From Elusimicrobiota bacterium (lineage in GTDB: Bacteria > Elusimicrobiota > Elusimicrobia > UBA1565 > UBA9628), in contig JACRNU010000069.1 in assembly GCA_016234805.1 (NCBI GenBank), forward strand, positions 62,001-126,000: a stretch of DNA of 64,000 bases, read 5' to 3'. This document shows positions 1-64,000 of this stretch, one piece after another. The notes below the pieces were generated by a model. That model did no database searches. It was not told the DNA's origin and saw only the letters and a list, made by a program, of their open reading frames with translations. The translations under genes were made by a program, and so were the position numbers. Every line of letters starts with the position of its first letter. Position 1 is the stretch's first letter.

Positions 1-2550
<2,550 letters not shown>

Positions 2551-2580
2551 GTGTCCTCCGGGTGTCGGGCCTGACACCAT

Positions 2581-3675
2581 TCATTTCTTATAGAACGGCA
2601 GTTTCACGACTTCGGCGGCGAGCCGCCGGCCGTAGAGTTCCACGGAAAGCTTCGTCCCAGGGGCCGCGGCGTCCCCCACCATGTAGCCCATCCCGATGCC
2701 GGCGCCGAGGGTGGGCGAGAAGGTCGCGCTGGTCAGCATGCCTAGCTTCTTCTCACCAGCGAACACGGCGCTCCCGGGGCGGGGCACGCCCTTGTCCACG
2801 AGCTTGACGCCGGTCATGCGGCGCTTGAGGCCCTTGTCCCGATGCTCGAGGAAGACGCTCTTTCCGATGAAGTCGCCCTTGTCGAATTTGACGACCCAGC
2901 CGTAGCCGGCCTCGAGCGAGCTGTGGTCATCATCGATGTCCTGGCCGTAGAGGAGGTAGCCGGCTTCCAGGCGCAGGGTGTCGCGGGAACCGAGGCCGCA
3001 GGGAGCCACGCCGTAGGAGCGGCCCTTGGCCACGAGGTCGTCCCAGAGGCGGCTGGCGATCTCGCCGGGCACGATGAACTCGAGCCCGTCCTCCCCGGTA
3101 TAGCCGGTGGTGGTGATGAAGGAGTGCTGGCCGAAGACATCCGCTTCCAAGGCGCAGAAACGCTTCATGCCCGCGACCGCCGGGAATTCAGCGGACACCA
3201 GCTCCAGGGCCTTGGGGCCCTGGACCGCGATCATGCCGTAGTAGTCGCTCTTGTTGGAGAGGCTGACCTCCATGCCGGAGGACTGCTTCTGGAACCAGGC
3301 GAAATCCTTGTCCGCGGTGGCGGCATTGACCACCACGAGGTAGCGTCCGGGGCCCAGACAGGAGACGATGACGTCATCCACCACCCCCCCGCGCTCGTTG
3401 GGCAGATGCGAGTACACGGCCTTGCCCGGCACGAGGCGGCCGATGTCATTGGTGTTGACCTTCTGGAGGAAGGCCAGGCTGTCTTTGCCCTCCACGAAGA
3501 CCTGCCCCATGTGGGAGACGTCGAAGAGCCCGCAGCGCTGCCGGACCGCCTGATGCTCCTTGAGGATGCCCTCGTACTGGACAGGGAGCTCCCAGCCGTG
3601 GAAATCCACCAGCTTGGCGCCCAGGCGCTTATGGCTCTCGTAGATCGGGGTGCGTCGCAGGGTGGCGGCGGTCAT
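2581..3675 (-). CDS. gcvT: Glycine cleavage system T protein (aminomethyltransferase)
   Basis: MTAATLRRTPIYESHKRLGAKLVDFHGWELPVQYEGILKEHQAVR...GLFDVSHMGQ; GYTGEDGLEF; adjacent to gcvHP. Confidence 0.97.
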   Translation of the reverse strand: MTAATLRRTPIYESHKRLGAKLVDFHGWELPVQYEGILKEHQAVRQRCGLFDVSHMGQVFVEGKDSLAFLQKVNTNDIGRLVPGKAVYSHLPNERGGVVDDVIVSCLGPGRYLVVVNAATADKDFAWFQKQSSGMEVSLSNKSDYYGMIAVQGPKALELVSAEFPAVAGMKRFCALEADVFGQHSFITTTGYTGEDGLEFIVPGEIASRLWDDLVAKGRSYGVAPCGLGSRDTLRLEAGYLLYGQDIDDDHSSLEAGYGWVVKFDKGDFIGKSVFLEHRDKGLKRRMTGVKLVDKGVPRPGSAVFAGEKKLGMLTSATFSPTLGAGIGMGYMVGDAAAPGTKLSVELYGRRLAAEVVKLPFYKK

Positions 3676-3681
3676 GGCCTC

Positions 3682-3690
3682 AATTTAGCA
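3682..3690 (-). promoter_or_regulatory. Extended -10-like element 6 nt from gcvT ATG
   Basis: Minus strand TGC-TAAATT-GAGGCC-ATG. Confidence 0.5.
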
Positions 3691-4905
3691 TTTTTTCCCG
3701 CTGCACGAAGTCCCGGCCAGGAACCCCGTGGCCCAGGCGAAATGGAGGTTGTAGCCTCCGGAGTCGCCGTCCACGTCCAGGAGCTCTCCGGTCACATAGA
3801 GCCCCTTGCGGCTCCGGGCCTCCATGGTCTCGGGAGAGACCTCGGCGAGTCGGACTCCGCCGGCAGTCACCATGGCTTCCTCCCAGGGCCTGGGCCCGCA
3901 GACCGAGAATTTCCAGGCGCTCAATCCCCGGGCCAGACCGAGCACGGCATCCTCCGTAGGACTTTCATGCAACGGAATTTCCTTTGCCCGGCCGGCCAGG
4001 TAGACCTCAGCGACCTCTTCCGGGATCGCGCCCCTCAGCAAGGCGGCCGGAGAAAGGGGCAAGAGCGCCCGGAGCCTGGCCAGGAAGAACTTCTCGAGCT
4101 CGGCATGGCTGAATTCAGGGAAAAGGTTCAGGGAGCATTCGACCTGGCGTCCTATCGCCAGGCAGACCTCTCGGCTCAGGTCCAGGCTGGCAGGCCCGGA
4201 GACGCCGTATGCCGTGAACAGGAGCTCCCCGCGGGAAGCCGCGACCTGCCTCCCGTCGACATGGGCTGACAGAGCGGCTGCCACCCGGACTCCCTGAAGC
4301 TTGCGCACCCAAGGGTCCTTGGAGACCAGAGGCACGAGGCTCGGGAAGGGCTCGACCACGGAAAGCCCGAGAGATCGCGCGAGCCGCAAGCCCCCCTCCC
4401 CTCCTCCGAGCTTGGGGCAGGAACACCCTCCGCATGCCAGGACCACGGCGTCCGCCTCGCAGCCCCCGCCCTCGGCCTCGACGACAAAGCCTCGGGGTCC
4501 GGGACGGACAGCCTTGACCTCGCGGTTGATGCGGATGTCGGCCCCGCTCAGGTTGAGCCGGGATTCGAGCACGGAGAGCACGGACCTGGCCTGGCTGGAG
4601 CGGGGAAAGAGCCTGCCGTCCGGCTCCTGGATCGTCATCAGGCCCAGTCCCTCGAAGAAGGCCAAGGACTCGGCATGGCCGAACCTGGAGAGCACGCTCC
4701 GGACGAACCCCCGGTCCCCTCCGTGGTAATGGCTGGCGTCCACGCCGGCGTTGCCGAGGTTGCACCGGCCGCCTCCGCTGGCTAGTATCTTGCGGCCGAG
4801 CCCGCGGCCCTTCTCGAAGAGCGTGACGACCGCCCCGGCTTTCGCCGCGACGATGGCGGCCACGAGCCCGGAAGCCCCGCCGCCTACCACCGCGATTCTA
4901 ATCAT
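3685..4905 (-). CDS. FAD-dependent oxidoreductase, HI0933/BaiN family
   Basis: MIRIAVVGGGASGLVAAIVAAKAGAVVTLFEKGRGLGRKILASGGGRCNLGN N-terminus; C-terminal LYVTGELLDVDGDSGGYNLHFAWATGF. Confidence 0.93.
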   Translation of the reverse strand: MIRIAVVGGGASGLVAAIVAAKAGAVVTLFEKGRGLGRKILASGGGRCNLGNAGVDASHYHGGDRGFVRSVLSRFGHAESLAFFEGLGLMTIQEPDGRLFPRSSQARSVLSVLESRLNLSGADIRINREVKAVRPGPRGFVVEAEGGGCEADAVVLACGGCSCPKLGGGEGGLRLARSLGLSVVEPFPSLVPLVSKDPWVRKLQGVRVAAALSAHVDGRQVAASRGELLFTAYGVSGPASLDLSREVCLAIGRQVECSLNLFPEFSHAELEKFFLARLRALLPLSPAALLRGAIPEEVAEVYLAGRAKEIPLHESPTEDAVLGLARGLSAWKFSVCGPRPWEEAMVTAGGVRLAEVSPETMEARSRKGLYVTGELLDVDGDSGGYNLHFAWATGFLAGTSCSGKKC

Positions 4906-4955
4906 ACACTGGAGCCCCTGCTGGTGCCAGGCACCATCCCGAAGGCACCATCCCG

Positions 4956-5759
4956 TTAGTCGAAGATGGCCCGCATGGTCTTCAAGACCGGGAAGACCTT
5001 CTCATCCTCTTTGGCGGCGTGGGCCGCGAACGCCTGGATGAAAGATCCGTAGCGGGCCAGGAACTCCTCCAGCCGGGATTCGCCCATGGCCATGGCCTGC
5101 TCGAGCAGGGGAGCGAGCTCCTGGATGGTCTTGAGCATGTCCTGGTGGTCATGGGAGAGCTCATCGAGGGTCTTGCGGAAATCTTCGGACGGGACCATGC
5201 CCTTCAGCGGAGGGAAGACCGCCTCGTCCTCGATCCTGAAATGGTCCGGCACGGCCTTGCCGAGGAAGGTCCTCATCCTCCCGGCCCAGACCTCGTCCGG
5301 CTTGAACAAGTCGGCCTTGGCCGCGAACCTGAGGACTTCCGCGGCTTCAGAGATGTCGGCATGATCCCGGATGATGACCACCACGGGATCGGCCTGGAAC
5401 TCCGGGTTGCGCAAAAGCTCGTCCGGATTGAGCTTGCGGCCCTCCTCGGTCTCCAGGAGCTTGAGGATCGGCGAGTCCGCTGGGAGCTTGGGCAGGACCG
5501 TGTGTCCGCCGCAGTGCGGGCAGGTCTCGTGCGCCCAAGCATAGTCGCGCTTGCAGTAATAGCAGTGATGCTTCCTGAAAAGCTCGAGCGCCATGATGGC
5601 CCAGCCCACGATGTTGAGCGCGGCTCCCAGGCCCGCGCCCAGGAGCGCCCTGCCCTTGGACCGGCCGATGATGAAGCCGACGATGGCTCCGCTGACCACC
5701 CACAGGAGGATGCCGGCATATATAAGGTAAACGGAGTTGAGAATCGGCGGGTTCACCAT
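4956..5759 (-). CDS. Membrane protein with zinc ribbon and C-terminal hemerythrin-like domain
   Basis: Hydrophobic N-terminus, CYYCKRDYAWAHETCPHCGGH zinc ribbon, then hemerythrin signatures RDHADI, HFRIEDEAVFP, SHDHQDM, HAAKEDEKVFP. Confidence 0.8.
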   Translation of the reverse strand: MVNPPILNSVYLIYAGILLWVVSGAIVGFIIGRSKGRALLGAGLGAALNIVGWAIMALELFRKHHCYYCKRDYAWAHETCPHCGGHTVLPKLPADSPILKLLETEEGRKLNPDELLRNPEFQADPVVVIIRDHADISEAAEVLRFAAKADLFKPDEVWAGRMRTFLGKAVPDHFRIEDEAVFPPLKGMVPSEDFRKTLDELSHDHQDMLKTIQELAPLLEQAMAMGESRLEEFLARYGSFIQAFAAHAAKEDEKVFPVLKTMRAIFD

Positions 5760-5813
5760 GGTCCGTCCATTTTACCATACACTGGTGTCAATACCCCTTA
5801 ACGTCTGACACCA

Positions 5814-6134
5814 CTAGGTGGCCAGGAGGTCGAGGAGGACTTTGGCCAGACGGCGCTTCTGGACCTCGTCCGTGAAGCGCAGTTCAGCGAGACGGTAGCC
5901 GTCGCGGTCCGTGCGCACGGCAGCGGCCAGGGCCGCGATGCGGGAGAACTCCTCCTCCCCGAGACGCATGGTGAGGAACAGCCTCTCCCCCCGCTCCACC
6001 TTGAAGCGGGTGGAGAGCATGGCCCCGCCAGGGGCCAGCGCGTCGAGCATGCCCCAGCAGTCCTGGCGCGAGGCGGTCTCGGCGAAGGAGACCATCGCGG
6101 GCACGAGACGGTGCGACCCGCGGGAGGACCTCAT
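5814..6134 (-). CDS. PilZ-like domain protein (tentative)
   Basis: 106 aa ORF; MLDALAPGGAMLSTRFKVERGERLFLTMRL resembles a PilZ core. Confidence 0.5.
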   Translation of the reverse strand: MRSSRGSHRLVPAMVSFAETASRQDCWGMLDALAPGGAMLSTRFKVERGERLFLTMRLGEEEFSRIAALAAAVRTDRDGYRLAELRFTDEVQKRRLAKVLLDLLAT

Positions 6135-7285
6135 GGTTCGGCCATGGAGTGCCTGAACACCCGGCCCGGAGCTTTTCCGGCAGGCACGGATTCAGCCGCG
6201 GTCCAGAACCTGCCGCCGTCCCAGGTCAGGGCTACGGGCCTGAGCAGCCCGTCCCGGTACTCGGGGAGGGCGACGCGGCGCGTCACCTCCTCGGGCCGCT
6301 CGAGGTTATGGCGCAGGAGCTCGCGGTTCTTGGCATCCAGGCTCCAGAGCGCCGTGCCGTCGAAGGCCAGGGCCACGGGCTTGCCCCCGGGATAAGGCCA
6401 GGTTCCCAGCACGGTGAGCTTGTCATCGCTGAGGTGCTTGCGCAGGAGGCCGATCTTGGCGTCTGCGGTCCAGAGGTAGAGACCGTCGAAGACGAGGGCG
6501 ACCGCGCCAGGCGCGGCCTTCGGGTACTCGGAGAGCCTCCGCAGCTTGTCGTCCTTCATGCGGCGCGTGATCGTGCCTACGGAGTCCAGCGCCCAGACCG
6601 CGTCCGGGCCGACCGAGAAGGAGACCGGCAGCTCCCCGGGGAAGTGCGAGACCTGCCGCACGCCCATATCCGGGACCGCGTGCACGTAGACCGACTGGGT
6701 GTACCAGTCGAGCACCCAGAGGTCCGGGCCGTTGAAGGACGCGGCGGACGGGTGCTTGTAGGGCAGGTCCCAAGTCTTCTTCTCCTCGTAGGCCTCCACG
6801 CGGAGCTTAGCAGACCGCTGGAGCGCGGCATAGCCCAGGGCCAGGCCGAAGAACAGGGAGACCGCCAGGAAGAAGATGGGCGCCGACGACGCCGGCCCGC
6901 GGAGCGGGACCACGGAGAAGGCCGTGCCCCGGGAGCGCAGGGTCTTGGACAGGGCTGCGCCGAGGTCCTCCTTGGTCCAGGGAGGAGCCACCACCTCGCA
7001 GGCGCCCAGGCGCATGAGGGTGACGGCGCGATGCGCGTCCCTCCTCTTGAGCGCGACCACCACGGGCACGAGAGGGGACACGGCCGCAATCTCGCGCACG
7101 AGGAGCTCGGCGTCCTGGTCCGGGCCGTCCGTCACGAGCATGAGGCTGGGCCGGCGCTCGCGCAGGACCTCGAGGGCCTCGCTGATGCCCGCCGCGGGAT
7201 GGGCCAGGAAGCCCGATTCCCCGGCCAGCAGGACGAGGTCCCCGCGGATGTCCGCATCGCCCGCCACCACGCCCACGGTGGGCAT
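6131..7285 (-). CDS. Degenerate receiver-like domain + TM helix + beta-propeller
   Basis: Start MPTVGVVAGDADIRGDLVLL at 7285, ATGA overlap with the upstream gene; TM APIFFLAVSLFFGLALGYAAL; propeller blades LWVLDWYTQSVYV / VWALDSVG / LWTADAK / LWSLDAK. Confidence 0.8.
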   Translation of the reverse strand: MPTVGVVAGDADIRGDLVLLAGESGFLAHPAAGISEALEVLRERRPSLMLVTDGPDQDAELLVREIAAVSPLVPVVVALKRRDAHRAVTLMRLGACEVVAPPWTKEDLGAALSKTLRSRGTAFSVVPLRGPASSAPIFFLAVSLFFGLALGYAALQRSAKLRVEAYEEKKTWDLPYKHPSAASFNGPDLWVLDWYTQSVYVHAVPDMGVRQVSHFPGELPVSFSVGPDAVWALDSVGTITRRMKDDKLRRLSEYPKAAPGAVALVFDGLYLWTADAKIGLLRKHLSDDKLTVLGTWPYPGGKPVALAFDGTALWSLDAKNRELLRHNLERPEEVTRRVALPEYRDGLLRPVALTWDGGRFWTAAESVPAGKAPGRVFRHSMAEP

Positions 7286-8628
7286 CAGCGGGCCGCCTTG
7301 GGGTCCGGGATGACGAGGACCGCTCCCTCGATGGGGAACCCGCGGTCGATCTTGCCGCGGTTGGCTTCGTAGATGAGCTCCCACAGCGAGGAATCGCCGT
7401 AGTACTGCTTGGCGATGGAGCGCAAGGTTTCGCCGGGCTGCGCCGCGTGGCGGTCCGGCCAGACCTTGGGCTTGGGCTTGGGCTTGGGCTGGGGCTTGGC
7501 CTGGGGCTTGGGCGGGATGCGCATCTCGAGGAGCTGCAGGTCGTAGGCCGTCTCATCCTTCTTCTTCATGACCTTGCGGAACTCCTCCTGCGTCTCCCGC
7601 AGGCGCGCCTCCGCCTCCTTGAGCTCGGCCTGGGTCGAGTCCCGGTTGGTACGCGAGACCTCTGTCTCGTTGTCGAGGTCCTTCTTCTTGTTGTCGAGCT
7701 CGTTGATCTGGCCCTTGAGCGTCTCCGCCTCGTTGGCCGCGTTGCCCACGAAGGCGCCGGCGAAGGGAGGCGCGCCGAAGCGGTAGTTGAAGGAAGCCTG
7801 GTACGCCCCGCCCGGGCGGAAGATGCCCGCCGGAGGGATGGCCATGCCCAAGTCGATGACGAGGGGCGAGAAGTTGAGCCCCAGGCCGAAGGCCAGCGTC
7901 TCCACCAGGTCGAGCCTCAAGCCCCGGCCCATGCGCGCCTTGAGCAAGCCCTGCATGAAGGACGCCTCGATGCCCGGGTAGAACTCGGTGAGTCCGTCGC
8001 GGATGCGCATGTCGGCCGCCAGGGTCAGGCGCTTCCTCCAGGTGTAGGAGGTCCCCAAGCCATAGACCAGGCGCGGCATGCCCACCATGGTCGTCAGGTC
8101 CATGATGGAGATGCCCAGGGCCAGGCCCATGTTGGTCCGCAGGAGCAGGCCGCCGTCCAGGCCGACCCCGAACCCCGCGCCGTCGAGGCCCTCGGCGTTG
8201 ATCATCTTGAAGTTGCCGCCGACCCGGACCGGCCTGGCCAGGTTGAGGTAGGGGACCTTGTATTCCCGGGAGAAGTGGAAGTTCACCACGTCCTTGTCGC
8301 CCCCGCGGTCCTGACGCTCTATCAGATATGCCCCGCCGATGGTCGCGGTGTTGATGGGCTCGAAAGGCCTCAGGTAGGTCAGGGCGCCGAACACCATGGT
8401 GCCGCGCGGGCTCGAATTCCTGCCCATGGTCGCCCCGAACTGGACGTACGGCGTGTTGGCGGGACCGGCGGGGTTGTAGAAGATCGCGAACGGGTCGTCC
8501 GCGGCCAGGGAATGCACCGCGTAGCCCAGGCCCATCACCCGCGCGCCCGGGATGAGGTCCTTGTACGTGGACGCCCAAACCGAAGCCGGCAGGAGGACGA
8601 GCGCCAACGACCAATGAAGGATGCGCAC
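7285..8628 (-). CDS. PorV/UPF0164-type outer-membrane barrel + coiled coil + C-terminal LysM
   Basis: GTG start. ...GARVMGLGYAVHSLAADDPFAIFYNPAGPA (PorV-type start), coiled coil LKGQINELDNKKKDLDNETEVSRT..., KPQAKPQPKPKPKPK linker, LysM AAQPGETLRSIAKQYYGDSSLWELIYEANRG. Confidence 0.85.
   Translation of the reverse strand: MRILHWSLALVLLPASVWASTYKDLIPGARVMGLGYAVHSLAADDPFAIFYNPAGPANTPYVQFGATMGRNSSPRGTMVFGALTYLRPFEPINTATIGGAYLIERQDRGGDKDVVNFHFSREYKVPYLNLARPVRVGGNFKMINAEGLDGAGFGVGLDGGLLLRTNMGLALGISIMDLTTMVGMPRLVYGLGTSYTWRKRLTLAADMRIRDGLTEFYPGIEASFMQGLLKARMGRGLRLDLVETLAFGLGLNFSPLVIDLGMAIPPAGIFRPGGAYQASFNYRFGAPPFAGAFVGNAANEAETLKGQINELDNKKKDLDNETEVSRTNRDSTQAELKEAEARLRETQEEFRKVMKKKDETAYDLQLLEMRIPPKPQAKPQPKPKPKPKVWPDRHAAQPGETLRSIAKQYYGDSSLWELIYEANRGKIDRGFPIEGAVLVIPDPKAAR
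7465..7512 (-). repeat. Low-complexity Pro/Lys codon repeat (KPQAKPQPKPKPKPK linker)
   Basis: Plus-strand cttggg tandem repeats. Confidence 0.8.
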
Positions 8629-8664
8629 CGGCTATAAATATAGCGCGCCCTGATTACAGAATCA

Positions 8665-10182
8665 TTATGGGAAGCGGGCGCGGTCCGCGGCCTTTTCCAG
8701 CCTGTCCCGGACATCCGGGCCGGGGTTCGCCCCAAGGCCGGCGCTGAAGGCCGCGGCCGCGGCTTCCCGGTCGCCCCCATCCAGGAGGCACATCCCCTTG
8801 CCGAGCCAGGCTTCAGGAAGGCCCGGCCAAGAGCCCGCAAGGACAGCCGCGCAATTGACGGCGCCCTGGTAGTGGCTCGCCGCTTCCGCAAACCTGCGCT
8901 GGAGGTGGAAGATGCGTCCCACCCTGAGCCAGTAGTCGCAGACCCCGCGTTCCGACGCGGGGATGGTCCTGAGGACCCGGTCGAGTTCCTGCCGCGCCTG
9001 GCTGAAGGAACCCGCGGCCGCCAGACGGTCCGCGGCGGAGAACCGTTCATCCGCGCTCACGACCGGGAGGATGGGAGGCCTAGTCCGCGGGACAGCCCGG
9101 GGTTCGGTCCTGCCGGCGACCGGACCTGTCCCTGCGGCTGCCTCCGGCTGGGGAAGGACTTCCGGCACAGGCGCGGCCGGAGCCTCCAGGTCCGAAGGGG
9201 GAGCAGGCAACGGAGGAGGACGCCCAGCGACTGCGAGGACCTGCCGCCCTTGCGCCAGGCCCCAACGCGCGGAAAGCCCGAAGCGGTGGACCGCGCCGAG
9301 CAGGCCCGCGGACACGAACGCGTAGTCGAACTTGTAGTTCGCGAAGGCTAGGCCCAGGCCCGTGGAAAAGCCGCTCTCGATGCCGGAATATTTCCCGAGC
9401 CCCTCGCCCAGTGCCGAATCGAACCCTGCCCTCAAGGCGAGGACGCGGTTCACCGCGATCTCCAGGCCGGTCTTGAGGGCTGCCTCGCCGTTCCTGGGAA
9501 CGAGGAAGTCCAAGCCTCCGGACCAGCGGCCCCATTCCACGCCGATGCCTGCCCGGAACTGCTCGGGCAGACGGTAGCCGGCCAGGCCCGCGGCCGAGCC
9601 GATGTTCTGGTACGCGGCTCCGGCCGAGAACCTCCCAAAGAGGCGGCGCATGAGCACGCCCAGGTCGATCGCTCCCGCGCCCGCGTCGCGCTCCATGATG
9701 GATTCCTCGACCCACTTGCCCACCGCTCCCACGCCCAGGCTGCCGTCCGGCCCGGTGAGCGCCCAGCCGCAGCCTCCGCTGACCAGGCGCGACCAGGGCT
9801 TGAAGGTCCCGGTGATGCTGTACCCGCCCGACGGGTCCGCCTCGGTGGCCACGAAGGTCCCGGCCTCGAGATAGGAGACCCCCACTCCTGCACCGCCGGA
9901 CCGGCCCAAGCCCTTGCCTGCCGCGAGCCAGCCCTGGTTCATGCCCTGGTACATCGACGCGTAGGAAGCCTCGAACTCGTTGCTCTGCAGGAAGGCCAAG
10001 CCCGCGGGATTCCACTCGAGTCCGCCGGAGAGATCGCCGGCCAGGGACGCGTAGGCGCCGCCCATGCCCAGGCCGCGCACGCCGTTGTCCATGAGCAGGA
10101 TGTCGCCGCCCGTGGCCCCCCCGGCGGACGCGGGCCCCGCGGCCAGCATCGCTGTCAACGCCAAGAGTATCCGGGGGATCAT
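8665..10182 (-). CDS. PorV/UPF0164-type outer-membrane protein with C-terminal TPR region
   Basis: Start at 10182 (MIPRILLALTAMLAAGPASAGGATGGDILLMDNGVRGLGMGGAYASLAGDLSGGLEWNPAGLAF), ATGA overlap with the beta-helix gene; C-terminal TPR-like SFSQARQELDRVLRTIPASERGVCDYWLRVGRIFHLQRRFAEAASHY. Confidence 0.85.
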   Translation of the reverse strand: MIPRILLALTAMLAAGPASAGGATGGDILLMDNGVRGLGMGGAYASLAGDLSGGLEWNPAGLAFLQSNEFEASYASMYQGMNQGWLAAGKGLGRSGGAGVGVSYLEAGTFVATEADPSGGYSITGTFKPWSRLVSGGCGWALTGPDGSLGVGAVGKWVEESIMERDAGAGAIDLGVLMRRLFGRFSAGAAYQNIGSAAGLAGYRLPEQFRAGIGVEWGRWSGGLDFLVPRNGEAALKTGLEIAVNRVLALRAGFDSALGEGLGKYSGIESGFSTGLGLAFANYKFDYAFVSAGLLGAVHRFGLSARWGLAQGRQVLAVAGRPPPLPAPPSDLEAPAAPVPEVLPQPEAAAGTGPVAGRTEPRAVPRTRPPILPVVSADERFSAADRLAAAGSFSQARQELDRVLRTIPASERGVCDYWLRVGRIFHLQRRFAEAASHYQGAVNCAAVLAGSWPGLPEAWLGKGMCLLDGGDREAAAAAFSAGLGANPGPDVRDRLEKAADRARFP

Positions 10183-13100
10183 TCGATCTTGGCCATGCTC
10201 CCCACGCGGACCCATTCCAAGTCCCCGCGCACCGCCTTGAACCGGTACTGGTAGAGCCCGCGGGCGACCTCCCGGCCCTCGGAATCCCTCCCGTTCCACG
10301 CGGTCTCGTTGAAACCCGCGGCCTTGCCCCGATCGAAGATGACCGCGACCTGGCGGCCCGACAGGGTGAGCACGCGTATCTCCACGTCCGCGGCCTCGAC
10401 GAGCTGATAGGCGAACCTCGTGCCGTCATGTCCGAAGGGGTTGGGATAGTTCGACACCGCGTCCTTGGGCTGGGTGAAAGTGGCGGTCACGGTCATGGAA
10501 TCCCTCATCACGAGGAAGCAGCCTCCCGTCCCCATGCAATCCCCGCCCCAGCCGCCGAAACGCACGGTGGCCGGCCTCTGGCTGGTCAGCACCACCACCG
10601 TGTCCTGGGGGAAGAGCGCCCCGCAGACCTCGCCGCACCGGATGCCGGCCGGGATGCTCTGGATGACGCCCGGCCCGGTCTTTTCCACGACGAGGGGCCA
10701 GGGCCCGAAGATGATGACCGGGATCTCGGGCCAGTCCACCTTCCCTCCGGGGTCGGACTCGAACGGCTGGCCCGCGCGGAGGCCCGCGGCGCTGCGCATC
10801 GTGACCCGCGAGCCCGCGGCCAGGCCCTTGCCGTTGACATTGGTCCCGAGGCCGTCATCTGCGAAGTTGATGCCCGTGAAGGTCGTGACCACGACCCCGC
10901 CGAAGAGCACCATGGCCGTCGCGCCCGGGGGAAGGTCCGAGAAGGTCACGGAGGCGATGGCCAGGGCCGCGGTCTGGTTCCCCACCGCCAGCCCCCATGC
11001 CGAGCCGCGGATCGTGCCTGACGCCATGTGGAGCAGACCGGCCGAGCCCGAGTCGAGCCAGACGCCGTAGCCCTGGACTCCTCCGGTGAAGACGCTGGTG
11101 GAGAGCGCGAGGTTCACGAGGCCTCCGCTCGCGCGCAGGCCGTGCCCGGCGGCCTGGTTGGCGGACAGGACGCTCAGCTCGATGACCGCGCCGGTCGAGG
11201 ACTGCACCCAGGCCGCGGTCGAGCCCTCGACCGTGGACCCTGTCACCGTGACCGAGGACGCGGCCAGGATCCACAAGCCGATGAAGCCCGCGCCGCTGCT
11301 CGCGACCCGGCCGGACTCGAGCCGGTTCGAGCTTCCTCCCTGGATCAAGACCGCGTGGCCGGCCGTGTTGGTGACGGCAGCGCCGGACACGACGTTGTTC
11401 GACGAGGACGAGCTCCAGAAGGCGGCCGCGCCCGGGGAAGCCGCGGTCATGGTGCTGCCCGTGAAGCTGTTGGAATGGCTCGAGACCAGGGCAACGGCCG
11501 TGGATTGTGTGCTCTGGAACCAGCCTGAGGAGACCGTGTTGGAGGACGAGGATTCCAGGGACAGGCCGGGCTTGAAGCGGTTGGAGGCCGCGATGATGTC
11601 CCGCAGGATATTCCCGCTCCCGCCCCGGAGCAGGAGCCCTTCCCCGTCTCCGCCCGCGGCCACGATGCCGGCCAGGGTGTTGGTGGACGCTCCGTCGAGG
11701 CGGACCCCGCTGAAGGACGCTCCCTGGCTCGAGAAGGTGCTGTTGGCCACGAGGCTCCCGGTGCCGGTCAGCAGCAGTCCGTGGCTGGACTGCGCGGTCA
11801 CGCTCGAAGCCGAAAGGGTCGTCCGGCTCGACAGGGACATCCCCGCGACCCCGATGCGTCCCCCGGAATCCACGTTGACGCTGCTCACCGTGATGAAGGC
11901 CGAGGAGCTGAGCACGCCGTAGGGCATGTCGTTGGCGGCCAGGACGCTGAAGCCGGACAGCGTCACGGAGTCGTTGCGCACCACAAAGGCCGCGGTAGAG
12001 GCGGCCGGAGGGCTCACCACCGGAGCGGAGCTCACGAAGCTCGGGTCCGCCATGACGCGCACCCTGAAGCCGTTGCTCGCAATGCCCTGGATCGTCACCT
12101 GCTCGGCGTAGGTCTCGGTGTCCCGGACCACCACGCACAGGTCGCCGGGAAGGCTGTCCGGCACGGCGTTCACCGCGAGCTGGATGCCCGTGTACTCCGT
12201 GGAACCGTCGAACCTGACGTTGAACTGGTCCACGCACCCGGCCGGAGTGGGATAGACCGCGGGCTCCCAGCAGGCCGCCTGCCAGTCCACCCGGTCTCCG
12301 GGGTCGTTCTCGAACCCGGCCCCGGCTCGGGCTCCCGATGCCCCGCAGACCGTGACCCGGGAACCCGCTCCCAGCACGCTGCCTTCGACATTGGGGTTGA
12401 TGTTGGCGTCCTCGAACCGGACATAGGCGAAGGTCGAAACCACGGTCCCGGCGCCGAAGTTGAGCGCGACTGCGTTGACCGCCATGGGGCCGAGGAAGGA
12501 GATGGACGAGGCCCGCACGCCGAAGTTGGATATCCCGCCGCCGTTGAGAGGGTCCACCGTGATGCCCCTCCAGCCGCCCAGCACCGTCACGGACGCGAGC
12601 CGGACCGTGCTGTTGCTCTCGCCCTGGAAATACAGGGCGTGGCCGCCGCCTCCCCCGGTCACGACGCACGTGCTCACGAACGCGTCCTGGCCGGAAGTGT
12701 GGTGGATGCCGTTGCCCCCCAGGGCCGTGGCGATCACCTCGCTCCGCAGCACCGATGTCCTCGTGGCGCCGCTGAGCCGCAAGCCGGTCCCGCCCTGGAT
12801 GTAATCGTCGCGCACCGTGTTGTCCGCGGAGTTGAGGAAGTAGAGCCCGAAGCCGGAACCGCCGGCCGCGGTGCTCAGCTCCACGACGCTGTGGTGCCCG
12901 TTCACGAGGTCGATCGCGTCTCCGGTCCCGCGGTTCCGGACCACGCTCCAGGTGACCGAGCACGAGGACCCAAGGACCAGCAGCGCCGGAGAGGCGGAGT
13001 TCGCGGCCACGGTGCTGCGCGTCACGCTGGCGTAATCGGACCCGAACTGCAGGGTGCCGTCCACGAAGACCCCGTCGAAGGCCACGGACGAGCCGATCAC

Positions 13101-14309
13101 CACGGTGCTGGCCACGGTGCTGCGCAAGACGGACGAGAAGCCGGCATTGAGCGTCACCGCCCTGTTCACCAGGGAATCCTGGATCGTGGCCGAGGAGCCG
13201 GTGATCGTCATGGCCTGGCACGACGCGGAATTGCTGGTCACGGTGCTGCCCTCCACCATGTTGCCCGTGCCGTCGAGGCTCACCGCGGTCGCGCAGGGCG
13301 GGTCCCCGGTGTGGACGTAGGAGAGGTAGCTGCCGGAGACCACGTTGTTCGAGCTGTTGACGAGTTCGAGGGTCGAGCCGAACCCCTTGGCCGAGAGCGT
13401 GCTCGACTCGATCACGTTGCGGTGCGCGTTGAGCAGGTAGAGGGCGTCGGCGTTGCCTCCGGACCCGCCCGTGTGCGTGATGGAGGAGCCCGTGATGGCG
13501 TTCTCCGAAGCGTTCTGAATGAGGACGGCCGCGTAGAGCGCGGCATTGGCGCTGAACGTGCTGCCGGTGATCGTGTTGCCGTTGCTCCGGATGTAGCCGG
13601 CCCAGCCATTGGGAGCCATCAGACGGCTCCCTCTCACCGTGCCGGATGAACCGTCCACGAGGAGCGCGGCCTGCGCCGCTCCGCTGACCGAGGACGTGCT
13701 GTCCGAGACCGCGGCGCCAAGGCCGGTGAGCCACATCCCCGCGACGTTCTGGACGACCACGCTCGAGCGGTCCACCGTGGTCCAGCTGCTCAGGAGGATG
13801 CCCGCGGTGTAGACGTTGTTGCCGCCCTCGACCGTGACGCCGGCGATCGTGACGTCCGTGGAGGAGACCTTGACCCCGAAGGGCATGCGGAACCCGATGA
13901 CGGACAGGAACCCTCGGATGGTGACGCTCGTGTTGAGCACCTGAAAGGCCGCGGTCGAGGCCGCGGGAGGACTCACCGTGGTCCGAGTGCTCACCAGGTC
14001 GGGATCCGTCTGCACGATGATCTGGAACCCGTTGGCGTCCTTGCCCTGGATCGTGACCTGCTCGTTGTAGGTGGAGCTGTCCACGTTGACGCACCAGTCC
14101 CCGGCCAGGGGCGCGGCCGGGATGAGGTTCACGCAGGCCTGGATGGTCGTGCAGGTCCCGCCCCCGGCCTTGCGCACCGTGTTGGTCGTGGCGCAAGCAG
14201 CGTCCGCGGCCGAGGGCGCGGCAGCAAGCGCGGCCGCCAGCAGCGCCTGGAACAGGCGCCGGTTGAGGGCGTGAGGGAGCGATGGCAGCGGCATCTTATA
14301 TGCGCGCAC
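10179..14309 (-). CDS. Large secreted parallel beta-helix protein with C-terminal FlgD/T9SS-like domain
   Basis: Signal peptide; two related modules (TYNEQVTIQGKDANGF... and TYAEQVTIQGIASNGF...); many short V/S/N-rich repeats; C-terminus NYPNPFGHDGTRFAYQLVEAADVEIRVLTLSGRQVA...WNGRDSEGREVARGLYQYRFKA. The start may instead be the Met at ~14294. Confidence 0.88.
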   Translation of the reverse strand: MRAYKMPLPSLPHALNRRLFQALLAAALAAAPSAADAACATTNTVRKAGGGTCTTIQACVNLIPAAPLAGDWCVNVDSSTYNEQVTIQGKDANGFQIIVQTDPDLVSTRTTVSPPAASTAAFQVLNTSVTIRGFLSVIGFRMPFGVKVSSTDVTIAGVTVEGGNNVYTAGILLSSWTTVDRSSVVVQNVAGMWLTGLGAAVSDSTSSVSGAAQAALLVDGSSGTVRGSRLMAPNGWAGYIRSNGNTITGSTFSANAALYAAVLIQNASENAITGSSITHTGGSGGNADALYLLNAHRNVIESSTLSAKGFGSTLELVNSSNNVVSGSYLSYVHTGDPPCATAVSLDGTGNMVEGSTVTSNSASCQAMTITGSSATIQDSLVNRAVTLNAGFSSVLRSTVASTVVIGSSVAFDGVFVDGTLQFGSDYASVTRSTVAANSASPALLVLGSSCSVTWSVVRNRGTGDAIDLVNGHHSVVELSTAAGGSGFGLYFLNSADNTVRDDYIQGGTGLRLSGATRTSVLRSEVIATALGGNGIHHTSGQDAFVSTCVVTGGGGGHALYFQGESNSTVRLASVTVLGGWRGITVDPLNGGGISNFGVRASSISFLGPMAVNAVALNFGAGTVVSTFAYVRFEDANINPNVEGSVLGAGSRVTVCGASGARAGAGFENDPGDRVDWQAACWEPAVYPTPAGCVDQFNVRFDGSTEYTGIQLAVNAVPDSLPGDLCVVVRDTETYAEQVTIQGIASNGFRVRVMADPSFVSSAPVVSPPAASTAAFVVRNDSVTLSGFSVLAANDMPYGVLSSSAFITVSSVNVDSGGRIGVAGMSLSSRTTLSASSVTAQSSHGLLLTGTGSLVANSTFSSQGASFSGVRLDGASTNTLAGIVAAGGDGEGLLLRGGSGNILRDIIAASNRFKPGLSLESSSSNTVSSGWFQSTQSTAVALVSSHSNSFTGSTMTAASPGAAAFWSSSSSNNVVSGAAVTNTAGHAVLIQGGSSNRLESGRVASSGAGFIGLWILAASSVTVTGSTVEGSTAAWVQSSTGAVIELSVLSANQAAGHGLRASGGLVNLALSTSVFTGGVQGYGVWLDSGSAGLLHMASGTIRGSAWGLAVGNQTAALAIASVTFSDLPPGATAMVLFGGVVVTTFTGINFADDGLGTNVNGKGLAAGSRVTMRSAAGLRAGQPFESDPGGKVDWPEIPVIIFGPWPLVVEKTGPGVIQSIPAGIRCGEVCGALFPQDTVVVLTSQRPATVRFGGWGGDCMGTGGCFLVMRDSMTVTATFTQPKDAVSNYPNPFGHDGTRFAYQLVEAADVEIRVLTLSGRQVAVIFDRGKAAGFNETAWNGRDSEGREVARGLYQYRFKAVRGDLEWVRVGSMAKIE

Positions 14310-14389
14310 GCGGGCGCATGAAAATATACCAGCCGCGCGTTGAAAAAATATTGCTAGAATTCGTCGGACGCTGCGATGAGGAGGACGAC

Positions 14390-14701
14390 ATGCCGCATGT
14401 AATCACCGAGAAGTGCCTGGGAGAGCGCTACGGAGCCTGCATCCAGGTCTGCCCGACCGAAGCCATCCACGCGACCCAGCACAAGGGCCAGGAATTCTCC
14501 GTCATCGATCCGGAAACCTGCATCGACTGCGGGGCCTGCGTGCCCGAGTGCCCGATCGGAGCCATCGTGCCGGGAGACGACTCCCCGGAGTGGCTCAAGA
14601 CCAACGCGGACCTCACGCCCCAGGCCAAGAGCAGCCCGAAGCCCGCGGTGAGACCCTCCAACGATCCGCCGCGCAACCCGAAGAACAAGCTCGTCAAGTG
14701 A
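14390..14701 (+). CDS. Ferredoxin, 3Fe-4S/4Fe-4S type
   Basis: MPHVITEKCLGERYGACIQVCPTEAIHAT...CIDCGACVPECPIGAIVPGD; start at 14390 preceded by gaggacgac. Confidence 0.92.
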   Translation: MPHVITEKCLGERYGACIQVCPTEAIHATQHKGQEFSVIDPETCIDCGACVPECPIGAIVPGDDSPEWLKTNADLTPQAKSSPKPAVRPSNDPPRNPKNKLVK

Positions 14702-14759
14702 CCTCCGTGGCCTGGGGGCCGGACTGGCCGCCGGCCCCCTCCGGCGTGCGGAGAACGGC

Positions 14760-16739
14760 ATGCGCCTTCGGGGACGGCGGCTCCTGGCCGCCAGCCTCTG
14801 GCTGCTGTCGTGCCCTGCGGTCCATGCCATGAGCTATACCGTCGCGCACCGCACTCCGCTCGACATCGCCTCGGGCCGGATTTCGGGGCTCGAGGCCGTG
14901 CCCTTCGAGGGCGGCCTCCTGCGAGCGCCGCGCCGCGGCCAGGGGCGGTTCGTGTCCGCGGAGATCGAGTCCCCGGTCCCTTTCGACGACCTGGTCGCGT
15001 CTTGGAACAGCCGCCTGCCCAAGGGCGCGACCCTGAAGATGAGCGTCCGGGTCCGCGCGTCCGGGGAGTGGTCCCCCTGGTTCCTGCTCGGGACCGCGAC
15101 CAAGACCATGTCCTCCCCCCCTCCGCAGGAGAACGCTTTCGGCAAGGTGGATACGGACACGCTCCGGGTCACGAATAAGGCCGACGCCTTCCAGTACCGG
15201 GTGGACCTCGCATCAGGGAGGAAGCCCGCGGTCCTCGTGCTCGTCGCGGTCACGGTGTCGGATGACGACGCTCCCTCTGCCCCGCCTGCTTTCCGCGAAG
15301 GGCCCTGGGTCCGGGAGCTCAGGCTCCGTCCCAGGTCGCAGTTCCGCGAGCCGGCCGAGGTCCAGTGGGACATCTGCAGTCCGACCTCGCTCTCCATGGT
15401 CATGGAGTTCTGGGGCGTCCAGCGCAAGACCTTGAAGGTCGTCCGGGCCGTGGAAGACTCCAGCAACGGCATCTTCGGGAACTGGCCCTTCAACACCGCG
15501 GCGGCGGGCAGCGCCGGGCTCGAGGCCTGGGTGGGCAGGCTCGACTCCATCGAGGACCTTCAGTCCGAGGTCGCGGCAGGACGGCCCGTGGTGGTGAGCC
15601 TCACATACGGCAAGGGCGAGATGACCGGCGCGCCCCTCCACGAGACCCGGGGCCACCTGGTCGTGGTGTCGGGGTTCACCCCGCAGGGCGGCGTGATCGT
15701 CATGGACCCGGCCGCGCCCTATCCCGCGGCTGTGCGCAGGGTCTATGACCGCGGACAGTTCCACCAGGCATGGCGGGTCAAGAAGCGCGGCGTGGCGTAC
15801 CTGGTCAACGAGCCTCTCCAGCGCAGGATGACCGTGGCAGTGCCTGCCACGGACCTGCGCCGCAAGCCCAAGCCGGCCTCCAAGCCCGGACGCGGAGACC
15901 CGGACCGGCTCTCAGGGCTCCTCTACGGCGAAGGCGTCACCCCGCTCCGGGTCCGGGGCGATTGGGTGGAAGTGCTGGCGGACGAGCATCCTGTGGTCGA
16001 TGACAAGGGGGCCTGGCAGGGCTACCGCGGCTGGGTCCGTGCAGGAGACTTGGTCTACCGTGAGCCGGTCCCTTCGGACTTCGTGGTCCGCATGGCGGTC
16101 ACGGTCTTCACGGCTCCTTCCGGAGCCTTCAGGCTCTCCATGGGCGCCAAGGCGACCCTGCTCGAGGACCGCGGGGAGGATATCCTGGCGCGTCTTCCGG
16201 ATGGGACCACAGGCCTGCTGCCGGCCAAGGACCTCATGCCCCTGCCCGGGGAGGACATCCTCCGCAAGTCCGGCGCATCCGAGGACGAGACCCGGCGCCT
16301 GATCCTCGAGCAAGCCTCTCTCCTGCTTGGAAGCGCCTATGTCTGGGGCGGCCGGGCTTCGGTGGGGCCCTTCCCTGGAGTGGACTGCTCCGGCCTCACG
16401 AGCCTCGCGTACCGCGTGGCGGGCATGGAGATCCCCCGCGACGCGTCCGAGCAGAGGCTCAAGAGCCGGGCCGTGAAGCCCTCTGCTCTCAAGCCCGGGG
16501 ACCTCATCTTCCTGACCAGGTCCAACAGGTCCAAAGCCATCACGCACGTGATGATGTACGAGGGCGGAGACTCCATCATCGAGAGCCGCCAGGCCGCGGG
16601 CCGGGTCCTGCGCACCACATTTCTGCAGCGCTTCGGCGCGCCTCTCCAGGACCTCGCGAACGGGGCCTTGGTGGAGGACCTCTCGGACAAGGTCCCTCGC
16701 CGCCGCAGGATCTTCTTCGGGACCTTCTTCAGCCGCTAA
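14760..16739 (+). CDS. Secreted dual cysteine peptidase: C39-like + SH3 + NlpC/P60
   Basis: CSPTSLSMVMEFWG...GHLVVVSGFTPQGGVIVMDPAA (C39-like) then GSAYVWGGRASVGPFPGVDCSGLTSLAYRVAG...KPGDLIFLTR...ITHVMMYEGG (NlpC/P60). Confidence 0.9.
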   Translation: MRLRGRRLLAASLWLLSCPAVHAMSYTVAHRTPLDIASGRISGLEAVPFEGGLLRAPRRGQGRFVSAEIESPVPFDDLVASWNSRLPKGATLKMSVRVRASGEWSPWFLLGTATKTMSSPPPQENAFGKVDTDTLRVTNKADAFQYRVDLASGRKPAVLVLVAVTVSDDDAPSAPPAFREGPWVRELRLRPRSQFREPAEVQWDICSPTSLSMVMEFWGVQRKTLKVVRAVEDSSNGIFGNWPFNTAAAGSAGLEAWVGRLDSIEDLQSEVAAGRPVVVSLTYGKGEMTGAPLHETRGHLVVVSGFTPQGGVIVMDPAAPYPAAVRRVYDRGQFHQAWRVKKRGVAYLVNEPLQRRMTVAVPATDLRRKPKPASKPGRGDPDRLSGLLYGEGVTPLRVRGDWVEVLADEHPVVDDKGAWQGYRGWVRAGDLVYREPVPSDFVVRMAVTVFTAPSGAFRLSMGAKATLLEDRGEDILARLPDGTTGLLPAKDLMPLPGEDILRKSGASEDETRRLILEQASLLLGSAYVWGGRASVGPFPGVDCSGLTSLAYRVAGMEIPRDASEQRLKSRAVKPSALKPGDLIFLTRSNRSKAITHVMMYEGGDSIIESRQAAGRVLRTTFLQRFGAPLQDLANGALVEDLSDKVPRRRRIFFGTFFSR

Positions 16740-16745
16740 GGGCCC

Positions 16746-19184
16746 TCACTTCTTGCGGATGAGCCTCTCCCTGATGGCGGTCAGTTCCTCCCGGACGGAA
16801 GGATCTCCCGCGCCTGACGCGCCTGGCCCGAGAGCGCGGCCGATGATGGCGCCGGCTTCTGAGCGGCGCTCGCTTGTGTCCGACAGGGCGACGAGGGCCA
16901 TGGCCGCGGGCAGGAAGGCAGGGTCCGAGACAGCCGCTGCCTTGGCATCCCTCCACGCGTCCTTGCGATGGCCGAGCAGTGAGTGGAGCACTGCCCGGTC
17001 GCTGAGAAAGCGCGCCCGCTCCGGATGGCTGGCCACGAGCTGGTCGAGGAGCGCGAGGGCCCGCGTCCGATCGCCCAGGTCCTGGTACAGGACCGCAAGC
17101 CGCGCCGAGTCCTCCAAATCGAGCGGCATCTCCCTGCAGGAGCGCAGGGCCTTGGAAGCGGACTCCCTGTCTCCTGCCTGGACCGACGCCCGGGCAGCCA
17201 TCAGCCACAAGGACGGATCTCCGGACTGCATCCGGGCTGCCCTGGCCAGGAGATCCGCTGCCTTGCCGGACTCGCTGTTCCGCAGGTGGAATCCGGCGAT
17301 GGCGGCCAGGTCTCCCCTGCCCCGGCTGAACGCTTCCAAGACCTCAGCGAGCGTTCCTGCCGCGCCTGGGAAACCCTCGCGGGCCAGGAACCGGCTGACA
17401 GCAAGCCCTGCCCTGATCGCGGATGAATCAGGCGTCATGGCAGAGACATCCCTGCGAAAGGCCTCCTCAGCCTCGGCCTCTTCGACCACAGCCTCCCTGA
17501 GCAGAGCACCTTCGACCCTGAAGAACCCGATGAGTCCTCCGCCGGGACGCGGGGATTCCGGAGCCAGGCTCTCTCCGGACACCAGGGTCCGCGCCACAGG
17601 AGTGAGGACGAACTTCTTCTCCATGGCGGCGCACAGCGGATGCAGATAATCCTTCACCACCACGCTCCAGGCCCCTGAAGCTTGCGGGGTCAGGCAGTTG
17701 AGGCCTTCGTAGAAATAGAGAGGCGGCCCGGTCCCTACTGCCTGGCCGGCCATCCGGTCCCTTGGCCGGGCATCGGCCAGGAACCTGCTGAGGTCCATGA
17801 TCTTGATGCGCTTGCCCGCGGTCAGGCGGAGGAGCCTGGCATGGTCCGTTGAAGGGCCGAAAACAGGAGCTCCGCTCCTGGCCTCCTCAGCGCTCAGGTG
17901 CGCCACGACCGCGGCCTCGGGCAGACGCGGCGCGGCTTCCTGGAGGAACTTGAATTCCTGCTGGCTCGCGTAGAGCCTCGAGAGGAATCCGCGATAGGGC
18001 ATGGCCGCGCTAAGGACCAGGCCTGCGAGCACCGCCCAAGCAGGCCGGACCCACCTTGCCGGGATGCTCTCGATGACCTGCCAGGCGCCGAAGCCCGCGA
18101 CCCCGATGAAGACCCAGCCCGTGGCCAGGCTGGTGCGCGCCGAGAGAGACAGGCAGTCCAGATGCCGGAGGTAGAACACGCTCACGAGCCCAAGGTGCGC
18201 GACGACAAGCAAGAACAGCGGCCGGCTCCTGGCCAGGAGGAAAGCGGCTCCGATCGCGGCCAGGCCCATGAAGAGCGGAGGGGTCAGGCTCGGGTCGAAG
18301 AACGCGTTGATCATCGTCCAATCCGCTCCTGACAACCCTGAAGGGCTGGAGGAGAGTCCGATGGTCCGTTCCTCAGCCCATGCCAGGATCTGGCTGGCCC
18401 TGGGAGCGGACAGCAGGACCGCGAGGCCTGCCGCGGCCCAGACCTCGGCGGACCTCAGGAACCCGGACGGCCACTCCTGCCGCAGGATGAGGAGAGCGGC
18501 CAGCAGCAGGGCCGGAGCCAGGCCCAGCATCTCGGCCCGGGTCTGTCCGAGCAGGGCCGCGGCCAGCAGGGCCAAGCTGAAGAAGCGATGGTCGCGGTGC
18601 CTCCTCCAGAACGCAAGGAGCAGGCAGCACGCGAGGAAGAGCGCCTCGACCAGGATGAACTCGGTCTCCGAGACCGTCAGGCGAAGGCGGACCGGGAGCG
18701 CGAGGAGCATGGCCGCGCCGGCCAGCCCGGGAGCGGCCCGCAGGTCGCCGCCTCCGGCCCTTCCTTTCCCTCCGGAAAGGACGCTCACGAGCAGGAACAA
18801 CAGCCAGGCCGATGCCAGGGACACGAGATAGTCGAGGGAGAAGACGGAAACCTCCCAGGGCAGGATGCCTCGGAGCGCTCTCAGCGTGACCGGAAAGGCC
18901 GGGCCGTGCAGGGTCACTCCGGCATCAGCCCACGGACCTGCCAGAACGCTCTCCAGGGCAGCTCCAGGATGGTGCTCATGCCAGACCGTGTGGGGGATGC
19001 GCGGCTTGACCAGCCAGGCATGGAATACCGTCATGCCGGCCATGAGGATGAGGCTCTTGCGTCCCGCGTCCCGCAGACAGGACCAGAGCTCCCGGACGCG
19101 GCTCAGGAGCCCGGCCAGCCAGCACAGCCCGAGGACGAGGAACGCGGCTACCGCGAGTCCGGGCGCGGCCAGCAGGCTCGGCAT
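16746..19184 (-). CDS. Polytopic membrane protein with C-terminal TPR repeats (GT39-like N-terminal region possible)
   Basis: Many hydrophobic helices in the N-terminal half; TPR-like LAVLYQDLGDRTRALALLDQLVASHPERARF. Confidence 0.7.
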   Translation of the reverse strand: MPSLLAAPGLAVAAFLVLGLCWLAGLLSRVRELWSCLRDAGRKSLILMAGMTVFHAWLVKPRIPHTVWHEHHPGAALESVLAGPWADAGVTLHGPAFPVTLRALRGILPWEVSVFSLDYLVSLASAWLLFLLVSVLSGGKGRAGGGDLRAAPGLAGAAMLLALPVRLRLTVSETEFILVEALFLACCLLLAFWRRHRDHRFFSLALLAAALLGQTRAEMLGLAPALLLAALLILRQEWPSGFLRSAEVWAAAGLAVLLSAPRASQILAWAEERTIGLSSSPSGLSGADWTMINAFFDPSLTPPLFMGLAAIGAAFLLARSRPLFLLVVAHLGLVSVFYLRHLDCLSLSARTSLATGWVFIGVAGFGAWQVIESIPARWVRPAWAVLAGLVLSAAMPYRGFLSRLYASQQEFKFLQEAAPRLPEAAVVAHLSAEEARSGAPVFGPSTDHARLLRLTAGKRIKIMDLSRFLADARPRDRMAGQAVGTGPPLYFYEGLNCLTPQASGAWSVVVKDYLHPLCAAMEKKFVLTPVARTLVSGESLAPESPRPGGGLIGFFRVEGALLREAVVEEAEAEEAFRRDVSAMTPDSSAIRAGLAVSRFLAREGFPGAAGTLAEVLEAFSRGRGDLAAIAGFHLRNSESGKAADLLARAARMQSGDPSLWLMAARASVQAGDRESASKALRSCREMPLDLEDSARLAVLYQDLGDRTRALALLDQLVASHPERARFLSDRAVLHSLLGHRKDAWRDAKAAAVSDPAFLPAAMALVALSDTSERRSEAGAIIGRALGPGASGAGDPSVREELTAIRERLIRKK

Positions 19185-19192
19185 CCCAGGGC

Positions 19193-21001
19193 CTATCGCT
19201 TGACGGGCGTTTTCCGCTCGCCGGAGGGGGCCTGGCGGCGGCGCTCGGCCTGCAGGAAGTCCCTCATGCCCTCGAGCACGGCCGAGGCCATGCTCCGCTG
19301 GAAAGCCGGCCGTCGGAGCATCTCCTCCTGCTCCGGGTAGGTCATGTAGGCGCCCTCCACGAGCACCGAGGGCATCTCCGAGATCCTGGCCATGAACAGG
19401 TCCCCGAAGCGGAGCCTCTCGTCCGCCAGCTTGATGGAGCGCTGGAAGGAGCGGTGGATGCGCCTGGCCAGGTCCATGCTGTGCGGGTGGTAGTAGAAGA
19501 CCGAATAGCCGTGCGGGTAGATGAAGGGGTTGGCGCCCTCGTTGAGGTTGTTGTTGTGGATGCTGACGAAGAGGTCCGGCTGCTCGGACCGGGCGATCCG
19601 CGCCCGCTCCGCGAGCGAGGCATCCGCGCCTGACCCGCGGGTCAGGCGCACGGAAGCGCCCTCGCTCTTGAGCATCCGCTCGAGCTGCCTGGTGATGGCG
19701 GAATTGGCCTCCTCTTCGAGCAAGCCGGTCGGGCCGACGGCGCCTGGCGAAGACGGGCCGTGGCCGGGATCGAGCACCACGGACCGGCCGACGAAGACCG
19801 ATCCGTAGGCCGCCAGCCTCGGCGGGTGCCTCAACTCGATCTTGAGGGCCCCGTCGTCCCAGGACACGCCGTAGCCCCAGAGCCTTCCCGCGTCCTTGAG
19901 GGAGACCGTGACCTCCACGGCCCCGGAGCCTGGAACCCTCCAGCTCACCTCGCGCACCAGGGTCTCCGAGGAATCGTACACGACCCAGTCCGTGTCCGCC
20001 GAGGCGTAGAACAGCCGGACCGTCAGGCTGTCGAGGTCCTTGCCCGGCTCCACGATGAAGGGGATCTTGTCCGTCAACTCCAGGCGCACATGGCTCGAGC
20101 CCGCGCCGGCCTCGGTCCGCACGGACCTGAGCCTCGCGTGAGGAGGAGGGGTGCCGGGAGGCAGGACTTCGAGTTTCTCAGCCTCCACCCACCCGTCGAA
20201 GCCAGGCGCCAGGGAGAGCCTGGCCTGGCGGCCGGCGCGGCCGGCCAGGAGGAACCGCGTGCCTGCCGGCGGGAACATGATATAGCCGGCTCCGGGGCCG
20301 CTGCGGACGCTGACAGCCTCCTCGGACTTCACCGACACCACGGACGGGCCGGCGAGCACCGCGACCTTGCCCGGAGAGAGGGCTGATGTCTTGCGTCCCC
20401 GGTCCTCGGAGAGCTGGAACCGGACCGGACCCAGGACAGGGAAGTCCTCGGCCGCGACCTGCGCCGCGCCCTGGTAGAAGCCGGGGCTGGTCTCGGCCAT
20501 GGGAAACTTGCGCTTGCCGCCCGCGGTCCGGAACTCGGCCGCGTACCCGGACGTGCCGCGGAACTGGGGGAGGAGCCAGTCCCCTGGCGTGAGCTCGAGG
20601 TCCGAGGACGGCTCAGCCGAGGGCTCGTCGATGAACGGAGGGCCGGCGGGGAGAGGCTCAGGCCTGGCCGCGACCGCGACCGCGCGGGTGAGGGTCTTGG
20701 TCCCAGCCGCGAGCTCGAGCTGGCATTCGAGGGCGAAGGTCCCGGTGCTGACCGGCACGTAGGCCAGGAAGCCTCCGGTGCGGTAGGGCTTGACCGGCTT
20801 GCCGTTGATGGAGAACCGCGCCTTGGGGGAGCTCACCTCGCCCATGACATACACGGCGGTGAGGGTCGGGAGGGTCGCGCCCTCCTGCGGGAACCGCACG
20901 ATGATGGGTTCCACCGGCTGGGCCGCTCGCGCGAAGCAGGCAGCCCACAGGACGATCGCCGGTATCGCCATGGTCTTCGCCGAGCACCCCTGCTTGGTCA
21001 T
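19193..21001 (-). CDS. N-acetylmuramoyl-L-alanine amidase (Amidase_3) with SH3-like and AMIN-like regions
   Basis: VVLDPGHGPSSPGAVGPTGLLEEEANSAITRQLERML...DLFVSIHNNNLNEG...SVLVEGAYMTYPEQEEML. Start set at 21001 (MTKQGCSAKTMAIPAIVL) because the upstream part of ORF 19193..22039 is antisense to the GAF gene. Confidence 0.9.
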   Translation of the reverse strand: MTKQGCSAKTMAIPAIVLWAACFARAAQPVEPIIVRFPQEGATLPTLTAVYVMGEVSSPKARFSINGKPVKPYRTGGFLAYVPVSTGTFALECQLELAAGTKTLTRAVAVAARPEPLPAGPPFIDEPSAEPSSDLELTPGDWLLPQFRGTSGYAAEFRTAGGKRKFPMAETSPGFYQGAAQVAAEDFPVLGPVRFQLSEDRGRKTSALSPGKVAVLAGPSVVSVKSEEAVSVRSGPGAGYIMFPPAGTRFLLAGRAGRQARLSLAPGFDGWVEAEKLEVLPPGTPPPHARLRSVRTEAGAGSSHVRLELTDKIPFIVEPGKDLDSLTVRLFYASADTDWVVYDSSETLVREVSWRVPGSGAVEVTVSLKDAGRLWGYGVSWDDGALKIELRHPPRLAAYGSVFVGRSVVLDPGHGPSSPGAVGPTGLLEEEANSAITRQLERMLKSEGASVRLTRGSGADASLAERARIARSEQPDLFVSIHNNNLNEGANPFIYPHGYSVFYYHPHSMDLARRIHRSFQRSIKLADERLRFGDLFMARISEMPSVLVEGAYMTYPEQEEMLRRPAFQRSMASAVLEGMRDFLQAERRRQAPSGERKTPVKR

Positions 21002-21010
21002 TCGGAAGGG

Positions 21011-21047
21011 ATTATAATTGTTTGGCCCTGGCAAGAAAAAGTAGAAT
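21011..21047. promoter_or_regulatory. Back-to-back -10 elements of divergent amidase and GAF-PAS genes
   Basis: Minus TATAAT (21011-21016) 9 nt before ATG 21001; plus TAGAAT (21042-21047) 8 nt before ATG 21056. Confidence 0.5.
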
Positions 21048-21055
21048 CGCATGGA

Positions 21056-21937
21056 ATGAAGACGCCTCTGAGCGGCGGCTACCTGGGAGCCTTCTACGAC
21101 ATCCTGGAGTTCCTCTCCCAGGTCCGCGAGACCGATGAGGAGAGGGTCTGGAGCAGGGTCCTCGAGAAGCTCTCCGTGGCCCTCGACGCCGAAGCCGCCA
21201 CCTATTTCCTGTACATGCCCCGCGAGCGCAAGCTCATCGCGCGCTACTCGCTGGGCGTGTCCGCGGACAAGCTGGCCGGGTTCCCCATCCCCATGGGCGA
21301 GGGCGTGTGCGGGTGGGTGGCCAAGCACCACGAGGACATCATCATCGAGGACGCCTACAAGGACGCCCGGTTCCTGAGCAAGGCCGACGAGATCACGGGC
21401 TTCACCACGCGCAACATCCTCGCCCTGCCCCTCATGGACCGCCTCGACCTCACCGGGGTCGTGGAGCTCCTCAACAAGAGGGGAGGCTGCTTCACGGCCG
21501 AGGACATGCGCTTCGCCGACTCCGTCTGCCGGCTGTGCGTGGTGACCCTGCGGTCCCTGCGCTTCGAGGCCATGGTGGGCAAGGTCTCCTCGTACCATTC
21601 GAGCGTGCTGCAGAACCTCGGGGGAGGCTTCCTCGCCGTGGACCTCCAGGGCCGGACCGTGCTCATCAACCCCGCGGCCAAGAAGCTCCTGTCGCTCAGC
21701 CCCGACCTGCCGCTCAACCTGCCGGCCGCCCAGGTCCTCCAGCACGTCCCGGAGATGGCCGACATCCTGATGAAGACCGTGTCCACCCGCCACACGGTCA
21801 AGCGCCAGGAACTGCGGTGGAGGCACGACGGCGCGGAGCACATCCTGGGCTACAGCACCCTCCTGCTCCAGGACCCGGACGGCAACACCTCCGGCGCGGG
21901 CATCACCTTCCAGGACATCACCCAGTTCAAGGCCTGA
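21056..21937 (+). CDS. GAF + PAS domain sensor protein (no kinase domain)
   Basis: GEGVCGWVAKHHEDIIIEDAYKDARF...NILALPLMDR (GAF); LGGGFLAVDLQGRTVLINPAAKKLL...GAGITFQDITQFK (PAS). Confidence 0.88.
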   Translation: MKTPLSGGYLGAFYDILEFLSQVRETDEERVWSRVLEKLSVALDAEAATYFLYMPRERKLIARYSLGVSADKLAGFPIPMGEGVCGWVAKHHEDIIIEDAYKDARFLSKADEITGFTTRNILALPLMDRLDLTGVVELLNKRGGCFTAEDMRFADSVCRLCVVTLRSLRFEAMVGKVSSYHSSVLQNLGGGFLAVDLQGRTVLINPAAKKLLSLSPDLPLNLPAAQVLQHVPEMADILMKTVSTRHTVKRQELRWRHDGAEHILGYSTLLLQDPDGNTSGAGITFQDITQFKA

Positions 21938-21938
21938 C

Positions 21939-22913
21939 GTGATGTCCCCGGCCCACCAGAACATCCTCCACCAAGCCTTCTGGGCCGCCGGGTTCGCGGT
22001 CCTCTTCTGGCTCGGCCTGCGCTGGTTCGAGAGGGCCAACCTCTACCACGCCTCCTCCTCCCTGGACACGGACCCCGCGAGCGTGGGCCTGGCCTTCGAA
22101 GAGGTCCTGGCCAGGACCGAGGACGGAGAATCCCTCCACGGCTGGTTCGTGGACAACGGCCCCGCGAGCCCCGTGATGGTCGTGTCCCACGGCAACGGCG
22201 GGAACATCTCCGTGCGCCTCGACAAGCTCCTCATCTTCCGGGGGGCGGGCGCGTCCGTCCTGCTCTACGACTACCGCGGCTACGGCCTAAGCACCGGCAG
22301 GCCGAGCGAGGAGGGCACCTACCGGGACGCGGACGCGGTCTACGAGTGGCTGACCGCGCGGGGCGTGGCCCCGGGAAGGATCGTCTTCTACGGAGAGTCG
22401 CTCGGAGGCGCGGTGGCCCTGGAATCCAGCCTGCGCCGCCCCTGCGCGGGCCTCGTGCTCGACAGCGCCTTCACCTCGACCGTGGCGATGGGCAAGCGCC
22501 TGTTCCCCATGCTGCCGGTGGGCTGGATCGTCCGCTACCGCTACGACAACCTCTCCAAGATCCCACGGGTCCGGGTCCCGATCCTCGTCCTGCACAGCCC
22601 AAATGACGACATCGTGCCCTTCGACATGGGCAGGACCCTATTCCATGCCGCGCCGGAGCCCAAGACCTTCTTCGAGATGAAAGGAGACCACAATGACGGC
22701 TTCCTCGAGACCGGGCCTGCCTACGGTGAGGCCATACGCTCTTTCCTGAGGTCCCTGGGCAGGACCACAAGCCCTGCCGGGGCTGTCCGGCCTCTGGCCG
22801 GGCCGCTTCCCAATGTCTCCGGAGGCGGCACGCCCGCGCCAGAGACGTCGGGCGCGGTCAGCCGGCGTCCTTGGAGCTCCGCGGAAAGGACTGCCAGGAA
22901 GGCCCGCCCATGA
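21939..22913 (+). CDS. Membrane-anchored alpha/beta hydrolase
   Basis: VMVVSHGNGGN, VLLYDYRGYGLSTGRPSEEGTYRD, FYGESLGGAVALE, ILVLHSPNDDIVPFDMG. Confidence 0.92.
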   Translation: MMSPAHQNILHQAFWAAGFAVLFWLGLRWFERANLYHASSSLDTDPASVGLAFEEVLARTEDGESLHGWFVDNGPASPVMVVSHGNGGNISVRLDKLLIFRGAGASVLLYDYRGYGLSTGRPSEEGTYRDADAVYEWLTARGVAPGRIVFYGESLGGAVALESSLRRPCAGLVLDSAFTSTVAMGKRLFPMLPVGWIVRYRYDNLSKIPRVRVPILVLHSPNDDIVPFDMGRTLFHAAPEPKTFFEMKGDHNDGFLETGPAYGEAIRSFLRSLGRTTSPAGAVRPLAGPLPNVSGGGTPAPETSGAVSRRPWSSAERTARKARP

Positions 22914-24832
22914 GCAACAGCCTCCTCCTCATCCTCCTCTTCCTCCTCGTCCCGGTCCTCCACGCCGCGGACGCAGGCGCCGAAACCGAGGTCTCGTCCC
23001 ATTCCCATCTCTCACAGGAAGGGACAGCCCCGGAGATCCGCATCGCCTACCCCTGGCCCAATGAAGCAGTGGGGAGCGTGAGGAGCGTGTTCGTCTACGG
23101 CAGCGTGAGCCCCTCCTCCGGGACCCTCACGGTCAACGGCTCGAGCGCGGCCCTCACCGGGCTGGGCCAGTTCCTGCAGGTCATCCCCGTTGAGCCCGGG
23201 ACCTTCACCATCCGGGCCGAGTTCCTGTCCGGCTCCGAGGTGGTCGCGGCCACGCGCGCCATCGTCGTGTCTCCGCCCCCGGGGCCGCCGCCCCCGGGCA
23301 AGGCCGCGGTCATGCCGCTGGAGCCGAAGGCCGACCTCCTCCTCAAGTCCGGAGATTGGGTCCGGGTCGCGGCCTGGGCGCAGCCCGGCGGCGCCATGGC
23401 CTTCAGGATCAAGGGCGTGGTCGAGGATGCGCCCATGGCTGAGACCGCTGGGCCCGACCCAGGGGTCTACTTCGCCGAGTACCTCAAGGACCCGGTCAGG
23501 ACCGGGGGCTACTATGTCGGCGCCTATCAGCTCAAGGGAACGGACCGGGCGAAGGACAGGGAGATCGAGTTCTCCTTCAAGCACCCCGCTTTCGGGAAAG
23601 CCAAAGCCGCGAGCCCGGGCCGGCTCACGGCCGACCCGGGGTTCTGGCGCGTGGGGCAGGTATCGGCCAGACTCGCGGGAACGCGCTCCGGGTCCGACGC
23701 GGGCCAGCTCTATTTCTTCCAGCAGGGCACGAGGTTCCTCATCGACGGCAAGGCAGGGGAACGCTGGCGCATCCGCCTCTCCGGGACCGAGGAGGCCTGG
23801 ATCGACGAGAAGAACGTGGAGCTCAGGCCCGAGGGCACGCCGCCGCCCTCGGCCAAGCTCGAGACCATCGTGGTGCGCTCCTCGGACTCCCACGCGGACG
23901 TGGAGTTCACGGTGGGCGCGCCGGTGCCTGCCGTGGTCTCCCAGGAGGACGGGGTCGTGAAGGTCTCGTTCTACGACACCCGGGAACACGTCAACTGGAT
24001 CGTCTACGACGACAACGACTCCTTCGTGCGCGAGGTCCGATGGAGGCAGGAGAACTCGGACAAGGCTTCGGCCTTCATCCACCTCAGGGAGGGCGAGCGG
24101 CTCTGGGGCTACTCCCTGCGCCGGACCGGCGAGCGCTATGTCCTGACCCTGCGCCGCGCCCCACGCGCGGGCCGCCGCAGCCTCTTCGAAGGCCTCACCG
24201 TGGTCCTTGATCCCGGCCACTCCGGGCCCGACCTCGTGGGCATCGGCCCGCTCTCGACCCGCGAGCAGGACGCCAACCTCAGCCTCGCCCGGCGCGTCCG
24301 GGACCGGCTCCTCTCCGAGAAGGCTTCCGTGGTCCTCACCCGCGAGACGGCGTCCGAGGTCGTGCCCCTGACCCGCAGGACCGAGATCGCGGTCGAGAAC
24401 AAGGCCGATATCTTCCTGAGCCTGCACTTCAACGCCTTCCCGCCGGGCATCGACCCGCTCGCCGAGCCCAGGGGCTTCTCCATGTTCCACCACCAGCCCC
24501 AGAGCGTCGAGCTCTCCCGGGAGCTGCAGCTCTCCTACCGCGACCGCATCCCCCTGGCGAGCAACGGCATGCGCTTCGCGGACTTCCACGTCATCCGCAT
24601 GACCGAGATGCCCTCGGTCCTCCTCGAATCAGCCTTCATCATGCTCCCGGAGCAGGAAGCCCTCATCCTGGACCCCAAGTTCCAGGACAAGCTCAGCCAC
24701 GCCATCGTGGAAGCCCTCTGGCGCTTCCTGCGCAAGAACCTGCGCGAGCCGATGAAGGTCGCGCCAGCGGTCCCGCAAGGCCCCCGTCCAAAGCCCGGGC
24801 AGGCAGCGGGACCGGGAACCCTAAAGCGATAG
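22910..24832 (+). CDS. Second N-acetylmuramoyl-L-alanine amidase (Amidase_3) with AMIN-like and SH3-like regions
   Basis: Signal peptide MSNSLLLILLFLLVPVLHAADA; VVLDPGHSGPDLVGIGPLSTREQDANLSLARRV...ADIFLSLHFNAF...SVLLESAFIMLPEQEAL; ATGA overlap with the preceding gene. Confidence 0.9.
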   Translation: MSNSLLLILLFLLVPVLHAADAGAETEVSSHSHLSQEGTAPEIRIAYPWPNEAVGSVRSVFVYGSVSPSSGTLTVNGSSAALTGLGQFLQVIPVEPGTFTIRAEFLSGSEVVAATRAIVVSPPPGPPPPGKAAVMPLEPKADLLLKSGDWVRVAAWAQPGGAMAFRIKGVVEDAPMAETAGPDPGVYFAEYLKDPVRTGGYYVGAYQLKGTDRAKDREIEFSFKHPAFGKAKAASPGRLTADPGFWRVGQVSARLAGTRSGSDAGQLYFFQQGTRFLIDGKAGERWRIRLSGTEEAWIDEKNVELRPEGTPPPSAKLETIVVRSSDSHADVEFTVGAPVPAVVSQEDGVVKVSFYDTREHVNWIVYDDNDSFVREVRWRQENSDKASAFIHLREGERLWGYSLRRTGERYVLTLRRAPRAGRRSLFEGLTVVLDPGHSGPDLVGIGPLSTREQDANLSLARRVRDRLLSEKASVVLTRETASEVVPLTRRTEIAVENKADIFLSLHFNAFPPGIDPLAEPRGFSMFHHQPQSVELSRELQLSYRDRIPLASNGMRFADFHVIRMTEMPSVLLESAFIMLPEQEALILDPKFQDKLSHAIVEALWRFLRKNLREPMKVAPAVPQGPRPKPGQAAGPGTLKR

Positions 24833-24845
24833 AATAGCCCTTCCA

Positions 24846-26135
24846 ATGGGATCCCGACAGCCCCCGACCTGGCTCCAGGTCTTCACCCAGCGCAAGATGG
24901 CCGGGCTCCTGGCCCTGGGCTTCTCCTCGGGCATGCCCCTGCTGCTGACCAGCAAGACCCTGCAGGCCTGGATGACGGTCGAGGGCGTGGACCTCAAGAC
25001 CATCGGCCTCTTCAGCCTCGTGGGCCTGCCCTACTCCCTCAAGTTCCTCTGGTCGCCCATCATCGACCGCTACGCCCCTCCCTTCCTCGGCCGCAGGCGC
25101 GGCTGGATCGTCCTGGCGCAGGCGGGCCTGGCCATAGCCATCTTCCTCATGTCCCTGGTCAGTCCCACGCGCGGCATCGAGCGGTTGGCCGCCTTCGCCA
25201 TCCTCGTGGCCTTCCTGAGCGCGAGCCAGGACATCGCGGTGGATGCCTACCGCGCCGACGTGCTCGAGCCGGCCGAAATGGGCGCTGGGGCAGCCCTCTA
25301 CGTCCTGGGCTACCGCGTGGCCATGCTGGCAGCCGGTTCCGCGGCCCTCATCCTGGCCGACCACCTGCCCTGGGCCTGGGTCTACAGGCTTTCCGCCGCC
25401 GCCATGCTCTGCGTCACGGCCGCCAGCTTCCTCTCCCCCGAGCCCGCCTACCGCGAGCGTCCTCCCGAGACCCTCTCCGCGGCCGTAGTCGAGCCGTTCG
25501 TGGATTTCTTCAAGAGGTCCGGCTGGCAGGGCGCCGCGATCCTGGGCTTCATCGTCATCTACAAGTTCGGGGACTACCTCATCGGCAACATGACGACCCC
25601 GTTCCTCCTCAAGACCGGCTTCACCCAGACCGACGTGGGCGCCATCCAGGGCGGGATCGGGCTCTTCGCCACCATCGTGGGCGCCCTGGCCGGCGGAGCC
25701 ATGGTCAGCAGGCTGGGCATCAACCGCTCCCTATGGGTCTTCGGCGCGCTCCAGGCCGTGAGCAACCTCGGCTACTACGTCCTCTCGGTCCACCCCGGCT
25801 ACTGGCTGATGGTAGGGGCCATCATCATCGAGAACTTCTGCGGAGGCCTGGTCACGGCCGGGTTCGTGGCGTTCATGATGTGCCTGTGCAGCCCTAGATA
25901 CTCCGCGGTCCAGTACGCCCTGCTGACCAGCCTCATGGCCTTGAGCCGCGACATCCTCGTGTCCCCGGCCGGGGTCATCGCGAAAGGCACGGGCTGGCCG
26001 CTCTTCTTCCTCATCACCATCGCGGCGGCCGTGCCGGGCATGGCTCTCCTGCCCGTGTTCGCTCCCTGGAACAAGCCCCTGCCCTTGGGCGCGGCCCAGC
26101 ACGAGGGCGCGGAAAAGGCCGAGGTCGCGGCCTGA
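24846..26135 (+). CDS. ampG: AmpG-like muropeptide MFS permease
   Basis: SSGMPLLLTSKTLQAWMTVEGVDLKTIGLFSLVGLPYSLKFLWSPIIDRYAPPFLGRRRGWI...SQDIAVDAYRADVL. Confidence 0.88.
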   Translation: MGSRQPPTWLQVFTQRKMAGLLALGFSSGMPLLLTSKTLQAWMTVEGVDLKTIGLFSLVGLPYSLKFLWSPIIDRYAPPFLGRRRGWIVLAQAGLAIAIFLMSLVSPTRGIERLAAFAILVAFLSASQDIAVDAYRADVLEPAEMGAGAALYVLGYRVAMLAAGSAALILADHLPWAWVYRLSAAAMLCVTAASFLSPEPAYRERPPETLSAAVVEPFVDFFKRSGWQGAAILGFIVIYKFGDYLIGNMTTPFLLKTGFTQTDVGAIQGGIGLFATIVGALAGGAMVSRLGINRSLWVFGALQAVSNLGYYVLSVHPGYWLMVGAIIIENFCGGLVTAGFVAFMMCLCSPRYSAVQYALLTSLMALSRDILVSPAGVIAKGTGWPLFFLITIAAAVPGMALLPVFAPWNKPLPLGAAQHEGAEKAEVAA

Positions 26136-26419
26136 GCCTGGGCAAGCCTGAATTCTTCAGTCGGCCTCCAAGAAACGGTCATCGGTTGTCCTGCATGAGA
26201 CAGGGCGCTGCCTGGCTCAGCTCAGCCTTCCACGAGGATGCGTGATCGCGTTTCCGTGCATTTCACCTTCGCTGGCGAAGGAGAAATTCATGAAAACGCA
26301 ATTCCCGCATTCCCGGAATACCTGTCCGCGCAAAACCCGCAATCGCCCAAGCGAATCATGCGGGCCTGACTCATCCGAATGCTTTCGCCGGAGGAGCGTG
26401 GTCTACTGAAGATTTCGGG

Positions 26420-27496
26420 CTAGCGGCCCGGGAAAGAAACGCCGCCCGCACTAGCGACCGCGACCGGGCGCTCAGGTTCCGCTCTGCGGGCGAACTCGCC
26501 GGTGCCGTCCCGGTCGGTCCGGTGGGCCTGTGCGCCCACGGAGGCCAGCCGCGTCAGGGCCGCCGGAGTCGGGTGTCCATAGGAGTTCTTCCCCACCTCG
26601 ATGAACGCGAGCTTCGGCCGCACCTTGTCCAGGAAGGCCGCGGTCGAGGACTGGGCACTGCCGTGGTGCCCCACCTTCAGGACATCCGACCGGAGCTCGT
26701 CGCCGTAGCGGGCGACCAATTCCGCTTCCGCGCGGCTCTGGATGTCTCCGGTGAACAGGAGCGAAGTCCCTCCATAGGACATCTTGAGCACGATGGAACA
26801 GTCATTGATGTCCTTTCCCCCGCTCGATGAGAGGGAAGGCTCGGGACAGCTGTTAAGGACCTTGACCCCGACACCCGGGGCCCAATCCAGTGAATCGTCC
26901 GCGGCGGGATGCTCGGTCGCGCAGTCCGGCTCCTCCGCGGCCTTGCGCCGGACCGCGTCGTCGCCGGTGGCCCCGCTGTTGTCGATGCCCGTGTCATAGA
27001 ACTTCCCGACCTGGAGGTTGTCGAAGACCCAGCCGAGGCCGCCGTAGTGGTCGGCGTGGGGATGAGTCAGCACCACATGGTCGATCCTGGTCACCCCGCG
27101 GCTGGCCAGGAACTCCGCGATCGGAGGAGCCGCGTTCCCGGAGCCGCTGGCCCGGCCCGCAGGGCCGGCGTCGATCAGCGCGTTCTTCCCATTCGGGAGT
27201 TCGATGTACTCAGCGTCGCCCTGGCCCACGTTCACGAAGAACACGCTCATGCTTCCGGAAGCCGAAGCCTCGGGTCCAGGAACGGATATCTCGACTCCGC
27301 CCGGCCTGGAGATCACCATGCCCCTGTTGTCCGGGCCGAGGAAGGATCGGATGGTCAGTCCGGCCAGGTGGTCCTGGCTCGCGAGAGACTCGATGGTCTC
27401 GGAGGCTGAGACCGCGGAAGGAGACCATGCCAGGATGAAGAGAACCAGCCCTTCGATGATGCGGCGAACCACTCGGCCCGGCACACCGTATCGCAT
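26420..27496 (-). CDS. Exported ComEC-like metallo-beta-lactamase-fold hydrolase
   Basis: Signal-like MRYGVPGRVVRRIIEGLVLFILAWSPSAVSA; VGQGDAEYIELPNGKNALIDAG, VVLTHPHADHYGGL, LLFTGDIQ, LKVGHHGS. Confidence 0.88.
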   Translation of the reverse strand: MRYGVPGRVVRRIIEGLVLFILAWSPSAVSASETIESLASQDHLAGLTIRSFLGPDNRGMVISRPGGVEISVPGPEASASGSMSVFFVNVGQGDAEYIELPNGKNALIDAGPAGRASGSGNAAPPIAEFLASRGVTRIDHVVLTHPHADHYGGLGWVFDNLQVGKFYDTGIDNSGATGDDAVRRKAAEEPDCATEHPAADDSLDWAPGVGVKVLNSCPEPSLSSSGGKDINDCSIVLKMSYGGTSLLFTGDIQSRAEAELVARYGDELRSDVLKVGHHGSAQSSTAAFLDKVRPKLAFIEVGKNSYGHPTPAALTRLASVGAQAHRTDRDGTGEFARRAEPERPVAVASAGGVSFPGR

Positions 27497-27656
27497 ATCC
27501 GCCTTCCCCCTTGACTGCAAATAAAGAGGGGAAGAGGCGGACGGTGCCGCATCTTCCCCTGGTGACTCCGGATTCCGGTCCGGAGGTGGATGCTCCCCGA
27601 CCAATCTCAGGGATTACAAGGTCGCTGGAGTATATACCCGAAAGTCCTAGTCTGCC

Positions 27657-27674
27657 ATAGGTCTTTAGACCTAT
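27657..27674. promoter_or_regulatory. Operator-like inverted repeat in divergent intergenic region
   Basis: ATAGGTCT-TT-AGACCTAT, 8-bp perfect arms, between the MBL hydrolase (-) and PorV-like (+) genes. Confidence 0.45.
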
Positions 27675-27750
27675 ATGTAACAATGGTGTTCCTCAGCGTA
27701 ACCATGCCGTGAATTGAAATCCCATCTGATTGGGGTTAGGCTAGTGATTG

Positions 27751-28665
27751 ATGAGGAGCAACCCTCTCTCCTTTCTCATTTGGCCGGTCATCATCGTTCT
27801 CCTTGCCCAGAGCGCGGCTTTCTGCGATTCAGGCTCAGCCCTGCTCGACACGCCGGTGGGAGCCAGGCCTGTGGGAATCGGGGCGTATACCGCGGTCGCC
27901 GACGATGCCGCGTCCCTGTTCTGGAACCCCGCCGGGTTGTCCTACATCAAGACCCGAGAGCTGAGCATCAACCATGCCGAGCTCTACGGCGCCAGCCGCC
28001 TCGAGTCCCTGGCTTACGGCCACCCGACCAAGTACGGGAGGTTCGGCGTGGGACTGAGCTATCTCGGCCACGGCAGCATCGAGAGCCGCGACTCCGCGGG
28101 CCTCAAGAACGGCGACTTCTCGGCTTCGGAAAGGCTCTTCATCATGGGCTACGCCAAGAACCTCGGCATGCTGCGCGTGGGCGCGAGCTTCAAATTCCTC
28201 CAACAGCAGATCGCGGAGACCTCGGCCAACGGCTTTGCCGCGGACCTCGGAGCCTCGGCCGCGGTCCTGCCATCCCTGAGGCTGGGCTTTGCCGCGCTCA
28301 ACATCGGCCCAGCCATGCGGTGGAACGGCCAGACCAGCGAACTCCCCCTGACCATGTCCGCGGGCATGGCGTGGGCCCCCCTCTCCCAAGTCCTCCTGTC
28401 AGCGGACGCCCGGCACAGGGTGCACGAGCGCAAGTCGGGCTTCGGCCTGGGCTTGGAGATCGAGGCCTACAAGGGCCTCTTCCTCCGGGCCGGCTACCTC
28501 TCCGCCGGCGAAGCCGCGGGAGCCAGGTCCTACGTGCCCGCGCTCTCGCGCATGCGGGCCGGGATGGGACTGCGGCTTCTCGACAAGCTCGGCCTGGATT
28601 ACTCGTTTTCGCCCGCGGGAGACATCGGCGCAGCGCAGAGACTGAGTATGGGGTACAAGTTCTAG
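27751..28665 (+). CDS. PorV/UPF0164-type outer-membrane protein
   Basis: GARPVGIGAYTAVADDAASLFWNPAGLSYIKTRELSINHAELYG...LSMGYKF. Confidence 0.87.
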   Translation: MRSNPLSFLIWPVIIVLLAQSAAFCDSGSALLDTPVGARPVGIGAYTAVADDAASLFWNPAGLSYIKTRELSINHAELYGASRLESLAYGHPTKYGRFGVGLSYLGHGSIESRDSAGLKNGDFSASERLFIMGYAKNLGMLRVGASFKFLQQQIAETSANGFAADLGASAAVLPSLRLGFAALNIGPAMRWNGQTSELPLTMSAGMAWAPLSQVLLSADARHRVHERKSGFGLGLEIEAYKGLFLRAGYLSAGEAAGARSYVPALSRMRAGMGLRLLDKLGLDYSFSPAGDIGAAQRLSMGYKF

Positions 28666-28669
28666 GAGG

Positions 28670-29275
28670 ATGTCCATGCATCCGAGACTGTGGCTTTTCC
28701 TCGCGCTGCTCGGCCAACTGGCGTCCGCCGCCCAGGCGGCTCCCCCGCGGGGCTCGGCCGAGGAGAAGGCGGAGTTCGAGCGCCACATGCTCGCCTCGGA
28801 CAAGGTCGGCAAGCCCGCCCCGGCGGGGCAGGCGGCAGACGCTGCGGCCGGCGGGGAAGTCACCTCGGCCCTGGCTCCCGGCGAGCGCCCGTCCCTGCGC
28901 TTTGTGAAGAAGGGCGGCAAGATGAAGGCCCAATCCGCCCCAGCGGCTCCGGTCGCGGCTCCGGCCCTGGTGAACAAGGATGTCAGCCCGCCGTCCGATT
29001 TCGCGCTGGATTACGACCTCCCCGCTGACGCGGGCGTGACGATCTCGATCGTCGGGCCCGACGGGGTCCCGGTGCGCGAGTTCAGCATGGCCGCGGGCCA
29101 GCCCGGGGGCTCGCGCGGAAAGAACCGCGTCCTGGCTTGGGACGGCCGCGACGGCCTCGGCCGCGAGGCTCCGGCCGGGCCCTATCAGGCTCTCGTCATC
29201 ATCAGGCCCGGCCCCGGAGTCTCGCCGGAATCGGCAGGGGTCAAGGCCATCCCTCTCGTCAAGGGTCCGCGATGA
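28670..29275 (+). CDS. Secreted protein with FlgD-Ig-like domain
   Basis: Signal peptide; [70 protein letters not shown]. Confidence 0.75.
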
Positions 29276-32200
29276 AGACGCTGCTCGCGGTCCAACTCCT
29301 GTGCGGCCTCGCGGCAAGCGCGTGGGCCGGGCCCTCGGTCCAGAGGACCTTCCAGTTGAGCGACTCCCCCTTCGGGATCGCCGCACCCTCAGCCGTCGCG
29401 ACGGACCCGGTCCGGCACGAGGCGTGGGTCGCGGGCAACTACTCCAACAATCTGGTGATCATCGACGCCGTGTCCAGGAAACCGATCGCCGAGATGACCG
29501 GGATCACGGGTCCCTCGGCCATGGCCTTCGACCGCACCCGCGGCCTCGTGTTCGTGAGCGCGTTCAACGGTCTCCATGTGATCGATGCCGCCACGCGGTC
29601 AAAAAAGGCGGCGTTCCCCCTTAATTCGTTCTACCCCAAGGCCCTGGCTGCGGACGAGACAGCCGGGGAGATCATCGTCCTCGGCAGCCAGTACGTCCCC
29701 TCCATCGCGAAGAACCAGGACATGATCCGCCGCTTCAACGCGAGCAACGGCATCATCAAGGCCACGGCTGCCCTTCCTCCCGACTACGCGAGCCACGGCT
29801 TCGCCCAGAGCGATTCCAGGATCTTCGTGACCGTCTACATGACGGCCGGCCCCACGGCATACCAATCCGAGCTATGGGTCCTGGACAAGGCGAGCATGAC
29901 CGTGGTCCAGAAGGTCGCGCTGGGGGCGGTCTGGCCCGCTGAAGTCGCCTTCGACCGGAGCGACGGGTCGGTCTACGTGGGCACCTACGGCCGCGTCACG
30001 AAATACGCGCCTGACAGCTCGGGCTTCCTGGTCAAGGGCGCCGCGATCCTTGCCTCCGGCTACTTCTGGAGGATGGTGATCGACGGGACTTCGGGCCGCC
30101 TCTACGGGATCGACACCTACGGCAACAAAGTCCAGATCGTGGACCTCAAGGCCGGCAAGCTCCTCAAGACCCTAGCCACCGGGGCCCGGCCCTCAGCCAT
30201 CGCCATGGACGCCGAGGCCGGGCTCGTTTTCACGGCCAACCGCGAATCAAACGACTCCTCCATCTTCGACCTCAAGACCGACGCGAGCCTGGGCAAGGTG
30301 GACCTGGCCCGCCTCCTCCCCAAGTCCATGGCCCTGATCCCGGGAACGGACACGATCCTGGTGGGAACCAACCAGACCAGCGCCTTCACCGTATGGAACA
30401 AGCGCACCTTCGTCCTGGAGAAGATCCTCCCCGACCCTTACGAGACCGTGACCGACCTCGCCTTGTTCCCCGGCCTGCGCAAGGCCTTCGTGCTCTCCGG
30501 GGCGGAGTCCAGCGGGTACATCCGCAAGCTCATGCTCGACGGCTACGGCGCCCAGACCGCGCCGTTCGCCTCCTCCGGCCTCACGGGCATCGAAGCCTAT
30601 CCGGAAGCCAACCAGCTTCTCTCCACCACGCTCAACGCCCCTTCGACCGGGGTCTACATGGGCGCTCTCGCCTTGTGGGACGCGTCCGCCGAGGTCCAGC
30701 TCGGCACCATCATCCTGAGCTCCCAGGCCGACTATCCCAAGACCGTGGCGGTCAACAACGCGACCGGCAAGGCGTACGTGGTCCTCTACGGAGCGCACCA
30801 AGTGGCCGTGGTCGACATCGCGACCTCCCGAGTGCTCAAGAAGATCCCGGTGGGCTTCTACCCGGTCTCGGCCGCGGTCAACCCCAACCTCAACCGGATC
30901 TACGTGGCCAACTACGGCTCGAACTCGGTCTCCGTCATCGACGGAGCCGCAGACGCGGTGCTCGCCCATGTCGCGGTCGGTTCCAAGCCCAAGGCCGTGG
31001 CGGTCAAGCGGCGCGGGGCCAGGGTCTACGCGGCCAACTCCGGGGACAAGACCGTCACGGTGCTCGACGGCCGGACCCTCGCGGTAGCCGCGACCCTGGC
31101 CTCGGGAGGCGTGCCGGAGAGCATGGTCGTGGACGAGGCCGCGGACCAGGTCTTTGTCGCGAACACGGCTGACGCGTCCATCACGGTCCTGGCGGACCCG
31201 ACCTCATCCGACACCCAGCCGCCGACCATCTCCCACACCCCGCTCGCCGGGACCTTCCCGGAGGCGCAGGACGTCGCAGTGGAAGCCCAGGTCACGGATG
31301 ATGCCGGGACCCCGGTCGTCACGCTCACCTATTGGTCACCCGGATCCTCCGTCTACCACACCGTACCCATGGGTCCCGGGGGAGGCGCCTCCTTCAAGGG
31401 GGTCATCCCGGCCGCGTTCCTCCTGGCGCTCAAGGGGGACAGGGTCTCCTACTTCATCGATGCCACGGACGCTGAAGGCAACGGCCCTCCCCTCGGCCAG
31501 GGCATGGGCTCCCCCACGAGCCCCAATCAGTTCTCCGTAGCCAAGGGCCTGAGCCTGCTGTGGACGAACAAGTTCGACAGGATCTCCGGGGGCTTCTACC
31601 GCATGGTGCCGGGCCCGTCCGCGGCCATCGGCAACATCCGGCCCGACCTGCCCGGCATGGAGGTCGCCACCGGCAACGAGGAGTTCTTCCCCAACACAGG
31701 GACGCCGGGAGTGTCCGGCCGTTGGTTCCTCTTCGGATCCCAGGGCAGCCTGGTCTTCTGGAAGAACACCGAGAACGACGAAGCGCACTCCTCGGTCAAT
31801 CTCTTCGACTTGAACGGGGACGGAGTGCCCGAGATGCTCGGAGGCACGACCTCGGGCCGCGAGATGCAGGCCTGGGACGGCCAGGGCCGCTGGATCTGGC
31901 GCCACCTGCTCGACGGCCACCACCTCTCCACCCCGGCCGTGGACATCCTCAAGCCCGGCGACGACCCCATGGTCTACGGCGGGAGCTTCGACAACTACTT
32001 CCGGTGCGTCAACGGCCGGACCGGCTCGCTCGTCTGGAAGTTCAAGGCCGAGACCTGGATATGGTCCTCCCCGGCCGTGGCGGACTTGGACGGCGACGGC
32101 CGCAAGGAGGTCGCGTTCGGCACGGACCAGCTCACCATCGGCAGGCCGAACTTCTACGTGCTCGACGCCGCGAGCGGCGCCGTGCGCTGGACCGCGGCCC

Positions 32201-34158
32201 TCGGAGGGCATATGCGCGCCTCAGCCGCCCTCTGGGACACCAACGGGGACGGCATCCTCGAGGTCCTGGTCGGGGCCCCGGACGGCGTGTTCCGCGCCAT
32301 GAACGGCAAGACCGGAGCCGTGCTCTGGACCGTGAAGACCGGAGGCGAGATCGTCTCATCCGCGGCCATCGGCGACGTGGACAACGACGGCGTCAACGAG
32401 ATCGTGTTCGGCTCCTCGGACGGCGAGCTCTACTGCCTCGCGCCGGATGGCCGCGTCAAGTGGACCGCGAACCTCGGAAGCCCGGTGCTCGGCTCTCCTG
32501 CCCTGGCCCGCAGGCGGCCAGGCGCGGGCCTCGACGTCTACGTGACGGCCGCGGCAGGCACCCTTTTCGTCCTTTCAGGGATCGACGGCAGGACCCTCGC
32601 CGGATTCGGGAGCGACGCCAGCGTGGTCTCCTCGCCGGTCGTGGGCGACGTGGACGGGGACGGCAAGCTCGAGGTCTTCTTCCAGGACCGCGCAGCCGAG
32701 AATGACGCGAACATGAAAGGAGACATGTTCTACGCCCTGCGAGACCTCGACTCCCAGGTGCCTGCCTTTGCCCTGGAATGGCCTGTGTTCAGGTGCAATG
32801 CCGCCCATACAGGGTACTGCAGCCAATCTCCTGCTCCAGCGCCGGAACCGACCCCCACGCCTGCGCCTACGCCCGAACCGACACCCGCGCCCACTCCCAC
32901 GCCCGAACCGGCCCCCACGCCTACCCCCACGCCCGAACCGGCCCCCACGCCTACCCCCACGCCTGAACCGGCCCCCACGCCTACTCCTACGCCTGAGCCT
33001 CCCAATGACGGCAAATGCACCGATACCTCAGCCATCCTCAAACTGCCCAAGGACGGCAAGAAGATCTGGGGCAATGCTGTCACGACCATGGCCGAGGCTG
33101 CGTGCCCGGATTCGAAGTTCTCGAAAGTCCTCTTCCAATACCGCCATGAATCCTCGCAGGAGTGGAAGGATATCTCGCTTCCAGACTCCAAGAAGCCCTA
33201 TTCGGTGTACTGGAACGTCAGCGACGGGAACGTTCCCTGGGGCAACCACTTCCTAAGAGCCGTGGCCTATGACGAGGACGGAAACCCCGACATCGACCCG
33301 CCCACCATCAGCGTGGTGGTCGGGGACGCCAACCCGGACATCGTGGAGGATGGGAACCCGGACGTGGACCCCAACAACCCCCACCGCCTGACCGAGAAGG
33401 TGGATACCACGACCTCGACCAAGATCACCCTGGCCGACGGCACCGCGGTCAACATCCCGGCCGGAGCGGTCCCCGCTGGAGAGAAGATCCAGATCTCCTC
33501 CCCGAAGCCGGGAACCGCGCCTGCGGCGAAATCGCCGTTCGCGATCCTCGAACCCATCGGCATCTACCTGTCGCTCTCGTTCACGAACGGGACCCAGTCC
33601 TTTGCCAAGCCCGTGGAAGTGTTCATCTCCGCCCCGGACAGCGACAACAACGGCATCGTGGACGGCACCGCCGTCGCGACCAAGGACCTCAAGCCCTACT
33701 ATTACAACGAGAAGCTCGCGGCCTGGGTGCCCGTGACCGCCACGGGCAAGTCCCCCTTCGGGGTCTCGGCCGTGGCCTCCCCGCAAGGTGCCCCGGGCGT
33801 GGGGTTCCTCACGGACCACTTCACCCTCTTCGGCCTGTTCCAGGAATCATACCCTTCAGCGCCTTCCAAGGGGGAGATGTTCGTCTACCCCAACCCGGTG
33901 CGCGCAGGCCAATCCGCGACCTTCGCGGCCAAGGTCGGCCAGGCGCGCAGGTTCGAGCTCCGGGTCTACGGCATGGCCGGAGGGCTCGTGCACTCGGTGG
34001 ACGTGGACGCCCCGGCTCCCATCGTGGACGGCGAGTACATGTACAGGTACGTCTGGGAGGCCGCGGGCGTCCCTAACGGGGTCTACATCTACACCCTGAC
34101 CGTGGGCACGAACGCGGGCGACGTCAGGACCAAGGGCCGAGTCGCGCTCCTCCGCTAG
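29272..34158 (+). CDS. Giant surface protein: YVTN/NHL and FG-GAP/PQQ-like propellers, Pro/Thr linker, ZU5-like region, C-terminal T9SS/FlgD-like domain
   Basis: Start [20 protein letters not shown] at 29272 (ATGA overlap); [35 protein letters not shown] repeats; [14 protein letters not shown] repeats; C-terminus [41 protein letters not shown]...GVYIYTLTV. Confidence 0.9.
32902..32991 (+). repeat. 3 x 30-bp tandem coding repeat ([10 protein letters not shown] linker)
   Basis: cccgaaccggcccccacgcctacccccacg twice identical, third copy with synonymous changes; less regular PT repeats extend ~32830-33000. Confidence 0.92.
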
Positions 34159-34165
34159 AACAGGG

Positions 34166-35158
34166 TCAGAAGCGCGCGGTGACCGAGACCTGGTGGGTCA
34201 GCCCAAGGGTGCCGAGCGGCACGAAGCCGTAGTCCAGGGAGTACTTCTCATAGGCGAGGCCGACGCCGGCTGACAAGCCGGTCGCCCCGCTCACCTCTCC
34301 GAGGGTCTTGGAACTGAACCCCACCCTCCCCGCCCCGGACCATCGCCCGGCCAGAACGCGGCGGTACTCGGCGCCCACGGCCCCGTACGGGGAGGTCTCC
34401 CACGGGACCACACCCTCCACCGCGCAGAGGACCTGGTCGCTGTACTTGAAGGACACGCCCGCCTTGCCCACGAAGGGCAGGACCTCGCGCTCCTGGTCGT
34501 ACTTGAGCACTCCGCCGATGTTCTGGGCAACAAGGGCGAACCTCAGCCTCTCGTCCAGGTATTCCGGCGACCGCAGCCCGATGTCGAAGCTCTGGGTGCG
34601 GTCCGCGGCGCTGATCTTCGAGTAGACGAATTTGGCCGCGAGCCCAACCGTGTACCCGCGGAGCCATCTCCACTCGTCCACGGGCCGATCGTAGTCGGCA
34701 GGAGCGGCCTCGCGCTCCTCGAGCCGGTATGCGTAAGCGATGGTGACGGCCATGTCGTAGGGCCGGAACGCGCCCTGTTCCACGCCGGAGGGATCGACCT
34801 CCATGACATCGCCGGCGGAAAGGTAGTGGATGGAAGCCCCGACGACCCCGAACTCGCGGGGCAGCTGCTGCGCGTAGGCCGCGTACTCGAAGGAGATGGA
34901 GTCCAGATAGGCCGCGTGCATGAAGGTGGCGGAGCGCTTCTCGATGCCTGTCATGCCGGCGGGGTTCCAGTAGACGGCGCTCGCGTCGTCGGCCAAAGCG
35001 GTGTAGGCCTCGCCCATGGCCACGGCCCTGGCCCCCGCCCCCAGCCTCAAGAAAGGAGCTCCGATTGAAGCGCGCGAGTACGCAGCCAGGCCAGCGGCCC
35101 GCGCGGCCCCCTGGAACGTCCCCAGGAGCAAGATGAAAAGGACCGCGGCCCGGCTCAT
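34166..35158 (-). CDS. PorV/UPF0164-type outer-membrane protein
   Basis: MSRAAVLFILLLGTFQGAARAAGLAAYSRASIGAPFLRLGAGARAVAMGEAYTALADDASAVYWNPAGMTGIEKRSATFMHAAYLDSISFEYAAYAQ; ATGA overlap at 35155-35158. Confidence 0.9.
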   Translation of the reverse strand: MSRAAVLFILLLGTFQGAARAAGLAAYSRASIGAPFLRLGAGARAVAMGEAYTALADDASAVYWNPAGMTGIEKRSATFMHAAYLDSISFEYAAYAQQLPREFGVVGASIHYLSAGDVMEVDPSGVEQGAFRPYDMAVTIAYAYRLEEREAAPADYDRPVDEWRWLRGYTVGLAAKFVYSKISAADRTQSFDIGLRSPEYLDERLRFALVAQNIGGVLKYDQEREVLPFVGKAGVSFKYSDQVLCAVEGVVPWETSPYGAVGAEYRRVLAGRWSGAGRVGFSSKTLGEVSGATGLSAGVGLAYEKYSLDYGFVPLGTLGLTHQVSVTARF

Positions 35159-37623
35159 CGCTCCACCGCCACTTTGAAGGTCCTCTTCGCCCCGCCGCTC
35201 TCGATGAGGACGACATAGACTCCGCTCGCGGCCGGCTGTCCCTCTCCGCTGCGTCCGTTCCATGCGGCCATCCCGGCGTTGTCGGCGGAAAGATCCCTGA
35301 TCCTCCTGCCCTGGAAGTCGAAGAACCTCAGTCTTGCTCCGGCCGGCAGGTTGATGAAGGTCATGGAGGACTGCCCCTGGTTGGGCCGCAGCGGGACGGG
35401 GAACGCTTTGACCCGTGAGAGGTCGCTGTTCGCCGACGCCTGCATCAGCTGAAAGGTGGAGAGGTGGTTGACCTCGGCCGTCACCTCCTTGGCCGAGGTG
35501 TCGGTCTTCGAAACCAGGGGGACCCAGACGCCGCGCAGAGGGTCATGCCGGGCGATGATCAGCCTGGTCTCGTCCGTGCCCGCGGGCAGCAGGGCGCCTC
35601 CATAGCCGATCGACAGGGTGACGGGATTCTCGGGCTGGACCTCGGGGACCAGGGTGATCTCCACGCCGACGCCCGTGGCGGCGCCGTCCGAGGCCGGGAA
35701 CCCGGCCGGAAGCCGCGTGACGATCTGCACGGCGGAGTCGAAAGCCGCGGCCGGGACCTCGACCCTGATCTCGCCGCTCGCGGCATAGAGCACGATGGTC
35801 TGCGCCGAGCCGGGAGCCACGGACTGCGACGAGGCCGCGGTCCGCGTGGAGCCCAAGCTCGTGTACGCGGTCGGCAGGCCGTTGTTATTGACGGCCCGCA
35901 CCGCCGCGTGATAGTCGGCGGTCAAGGACAAGCCGGTGAAGACCGCGAAGGTGTTGAAGGTGGACGAGCTCTTGTTCCCGGAAAGACCGTTGCTGCTCGG
36001 GGAAGCGGCCGAGGACAGCACGGCCTCATAGCGGGCGCCCGGGCCGCCGCCGCCCGACGTCCAGTTGACCTGGATGCTCGATGTGTCGACCTTGCTGAAC
36101 GCCGAGGCCACCGGCGCGAGCGCCAGGGTGGAGGTGGAGGGCAGGCCGGTGAAGGCCGAGGCTCCTCCGAGGGAGTTCAGCGACGCCGCGCGCGCGTAGT
36201 AGGTCGTGTTCGCGCCCAGGCCCGTGAAGATCGCCCAGTTCTCAGCCGTGACCGACGAGGCGGCCACGGGCGAGAACCCGGAGTCGGCGCTCAGCTGAGC
36301 CAGGTAGCGCGTGCCGCCAGGGTTGCTGTTCGGGCCCCAGTTGGCCGTGAGCCGGTCGACCGCGATGGCGCTCGGCAAGGCCGAGGTCGGCGCGTTGGCC
36401 AGGGTGGCGGTCGAGCCCAGGTCCGCGTACGCGGTGGGGATGCCGTTATTGTTGACCGCCCGCACCTCCGCGTAATAGGTCGTGTTCACGCCCAGGCCCG
36501 CGCTGAAGACCCCGAAGGTCTCGAAGGTGGCCGAGCTCTTGTTCCCCGGGAGCCCGTTGGTGCTCGGGGAAGCGGCCGCGGACAGCAGAGCCTCGTAAAG
36601 CACGCCCGGCCCGTTGCCGGCCCAACTCCAATTGGCCCGGACGGCCGACGCCGTGACCCCGCTGAACGCGGAGGCCGCCGGCGCCGCGGCCAGAGTGGAA
36701 GTGGAGGGCAAGCCGGTGAAGGCCGAGGCTCCTCCGAGGGAGTTCAGCGACGCCGCGCGCGCGTAGTAGGTCGTGTTCGCGCCCAGGCCCGTGAAGATCG
36801 CCCAGTTCTCAGCCGTGACCGACGAGGCGGCCACGGGCGAGAAGCCGGAGTCGGCGCTCAACTGGGCCAGGTAGCGCGTGCCGCCCGGGTTGCTGTTCGG
36901 GCCCCAGTTGGCCGTGAGCCGGTCGACCGCGATGGCGCTCGGCGAGGCCGAGGTCGGCGCGTTGGCCAGGGTGGCGGTCGAGCCCAGGTCCGCGTACGCG
37001 GTGGGGATGCCGTTGTTGTTGACCGCCCGCACCTCCGCGTAATAGGTCGTGTTCACGCCCAGGCCCGCGCTGAAGACCGCGAAGGTCTCGAAGGTGGCCG
37101 AGCTCTTGTTCCCCGGGAGCCCGTTGGTGCTCGGGGAAGCGGCCGCGGACAGCAGAGCCTCGTAGAGCACGCCCGGCCCGTTGCCGGCCCAACTCCAATT
37201 GGCCCGGATGGCCGACTCCGTGACCCCGCTGAACGCGGCGACCCCCGGCGCCGCGGCCAAGGTGGAAGTCGATTTGACGGCGTTGAAGCTGACGTAGGCT
37301 GCGTCGTCCTCGGTGGAGTTCTTGACCTCGAACCAGTAGGTGGTGTTGGGGACGAGATTGCTGAAGGTCGCGGCGGACTCTCCCAGGTTCCCGAGGCCCG
37401 ACGAGATGATGACCTGGAAGTTGTCCTGGCCCAAGACGATCGTGGGTGTCGAGGTCGCCGGGATGGTCCAGCTGATTCCCAAGGTGATGGGGCCGACCGC
37501 GGTGAGGGTGACTCCGCTGACCGTCGCGGCCCGGACTCCGGGAGCGGCAAGCAGCGCGGCGGGGAGGAGGAGCCCGCGGGCCAGCCGGAGGATTCCGGAC
37601 CCGCCGGCCCGCAAAGGTTCCAT
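35155..37623 (-). CDS. Fibronectin type III-like repeat surface protein with C-terminal FlgD/T9SS-like domain
   Basis: Repeated ANWSWAGNGPGVLYEALLSAA...GLGVNTTYYAEVRAVNNNGIPTAYADLGSTATL units; C-terminus AFPVPLRPNQGQSSMTFINLPAGARLRFFDFQGRRIRDLSADNAGMAAWNGRSGEGQPAASGVYVVLIES. Confidence 0.88.
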   Translation of the reverse strand: MEPLRAGGSGILRLARGLLLPAALLAAPGVRAATVSGVTLTAVGPITLGISWTIPATSTPTIVLGQDNFQVIISSGLGNLGESAATFSNLVPNTTYWFEVKNSTEDDAAYVSFNAVKSTSTLAAAPGVAAFSGVTESAIRANWSWAGNGPGVLYEALLSAAASPSTNGLPGNKSSATFETFAVFSAGLGVNTTYYAEVRAVNNNGIPTAYADLGSTATLANAPTSASPSAIAVDRLTANWGPNSNPGGTRYLAQLSADSGFSPVAASSVTAENWAIFTGLGANTTYYARAASLNSLGGASAFTGLPSTSTLAAAPAASAFSGVTASAVRANWSWAGNGPGVLYEALLSAAASPSTNGLPGNKSSATFETFGVFSAGLGVNTTYYAEVRAVNNNGIPTAYADLGSTATLANAPTSALPSAIAVDRLTANWGPNSNPGGTRYLAQLSADSGFSPVAASSVTAENWAIFTGLGANTTYYARAASLNSLGGASAFTGLPSTSTLALAPVASAFSKVDTSSIQVNWTSGGGGPGARYEAVLSSAASPSSNGLSGNKSSSTFNTFAVFTGLSLTADYHAAVRAVNNNGLPTAYTSLGSTRTAASSQSVAPGSAQTIVLYAASGEIRVEVPAAAFDSAVQIVTRLPAGFPASDGAATGVGVEITLVPEVQPENPVTLSIGYGGALLPAGTDETRLIIARHDPLRGVWVPLVSKTDTSAKEVTAEVNHLSTFQLMQASANSDLSRVKAFPVPLRPNQGQSSMTFINLPAGARLRFFDFQGRRIRDLSADNAGMAAWNGRSGEGQPAASGVYVVLIESGGAKRTFKVAVER
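36120..37253 (-). repeat. Two near-identical 567-bp (189-codon) tandem coding repeats
   Basis: cgcgatggcgctcggc at 36361 recurs at 36928 (offset 567); flanking sequence nearly identical across both copies. Outer boundaries approximate. Confidence 0.85.
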
Positions 37624-37725
37624 GGCGGGCTATTTTACCATTCCATGTCGTGGTTTGACGAGAATTGACAATGGTGAGGCAAGGTTTGTATCGTCAAATA
37701 ATTCCATATTCAGAGGGGGGGGATC

Positions 37726-39813
37726 TTGAGGTTCGGTCTTTTCTCGAAGTTCGCGGTCGTCCTTCTGTCGATGGCCCTCATCCCCGTCATCTTCTTCGCT
37801 TACCGCGCCGGCCGCGTCAGCGAGGTGAATATCGAGAACTCGATCCTGGAGCTGCACACGAAGCTGGCGGAGAAGCTGGCCAGCCAGTTCAACGTCTATT
37901 TCAAGTCCTACGACCACCAGATGTCCTTCCTCTTCACCGCCCTGCAGAAGAACCTGACATGGGAGGACAAGAGCGAGCTGCTGCGCACGGTCATGGCCAC
38001 CAACCCCGACATCCAGGAGATATCCTTCATCAGCCCGGCCGGCAAGGAGGTCCTCCATTTCCCCGAGGTCGCCGCCTCCACGACGCCGGTGTCCCGTGCC
38101 GACGATCCAGGCTTCAAGCAGTTCCTGAGCAGCCGCGCCCGCACCTTCCGGTTGACCGCTGATCCCCCCTCCCTGGACATCTACTACCCTCTGAGCAACG
38201 ACATGGCCGGCCGCGTCCACATCTCCATGAGCAATCTCGCCGAGAGGATCGCCTCCGAGAGCGTCGGCGGGACCGGCTTCGTCGTCCTAGCGGACAGGGC
38301 GGGAGCGCCGCTGTTCATGCCGGAGGGCGCGCTCGACGAGGCCTCGCACAAGGAGATGCCGCGCTGGGCCCTGATGCAGAGCGCTCTCAAGTCTCCCAGC
38401 GTGACCTCGGGGCCGATCGAGGGAAGGGATCTCGTGGGCGCGGCCCAGTCGTTGGAGAGCGTCGGGGGAGCCATCCTCGTCCTGCAGCCCCGCTCCGACG
38501 CCTACGCCGGGATCGCGGAGATGAAGAAGAGCTCCCTGATGGCCTTGGGCGTCGTGTTCTTGGCGGCGGTCACGGGCGCGGGGTTCCTCGCGAAGCGGCT
38601 CTCGTCCCCCTTGCTGGCCCTGAGCAAGGGAGCCGAGGCGGTGGCCCAGGGGAATTTCGACACCCAAGTCACCATCGAAAGCCAGGACGAGCTGCGGGAC
38701 CTCGCCAATTGCTTCAACAGGATGACCGCGCAGCTCAAGACCTATGCCGCGCTCCAGGTCGACCGGGTCCTGGTCGAACAGCAGAAGACCGAAGCCATCC
38801 TCTTCTCCATCGCCGACGGCATCCTCATGGCGGACGTCGCGGGCTCCCTCCAGCTGGTCAACCGGCGCGCCCGCGAACTCCTGGGCCTCGCCCCGGACGC
38901 CAAACTCGACGGAAAGACCGCGGCCGAGGTATTGCCGGCATCCAAGGTGCGCGACGTCATCCTCCGCGCGCCCGACGCCAGCCAGGGAGGGGGCTACGTC
39001 GACGTGGACCTCTCCACGCAGATCAGCAGGCAGTTCCTCCGCGTCACGCAGCAGCCGGTCTTCTCGCCGCGGACGAAGAAGGCCATCGGTCTCGTGACCA
39101 GCCTGCACGACTCGACCGCGGAAAAGACCATCGAGCATTCGAAGGACGAATTCCTGCGCAACATCACGGCGGGGATGCGCGCCCCGTTGGCCTCCTCGAT
39201 GCAGCAGGCGCAGTCCCTCATGCGCGGGGCCTTCGGGCCGATCTCGGCGGCCCAGGGGCAATCGCTGGCCGCCATCAACCAGGCGTTGACGCTGCAGATG
39301 GTCTCGGTCTCCAACGCCTTCGACAGCGCGAACATAGATTCGGGGCGCTTGCCGGTCCAACTGGCCCAGGCCAATCTCTCCGACATCGCCTCGCGCGTGG
39401 TGGCCGCCCTGCAGCCCATGGCCGCGGAGCGCAAGCTCGCGCTGACCATCTCCCGCGGCGCCGAGGGCGGCATCGCGGTCGACGCGTCCTTGATCGAGAG
39501 GGTCTTCATGAACCTGATCGTGAACGCCGTCAATTTCACGCCCGCCGGCAGCATCGCCGTCGCCGTCTTGGACGCGGAGACCTACGCGCAGGCCACGGTC
39601 ACGGACACGGGCATCGGCATCCCGGGGTTCTGCCTCCTGAGCGTCTTCGACAAGTTCGGGTGCATCCCGGGAACCCCCGGCACCGGCGCGGGGCTGGGCT
39701 TAAGCGTGGCCAAGGCCTTCGTGGAGGCCCACCGCGGCAAGATCTGGGCCGAGTCCGTGCTCGGCAAGGGCTCGCGCTTCAGCTTCGCGATCCCCAAGAA
39801 TCTGACGCAATGA
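37726..39813 (+). CDS. Sensor histidine-kinase-like protein (periplasmic sensor, HAMP, PAS, HisKA-like, HATPase) lacking the H-box His
   Basis: TTG start; HAMP KRLSSPLLALSKGAEAVAQGNFDTQVTIESQDELRDLANCFNRM; PAS FSIADGILMADVAGSLQLVNRRARELLG; HisKA-like KDEFLRNITAGMRAPLASSMQQ; N box FMNLIVNAVNFTPAG; G boxes DTGIGIPG...GTGAGLGLSVAKAFVEAHRGKIWAES. Confidence 0.9.
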   Translation: MRFGLFSKFAVVLLSMALIPVIFFAYRAGRVSEVNIENSILELHTKLAEKLASQFNVYFKSYDHQMSFLFTALQKNLTWEDKSELLRTVMATNPDIQEISFISPAGKEVLHFPEVAASTTPVSRADDPGFKQFLSSRARTFRLTADPPSLDIYYPLSNDMAGRVHISMSNLAERIASESVGGTGFVVLADRAGAPLFMPEGALDEASHKEMPRWALMQSALKSPSVTSGPIEGRDLVGAAQSLESVGGAILVLQPRSDAYAGIAEMKKSSLMALGVVFLAAVTGAGFLAKRLSSPLLALSKGAEAVAQGNFDTQVTIESQDELRDLANCFNRMTAQLKTYAALQVDRVLVEQQKTEAILFSIADGILMADVAGSLQLVNRRARELLGLAPDAKLDGKTAAEVLPASKVRDVILRAPDASQGGGYVDVDLSTQISRQFLRVTQQPVFSPRTKKAIGLVTSLHDSTAEKTIEHSKDEFLRNITAGMRAPLASSMQQAQSLMRGAFGPISAAQGQSLAAINQALTLQMVSVSNAFDSANIDSGRLPVQLAQANLSDIASRVVAALQPMAAERKLALTISRGAEGGIAVDASLIERVFMNLIVNAVNFTPAGSIAVAVLDAETYAQATVTDTGIGIPGFCLLSVFDKFGCIPGTPGTGAGLGLSVAKAFVEAHRGKIWAESVLGKGSRFSFAIPKNLTQ

Positions 39814-40931
39814 GGCCCCTCCTCGGCTGTTTGCTGCTGGCCGCGTCCTTTCTTTCCGCGGCGATAGGTCCTCAGGAAGGGGGCGAGACCTTCCAGATGG
39901 TGGAGGTCCGTCCGGGAGACACCCTGTGGAGCCTGTCGAACAGGTACCTCAAGGACCCGGCCAAATGGGACCAGATACTCAAGTTCAACAAGCTGCCCTC
40001 CAAGGATCCGACCGTGGCTCTGCCGGGCATGATCCTGCGCATCCCGGCGAACATGATCAAGGATATCATGCGCGCCGCCACCTTGATCAAGACGCGCAAC
40101 GAGGTCCTCTTTCGCCGCCGTCAGACGGTGAAGTGGGAGCCCGCGAGCGAGAAGATGCAGGTCTTCCAAGGGGACGTCGTGCGGACGCTCGCCAACGCCA
40201 CCGCGGTGGTGGAGTTCCTCAACAAGGAGACGATGGTCGTCAACGCCAACTCCATGGCGGTCATCAAGCCCGCGGACAAGTCCTACGACATCGAACTCAC
40301 CAAAGGCAGCATCATGGCCAGCAACGCCGTCATCCATACGCCGGGAGCCACGATCTCGCCGTCGAGCAAGGGCGCCAGGTACATGGCGTCGGTCCGTGAC
40401 GACCAGACCACCGTGCTCGCGGTCTTCGAGGGCAGGGCCTCGGTCAAGGCGGCGGGCAAGACCGTCGAGGTGTCCGCCGGCAAGGGGATGGAGATCGCCC
40501 TGGGCGATGCCCCGAGCGTTCCGATCGCCATCGGCGACCTGGCCGACTTCAGCGCCCGGGCGGGCCAGATCAGCGAGGCCGCCGCCCTCCTGGGCTGGAA
40601 GCCCCCCGACGTGAAGGCTCCTCCGGCCGTCACCGTGAAGCTGACCAAATCCGTCCCGATGGAGTCGCTGACCGAGGACATCCAGAAGGTGAAGATCGGC
40701 GTGCCCATATCCGCCTACCGCGTGCAGTTTTCCATCGAACAGGATTTCTCCGAGATCGTCTTCGACAAGTATTTCGAGGGGGATTTCCCGTTCAATCCCG
40801 CCACCGTGGAACTGCGGCCTGGGGTATACTGGGGCAGGATCTCGCTCGTGGACCTGCTCGGCAGCCAAGGGAAGTTCTCCACGCCCAAGCAGTATACGGT
40901 GGGAAGACCTGCGGCCCCGCGGCGGCGGTAG
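39810..40931 (+). CDS. Secreted LysM + FecR-like domain protein
   Basis: Start MRPLLGCLLLAASFLSAAIG at 39810 (ATGA overlap with kinase); LysM VEVRPGDTLWSLSNRYLKDPAKWDQILKFNKLPS; FecR-like VFQGDVVRTLANATAVVEFLNKETMVVNANSMAVI. Confidence 0.87.
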   Translation: MRPLLGCLLLAASFLSAAIGPQEGGETFQMVEVRPGDTLWSLSNRYLKDPAKWDQILKFNKLPSKDPTVALPGMILRIPANMIKDIMRAATLIKTRNEVLFRRRQTVKWEPASEKMQVFQGDVVRTLANATAVVEFLNKETMVVNANSMAVIKPADKSYDIELTKGSIMASNAVIHTPGATISPSSKGARYMASVRDDQTTVLAVFEGRASVKAAGKTVEVSAGKGMEIALGDAPSVPIAIGDLADFSARAGQISEAAALLGWKPPDVKAPPAVTVKLTKSVPMESLTEDIQKVKIGVPISAYRVQFSIEQDFSEIVFDKYFEGDFPFNPATVELRPGVYWGRISLVDLLGSQGKFSTPKQYTVGRPAAPRRR

Positions 40932-40938
40932 CGAGCCC

Positions 40939-41571
40939 TTACAATCCCCGCTTGGGGCAGAAGCCCTTGAGGGAGCAGGCGGGACAGTCCGGAGAAGCGG
41001 CGGAGCAGACCCTGCGGCCGTGCCAGACCATGGCCTGGCTGAAGAAGATCCAGTCCTTCCTGGGCAGGAGGGCCATGAGGCCGGCCTCGATATCCTCCGG
41101 GTCCTTGCAATCGCTCAAGCCCATGCGGAAGGCCAGGCGCTTGACGTGCGTGTCCACCACAATGCCCTCGGCCTTGTTGAAGACCGCGCCGAGGATGACG
41201 TTGGCGGTCTTGCGGCCCACTCCCTTGAGCGTGCGGAGGTCATCCATGGTGCCCGGAACCTCGCCCTTGAACTCGGAGACCATCTTCGCCGCCGCGGCCT
41301 GGATGGACGAGGCCTTGGCCCTGAAGAAGCCCGTGGAGTGGATCATGGCCTCGAGCTCGGCGGGCCTGGCCTCGGCATAGTCCCGGGCGGTCCTGAATCT
41401 CGCGAAGAGGGCGGGAGTGACCATGTTGACCCGCTTGTCCGTGCACTGCGCGGAGAGGATGGTCGCGACCAGGAGCTCGAGCGGGGTCTTGTAGTCGAGC
41501 TCGACCTTGGCCTTGGGATAGAGCTTGCGCAGCCCAGCCACGATCCTTCCGACCCGGACTTTGATATCCAT
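40939..41571 (-). CDS. nth: Endonuclease III
   Basis: LKGVGRKTANVIL, VDTHVKRLAFRMGL, and FeS motif C-x6-C-x2-C-x5-C (CSAASPDCPACSLKGFC). Confidence 0.96.
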   Translation of the reverse strand: MDIKVRVGRIVAGLRKLYPKAKVELDYKTPLELLVATILSAQCTDKRVNMVTPALFARFRTARDYAEARPAELEAMIHSTGFFRAKASSIQAAAAKMVSEFKGEVPGTMDDLRTLKGVGRKTANVILGAVFNKAEGIVVDTHVKRLAFRMGLSDCKDPEDIEAGLMALLPRKDWIFFSQAMVWHGRRVCSAASPDCPACSLKGFCPKRGL

Positions 41572-41586
41572 ACGGTCGACCCGGCG

Positions 41587-43068
41587 TCAGTCCGCCCTGC
41601 CGGCCTCCTGAACCTTGACGAAGCGGCGGAACACCAGCAAGCCCGCGGGCGTGATGAGAGCCATGATTCCGATGATGAGCCACATGGTCCCGGAGTTCCG
41701 CGGCCCCTGGGCCGGGCAGTAGTTGGTCAGGAGCCAGCCGGACAGCGGACCCGCCCCGAGCTTGGCCAGCAGGAAGGGCAGGTAGGAGAGGGACATGTAC
41801 GAGGCCTCCTGGCCCTTGGGCGCGATGGCCGAGGTGTATTCGTAGAGCCGCGGGGTCCAGAAGACCTCGCCCACGGAATAGACCACGACGAAGACGAAGA
41901 TCATGACATAGTAGGGGTTCACGCTCCCCTGGACCCCGAGCCACTTGTGCGCCACGAGGTCCCCCAGGAAGCCGTCGGCCAGGGGCTGCCACCAGGACGG
42001 AGGCGTGGCCATGAGGAACACGGACGCGGCAGCGAGCGTGCTGCCGAAGAGGACCATGCGGTACGCCGAGAACCTCTGCGTCAGGGCGCCGATGAAAGGC
42101 ACGAGGATGATGACCACCAGGGAGTTCAGGGACCAGCAGAGCCTGCCGATGGGCGCCCCGTCGCCGAGCTCGCGGATGCCGAACTTGGGGTAGGTGTAAT
42201 ACAAGTGATAGAGCACGAGACGGATGCCGACGATCAGGGCGAGGAAGGCGAGGAAGCGGTAGAAGGCGGGCTGCTTCCAGAGGTTGGCGAAGATGGTGAT
42301 GGTCTCATTGAAGGCGTCGCGCACCATCAGGAAAAACGCCTTGACCGCCCCCTCGCCCGGGTACTTGGGCTTGTCCGGGCTGATCTTCAAGCCCTCGTCC
42401 GTGGCCTCGACCCCGTCGCGCAGGCCGAAGTACATGATGAGGAGGTTCGGGATGGTCAGGAGGAAGCTCGTGAGGAAGAGGGTCCGATAGGTGCTGATCG
42501 TCATGCCGAGGATGGGGAGGACGAGGGTGCCGTGCTCGCCCAAGCCCTTGCGCAGGTAATCGAAGATGAGGCTGCCGATGAAGAACCCCACGTTCATCAT
42601 GCAGTAGAAGATGGAGAAGGAGATGGAACGCTGGGCCGTGGTGGAGTAGCGCCGCACGGCCGCGACCATGACCGGGGTCATGAGGGCCTCGCCCAGGGCC
42701 AGGGGCAGCAGGCCGCAGAAAAGGGCGACCCACTTGTCCGGGGAGAAGGTCATGACCCCGCGCGAGAGGATGCACACGAAGAAGCCCAGCAGGAAGGACT
42801 TGCGCAGGCCGATGGCGTCCACCAAGGAGCCGGTGAGCACCGTGAAGAGGGTCATGAGCAGGGACCAGGCGCCCACCCAGGCCCCTGCCACGGAGTCGTC
42901 GAAGCCCAGGTCCGAGGAGAGCCAGAGCACGAGCGTCGAGTTCATGACGCCGTAGGCGAGGATGGCGAGGAGCTTCGCCCCGAAGATGATCCAGAGCTCG
43001 CGCGCCGCGCCCTTGAGGACCATGAACTTAGCGATGAAGGACTCGGAGCCTTTGTTCTCTTCAGCCAT
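41587..43068 (-). CDS. MFS transporter
   Basis: 12-TM-like ORF; GAWSLLMTLFTVLTGSLVDAIGLRKSFLLGF motif A-like. Confidence 0.85.
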   Translation of the reverse strand: MAEENKGSESFIAKFMVLKGAARELWIIFGAKLLAILAYGVMNSTLVLWLSSDLGFDDSVAGAWVGAWSLLMTLFTVLTGSLVDAIGLRKSFLLGFFVCILSRGVMTFSPDKWVALFCGLLPLALGEALMTPVMVAAVRRYSTTAQRSISFSIFYCMMNVGFFIGSLIFDYLRKGLGEHGTLVLPILGMTISTYRTLFLTSFLLTIPNLLIMYFGLRDGVEATDEGLKISPDKPKYPGEGAVKAFFLMVRDAFNETITIFANLWKQPAFYRFLAFLALIVGIRLVLYHLYYTYPKFGIRELGDGAPIGRLCWSLNSLVVIILVPFIGALTQRFSAYRMVLFGSTLAAASVFLMATPPSWWQPLADGFLGDLVAHKWLGVQGSVNPYYVMIFVFVVVYSVGEVFWTPRLYEYTSAIAPKGQEASYMSLSYLPFLLAKLGAGPLSGWLLTNYCPAQGPRNSGTMWLIIGIMALITPAGLLVFRRFVKVQEAGRAD

Positions 43069-43074
43069 GCCGGG

Positions 43075-43083
43075 ATGGTAGCA
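43075..43083 (-). promoter_or_regulatory. Extended -10-like element 6 nt from MFS gene ATG
   Basis: Minus strand TTGC-TACCAT-CCCGGC-ATG. Confidence 0.5.
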
Positions 43084-43110
43084 ATTTTCCCGTCCCGCCT
43101 TTCAGCAGGG

Positions 43111-44043
43111 CTAACGCTTCTTCCGGGCGAAGTCGATGTAGGCCCGCAGGTTCCCGGCCTTGCCGGGCTGGAGCCTCACCGCCGCGTCCCATTCCTTGAC
43201 TGCTTCCTTGTATCTCTTGAGATGGTAAAGGACATGACCCTTCTGTTCGCGCAGGCCCGCGTCCTCAGGCTCGACGGCCAAGGCGCGGTCGAGGTCCTCG
43301 AGCGCGGCCGCCTCGCGCCCGGATTCATCGAGCGCCTCGGCGCGGCGCCGGTAGCCCAGCGCCAACCGGGGCGCCAGCCTGATGACCTCGGAGTAGTCCT
43401 CGATGGCGGCGTCGTGATCGAGGAGTTCCCGCTTGGCCCTGGCCCGGGAGAGCCGCGCGGAGAAGGACCCCGGCTCGTACTTGATCATCTTGTCGAAAAG
43501 TCCCACGGCCTCCACCGGGTCCCCGAGGCAGGCGAAAGCTTCCCCGCGCTTGCGCAGGGCCTGGACCAGCCAGGACTCCGCGGCGTAGGCGATGGCGAAG
43601 GCCTCCTGGGCGCCCGCGCAGTCGCCCATGGCGAGCTTGGCGCTCCCCGCGGAATACGGGGCGCCGGTCAACCCGGGATCGAGGCGCGCGGCCTCCTTGA
43701 GGTCCGCCAAGGCGCCCAGATGGTCTCCGAGGTCCAGGCGCGTGTTGCCCCGGTTGTACCAGGCCGCGGCCAGGCCCGGGTCGAGCCTCAGGGCTTCGGT
43801 GAAATCATCCGCAGCGGCCTGGAATTCAAGCCGGTCGAGCCTCATCCTGCCGCGCCAGTTGAAGGCCAGGGCGTCCTTGGGGTCCTTGGTGAGCACGCGG
43901 TCGAAGGCCTCCACGGCCTTGGCCGGGTCTCCTCCTGGCGCGGCTTCCAAGGCCAGAGGACCCGGCGCCGGAGGCTTCTCCGAGCAGGCTCCGAGGTTGA
44001 GTCCCAGGACCAGGGCAGCGGCCGGCACGAGAAAGCGCCTCAC
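43111..44043 (-). CDS. TPR-repeat lipoprotein
   Basis: MRRFLVPAAALVLGLNLGACSEKPP lipobox; LAAAWYNRGNTRLDLGDHLGALADLKEAARLDPGL TPRs. Confidence 0.85.
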   Translation of the reverse strand: MRRFLVPAAALVLGLNLGACSEKPPAPGPLALEAAPGGDPAKAVEAFDRVLTKDPKDALAFNWRGRMRLDRLEFQAAADDFTEALRLDPGLAAAWYNRGNTRLDLGDHLGALADLKEAARLDPGLTGAPYSAGSAKLAMGDCAGAQEAFAIAYAAESWLVQALRKRGEAFACLGDPVEAVGLFDKMIKYEPGSFSARLSRARAKRELLDHDAAIEDYSEVIRLAPRLALGYRRRAEALDESGREAAALEDLDRALAVEPEDAGLREQKGHVLYHLKRYKEAVKEWDAAVRLQPGKAGNLRAYIDFARKKR

Positions 44044-45422
44044 GGCTTGCCCCGGATGAGCTCGCGCAGGTTCGCGAGGGTCTCGGCCGCGGTTTTGCTG
44101 CGCGGGTTGATCCTGGCCGCGGCTTCGAGGTCCGAGAGGGCCTTCTTCCGGTCCTTGCGGCCCAGGTGCACGAGGCCGCGCTCGAAATAGGCGTCATCCC
44201 ACCACGGCGCGTATTCGACCGCGGCGTCGCAGTCCTTGAGCGCCGCGGGGTAGTCCTTGAGCTTGCGATTGATGCGGCAGCGCAGCCGCAAAGGGTCCGA
44301 GTAGCGCGGCGAGAACTCGATGGCCTTGTCGCAGTTCTTGCGGGCCTCCTCATGCCGTCCCGCGTCGAGGTAGGCGGAGCACAGGCCGGAGAAGCCCGCG
44401 GGATCCCGCGGAGACAGCTTCAGGATGGCCTGGCGGTCCGACAGCCCCCCCTTGGGGTCGTCCCTGAGGTCCCGCACATTGCCGCGGAAGAAGTAGGCGC
44501 TGCTCAGCTTGGGCGCGATGTTGATGGCTGCTGAAAGGTCCGCCTCGGCGGCGGCAAGCCCCGCATCCTCCTGGTCCGCGATGGCCCGGTCGCGGTAGAC
44601 CCTGCCCCGCCGGACATAGAGGTCGGCGTTGCGGGGGTTGAACTTGATGGCTGAGGAGAGGTCGGCGAGCGCGGCGTCGAAGTCGTAGCGCGACAGGTGG
44701 ACCGCCGCCCTTTCCGGGTAGAGGTCCACGCTCCCAGGGGAGAGCGCGAGCGCCTTGTCGAGGTCCGCCGCGGCCTTATCCAGGTCCTGCTTGAGGTCCG
44801 AGGACGAGAGCACATGGGCCCGGCCCACGAAGCCCCGGCTGTCATCCCTCCTGAGCGCGATAGCCTTCTCGAAATCCGCCAGGGCCCCCTCCCGGTCCTC
44901 GCGGCCGTAGCGCAGGTAGCCGCGCGAAAGGAGCGCGGGATGGAAGTCCGGCCTCTTGGCCAGGGCCTTGTCGAGCATGGCCTCCGCTTCCCGGGAAAGG
45001 CCGAGCCCCCTAAGAGCCACGGACCGCTGGAACAGGATCTCCGGAGCCTCGGGCCTGGCCTTGAGCGCGGCGTCGAAGTCGGCCAGCGCGGCCAGGGGGT
45101 CTCCGAGCTCCAGGCGCGCGATCCCGGCCTGGTAGCGCAGGCCGGCCATGGCCGGGTCGAGGCTGGCGGCCCGGCCGAGGTCCGCCGCGGCCTGGCCGAA
45201 GTTCTTGAGCTGGAAGTGCGCCAAGCCGCGGAGGTAGTAGGTCCGCGGATTGGAAGGCTCGGCAGCGATCAGCGCGGTGAGGTCCCGGACCGCGGCTCGG
45301 AACTCGCCGCGATAGAGCCGCTCCGCAGCGGACGCGTACGCCCGCGCCGGAGTCGGCTTGTCCCGGCACGCGGCCCCGCCCAGGAGCAGGAGCGCGGCGA
45401 GGGCCGCTGCCTTCGTTGTCAT
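44040..45422 (-). CDS. TPR-repeat lipoprotein
   Basis: MTTKAAALAALLLLGGAACRDK lipobox; many TPR units; ATGA overlap with the next gene. Confidence 0.87.
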   Translation of the reverse strand: MTTKAAALAALLLLGGAACRDKPTPARAYASAAERLYRGEFRAAVRDLTALIAAEPSNPRTYYLRGLAHFQLKNFGQAAADLGRAASLDPAMAGLRYQAGIARLELGDPLAALADFDAALKARPEAPEILFQRSVALRGLGLSREAEAMLDKALAKRPDFHPALLSRGYLRYGREDREGALADFEKAIALRRDDSRGFVGRAHVLSSSDLKQDLDKAAADLDKALALSPGSVDLYPERAAVHLSRYDFDAALADLSSAIKFNPRNADLYVRRGRVYRDRAIADQEDAGLAAAEADLSAAINIAPKLSSAYFFRGNVRDLRDDPKGGLSDRQAILKLSPRDPAGFSGLCSAYLDAGRHEEARKNCDKAIEFSPRYSDPLRLRCRINRKLKDYPAALKDCDAAVEYAPWWDDAYFERGLVHLGRKDRKKALSDLEAAARINPRSKTAAETLANLRELIRGKP

Positions 45423-45484
45423 GGCTCGGTCATTATAGGATTATGGTAGGATTAATGAGAACCCTCGTCCCAAGGAGATATCCC

Positions 45485-46504
45485 ATGGCGGGAACCTGCC
45501 CTAACTGCAAGGCCGAGCAACCCGAAGGCGCCACAGAGTGCCCCCAGTGCGGCATCGTCTACGTCAAGTTCCTCAAGCGCCAGGCTGAGAAGAACCTCGA
45601 TGCCATGGCCCAGGCAGAGACGGCCCAGGCCGCGTCAGCAGCTCCATCCGCCTCGACGGCAGCCGGCGCTCCTGGCGGGTCCTCGCCAGCCCCTGATCCC
45701 GAGAAGGGCGGCCCAGGAGGGGTCCTCGCTGCCGTGGGCCTCATCGCGGGCCTCGGCGCCGGCGGCTGGTTCATGTATCCCGGGAAGGGCCTGCCGGTCA
45801 CGGATGCCATGCAGAAGAGCGCGGGCCACGCCTTTGCCGCGGCCGCGCCAACGGGATTCACCGCGAATTGGACGGAACAGATCCAGGGCGCGGGCGTCAT
45901 TCCAGCCCAGTTCGCCAACACCACCGTGGGCTCCTTCAGCGGGACCTTCGCGGACGGCTACGCCCCCAACATGACCATCGTGTCCATGCCCCTCCCGCCG
46001 TCCAAGGTGACCCCCGCGAACAAGGATAAGCAGGCTGAGACCCGTTTCGCCGACATCCGCGCATCAGTGGACAAGTGGACTCCGGAATCGGTCCAGGTCG
46101 TGAAAGTGGACAAGCTCGACAGCCTGCGCGTGGAAGGAGGCGGCCCCAAGCACGTCAAGCAGGTCATCCCGCCCGTGGTCATGAACAGGCAGGCGGCCGC
46201 CGCGCTCGAGAGGCAGAAGAACCCCGGGGCCATCGTGTTCACCTGCAAAGTGTTCGTCGATATCGGCCGCATCGGCCCCACCCCGGACGCGTGCATCGTG
46301 GAGGACGCCCGCACCTTGGAAGCGGACTATGAGCTCCTCACCGGCGGGGTCCTGGTCCCGGGCAAGAAACGCCAGTACCTGCTGAGCTACGTCTGCGACC
46401 GCAACCAGAGGACCGCGTGCATGGCGGCCTTCGACGAACTCGTAGGTTCCTTCAGGGTCCTGGAGCGGCCGGGGCGGATGGACTTCGTGAAGCCGAAAGG
46501 CTGA
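45485..46504 (+). CDS. Zinc-ribbon membrane protein of unknown function
   Basis: aaggagatatcccATG; MAGTCPNCKAEQPEGATECPQCGIVYVKFLKRQAEKN zinc ribbon; one TM. Confidence 0.75.
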   Translation: MAGTCPNCKAEQPEGATECPQCGIVYVKFLKRQAEKNLDAMAQAETAQAASAAPSASTAAGAPGGSSPAPDPEKGGPGGVLAAVGLIAGLGAGGWFMYPGKGLPVTDAMQKSAGHAFAAAAPTGFTANWTEQIQGAGVIPAQFANTTVGSFSGTFADGYAPNMTIVSMPLPPSKVTPANKDKQAETRFADIRASVDKWTPESVQVVKVDKLDSLRVEGGGPKHVKQVIPPVVMNRQAAAALERQKNPGAIVFTCKVFVDIGRIGPTPDACIVEDARTLEADYELLTGGVLVPGKKRQYLLSYVCDRNQRTACMAAFDELVGSFRVLERPGRMDFVKPKG

Positions 46505-46514
46505 GCACCGCGTC

Positions 46515-46874
46515 TTGAACCTCAACGAGTCCTTCGATGTCTCCCCAGGCAAGGTCGAAGCCCTGCTGTCGCGGATCAAGCGCCTCAACATCGACCCCTC
46601 CGCCATCGAGGAGGCCTTCATCCGCGGGGGAGGCAAGGGCGGCCAGAAGATCAACAAGACCGCCAACTGCGTCCAGCTGCGCTACGCCCCCCTCGACATC
46701 GTGGTGCGCTGCCAGCATGAGCGCCGGAGGACCGTCAACCGCTTCCTCGCCCTGCGGGAGCTCGTGGACCGCGTGGAGATGAAGGTCTCGCCCGGGACGT
46801 CCGAACGCCTCAAGGAGTTCGACCGCCTGCGGCGCAACAAGCTCCGTCGAAATCATCGGGGCACTCGGGGTTGA
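46515..46874 (+). CDS. Peptide chain release factor-like (RF-1/ArfB-type GGQ) protein, TTG start
   Basis: AFIRGGGKGGQKINKTANCVQLRYAPLDIVVRCQHERRRTVNRFLALRELVDRVE. Confidence 0.85.
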   Translation: MNLNESFDVSPGKVEALLSRIKRLNIDPSAIEEAFIRGGGKGGQKINKTANCVQLRYAPLDIVVRCQHERRRTVNRFLALRELVDRVEMKVSPGTSERLKEFDRLRRNKLRRNHRGTRG

Positions 46875-46928
46875 ACCGAGAACCTCGTGGTCCCAAACCA
46901 CGCGCTCTGCCAATTGAGCTATGCCCCG
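46856..46928 (-). tRNA. tRNA-Pro (anticodon TGG), no encoded CCA
   Basis: Reverse complement CGGGGCA TA GCTCAATTGGCAGAGC G CGTGG TTTGGGA CCACG AGGTT CTCGG TTCAACC CCGAG TGCCCCG A; all stems pair. Confidence 0.96.
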
Positions 46929-47046
46929 TATCGCGGCCGGAGGCGTTCCTCCGGCCGCTTCTATCTTAGCAATTCCTTCCTCGCCTGGCCCCGAGTTATC
47001 CACAGACTCGTCGCAAAAACGAGTTTACCGCGAAAGCCTTGATTCC

Positions 47047-47547
47047 ATGGCCGGATCGGCTACACTATCAATGATGTCCGCAGCCATCCTCGCCTCCCTC
47101 TTCTTCCTCTCCGGCTGTTCCTCTCAAGAACGGGATCGCGCGGATTTCACTGACGCAGTGCGGCTCGTGCAAAGAGAATGGCCGGTCCTCGCACGCGGCC
47201 TAAGAAAGCAACAGCCCGTGATCACCATGCCGGAGCTCGAAACGATCAGCCGGCTTGCCAAGCATGGCCAAGTAAAGGAACTCCTCTACACGAACGGCTC
47301 CGGAGAGGTCCGCTGGTATTACCTACCCAGCTCTGTCAGCATGGTCACCGATCTTGGGCCGAAAAAAGAGATCTTATTGACGGCTGCGGTGGAATCGGCC
47401 GTGATGACCCGAGCCCCGGCCTACGAGCGGACCGATTCAGGTGCGATCGAGGTGGCGGTCCCGATCGTCATGAAAAGGAAGCTGCTGGGAATAGTCATCT
47501 TCAAATACGTCCCGACCCGCTTGATCGGATCCATCGCCCGACGTTGA
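47047..47547 (+). CDS. Small lipoprotein of unknown function
   Basis: MMSAAILASLFFLSGCSS lipobox; the true start could be the Met at ~47071. Confidence 0.6.
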   Translation: MAGSATLSMMSAAILASLFFLSGCSSQERDRADFTDAVRLVQREWPVLARGLRKQQPVITMPELETISRLAKHGQVKELLYTNGSGEVRWYYLPSSVSMVTDLGPKKEILLTAAVESAVMTRAPAYERTDSGAIEVAVPIVMKRKLLGIVIFKYVPTRLIGSIARR

Positions 47548-47659
47548 CCCTGGTCCCTCCTAACTCTCTTCGACCAACCATTCCTCGATCGACCGCCGCC
47601 GGGTGTCCCTGAGATGTCACAGACTCTCCCAAGGTTTGGTATCCTTTTCCCCTGATTCC

Positions 47660-49873
47660 ATGAACCCGCAGCCCAAAGCCTCATCATCCGCGGCCCGCCT
47701 CTCGGATGTCTGGGGAGGACTGGCCGCCATGCTCGTGGCCCTGCCGCAGGCCCTGGCTTTCGGCGTGGCCATCTTCAGCCCCTTGGGGCCCGAACGCGCG
47801 GCTGAAGGCGCGGTCGCGGGCTTCATCGGAGCGTCAAGCCTCGGCATCCTCGCGGCCCTCTTCGGAGGCGCGCCCAGGCTCATCTCGACCCCCTGCGCTC
47901 CGGCCGCGGCGGTCATGGGAGCGCTCGCCGCGCGCCTCGTGGTGTCCCAGCCCCCGGGGCAGGTCGTGCTCCTGCTCACCGTGGCCGCCCTCATCTGCGG
48001 CGGCCTCCAGATGTCCTTTGGCGCCGTGGGCGGGGGCAGGCTCATTAAGTACATCCCCTACCCCGTGGTCACGGGCTACCTCAGCGGGGTCGCGATCCTC
48101 ATCTTCCTCGGCCAAGCCCCGAAGCTCTTGGTCCTGCCCAAAGGCATGGACCTCTGGCACGGCCTCCTCCATCCCTCGGTCTGGAGCGGCCCAGGGCTCA
48201 TCGTGGGCGCGGCCGCCATCGCGAGCATGGCCCTGGCCCCCCTGCTCACCGAGGCCGTGCCAGGCCCGGTCATCGGGCTCTCAGCCGGGATCGCGGCGTA
48301 CTGGACCGCGTCCGTGTTCTGGCCGGAGCTGAAGGTTCTGGAGCACAACGCCGTGGTGGTGGGCTCCCTGCCGGGCGCCGGAGGGGGATTGTGGGCATCC
48401 CTGGCGGAGCGTTGGACTTCGGTCAAAGCCCTGAGCACGGGCCAGCTCAAGGAAGTGCTCATGCCGGCTGCCACGCTCTCCATCCTGCTCTCCGTGGACA
48501 CGCTCAAGACCTGCGTGGTGGTCGACGCCCTGACCCGCTCGCGCCACGACTCGGACCGCACCCTCCTCGGCCAGGGCGTCGGCAACTTCACCTCGGCGCT
48601 CTTGGGCGGGGTGCCAGGGGCCGGCGCCATGGGCCCGACCCTCGTCAACGTCAACTCAGGCGGCCGCACGCGCCTGTCCGGGGTCCTCGCGGGGTCCTTC
48701 GCCCTGCTGGCCTTCCTCATCGCCCGGCCCCTCATGGCCTGGATCCCGGTCCCGGCCCTGGCCGGCATCCTCATCGTGGTGGCCTGGCGCATGTTCGACC
48801 GCAAGAGCCTGGCTCTCCTGCGCAAGCGCTCCACGGTCTTCGATTTCGCGGTGAGCGCCACGGTCATCGCAGTCGCCGTCACCGTGGACCTCATCGCGGC
48901 CGCGGGCGCGGGCCTGGCCTTGGCGGCCCTGCTGTTCATCCGGGACCTCATGCGGGGCTCGGTCATCCGGCGCAAGATCTATGGGGACCACATCTCCTCG
49001 CGCCAGAGGCGGCTGCCCGCGGAGCGGGAGAGCCTCAAGGAACTCTCCTCCCAGGTCGTGGTCTGCGAGCTGCAAGGCAGCCTCTTCTTCGGCACCACGG
49101 ACCAGCTCTTCACCGAGCTCGAGGCGGACCTCAAGACCCGGCGCTTCCTCATCCTGGACCTCAAGCATGTCCAGAGCGTGGACTTCACCGCGGTGCACAT
49201 GCTCAAGCAGGTCGAGGACCGCCTGCACGCCAAGCGCGGGCGCCTCATCCTCTGCGACCTGCCCCACTCCCTGCCCAGCGGCCGGGACCTCGAGGAATAC
49301 TTCAACGAAGTGGGCCTGGTCAAGGCCAAGCGCTTCGTGAGCATCTTCGGCGAGCTCGACGCGGCCCTTGAGTGGGCCGAGGACCGCCTCCTCGAGGAGG
49401 CGGGCAAGCTCGAACCCCACTCCCCCATCCCGCTCGAGCTCCACGAGATCGACATCATGCGCGGGATGGAAGCCGACGCGCTCGCCGCGTTCCACTCCAT
49501 CCTCCGGGAGGCCTCCTTCGAGACGGGCCAGCGCCTGTTCTCCCGCAACGACTCGGGCGACGAGATGTTCCTCATCCGCCGGGGCCAGGTGCGGATCATC
49601 CTGCCGCTCGACGGCGGCAAGGGGCACCACATCGCGACCCTGGGCAGGTCGGACTTCTTCGGGGAGGTCGCGTTCCTCGACCGCGGCCTGCGCAGCGCCG
49701 ATGCCGTGGCCATCTCCCCGACCATGGTCTACGCCATGTCGCGCGCCAAGTTCGACGAGTTCTCCCGCTCGAGGCCGGACCTCGGGGCCATGCTCTTCGC
49801 GCGCATCGCACGCGCTCTGGCCATGCGGCTGAGGATGGCGGACGAAGAGCTCAGAGCCCTACAAGAGGCCTAA
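47660..49873 (+). CDS. SulP-family transporter fused to STAS and cyclic-nucleotide-binding-like domains
   Basis: MNPQPKASSSAARLSDVWGGLAAMLVALPQALAFGVA...TPCAPAAAVMGALAAR; STAS LILDLKHVQSVDFTAVHMLKQVEDRL; CNB RLFSRNDSGDEMFLIRRGQVRIILPL...LGRSDFFGEVAFLDRGLRSADAVA. Confidence 0.92.
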   Translation: MNPQPKASSSAARLSDVWGGLAAMLVALPQALAFGVAIFSPLGPERAAEGAVAGFIGASSLGILAALFGGAPRLISTPCAPAAAVMGALAARLVVSQPPGQVVLLLTVAALICGGLQMSFGAVGGGRLIKYIPYPVVTGYLSGVAILIFLGQAPKLLVLPKGMDLWHGLLHPSVWSGPGLIVGAAAIASMALAPLLTEAVPGPVIGLSAGIAAYWTASVFWPELKVLEHNAVVVGSLPGAGGGLWASLAERWTSVKALSTGQLKEVLMPAATLSILLSVDTLKTCVVVDALTRSRHDSDRTLLGQGVGNFTSALLGGVPGAGAMGPTLVNVNSGGRTRLSGVLAGSFALLAFLIARPLMAWIPVPALAGILIVVAWRMFDRKSLALLRKRSTVFDFAVSATVIAVAVTVDLIAAAGAGLALAALLFIRDLMRGSVIRRKIYGDHISSRQRRLPAERESLKELSSQVVVCELQGSLFFGTTDQLFTELEADLKTRRFLILDLKHVQSVDFTAVHMLKQVEDRLHAKRGRLILCDLPHSLPSGRDLEEYFNEVGLVKAKRFVSIFGELDAALEWAEDRLLEEAGKLEPHSPIPLELHEIDIMRGMEADALAAFHSILREASFETGQRLFSRNDSGDEMFLIRRGQVRIILPLDGGKGHHIATLGRSDFFGEVAFLDRGLRSADAVAISPTMVYAMSRAKFDEFSRSRPDLGAMLFARIARALAMRLRMADEELRALQEA

Positions 49874-49874
49874 T

Positions 49875-49894
49875 GGGTGTCAGGCCTGACACCC
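49875..49894. terminator. Perfect 20-bp palindrome between convergent genes, candidate bidirectional terminator
   Basis: GGGTGTCAGGCCTGACACCC, 2 bp after the SulP TAA and 1 bp before the opposing stop. Confidence 0.6.
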
Positions 49895-49895
49895 G

Positions 49896-50426
49896 TTATT
49901 CCAGCAGGGAGAGCAGGGGAAGATCTTCCCGAGTGCCCTCGATGCGGGCAAGGGCCTTGACCTGCATCCCGCCGGCAGCCTTCTCCCTCACCGCAGCCTC
50001 CCCCCGTGCCCATGCGACCTTCTTCATGGGATCGCCCTCGCAATAACAGGAAACGGGTTCCGAGGAGGAATCCACTGCGAATTCCCAAAGCACGGCCTTG
50101 CCCATGAAGCCCGAGCCGCTGGCCGCCACATCCTCGTAGGACTGAGGGTGCGCCAGGGCCCAGGACCGATAAGGCTCGATCATCCTGGCCTTGGCGCGGG
50201 CCTCGAAGTAGCCCTCCACCGAGACGTACCAACCCTGGCCGTTGAGGAAGTAGGCCAGGAGCGCGCCGAGCAGGCTGAGTTGGAGGAGGATGCTCCCGAA
50301 CATCGGCTTGCGTGGGAGGGCCTGCGGGGGCGCGGTCTTCTCGACGAAAGACATCCCGCTGTCCGTGACCTCGTAGACGCCGGGTGGGGACGACTGCGGG
50401 TCCTCGGCGTAGGGATTGAGGGTCAT
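49896..50426 (-). CDS. Single-TM protein of unknown function
   Basis: MTLNPYAEDPQSSPPGVYEVTDSGMSF...PMFGSILLQLSLLGALLAYFLNG. Confidence 0.65.
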   Translation of the reverse strand: MTLNPYAEDPQSSPPGVYEVTDSGMSFVEKTAPPQALPRKPMFGSILLQLSLLGALLAYFLNGQGWYVSVEGYFEARAKARMIEPYRSWALAHPQSYEDVAASGSGFMGKAVLWEFAVDSSSEPVSCYCEGDPMKKVAWARGEAAVREKAAGGMQVKALARIEGTREDLPLLSLLE

Positions 50427-50574
50427 TCGGGAGCATCATAACAAAAACCGGGCCCCAGGACTCGTCGGACCATGCGAGCCCGAAGGTCCCTCCTGGAGCC
50501 AGGCCCCCTGCCGTGAACGCGGTTCCCCAAAGCCCCAACCGATTCCGAGCCCCGGGCGCCATACTATAGCGCGC

Positions 50575-51720
50575 ATGAAGACCGCATCCATTGGCCGTAT
50601 GTTCCGGGCTCCAGCCAGGCTGTTGGCAGCCCTGCTGGCCGCCGGCCTCCTGCAGCAGGCCCAGGCCGCCGGCGCCAGGGTCCAGTCCAGGGTCAGCCTC
50701 CCGACACCGGCCGCGGGCAGCGTCGCGGCCCCGGCTTCCGTCCTGACGCTCTCGGACCCGGCCTCCCTCTCCCCCCTGTTCCTGCCAACAGCTCCCTTAC
50801 TGGTCTCAGCCCCTGGGATCATCGCCGCACCCGGCATCATCGCTGCCCCGGCCGGACTCCCCCTGCTCCCGGCCCTCATCCCGCGGACGCAGGCCCCGGA
50901 ACTCGGCTCCCGCTCCGCCCTCGTTTCGCGGGTCCAGGACAACGTGGACCGCCAGGTTTCAGCCATGGGAGAAGTCCTGAAAGGACATCACGGCGGCCTG
51001 CTGGATTCCGTGTCGCGGAACGCGCACGCCCTTCTCGACGACATCCAGGGCCGCATCGACGCCGGGGACATCGACCCGTCCCTCTCATCGGATAACCGTC
51101 CCGTGAAAGTCGGGATCTACCCCGTGACCGCGGACCCCTTCCACTGGGGGCACCTCCTCATCGGCCTGCAGGCGATCGGCACCCTGGGGCTCGACAAGGT
51201 GGTCTTCGTCCTGGCCGGAGACGACCCCCGCAAGCCCACCTTGACGAAGACGGACCTCCGCCACCCCATGGGCCAGGCCGTGCTGGCCGCCTTCGCCCCA
51301 TTCTTCGAGTACTCGCCTATCGCCATCGGCACCGATCTCGACGGGGAGACGAACATGTTCCGCCTCCTCGCCTTGAACCTCGGCCGGAAGGTGCACGCCT
51401 TCTACCTCGTGGGCGCGGACCACTACAAGCTCACGGACAAGAACGGCGACCCGGACACCCTGCCCAAGATCGAAGCCAACATGGTTCGGCCGGACCTCGG
51501 GTTCGACCCTCTGCGGCACGCCATCAGCGTGGCCTTCATCGAGCGCGACGAGCGCGGCCCTTCGGTGCCCACGGGGCTCGACGTCCGGTTCCTGCCCGCC
51601 TTGCCCTTCGACGCCTCCTCGACCAAGGCCCGGGCCGGCCACTTCGGCCTGATGCCCTACGACGCCTACCGCTGGGTCCTCGACCGGGGCCTCGGCCTCT
51701 ACGGCATCCCCAAGAACTAA
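50575..51720 (+). CDS. Predicted exported NadD-like nucleotidyltransferase
   Basis: Signal peptide MKTASIGRMFRAPARLLAALLAAGLLQQAQAAG; KVGIYPVTADPFHWGHLLIGLQAI (HxGH), VFVLAGDDPRKP, FYLVGADHYK, DASSTKARAG (SSTxxR). Confidence 0.85.
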   Translation: MKTASIGRMFRAPARLLAALLAAGLLQQAQAAGARVQSRVSLPTPAAGSVAAPASVLTLSDPASLSPLFLPTAPLLVSAPGIIAAPGIIAAPAGLPLLPALIPRTQAPELGSRSALVSRVQDNVDRQVSAMGEVLKGHHGGLLDSVSRNAHALLDDIQGRIDAGDIDPSLSSDNRPVKVGIYPVTADPFHWGHLLIGLQAIGTLGLDKVVFVLAGDDPRKPTLTKTDLRHPMGQAVLAAFAPFFEYSPIAIGTDLDGETNMFRLLALNLGRKVHAFYLVGADHYKLTDKNGDPDTLPKIEANMVRPDLGFDPLRHAISVAFIERDERGPSVPTGLDVRFLPALPFDASSTKARAGHFGLMPYDAYRWVLDRGLGLYGIPKN

Positions 51721-51851
51721 GAGCCCATCCGAAAACCCGTTCCCTGGTCCCACCCGGCTCCTGGGTCTTGACAAAAACAGGTCCAGACATTATACTTCCG
51801 AGCTTTTCCGCACCCACCGCCGAGGAACGCCTGACGCAGGGAGGCCGTTCC

Positions 51852-52226
51852 ATGTCGAAGAAGGTCTCAGTGCTCGTCGTCGAGGACGACGAGTCCATGA
51901 TGGAGTACGTCTCCGTGGTGCTCGAGCGCCTGGGCTTCGAGGTCACCCAGGCCTCCACCGGCAGGGAGGTCATCGCCGCTCTCTCGGTGAAGAACTTCGA
52001 CATCGTCATGACCGACCACATCACCGTGGACTACAAGGGGACCTCGGTCCTGTCCGCGGTGAAGATGCTCCGGCCCGGAGCCGAGGTCATCATCATGTCC
52101 GGGATCCCGACGCTCGAGGAAGCGGCCACCTCGTACCTCAAGGGTGCCAAGGCCTACCTGGCCAAGCCCTTCGGTCTCGACCAGCTCAGAGGCGCGGTGA
52201 TGCGCTGCCTGGAGGGCTCCGCATGA
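51852..52226 (+). CDS. Single-domain response regulator
   Basis: SVLVVEDDESMMEYVSVVLERLGFEV...DIVMTDH...VIIMSG...GAKAYLAKPFGLDQL. Confidence 0.92.
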   Translation: MSKKVSVLVVEDDESMMEYVSVVLERLGFEVTQASTGREVIAALSVKNFDIVMTDHITVDYKGTSVLSAVKMLRPGAEVIIMSGIPTLEEAATSYLKGAKAYLAKPFGLDQLRGAVMRCLEGSA

Positions 52227-52282
52227 GCCCCTCCACCCGCGACCCGCCCTGAAGCGGAACGGATCGGCGTCTCCAAAGGAAA

Positions 52283-52315
52283 GCCCCGGGCGCCACAGGC
52301 GCCCGGGGCCCTTTT
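52283..52315 (+). terminator. Rho-independent-type terminator after response regulator
   Basis: GCCCCGGGCGCC-ACA-GGCGCCCGGGGC perfect 12-bp stem followed by CCTTTTCC. Confidence 0.85.
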
Positions 52316-52331
52316 CCGGCCGGCTGAGCGC

Positions 52332-52417
52332 TACCTGCGGGCAAGGTGTACTTCCTTCCCGCACGAGCGCCTCCATGAATTGGAAGCGCTCGCCTGGCGC
52401 GCTTATCGCGCCAGGTA
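52332..52417. repeat. Multi-hairpin intergenic element, copy A
   Basis: GCGGG...CCCGC; GAGCGC...GCGCTC; CCTGGCGCG-CTTAT-CGCGCCAGG. Related to copy B at 61112-61171. Confidence 0.65.
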
Positions 52418-52966
52418 TTCGGTGTAGGTCAGGGTCCCGCCCACGGTGCCAGACCCGGACAGGTCGAGCCAGCCGTTGCGGTTCCACCCGGTCACGAAGA
52501 TGCTCCCGTCGATGCGCACGGAGCCGAGGAACTTGCCGTCCTTGTAGATGGAGACATAGGCATAGGGCCTGGCGAACGCGCTCACGTAGTCGCTGTTGAG
52601 GAAGACGGACACGTAGTCCGACACTTCCACGTACCCGTTGAGGGGCTTGCCGTTCTGGTCGTAGAGGGTCGTAGACCCCGCCACGCGCACGGACGCGAAG
52701 TTCGAGCCCTGGGGCACGAAGGCGTTGCCGCGCAGCCACACGTGGCCCGAGAGCCTCAGGGTCACGGTCTGGCCCTTCTGGGCCAGGGGCCGGGCTTCGG
52801 GCTTCTCGGTCTGCTGGGCGAACATCGAGAAGGACATGGCCGGCTTGAATTCGCCGGCCTGCTTGAGACCGTCGCGAGCGGAAGCCGATATCTCCTCGAG
52901 GGTGGGACCCGCGGAGACGGCGGAGGCGAACAACATCACGACGCAGGGAAGAAGGATTTTCTTCAT
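52403..52966 (-). CDS. Secreted protein of unknown function
   Basis: MKKILLPCVVMLFASAVSAGPTLEEI signal peptide; beta-rich remainder. Confidence 0.75.
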   Translation of the reverse strand: MKKILLPCVVMLFASAVSAGPTLEEISASARDGLKQAGEFKPAMSFSMFAQQTEKPEARPLAQKGQTVTLRLSGHVWLRGNAFVPQGSNFASVRVAGSTTLYDQNGKPLNGYVEVSDYVSVFLNSDYVSAFARPYAYVSIYKDGKFLGSVRIDGSIFVTGWNRNGWLDLSGSGTVGGTLTYTEYLAR

Positions 52967-52972
52967 GTCTCC

Positions 52973-52981
52973 ATGGTAGCA
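52973..52981 (-). promoter_or_regulatory. Extended -10-like element 6 nt from the 52966 ATG
   Basis: Minus strand TTGC-TACCAT-GGAGAC-ATG; same TTGCTACCAT 10-mer and spacing as at 43075. Confidence 0.5.
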
Positions 52982-53043
52982 AATTGCCGCGGCTGTGGAG
53001 AGTCCACCCCGCATCGGGTATAATCACTGAGGCCGCAAGCGAC

Positions 53044-55095
53044 ATGGATACAGACCGGCAGTGGCTGGACGATTTTCACAAGGAGCTCGACTCCTTCCTC
53101 CGCGAAACGCGGGGCTGGAAGGGCGCCGCGTCCATCAATCCCGCCGAGGTCAAGGCGCTCAAGGCGCGGCTCGACGACATGGAACGCTCTCTGATTGCCA
53201 GGGACGAGAGGCTCGGAGAGATCCGGGAGCGCATCGAGAAAGCCGCGGAGGCGCAGCGGCAGGCGGATTCGGCGCTCCATGACGCCCGGCAGGTCCAGGC
53301 CGAGGCCCAAACCGACCGGAAGGCCCTGGCCGAGGAACGCGCCTTCCTCCAGCGCGAGGCGCAGCGGCTCGAGAAACTGGAGACGGACTCGCGCTCCAGC
53401 CTCGAAGCCGGACGCAAGGAGCTCGCCGAAGAGCGGCGCCTCCTCCACTCCGAGTGCAGCCGAGCCCAACAGGAGGCCGAGGCCGCCCAGAAGCAGGCAG
53501 ACGAGGTCCTTGCCGAGGTCCGGCGGCTCCAGGCCGAGATGGAGGCCGACCGGAAGGCCATGGCCGCGGACCGCGCGGCCCTCTTGCGGGAGACGCACCG
53601 GCTGCAGGCTCTGGAGGCTCAGGCGTCCGCGGACCTCGAGGCCGGGCGCGCGGAGCTCCAGGAGGAGCGCCGCCGCCTCCACGCGGAGAACGCCCGGTCA
53701 CGGCAGGAGGCCGAGGCCGCCCAGCTCCGGGCCGAAGAGGCCCTGGCCGAGGCCCGACGGCTGGAAAAGATCTCGGAGCAGGACCGCGCGGCCCTGGACG
53801 CCGACCGTGGCGAGCTGGAGGAGGAGCGCCGCCGCCTCCACGCGGAGAACGCCAGGTCACGGCAGGAGGCCGAAGCGGCCCAGCAGCAGGCCGACGAGGC
53901 CCGGTCAGAGTCCCGTCGGCTGGATAGGCTCTCGGCTCAGGCCCGCCAGGAGGCCGAAACCGCCCAAAGGCAGGCCGACGCTGTCCTCGCCGAGGCCCGG
54001 CGGCTCCAGGCAGAGGCCCAAGCCGACCGGAAGGCCGCGGCCGGAGATCGCGCGGCCCTTGAAGCGGGACGCCGGGACCTAGAGGATGAGCGCCGCCGCT
54101 TGATCGCCGAGCACGCACTGTCCATGGAGGAGGTCCGCAGAATCAAAACGGCCTCCGAGGCGGATAGGAACGCGTCCCTCGATGCCGCGCGGCAGGAGAG
54201 CCGCCAAGCCGATGGGGTCCGACTGTCCGCGGAGGCCGCCATCCAGAAGGCGCTCGACCTCGAGAAAGAGCTCCTGGCCCGGCACAAGGACGAGCTCGAA
54301 GCCTGGCGGCCGCGGCCCGTGGAACCCTCGACCCAAGCTCCCTCCGCCCCGCGGCGTCGGGCGCTCCTGGCGGTCCTGGCCGCCATGGGTCTGGCCGCCG
54401 CGGCGGTCGCGGCCTGGTCCCTGCGCGCGGCGGGCATGCCGAGGTCGTACGCGGTCCCATTCTCGCATCCGACAGGCCTGGCCTGGAAGGGCTCGGAGCT
54501 GTGGGTCTCGGATTGGTACGAAGGCGCCCTCTTCCGGATGAAGCTGGAGAAGGGGCGCCTGGTCGTCTTGGACCGGCAGGCCATGGCCGGCTCCCATATC
54601 ACGGCCATGGCGGTCGGAGACGACGCCCTGTTCATCGCGGACTCCTGGAAGAAGACGATCTCCATGCTCGCTCCCTCCGGAGGGGGCTGGTCCGTGACGA
54701 AGACCTGGCCGAGCCCGGGCCCGAACCCTTCGGCTTTGTACGCGGACGGCAAGTACCTCTACTCGGCCGACTCCTCCACCCGCAAGATCTACAAGCATCT
54801 CCCGGACGACGGTCTGACGGTCCTGCAGACCTTCCGGGCGGCCTTCCCCCCGGTGGCCGTCTATCCAGGGAAGGATTTCCTCTGGGTCGCCGACGGCGAG
54901 CATCGCGTCCTGCGCCGCTCCCGCTGGGACCGGGACGCGATCCAAGGGGAAGCCCTGGCTCCGCCGGAGATCGAATCCGGCCGCGAGCCGCTGTCGTGCA
55001 TGACCAAGACCGAAGGGAAGTTCTGGTTCGGCAGGGACGGCTCGCCGGTCCTCCTGGAAGTCCCGGAACGGTCTCTCAGACCCGTCCAGCAGTGA
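53044..55095 (+). CDS. Long coiled coil + TM + beta-propeller protein
   Basis: Heptad-rich ELEEERRRLHAENARSRQEAEAAQ repeats, TM RALLAVLAAMGLAAAAVAAW, propeller ELWVSDWYEGALFRM / YLYSADSSTRKIYKHLPDDGLTVLQTF. Confidence 0.82.
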   Translation: MDTDRQWLDDFHKELDSFLRETRGWKGAASINPAEVKALKARLDDMERSLIARDERLGEIRERIEKAAEAQRQADSALHDARQVQAEAQTDRKALAEERAFLQREAQRLEKLETDSRSSLEAGRKELAEERRLLHSECSRAQQEAEAAQKQADEVLAEVRRLQAEMEADRKAMAADRAALLRETHRLQALEAQASADLEAGRAELQEERRRLHAENARSRQEAEAAQLRAEEALAEARRLEKISEQDRAALDADRGELEEERRRLHAENARSRQEAEAAQQQADEARSESRRLDRLSAQARQEAETAQRQADAVLAEARRLQAEAQADRKAAAGDRAALEAGRRDLEDERRRLIAEHALSMEEVRRIKTASEADRNASLDAARQESRQADGVRLSAEAAIQKALDLEKELLARHKDELEAWRPRPVEPSTQAPSAPRRRALLAVLAAMGLAAAAVAAWSLRAAGMPRSYAVPFSHPTGLAWKGSELWVSDWYEGALFRMKLEKGRLVVLDRQAMAGSHITAMAVGDDALFIADSWKKTISMLAPSGGGWSVTKTWPSPGPNPSALYADGKYLYSADSSTRKIYKHLPDDGLTVLQTFRAAFPPVAVYPGKDFLWVADGEHRVLRRSRWDRDAIQGEALAPPEIESGREPLSCMTKTEGKFWFGRDGSPVLLEVPERSLRPVQQ

Positions 55096-55111
55096 CGCGC
55101 GCGACCGAGCG

Positions 55112-56068
55112 CTACCGCGAGGAAGTGCCGCCTCCACACGCCGTCAGGATGCGGCCCGCCAACTCCGCCGCGGCCAGGGTGGGCCGGGGGTCGGCCCTGC
55201 CCGTGCCCGCCAGGTCGTAGGCCGTGCCGTGGCCCGGGGAGACGCGGGTGAAGGGGATGCCCACGGTCCAGTTGACGAGCTCCAGGCCGGCCAGGGCCTT
55301 GAGCGGGGCCATGGCCTGGTCGTGATACAGGCAGACCAGGCCTGAGAGCAGGCCCGCGGCGTGCATGCGCCAGGCCGCGTCCGCGGGCAGGGGGCCCTCG
55401 AGCCTGACCCCGGCCTTGACCGCGTCTGCGCGGGCCGGGACCAGGACCATCTCCTCTTCGCTCCCCATCAAGCCCTTTTCCCCCCCGTGAGGGTTCAATG
55501 AGCACAAGCCGAGCCTGGGCCGGCGCAGACCCAAGGAGCGCAAGGCCCTGTCCAGGGCCAGGGCGCAGGAAGCGACCTCCCGCCGGCCGAGCGACCGCGC
55601 CACCGCGGACAGGGGGATGTGCCGGGTGACGGTGACCGTCCACAGGTTCCGAGAGGGCGCGGCGAGGATCATCCTCGAGGGAAAGCCCGTCTCCGCGGCG
55701 AGATAGTCGGTGTGGTCCCGGAAGGGGACTCCTGCCATCTTCCAGGCCAGCTTGGAGACCGGGGCGGTCACGACTCCGGCGACGATCCCCTTGGCCGCCA
55801 GGCGGACCGCCAGGCGGACCGCGGCGAAGGAGGCCCTGCCCCCGCCCGCGCTGTCCGCCCCGAATCGCGGGGGCCGCAGGCCCAGTCCAGTGTCTGCCAG
55901 CGGGGCCAGGCCGGGCTTCCAGCCCGCCCGCCTCCACACCAGGGGCTCGCCGACCAGGAGCGGCGCGCAGACCCTTTGCAGGGAGCCGCGCCGCAGCAGG
56001 GAGACGACCGTCTCCGGGCCGATGCCGGAAGGATCGCCGCAGGTGAAAGCGAGAGGCGACCGCGCCAT
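55112..56068 (-). CDS. pdxA: 4-hydroxythreonine-4-phosphate dehydrogenase
   Basis: LAFTCGDPSGIGPETVV, APVSK, HTDYLA, LNPHGGEKGL, YHDQAMAPLK, GIPFTRVSPGHGTAYDLAG. Confidence 0.95.
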   Translation of the reverse strand: MARSPLAFTCGDPSGIGPETVVSLLRRGSLQRVCAPLLVGEPLVWRRAGWKPGLAPLADTGLGLRPPRFGADSAGGGRASFAAVRLAVRLAAKGIVAGVVTAPVSKLAWKMAGVPFRDHTDYLAAETGFPSRMILAAPSRNLWTVTVTRHIPLSAVARSLGRREVASCALALDRALRSLGLRRPRLGLCSLNPHGGEKGLMGSEEEMVLVPARADAVKAGVRLEGPLPADAAWRMHAAGLLSGLVCLYHDQAMAPLKALAGLELVNWTVGIPFTRVSPGHGTAYDLAGTGRADPRPTLAAAELAGRILTACGGGTSSR

Positions 56069-56070
56069 CC

Positions 56071-57180
56071 TCAGTTCGGCGGGAGCTTGCGCTCTATGAC
56101 CGCCTTGGCCTTGAGGCCCTTCACGTACTTTGCCAGCTCTTCGCTGAAGTGGACGGTGGTGAGGAACCTCCCGAGTTCCTCCTTGAAGTTCGCGAACTCG
56201 GGCGGCTCGGCCGCGCGCTTCTCCACCACCCTCACGATGTGGTAGCCGCCCGGAGCCTCGATGGGCTGGCTGACCTCGCCGACGCTCATGGCGAAGATGA
56301 CCTTCTCGATCTCGGGAGGGGTCCGCCCCCGGTAGGCGAAGCCGACGTCCCCGCCCCTGGGCGCGCTCTCCGGATCCTCGGATTCGGTCCGCGCGATATC
56401 GGCGAAGGTGGCCTTGCCTTCGTCGATGCGCTTCTTGATCTCCAGGGCCGCGGCCTTGGCGCGCTTCTTCTCCTGGGGAGAAGCGGTTTCGGAGAACCGC
56501 ACCACGATCTTCGAGACCCGCGCGCGCTCCGAGCTCATGAGCTTGACGTCGTTGGCGACCTCCAGGAAGACCATGGCGGCCTCCTCCTCCATGCCCTTGG
56601 GAGGCTGGGTGCTTCCGCTGAGGATGAAGGCCTTGACCTTCTCGAAGTATTGCCGGACCTCACCTTCCTCCGGCTGCGTCACCTTCGCCTTCACTTCGGA
56701 GTCGACGACCTTGCGGATCATGATCTGCCGTGAGAGCCTCTCCCGGTACTGAGCGAAGGTCACGCCTTCGAACTTGAGCTGCTTCTTGAAGAACTCGTCC
56801 ACCTCGGGCTCGGGGATGGGCCGGCCGGTCTCGTCGACGGTGAAGCGGGACTTGACCTCGGTGATGGCCTGGTCGATGTCGCGCTCGCGGACCTTGAGCT
56901 CCTTGTTCTTGGCGCCCTGCTGGAAGAGGAGCTCCTGGTCGATGAGCTCCTCGAGGGTCCGCTCGCGCAGGATCCTGAGCTTCTCCGGGCCGACCAGCGC
57001 CCCTGGCTGGTTGCGATCCCAAAGCTCGAGCGTGCGATTGACCTCGCGCTGGTACTCCGAGAGCAGGACCGGGGAGCCGTTGACCGTGGCCACCGCGTCC
57101 TCCAAGACTTTCGCTCCGGCGTCCACGGACAGCAGCGCGGCGGCGAGCGCCGCCCACAAGACCTTACCTGAGATGTTCAT
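56071..57180 (-). CDS. SurA/parvulin-type peptidylprolyl isomerase
   Basis: Signal peptide; SKIVVRFSE...ADIARTESEDPESAPRGGDVGFAYRG...QPIEAPGGYHIVRVVEK. Confidence 0.9.
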   Translation of the reverse strand: MNISGKVLWAALAAALLSVDAGAKVLEDAVATVNGSPVLLSEYQREVNRTLELWDRNQPGALVGPEKLRILRERTLEELIDQELLFQQGAKNKELKVRERDIDQAITEVKSRFTVDETGRPIPEPEVDEFFKKQLKFEGVTFAQYRERLSRQIMIRKVVDSEVKAKVTQPEEGEVRQYFEKVKAFILSGSTQPPKGMEEEAAMVFLEVANDVKLMSSERARVSKIVVRFSETASPQEKKRAKAAALEIKKRIDEGKATFADIARTESEDPESAPRGGDVGFAYRGRTPPEIEKVIFAMSVGEVSQPIEAPGGYHIVRVVEKRAAEPPEFANFKEELGRFLTTVHFSEELAKYVKGLKAKAVIERKLPPN

Positions 57181-57979
57181 CGACGACCTCCACGGGGAAT
57201 CTCGCCTGCAGCGTCTGCATGTGGCGGTCCAGCTTTTGCTTCTCCAGGAGGCGGATGACTCTATCCTGGCAATCCTCGAACTTGAGCTTGCGCTCGAAAT
57301 CCTTCCTCATGACGTGGTAGCCGAACTTGCTCTTGAAGGGCCCCCCGACGTCCCCGACGCGCATCCGGAAAGCCACGTCCTCGAGGTCTGGGATGATCTC
57401 CCCATACAAGGCCGGGGCCATCTTGCCGCCCTCCGCGGCGGTCTCGAAGTCCAGGGAGAAGGCCTTGGCCGCGGCCGCGAAGGACATGCCGCCGCGGATC
57501 TTCCTGTCCGCGGCTTCGGCGTCCTCAGAGGTCGCGGTCAGGATGTGGCTCATGCCGACCTCGAGCGGATATTTCTTGTGATACTCGCGGGCCTCCTCGG
57601 CCCCGGTGCTGATGACGCCGCCCTCGCGCAGGCCTTCCAGCCACAACCGGGTCGCCAGGAAATCCGCCTGCTCGCGCAAAGCCTGCTCCTGCTCGGCCCG
57701 CAGGCGGGCCATCTCGGACTTGAAGGCCTGCGACTTCGGCGCCCCGGAGTCCTGGGCCGCGGCCAGCATGAGCTTCTCGCGGATGAGCACGTCCAGGAAC
57801 TGCTTGCGGCCGTTGGCGGTGCGGACGTAGCCCTGGTAGCCGACCGAGACCTCCGCCAGCTTGCGCTCGAACTCGGCTTTGGCGATGGGAAGCTTGCCGA
57901 CCCGCGCCACGGGGGGCTCGGACCGGCACGCCAGAAGGCTCATTGAGAGCAGGACTAATAAGAGCTTCACCGGCGCCAT
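57164..57979 (-). CDS. Parvulin-type peptidylprolyl isomerase lipoprotein
   Basis: VKLLLVLLSMSLLACRSEPP lipobox; MSHILTATSEDAEAADRKIRGGMSFAAAAKAFSLD...GGPFKSKFGYHVMRK. The start may be GTG at 57970. Confidence 0.85.
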   Translation of the reverse strand: MAPVKLLLVLLSMSLLACRSEPPVARVGKLPIAKAEFERKLAEVSVGYQGYVRTANGRKQFLDVLIREKLMLAAAQDSGAPKSQAFKSEMARLRAEQEQALREQADFLATRLWLEGLREGGVISTGAEEAREYHKKYPLEVGMSHILTATSEDAEAADRKIRGGMSFAAAAKAFSLDFETAAEGGKMAPALYGEIIPDLEDVAFRMRVGDVGGPFKSKFGYHVMRKDFERKLKFEDCQDRVIRLLEKQKLDRHMQTLQARFPVEVVDEHLR

Positions 57980-57983
57980 GGTA

Positions 57984-60900
57984 TCATTTTTCGACGAGGC
58001 TCTCCAGGAACCTCCGCACCCACTCAAGCGCTGGCTCGGCCCCCAGCTCCACCCTCAGGCCCTCCCCGGCCTCGTCCTTGAAGAAGAGGAGCTTGCCCTC
58101 GTACTCCTTGAGCCACGCGGTCACGGCGCCGGGGTCCACGACCGCGTCCTGGCGCATGACGACCTCGATGTGCCGGCCGCGCTGGACCACGGCGCCCACC
58201 CGCGCCTGCTGGGCCGTCCAGCGGACCTTCAGAAGCTCGAAGAGGTTCCGGGTCGGCGGGGGCAGGGGGCCGCAGAGGTCCGTGAGCTCCCTTTCGAGGA
58301 CCGGCCAGTCCTTGGGGTCCGAGCGCAGGATGCGCTTGTAGAACTCGAGCCTTTCGAGCTCGCCCGGAAGGTAATCCTCGGGGATGAAGGCATCGAGCTT
58401 GAAATCCAGGCGCACCTCGGGGCCGGCAGCCGCCTCCCCCCCCTTGACGCGCGCCATCTCCTCCTGCAGGAGCTGGCTGTAGAACTCGACTCCCACGGAG
58501 TCGATGAACCCGTGCTGCTTCTTGCCCAGGAGGTCCCCGGCGCCGCGGATCTCGAGGTCCCGCATGGCGAGCTTCATGCCCGAGCCCATCTGGCTGAACT
58601 CCTGGATGGCCGAGAGCCTCCGGCGGCCGTCCTCCTCGAGCTCGGAGAACTCCCGGATCCCCTCGGGAAGGAAGAGCCAGCAGAAGGCCTTCTGCCTCTC
58701 GCGGCCGATGCGTCCCCGCAATTGGTAGATCTGGGCCAGGCCGAACTCCTGCGCGTCTTCGACGAGGAGCGTGTTGACGGTGGGGATGTCCAGGCCGGAC
58801 TCGATGATGGAGGAGGCCACGAGCACGTCGAACTCGCGATTGAAGAACTTCCACATCACCTCCTCGAGCTCCGCGCCCCGCATCTGGCCGTGCGCCATGC
58901 CCAGGCGCGCGCCCGGGACCAGGTCCGAAAGCCGCTTGACGCACGCGGGCAGGGATCGGACCCGGTTGTGGACATAGTAGACCTGTCCCCCGCGGGCCAG
59001 CTCCTCGGAGATCGCGGCCGCCGCCAGCTCCGCGGACCATGGCGCGATCTTGGTCTCGATGGGGATCCTGCCCGCGGGCGCGCTCTGGATGAGCGAGATG
59101 CCCCGAAGTCCGGCCATGGCCTGGTTGAGGCTGCGCGGGATGGGCGTGGCCGAGAGGGCCAGGCAGTCCACCGAGGTCCGCAGGGCCTTGAGCCTCTCCT
59201 TGTCCTTGACCCCGAAGCGGTGCTCCTCGTCGATGACCACCAGGCCCAGGTCCTTGAACCGCACGTCTTTCTGGAGGATGCGGGCCGTGCCCACCACCAC
59301 GTCGAGCGTGCCCTTGGCCAGGGCCTTGATGGTCGCCTTCTGGTCGGCCTTGGACTGGAAGCGGGTGAGGACGCCCACCTTGACCGGATAGTCCGCGAAC
59401 CTCTGGGTGAAGGTGCGGCCGTGCTGGTCCGCCAGGATGGTCGTGGGCACGAGGACCGCGGCCTGCTTGTAGTTCGCGGCGACCCGGAACGCGGCCCTCA
59501 TGGCCACCTCGGTCTTGCCGAACCCGACGTCGCCCACCACGAGCCGGTCCATGGGATGAGGCGCCGAAAGGTCCCGCAGCACGTCGGCGATGGCCGCGGC
59601 CTGGTCCGGGGTGGCCTCGAACGGGAACTCCGCCGCGAACTCCGCTTCCATCGCGGTCTCCGGGCCGAAGGACTGCCCCGGACGCGCCTTCCTCTCAGCC
59701 TCCAGGCGCAGGAGCTTCTCCGCGAGCTCCCGGACGCCCTCGGCCACCATGGCCTTGACCTCGTTCCAGCGCCGGGTGTTGAGGCTCGAAAGCCTGGGCC
59801 TCTTGCCCTCCGAGCCCGAGTACTTCTGGACCCGGCCGAACTCGGTCATAGAGGTGAACACCGTGTCCCCTCCCCGATACTCGAGGACGAGGCAGTCCGT
59901 GACCCCGTGGCCGGGGGTCTCCACGGGCTCGAGGCCCTTGTATACCGCGATGCCGTAGTCGCGGTGCACCACGAAGTCGCCCTTCTTGAGCTGGGAGATC
60001 CGGAAGGGCGCCTTGGGCGAAGCCCCGAAATAGTTCCAGCGAGACGGGGCGCGGTAGCGGCGTTCGAAGATCTCCGCGGTGGAGAAAACAGCCAACTTCA
60101 AGTAATCATTGACGAAACCCTGGCGCAGCGGACCTATGAGGAATTGACAAGCTCCCTCCGGGAGCTTGTCAATGGACATCTCCTGCATCCTGGAGTCCTC
60201 GCCCTTGTTGAGGCTGAAGAGCAGTACCTTGAATCCCTTGGAAGCCAGGCGGGCCATCTCTTGCCACGCCACGGACGGGTCGCCCCGGAACGGACCCAGG
60301 GGACGGCCCCCGAAGTCCGCCCCCCCCTCCAGAGCCGGGCCGGCTGCCGCCGTCCGCCATACGCCCGGCGCCGCAGGTCCCGCCTCCACCCCCTCTTCGA
60401 CGAGCCACAAGGCGTCTTTGCCCACCCAGTCCGCCAGGGTCGCGCCCGAGGATTCCCGCGCGAGCGTGGCCGAGGCTCCCTCGAGGTACTCCTTCGTGAT
60501 CTGGGTCGCGGGATCGAAGGTGCGCAAGGAGTCGATGCTGTCCTCGTCGTAGAGGACCCTGACCGCGGCCGCGGGCTCGATCGCGAAGAAATCCAGCACC
60601 GCGCCGCGCGCCGCGAACTCGCCGGGCGACTCCACGAACTCCACGCGGCGATAGCCCGCTGCAACGAGCCGGTCCACGGCCTCGGAGCGCTTGAAGCGCT
60701 CCCCCCGGTGGAAGCGCACGCCTGCTGCCGCGAACTCCTCCTTCGCGGGCAAGGGAGCGCCGAGAGACTCGCCCGTGGCGAGCACGAGCCCGACGCCTTC
60801 CTGAAGCCTGGCCAGGGAGGAGAGGCGCTCCAGCGGGTCGTCTCCGAACAGCGCAACGGACTCCAAGCCCTTGGACGGCGGTCCCTTGCCGCCAGCGAAA

Positions 60901-61088
60901 ACCGGGGCCTGTGCCCGGTATGCGTCAGCCGTGTCCTCGAGAGCCTCCTGAGAGCCCCGCACCAGGACCAGGGTCCTGACCTGGGACTTCACCGCCAAGC
61001 CCGGGACCTTCTCCCCATGGAGGAGGCTCCGGCCCAGCCATGCCCAGGCCCCGCACCCCGGCAGACCCCCGATCCGTTCCTTGCCCAT
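57984..61088 (-). CDS. mfd: Transcription-repair coupling factor
   Basis: VGDVGFGKTEVAMRAAFRVAANYKQAAVLVPTTILADQH, VIDEEHRFGVKDKERLK, LSATPIPRSLNQAM, VHNRVRSL, QIYQLRGRIGRERQKAF. Confidence 0.97.
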   Translation of the reverse strand: MGKERIGGLPGCGAWAWLGRSLLHGEKVPGLAVKSQVRTLVLVRGSQEALEDTADAYRAQAPVFAGGKGPPSKGLESVALFGDDPLERLSSLARLQEGVGLVLATGESLGAPLPAKEEFAAAGVRFHRGERFKRSEAVDRLVAAGYRRVEFVESPGEFAARGAVLDFFAIEPAAAVRVLYDEDSIDSLRTFDPATQITKEYLEGASATLARESSGATLADWVGKDALWLVEEGVEAGPAAPGVWRTAAAGPALEGGADFGGRPLGPFRGDPSVAWQEMARLASKGFKVLLFSLNKGEDSRMQEMSIDKLPEGACQFLIGPLRQGFVNDYLKLAVFSTAEIFERRYRAPSRWNYFGASPKAPFRISQLKKGDFVVHRDYGIAVYKGLEPVETPGHGVTDCLVLEYRGGDTVFTSMTEFGRVQKYSGSEGKRPRLSSLNTRRWNEVKAMVAEGVRELAEKLLRLEAERKARPGQSFGPETAMEAEFAAEFPFEATPDQAAAIADVLRDLSAPHPMDRLVVGDVGFGKTEVAMRAAFRVAANYKQAAVLVPTTILADQHGRTFTQRFADYPVKVGVLTRFQSKADQKATIKALAKGTLDVVVGTARILQKDVRFKDLGLVVIDEEHRFGVKDKERLKALRTSVDCLALSATPIPRSLNQAMAGLRGISLIQSAPAGRIPIETKIAPWSAELAAAAISEELARGGQVYYVHNRVRSLPACVKRLSDLVPGARLGMAHGQMRGAELEEVMWKFFNREFDVLVASSIIESGLDIPTVNTLLVEDAQEFGLAQIYQLRGRIGRERQKAFCWLFLPEGIREFSELEEDGRRRLSAIQEFSQMGSGMKLAMRDLEIRGAGDLLGKKQHGFIDSVGVEFYSQLLQEEMARVKGGEAAAGPEVRLDFKLDAFIPEDYLPGELERLEFYKRILRSDPKDWPVLERELTDLCGPLPPPTRNLFELLKVRWTAQQARVGAVVQRGRHIEVVMRQDAVVDPGAVTAWLKEYEGKLLFFKDEAGEGLRVELGAEPALEWVRRFLESLVEK

Positions 61089-61111
61089 TGCCCCCCACCG
61101 TGAACGAGGCC

Positions 61112-61171
61112 TACCGTGCGAAAGGTGTCACTCCTTACGCACGGTACCTGCGGCGCTATCGCCGCAGGTAT
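61112..61171. repeat. Two-hairpin intergenic element, copy B
   Basis: TACCGTGCG-(17 nt)-CGCACGGTA followed by TACCTGCGGCG-CTAT-CGCCGCAGGTA. Confidence 0.7.
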
Positions 61172-61203
61172 GATAGCACTATGGTAGGATTAAGGACGAG
61201 CCC

Positions 61204-62289
61204 ATGTCCCTCCATCCAGCGGACCGCATCGTGATGCACGTGGACATGGACTGTTTCTTCGCGGCCGTGGAGGAGCGGGAGGACCCCTCGCTCAAGGGCA
61301 GGCCCGTGATCGTGGGCTCGGACCCGAAAGGCGGGCAGGGCCGGGGCATCGTGGCCACCTGCAACTACGCGGCGCGCAAATTCGGCCTGCGCAGCGCCAT
61401 GCCCATCTCCATCGCGTACCGCAGATGCCCCTCCGGCGTGTACCTGCGGCCGCGCTTCTCCCTTTATACCCAGGCCAGCCGCAAGGTCATGGACCTCCTG
61501 CGGTCCGCGGCGGACGTGTTCGAGCCCGCGGGCATCGACGAAGCCTATCTCGACGTGAGCTCCCGCGTCACCTTCGAGTCTGCCCGCGACCTGGCCCGTG
61601 AGCTGCAGGCAGGCATCCTCGGGAAGGAAGGCCTCTCCGCCTCCGTTGGGCTGGGCCCCAACAAGCTCGTGGCCAAGATCGCCAGCGACCACAGGAAGCC
61701 CGGAGGCCTTACCGCGGTCATCCCGAGCCGCGTGGCTGAGTTCCTGGACCCCAAAGGCGTGGCGATCCTGCGGGGAGTCGGGCCCAAGACCAGGGAGTTC
61801 CTGCTTTCCCTGGGCTACGAGACCGTGGCCCAGCTGCGGGCCGCTTCGCGGGAGTTCCTGTTCCGGGAGTTCGGCAAGTTCGGGCTGCACCTATGGGATG
61901 AGGCCCGCGGCATCGACGACCGGCCCCTGGACCCGTCCTGGGACGCCAAGTCCATCGGCCGCGAGGTCACCTTCGAGACCGACACCGCTGACGCGGCCCT
62001 CGTGGGTGAGACCCTGCTGGAGTGCGTGGCCGAGGTGCACCGGGAGATGGTCTCGGAGGGCCTGTGGTGCAGGACCCTCACCGTGAAGGCGCGCTTCTCA
62101 GGCTACGAGACCCACTCCAAGCAGACCACCCTGAGGCTCTCCACAGGCGGCTTGGCTCACTTGGAGAGCGGGGCGCTCTCCATGCTCGAACCCTTCCTGG
62201 GCCAGGGCCGCAGCCTAAGGCTCGTGGGGTTCTCGGTAGCCAAGTTCAGCCCTCCAGAGGACCTCCTTCCTCTCGGCGCCGGGGACTGA
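61204..62289 (+). CDS. dinB: DNA polymerase IV
   Basis: RIVMHVDMDCFFAAVEEREDPSLKGRPVIVG...IDEAYLDVSS...ASVGLGPNKLVAKIASDHRKPGG. Confidence 0.96.
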   Translation: MSLHPADRIVMHVDMDCFFAAVEEREDPSLKGRPVIVGSDPKGGQGRGIVATCNYAARKFGLRSAMPISIAYRRCPSGVYLRPRFSLYTQASRKVMDLLRSAADVFEPAGIDEAYLDVSSRVTFESARDLARELQAGILGKEGLSASVGLGPNKLVAKIASDHRKPGGLTAVIPSRVAEFLDPKGVAILRGVGPKTREFLLSLGYETVAQLRAASREFLFREFGKFGLHLWDEARGIDDRPLDPSWDAKSIGREVTFETDTADAALVGETLLECVAEVHREMVSEGLWCRTLTVKARFSGYETHSKQTTLRLSTGGLAHLESGALSMLEPFLGQGRSLRLVGFSVAKFSPPEDLLPLGAGD

Positions 62290-62433
62290 GCCCCTTCGCC
62301 GACGACGCCGTACGGAATCGTTCATTCCGGGGTTCCCCATGGTCCCAGGGGCCTTCCCGGTCATTAATCACACGATAATGGGCCCTTTGGCCCTGTCACG
62401 ATGAACAACCGTTTATTACCATGAAGTCTGGAC

Positions 62434-63984
62434 ATGCCATCTTTGCGCGTTGCCGGCATACTCGTCTTTTTGGCCGCCCCCTCGGCCTCGGCCGCTGTGC
62501 TCAGGTCCAGCCCTGCCAAAGCCCCGGTCCTCATCCCGAGCCTCGGCGCACCAGCGATCACCCGTTCCCCTCTCTCTGGTTTTCAATTCTCCGGACCCGC
62601 CCTCGGAGCTCCCGGCGCCATCTCCTGGGACGGCAGTCCATCCCTCCCCTCTCTGAAGCCCATTCCGGTCCTGTCCTCTCCGCAGTCCGCGCCGAGCCCG
62701 ATCAGGTCCGAGTCCCGAAGCGTCCGGGATTTCATGGACGCCCTCTCCCGACCCGTACCGGGAACGACCCCCTCAGTGGCGGAAGGCTCTGACCGCAGGG
62801 GGATGGAGTCCCTGCACCAGGACAGCTCTGCCCTCTTTGACGGCCTCGAGAAGCAGAAAGGCTCGGTGGACGCCCAAGAGGACGACGGGGATATCACGCG
62901 AGGCTGGGCCCCTGGGAAGCTGCGCAGCCAGGCCGACGGAGCCGTCCTGACCTACCGCTCGCGCAAATCCCAGGGCCCGTCCAGCAACTCCCCCATCGTG
63001 TTCATCGGCGGCCTGGCCTTGGCGGAGAGCTTCGACTCCTACTTCAAGACCCAGGCGCCCTCCTCGGACGAATATTTCCTGTGGCTGCGCGGCCATCAGC
63101 CTTCGGCCTGGACCGCGACCCGGGAGGTCTACGACAGCGACGGCCGCGACATGGCGGCCATGATCGTGGAAGCGGCCCGGTCCTCCGGCTCGGGCCAGGT
63201 CCGGCTCGTGGCCCACTCCTACGGGGTCCTGGTGTTCCAGCGCATGCTCCAGCTCTCGCGCTTCCCCGAGGTGCGCCAGGCCCTGAACCTGCTCAAAGGC
63301 GGCCGGGTGACCCTTCTTAACGTGACCACGCACTACGGCGACAGCGAGACCGCGGGCGGGGACCAATACGCCCAGATGGCCAGGATCATCCGGGCCTTCA
63401 TCTCCTGGCTCGACATGATGGACAGCCAGGCCGCGCTCATGCGCAGGTCCATGGAGCTTAACCCGGCTCTTGCGCCGGCCATCATCCCCGCGCTCATGGC
63501 CTGGGAGATCCAGCGGACGCAGGCCCTCTCCATGGCCTCGCAGGGCGCGGTCAAAGAGCTCAAGGGGCACCTGGCCCAACGCTGGGACCCCCCGATCGAT
63601 GCCGTGCGGCGCCGCCTCCTCAAGGTCATCGGCCGCAACTCCTCGGACCCTGGCTGGCAGGAGGCCTTCCTGCGCCGCGCCAACGACACCTCCAAGCTGG
63701 AATTCACCAAGACCGACGCGGAGCGCCTCCGGACGCTTGGCATCGGACTCGACCTCATCCACTCCAAGGACGACCAGCTCATCCCCTGGGTGAGCGCCAA
63801 GCTCCTCTTCGACCTTCTCGCAGTCCCCACCCCGGACAAGGCGCCCGGAGCCGGCTCTTCCTTCGAATCCGCCGACGGCCTGTTCCGCGCCAAGGTGGTG
63901 GACGGCGACCACTACTTCCCCCTGCGCAAGCCCGCGGAGTTCGCGGACCTCCTGGCGCCGCGACCTGCCCTCGACCGGCCATGA
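62434..63984 (+). CDS. Predicted exported alpha/beta hydrolase
   Basis: Signal peptide MPSLRVAGILVFLAAPSASAA; Pro/Ser-rich leader; PIVFIGGLALAES, VRLVAHSYGVLVFQRML, HSKDDQLIPW. Confidence 0.8.
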   Translation: MPSLRVAGILVFLAAPSASAAVLRSSPAKAPVLIPSLGAPAITRSPLSGFQFSGPALGAPGAISWDGSPSLPSLKPIPVLSSPQSAPSPIRSESRSVRDFMDALSRPVPGTTPSVAEGSDRRGMESLHQDSSALFDGLEKQKGSVDAQEDDGDITRGWAPGKLRSQADGAVLTYRSRKSQGPSSNSPIVFIGGLALAESFDSYFKTQAPSSDEYFLWLRGHQPSAWTATREVYDSDGRDMAAMIVEAARSSGSGQVRLVAHSYGVLVFQRMLQLSRFPEVRQALNLLKGGRVTLLNVTTHYGDSETAGGDQYAQMARIIRAFISWLDMMDSQAALMRRSMELNPALAPAIIPALMAWEIQRTQALSMASQGAVKELKGHLAQRWDPPIDAVRRRLLKVIGRNSSDPGWQEAFLRRANDTSKLEFTKTDAERLRTLGIGLDLIHSKDDQLIPWVSAKLLFDLLAVPTPDKAPGAGSSFESADGLFRAKVVDGDHYFPLRKPAEFADLLAPRPALDRP

Positions 63985-64000
63985 TCTTCCGTGCCCTGGG

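Follow-up and report, generated by a model that had tools for sequence, protein, structure and literature searches.

A conserved protein of NadD fold in an Elusimicrobiota bacterium, predicted to be an exported nucleotidyltransferase distinct from NadD

Nucleotidyl transfer of the kind performed by NadD is regarded as a cytoplasmic reaction, since NTPs are cytoplasmic, and the active site of CDP-alcohol phosphatidyltransferases is normally cytosolic. Here, we examined a window (i.e., the whole stretch of DNA analysed, 64,000 nt) from Elusimicrobiota bacterium GCA_016234805.1 (contig JACRNU010000069.1, 62,001-126,000 of the forward strand), in which the ORF at 50575-51720 (+) encodes a protein of 381 aa, hereafter P0001. 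Its order is a signal-peptide-like N-terminus, a disordered Ala/Pro/Leu-rich leader of ~70 aa and a nucleotidyltransferase domain of NadD fold with intact catalytic motifs. We propose, with a probability of about 0.58, that P0001 is an exported nucleotidyltransferase, distinct from NadD, belonging to a larger exported set that shares its leader. Our literature search brought up no account of this leader class, of an exported NadD or of an exported PPK2 in these bacteria, which does not by itself prove their absence. The features needed below are the following:

50562..50567, + strand: -10-like hexamer TACTAT, read from the sequence, 7 nt 5' of the ATG
50575..50670, + strand: predicted signal peptide (MKTASIGRMFRAPARLLAALLAAGLLQQAQAA), with n, h and c regions by inspection and a helix at residues 13-31 in the model
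50671..50889, + strand: Ala/Pro/Leu/Ser-rich leader, nearly charge-free and disordered (pLDDT <50, residues 33-99)
50905..51060, + strand: two conserved helices within residues 111-162, predicted by AlphaFold2 with high confidence (113-135 and 140-162)
51103..51717, + strand: NadD-like nucleotidyltransferase core, residues 177-381 (PF01467, profile-profile comparison, Foldseek)
51142..51153, + strand: HxGH-type motif HWGH, H190-H193 (H193 in 24/24 sequences; position 190 is H, Q or T)
51229..51237, + strand: R219-K220-P221, counterpart of the phosphate-binding Lys region (PPHK) of NadD (R and K in 24/24, P in 23/24)
51613..51633, + strand: ISSTxxR-type motif ASSTKAR, aligned with the NadD motif (S348 and R353 in 24/24)
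62434..63984, + strand: second leader-class protein of the window, with an alpha/beta-hydrolase-like body (AHSYG motif by eye) and no mature Cys

The ORF, its N-terminus, the leader and the PFHWGH and ASSTKAR motifs all lie where a first-pass annotation of this DNA had placed them. Signal peptides were called by a crude rule and by eye; a signal-peptide-like N-terminus followed by the leader is present, in the same order, in 21/21 aligned full-length family members (P0001 counted), so that no ortholog among them lacks the leader, an outcome the first-pass annotation had named as one that would count against export. Across these orthologs the length and composition of the leader are kept and its sequence is not. 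The GC content at codon position 3 is 0.81-0.84 in the leader region vs 0.64 upstream of the ATG. An alternative start near 51080, raised in the same annotation, was rejected after examination, as it would remove conserved and confidently predicted structure, namely both leading helices, which are part of the fold and precede the classical nucleotidyltransferase core, together with L154, I157, G164, I166 and D167; these residues and P168, in or just after the helix pair, are invariant or nearly so. We accept the annotated start because of the leader in all 21 members, the -10 spacing and a fold that begins upstream of 51080.

The TACTAT hexamer of the focal gene is a 4/6 match, below the strict -10 criterion. 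Among orthologs, a -10-like hexamer (TATAAT, TATACT, TATAGT, TACAAT) often ends 6 nt before the ATG, and a strict match at such spacing was found in 6/22 family members and 8/20 leader genes vs 0.7% of 13,977 sampled ATGs. With a box at this distance, transcription would begin at the A of the ATG or close to it. The focal gene is probably transcribed without a 5' UTR, giving a leaderless or near-leaderless transcript. Judging by the TATAAT-like boxes ~6 nt 5' of the focal gene and of many leader genes, leaderless mRNAs appear to be frequent in this class.

An AlphaFold2 model of P0001, built from a 30-sequence family alignment, places a helix at residues 13-31, leaves residues 33-99 at pLDDT <50 and predicts a core of residues ~111-381 mostly above 90. 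In a Foldseek search against the PDB, the top 50 matches were all NadD (best E 9.5e-8; TM-score to target mostly 0.7-0.78), and the family profile matched canonical NadD in profile-profile comparison with a probability of 98.4 (E 4e-15). Scores against curated models fell below their cut-offs: 18.6 bits on PF01467 (gathering score 21, which L059, a relative without a signal peptide, passes at 23.5), 21.7 bits on TIGR00482 (cut-off 112.45) and 37.6 on the best NCBIfam model (cut-off 150). Conservation of motifs was counted over 24 sequences from several phyla. The catalytic set of the PF01467 superfamily (H193, K220, S348 and R353) is invariant, S349 and T350 are kept in 21 and 22 of the sequences, respectively, and R219-K220-P221 falls on the PxxK of NadD in the profile alignment. 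The N-terminal motif reads PVTADPFHWGH, GG[TS]F being replaced by PV[TA]A in the family. The HxGH motif reported earlier is present as HWGH; in the family its second His is invariant and its first varies (H, Q or T). A Trp after iGxD, in the nicotinate-site region, is invariant in four canonical NadD and is not retained in the focal family.

Following the earlier suggestion to search for a separate cytosolic nadD, we found a canonical one in the same genome as a NadD-HD fusion (G000:C42, TIGR00482 122.7 bits), and the idea that P0001 is the sole NadD of the organism was rejected. Genomes with deltaproteobacterial or Omnitrophota members of the family encode a canonical NadD above cut-off in 5/6 cases. 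Judged from its sequence, the P0001 family is distinct from NadD and not a NadD ortholog, because it scores far below the cut-offs and lacks both the GG[TS]F and the Trp determinant. Of the NadD-like exported enzyme first annotated here, export and fold are supported, and identity with NadD is not. NaMN is a poor substrate guess given the loss of the Trp and the GG[TS]F loop, and we lean towards P0001 not being a NaMN adenylyltransferase. Conservation of the catalytic residues suggests that P0001 is probably an active enzyme; nucleotidyl transfer is the best guess for its reaction because the NadD fold is kept along with the catalytic His, Lys, SST and Arg.

Cysteine composition bears on the location of the protein. 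Leader-bearing members of the nucleotidyltransferase family have no mature Cys at all, the five that encode one Cys carrying it inside the signal peptide, while 9 and 7 are present in two deltaproteobacterial relatives that lack a signal peptide. Pooled over the leader class described below, we counted 9 mature Cys in 11,754 residues (0.08%), significantly fewer than in ORFs without a signal-peptide-like start (1.22%, p ~1e-11) or in other ORFs with such a start (0.86%, p ~1e-8). Leader-bearing PPK2 proteins from three genomes likewise contain no Cys vs 1-6 in the cytosolic tandem PPK2. In the window, plain signal-peptide proteins are also Cys-poor (0.43% vs ~1.05% in other proteins), indicating that Cys loss tracks export in this genome. 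We found two Thioredoxin_4 (DsbA-like) proteins and no VKOR. Cys content played no part in selecting the leader class. It lends independent support to the predicted export of P0001 and is, in our view, the strongest evidence on location; P0001 is likely extracytoplasmic.

The leader is not peculiar to the P0001 gene and is common to unrelated bodies. We sampled 1.09 Mb of the 3.42-Mb genome (794 ORFs) and selected the class by composition, after it had been noticed: an automatic filter flagged 23 ORFs, from which four likely transmembrane or truncated false positives were removed and to which one was added by eye, leaving 20 (~2.5%), or ~60 per genome by extrapolation. Their bodies include, by Pfam, PPK2, two MFS proteins, a subtilase, PD-(D/E)XK, a CAAX protease, M48, a LonB-like AAA+ with Lon_C and a beta-helix, and, by eye only, a further MFS-like protein, an alpha/beta hydrolase and a kinase-like fold. 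A Pfam search with the protein at 62434..63984 gave no match. The leaders are positively biased (51 Lys+Arg vs 18 Asp+Glu over residues 23-82) and mostly of modest hydrophobicity (0.7-1.6, P0001 reaching 1.8). The signature of a leader with Cys depletion is a simple way of listing other members.

The PPK2 with signal peptide and leader (L095:11109-12386 (+), with counterparts at L164 and L161) is a single-domain protein kept in relatives, has no mature Cys and matches Pfam along its length (249 bits); the genome also encodes a cytosolic tandem PPK2. Several genomes that have the nucleotidyltransferase lack this leader-bearing PPK2. The Lon-type AAA+ protease (L114:15309-18782 (+), 1,158 aa) has a signal peptide, the leader and no Cys past residue 30, and three MFS-type proteins (L089:5623-7485 (+), L088:16394-18847 (-) and L096:13551-15953 (+)) carry a signal peptide and a long leader before the membrane domain. 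By simple hydropathy and charge count, the L089 protein has Lys/Arg-rich loops on the leader side; in the leader-bearing MFS proteins and in a fused phosphatidyltransferase described below, the normally cytosolic side appears to face the side of the leader. Either the leader does not export these proteins, or they are inserted the other way round, or the compartment is an unusual one, and this orientation is the main weakness of a simple export reading. Similar leader proteins occur in a relative (G030), including one of 2,716 aa with a leader, ClpB-type AAA+ and M50-like matches and 2 Cys (L201:7278-15425 (+)). In G014, a relative of 50% GC without the nucleotidyltransferase, a neutral gene caller returned a few leader candidates and a GC-tuned caller missed most genes, so that the apparent lack of the class under the latter is no fair comparison.

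The nucleotidyltransferase core was found in 28/295 genomes of the phylum. Twenty-three belong to the focal order, where it is stand-alone or fused once, and the gene is accessory, as G001 of the same genus is without it. The other five belong to other families of the class or phylum and encode the core within open frames of 2,632-8,434 aa (L230-L234, L241-L247, from G138, G170, G262, G091 and G128; one with a GGDEF domain). All five are Cys-poor (0.12-0.21%), and in three, whose N-terminus is readable, the chain opens with a signal-peptide-like stretch. In G170 (by Pfam) and at L061 (by eye), the domain is followed by a metallophosphoesterase-like stretch. In one genus of the focal order (g5; L010:832-3030 (+) and L013:709-2898 (-)), an Ala/Pro-rich linker connects the nucleotidyltransferase with a CDP-alcohol phosphatidyltransferase (PF01066), an arrangement reminiscent of bifunctional cytidylyltransferase-phosphatidyltransferases; that this is the only PssA was rejected, as both genomes have a normal one. 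This fusion hints at CDP-alcohol chemistry and the putative exported PPK2 hints at a nucleotide supply; neither is proof. Gene neighbourhood gave no general operon clue, since flanking genes differ in nearly every ortholog, and there was no PHROG match that would point to phage origin. Upstream in the window, 47603-49873 (+) encodes a SulP-like transporter that, by eye, seems to have C-terminal STAS and cyclic-nucleotide-binding-like domains. At L059:583-3441 (-), in a deltaproteobacterial MAG, PPK2 and Ppx/GppA lie ~4.4 kb from a family member that has no signal peptide.

Other explanations were weighed against export of an active enzyme. P0001 could be a cytosolic enzyme tethered to the membrane: the hydrophobic helix and parts of the leader would anchor it, for instance as a hairpin, and its catalytic domain would remain inside with ATP. 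ATP-linked members of the leader class (PPK2, Lon-type AAA+), the loops of the L089 protein, the phosphatidyltransferase of the fusion and the weakly hydrophobic stretch in some leaders, including that of P0001, would fit such an arrangement; we consider it unlikely, as it hardly accounts for the near-total Cys loss in soluble bodies, most leaders are too polar or proline-rich for a second membrane span, and subtilase, M48 and beta-helix bodies are typical of exported proteins. It is also improbable that P0001 is exported as a NadD-derived ligand-binding or structural module that is no longer a nucleotidyltransferase. Such a loss of function would be in line with the change of GG[TS]F to PV[TA]A, the variable first His, the sub-threshold PF01467 score and the expected scarcity of ATP outside the cytoplasm; yet little or no variation is seen at the second His, the Lys, the SST or the Arg, as under catalytic constraint, and CoaD is an active enzyme with Thr in place of the first His.

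That P0001 is simply a cytosolic NadD paralog whose start was wrongly assigned and whose leader is not translated is largely refuted. In-frame upstream extensions are common in high-GC genomes and a downstream start is imaginable, but the universal leader, the -10 spacing to the upstream ATG, the helices before 51080, the raised position-3 GC in the leader and the canonical NadD elsewhere in the genome all speak for the longer protein. We find it very unlikely that proteins of the leader class are passed to another cell, or to a nucleotide-containing internal compartment, and meet ATP there. This would explain why cytosol-type enzymes and membrane proteins all sit behind one kind of leader, and the domain recurs in giant ORFs of other Elusimicrobiota and of Omnitrophota, the latter tied to predation or symbiosis (PMC10066038). 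However, our analysis turned up neither a delivery system nor a compartment, proteins of ordinary periplasmic type are among the bodies, and the Cys loss fits a plain oxidising periplasm too.

Under the preferred reading, an exported nucleotidyltransferase, P0001 would leave the cytoplasm by the Sec route, directed by its signal peptide, and the disordered Ala/Pro-rich leader would tether or space the enzyme in a cysteine-hostile extracytoplasmic compartment. There it would most likely use an NTP to nucleotidylate a phosphorylated small molecule or other acceptor, and the co-exported PPK2 could supply the NTP from polyphosphate. A search for an ATP/ADP translocase as extracytoplasmic nucleotide source returned only a marginal 55-aa match. 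A broader and doubtful extension is that the lineage sets apart a whole group of proteins for export, recognisable by a signal peptide, by an Ala/Pro/Leu leader that is positively biased and poor in acidic residues, and by near-complete Cys loss. Makers and users of nucleotides (PPK2, the NadD-like nucleotidyltransferase, AAA+ proteins) would be part of it, in an extracytoplasmic compartment that uses nucleotides and draws on polyphosphate; the leader would act as a bipartite sorting signal, and the giant ORFs of sister lineages would be fused versions of these functions. A conserved, Cys-free, putatively exported enzyme of NadD fold, together with an exported PPK2 and ATP-linked domains, makes a testable case that a lineage runs nucleotide chemistry outside the cytoplasm.

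Compared with described systems, P0001 shares with NadD (TIGR00482; PDB 3e27 and 1kam) the fold, the HxGH-type motif with its invariant second His, the Lys of PPHK, VGxD, SSTxxR and the C-terminal GLYG. It differs in having its own signal peptide and leader, the extra helix pair at 111-162 and no mature cysteine, in the loss of GG[TS]F, in a DHY...DTLPK segment in place of the NadD Trp, and in scoring ~22 bits against a 112-bit cut-off. With the CTP_transf_like superfamily at large (PF01467, including CoaD and the cytidylyltransferases) it has the core motifs in common; its Pfam score stays below threshold, and the nearest solved structures are NadD, not cytidylyltransferases. Omnitrophota are known for giant multi-domain ORFs (PMC10066038), and we found homologous nucleotidyltransferase domains within Omnitrophota frames >3,000 aa. 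In the focal order, by contrast, the domain forms a stand-alone, predicted exported protein of 350-450 aa, fused in one genus only, and the Omnitrophota giants are less cysteine-poor (0.4-0.85%).
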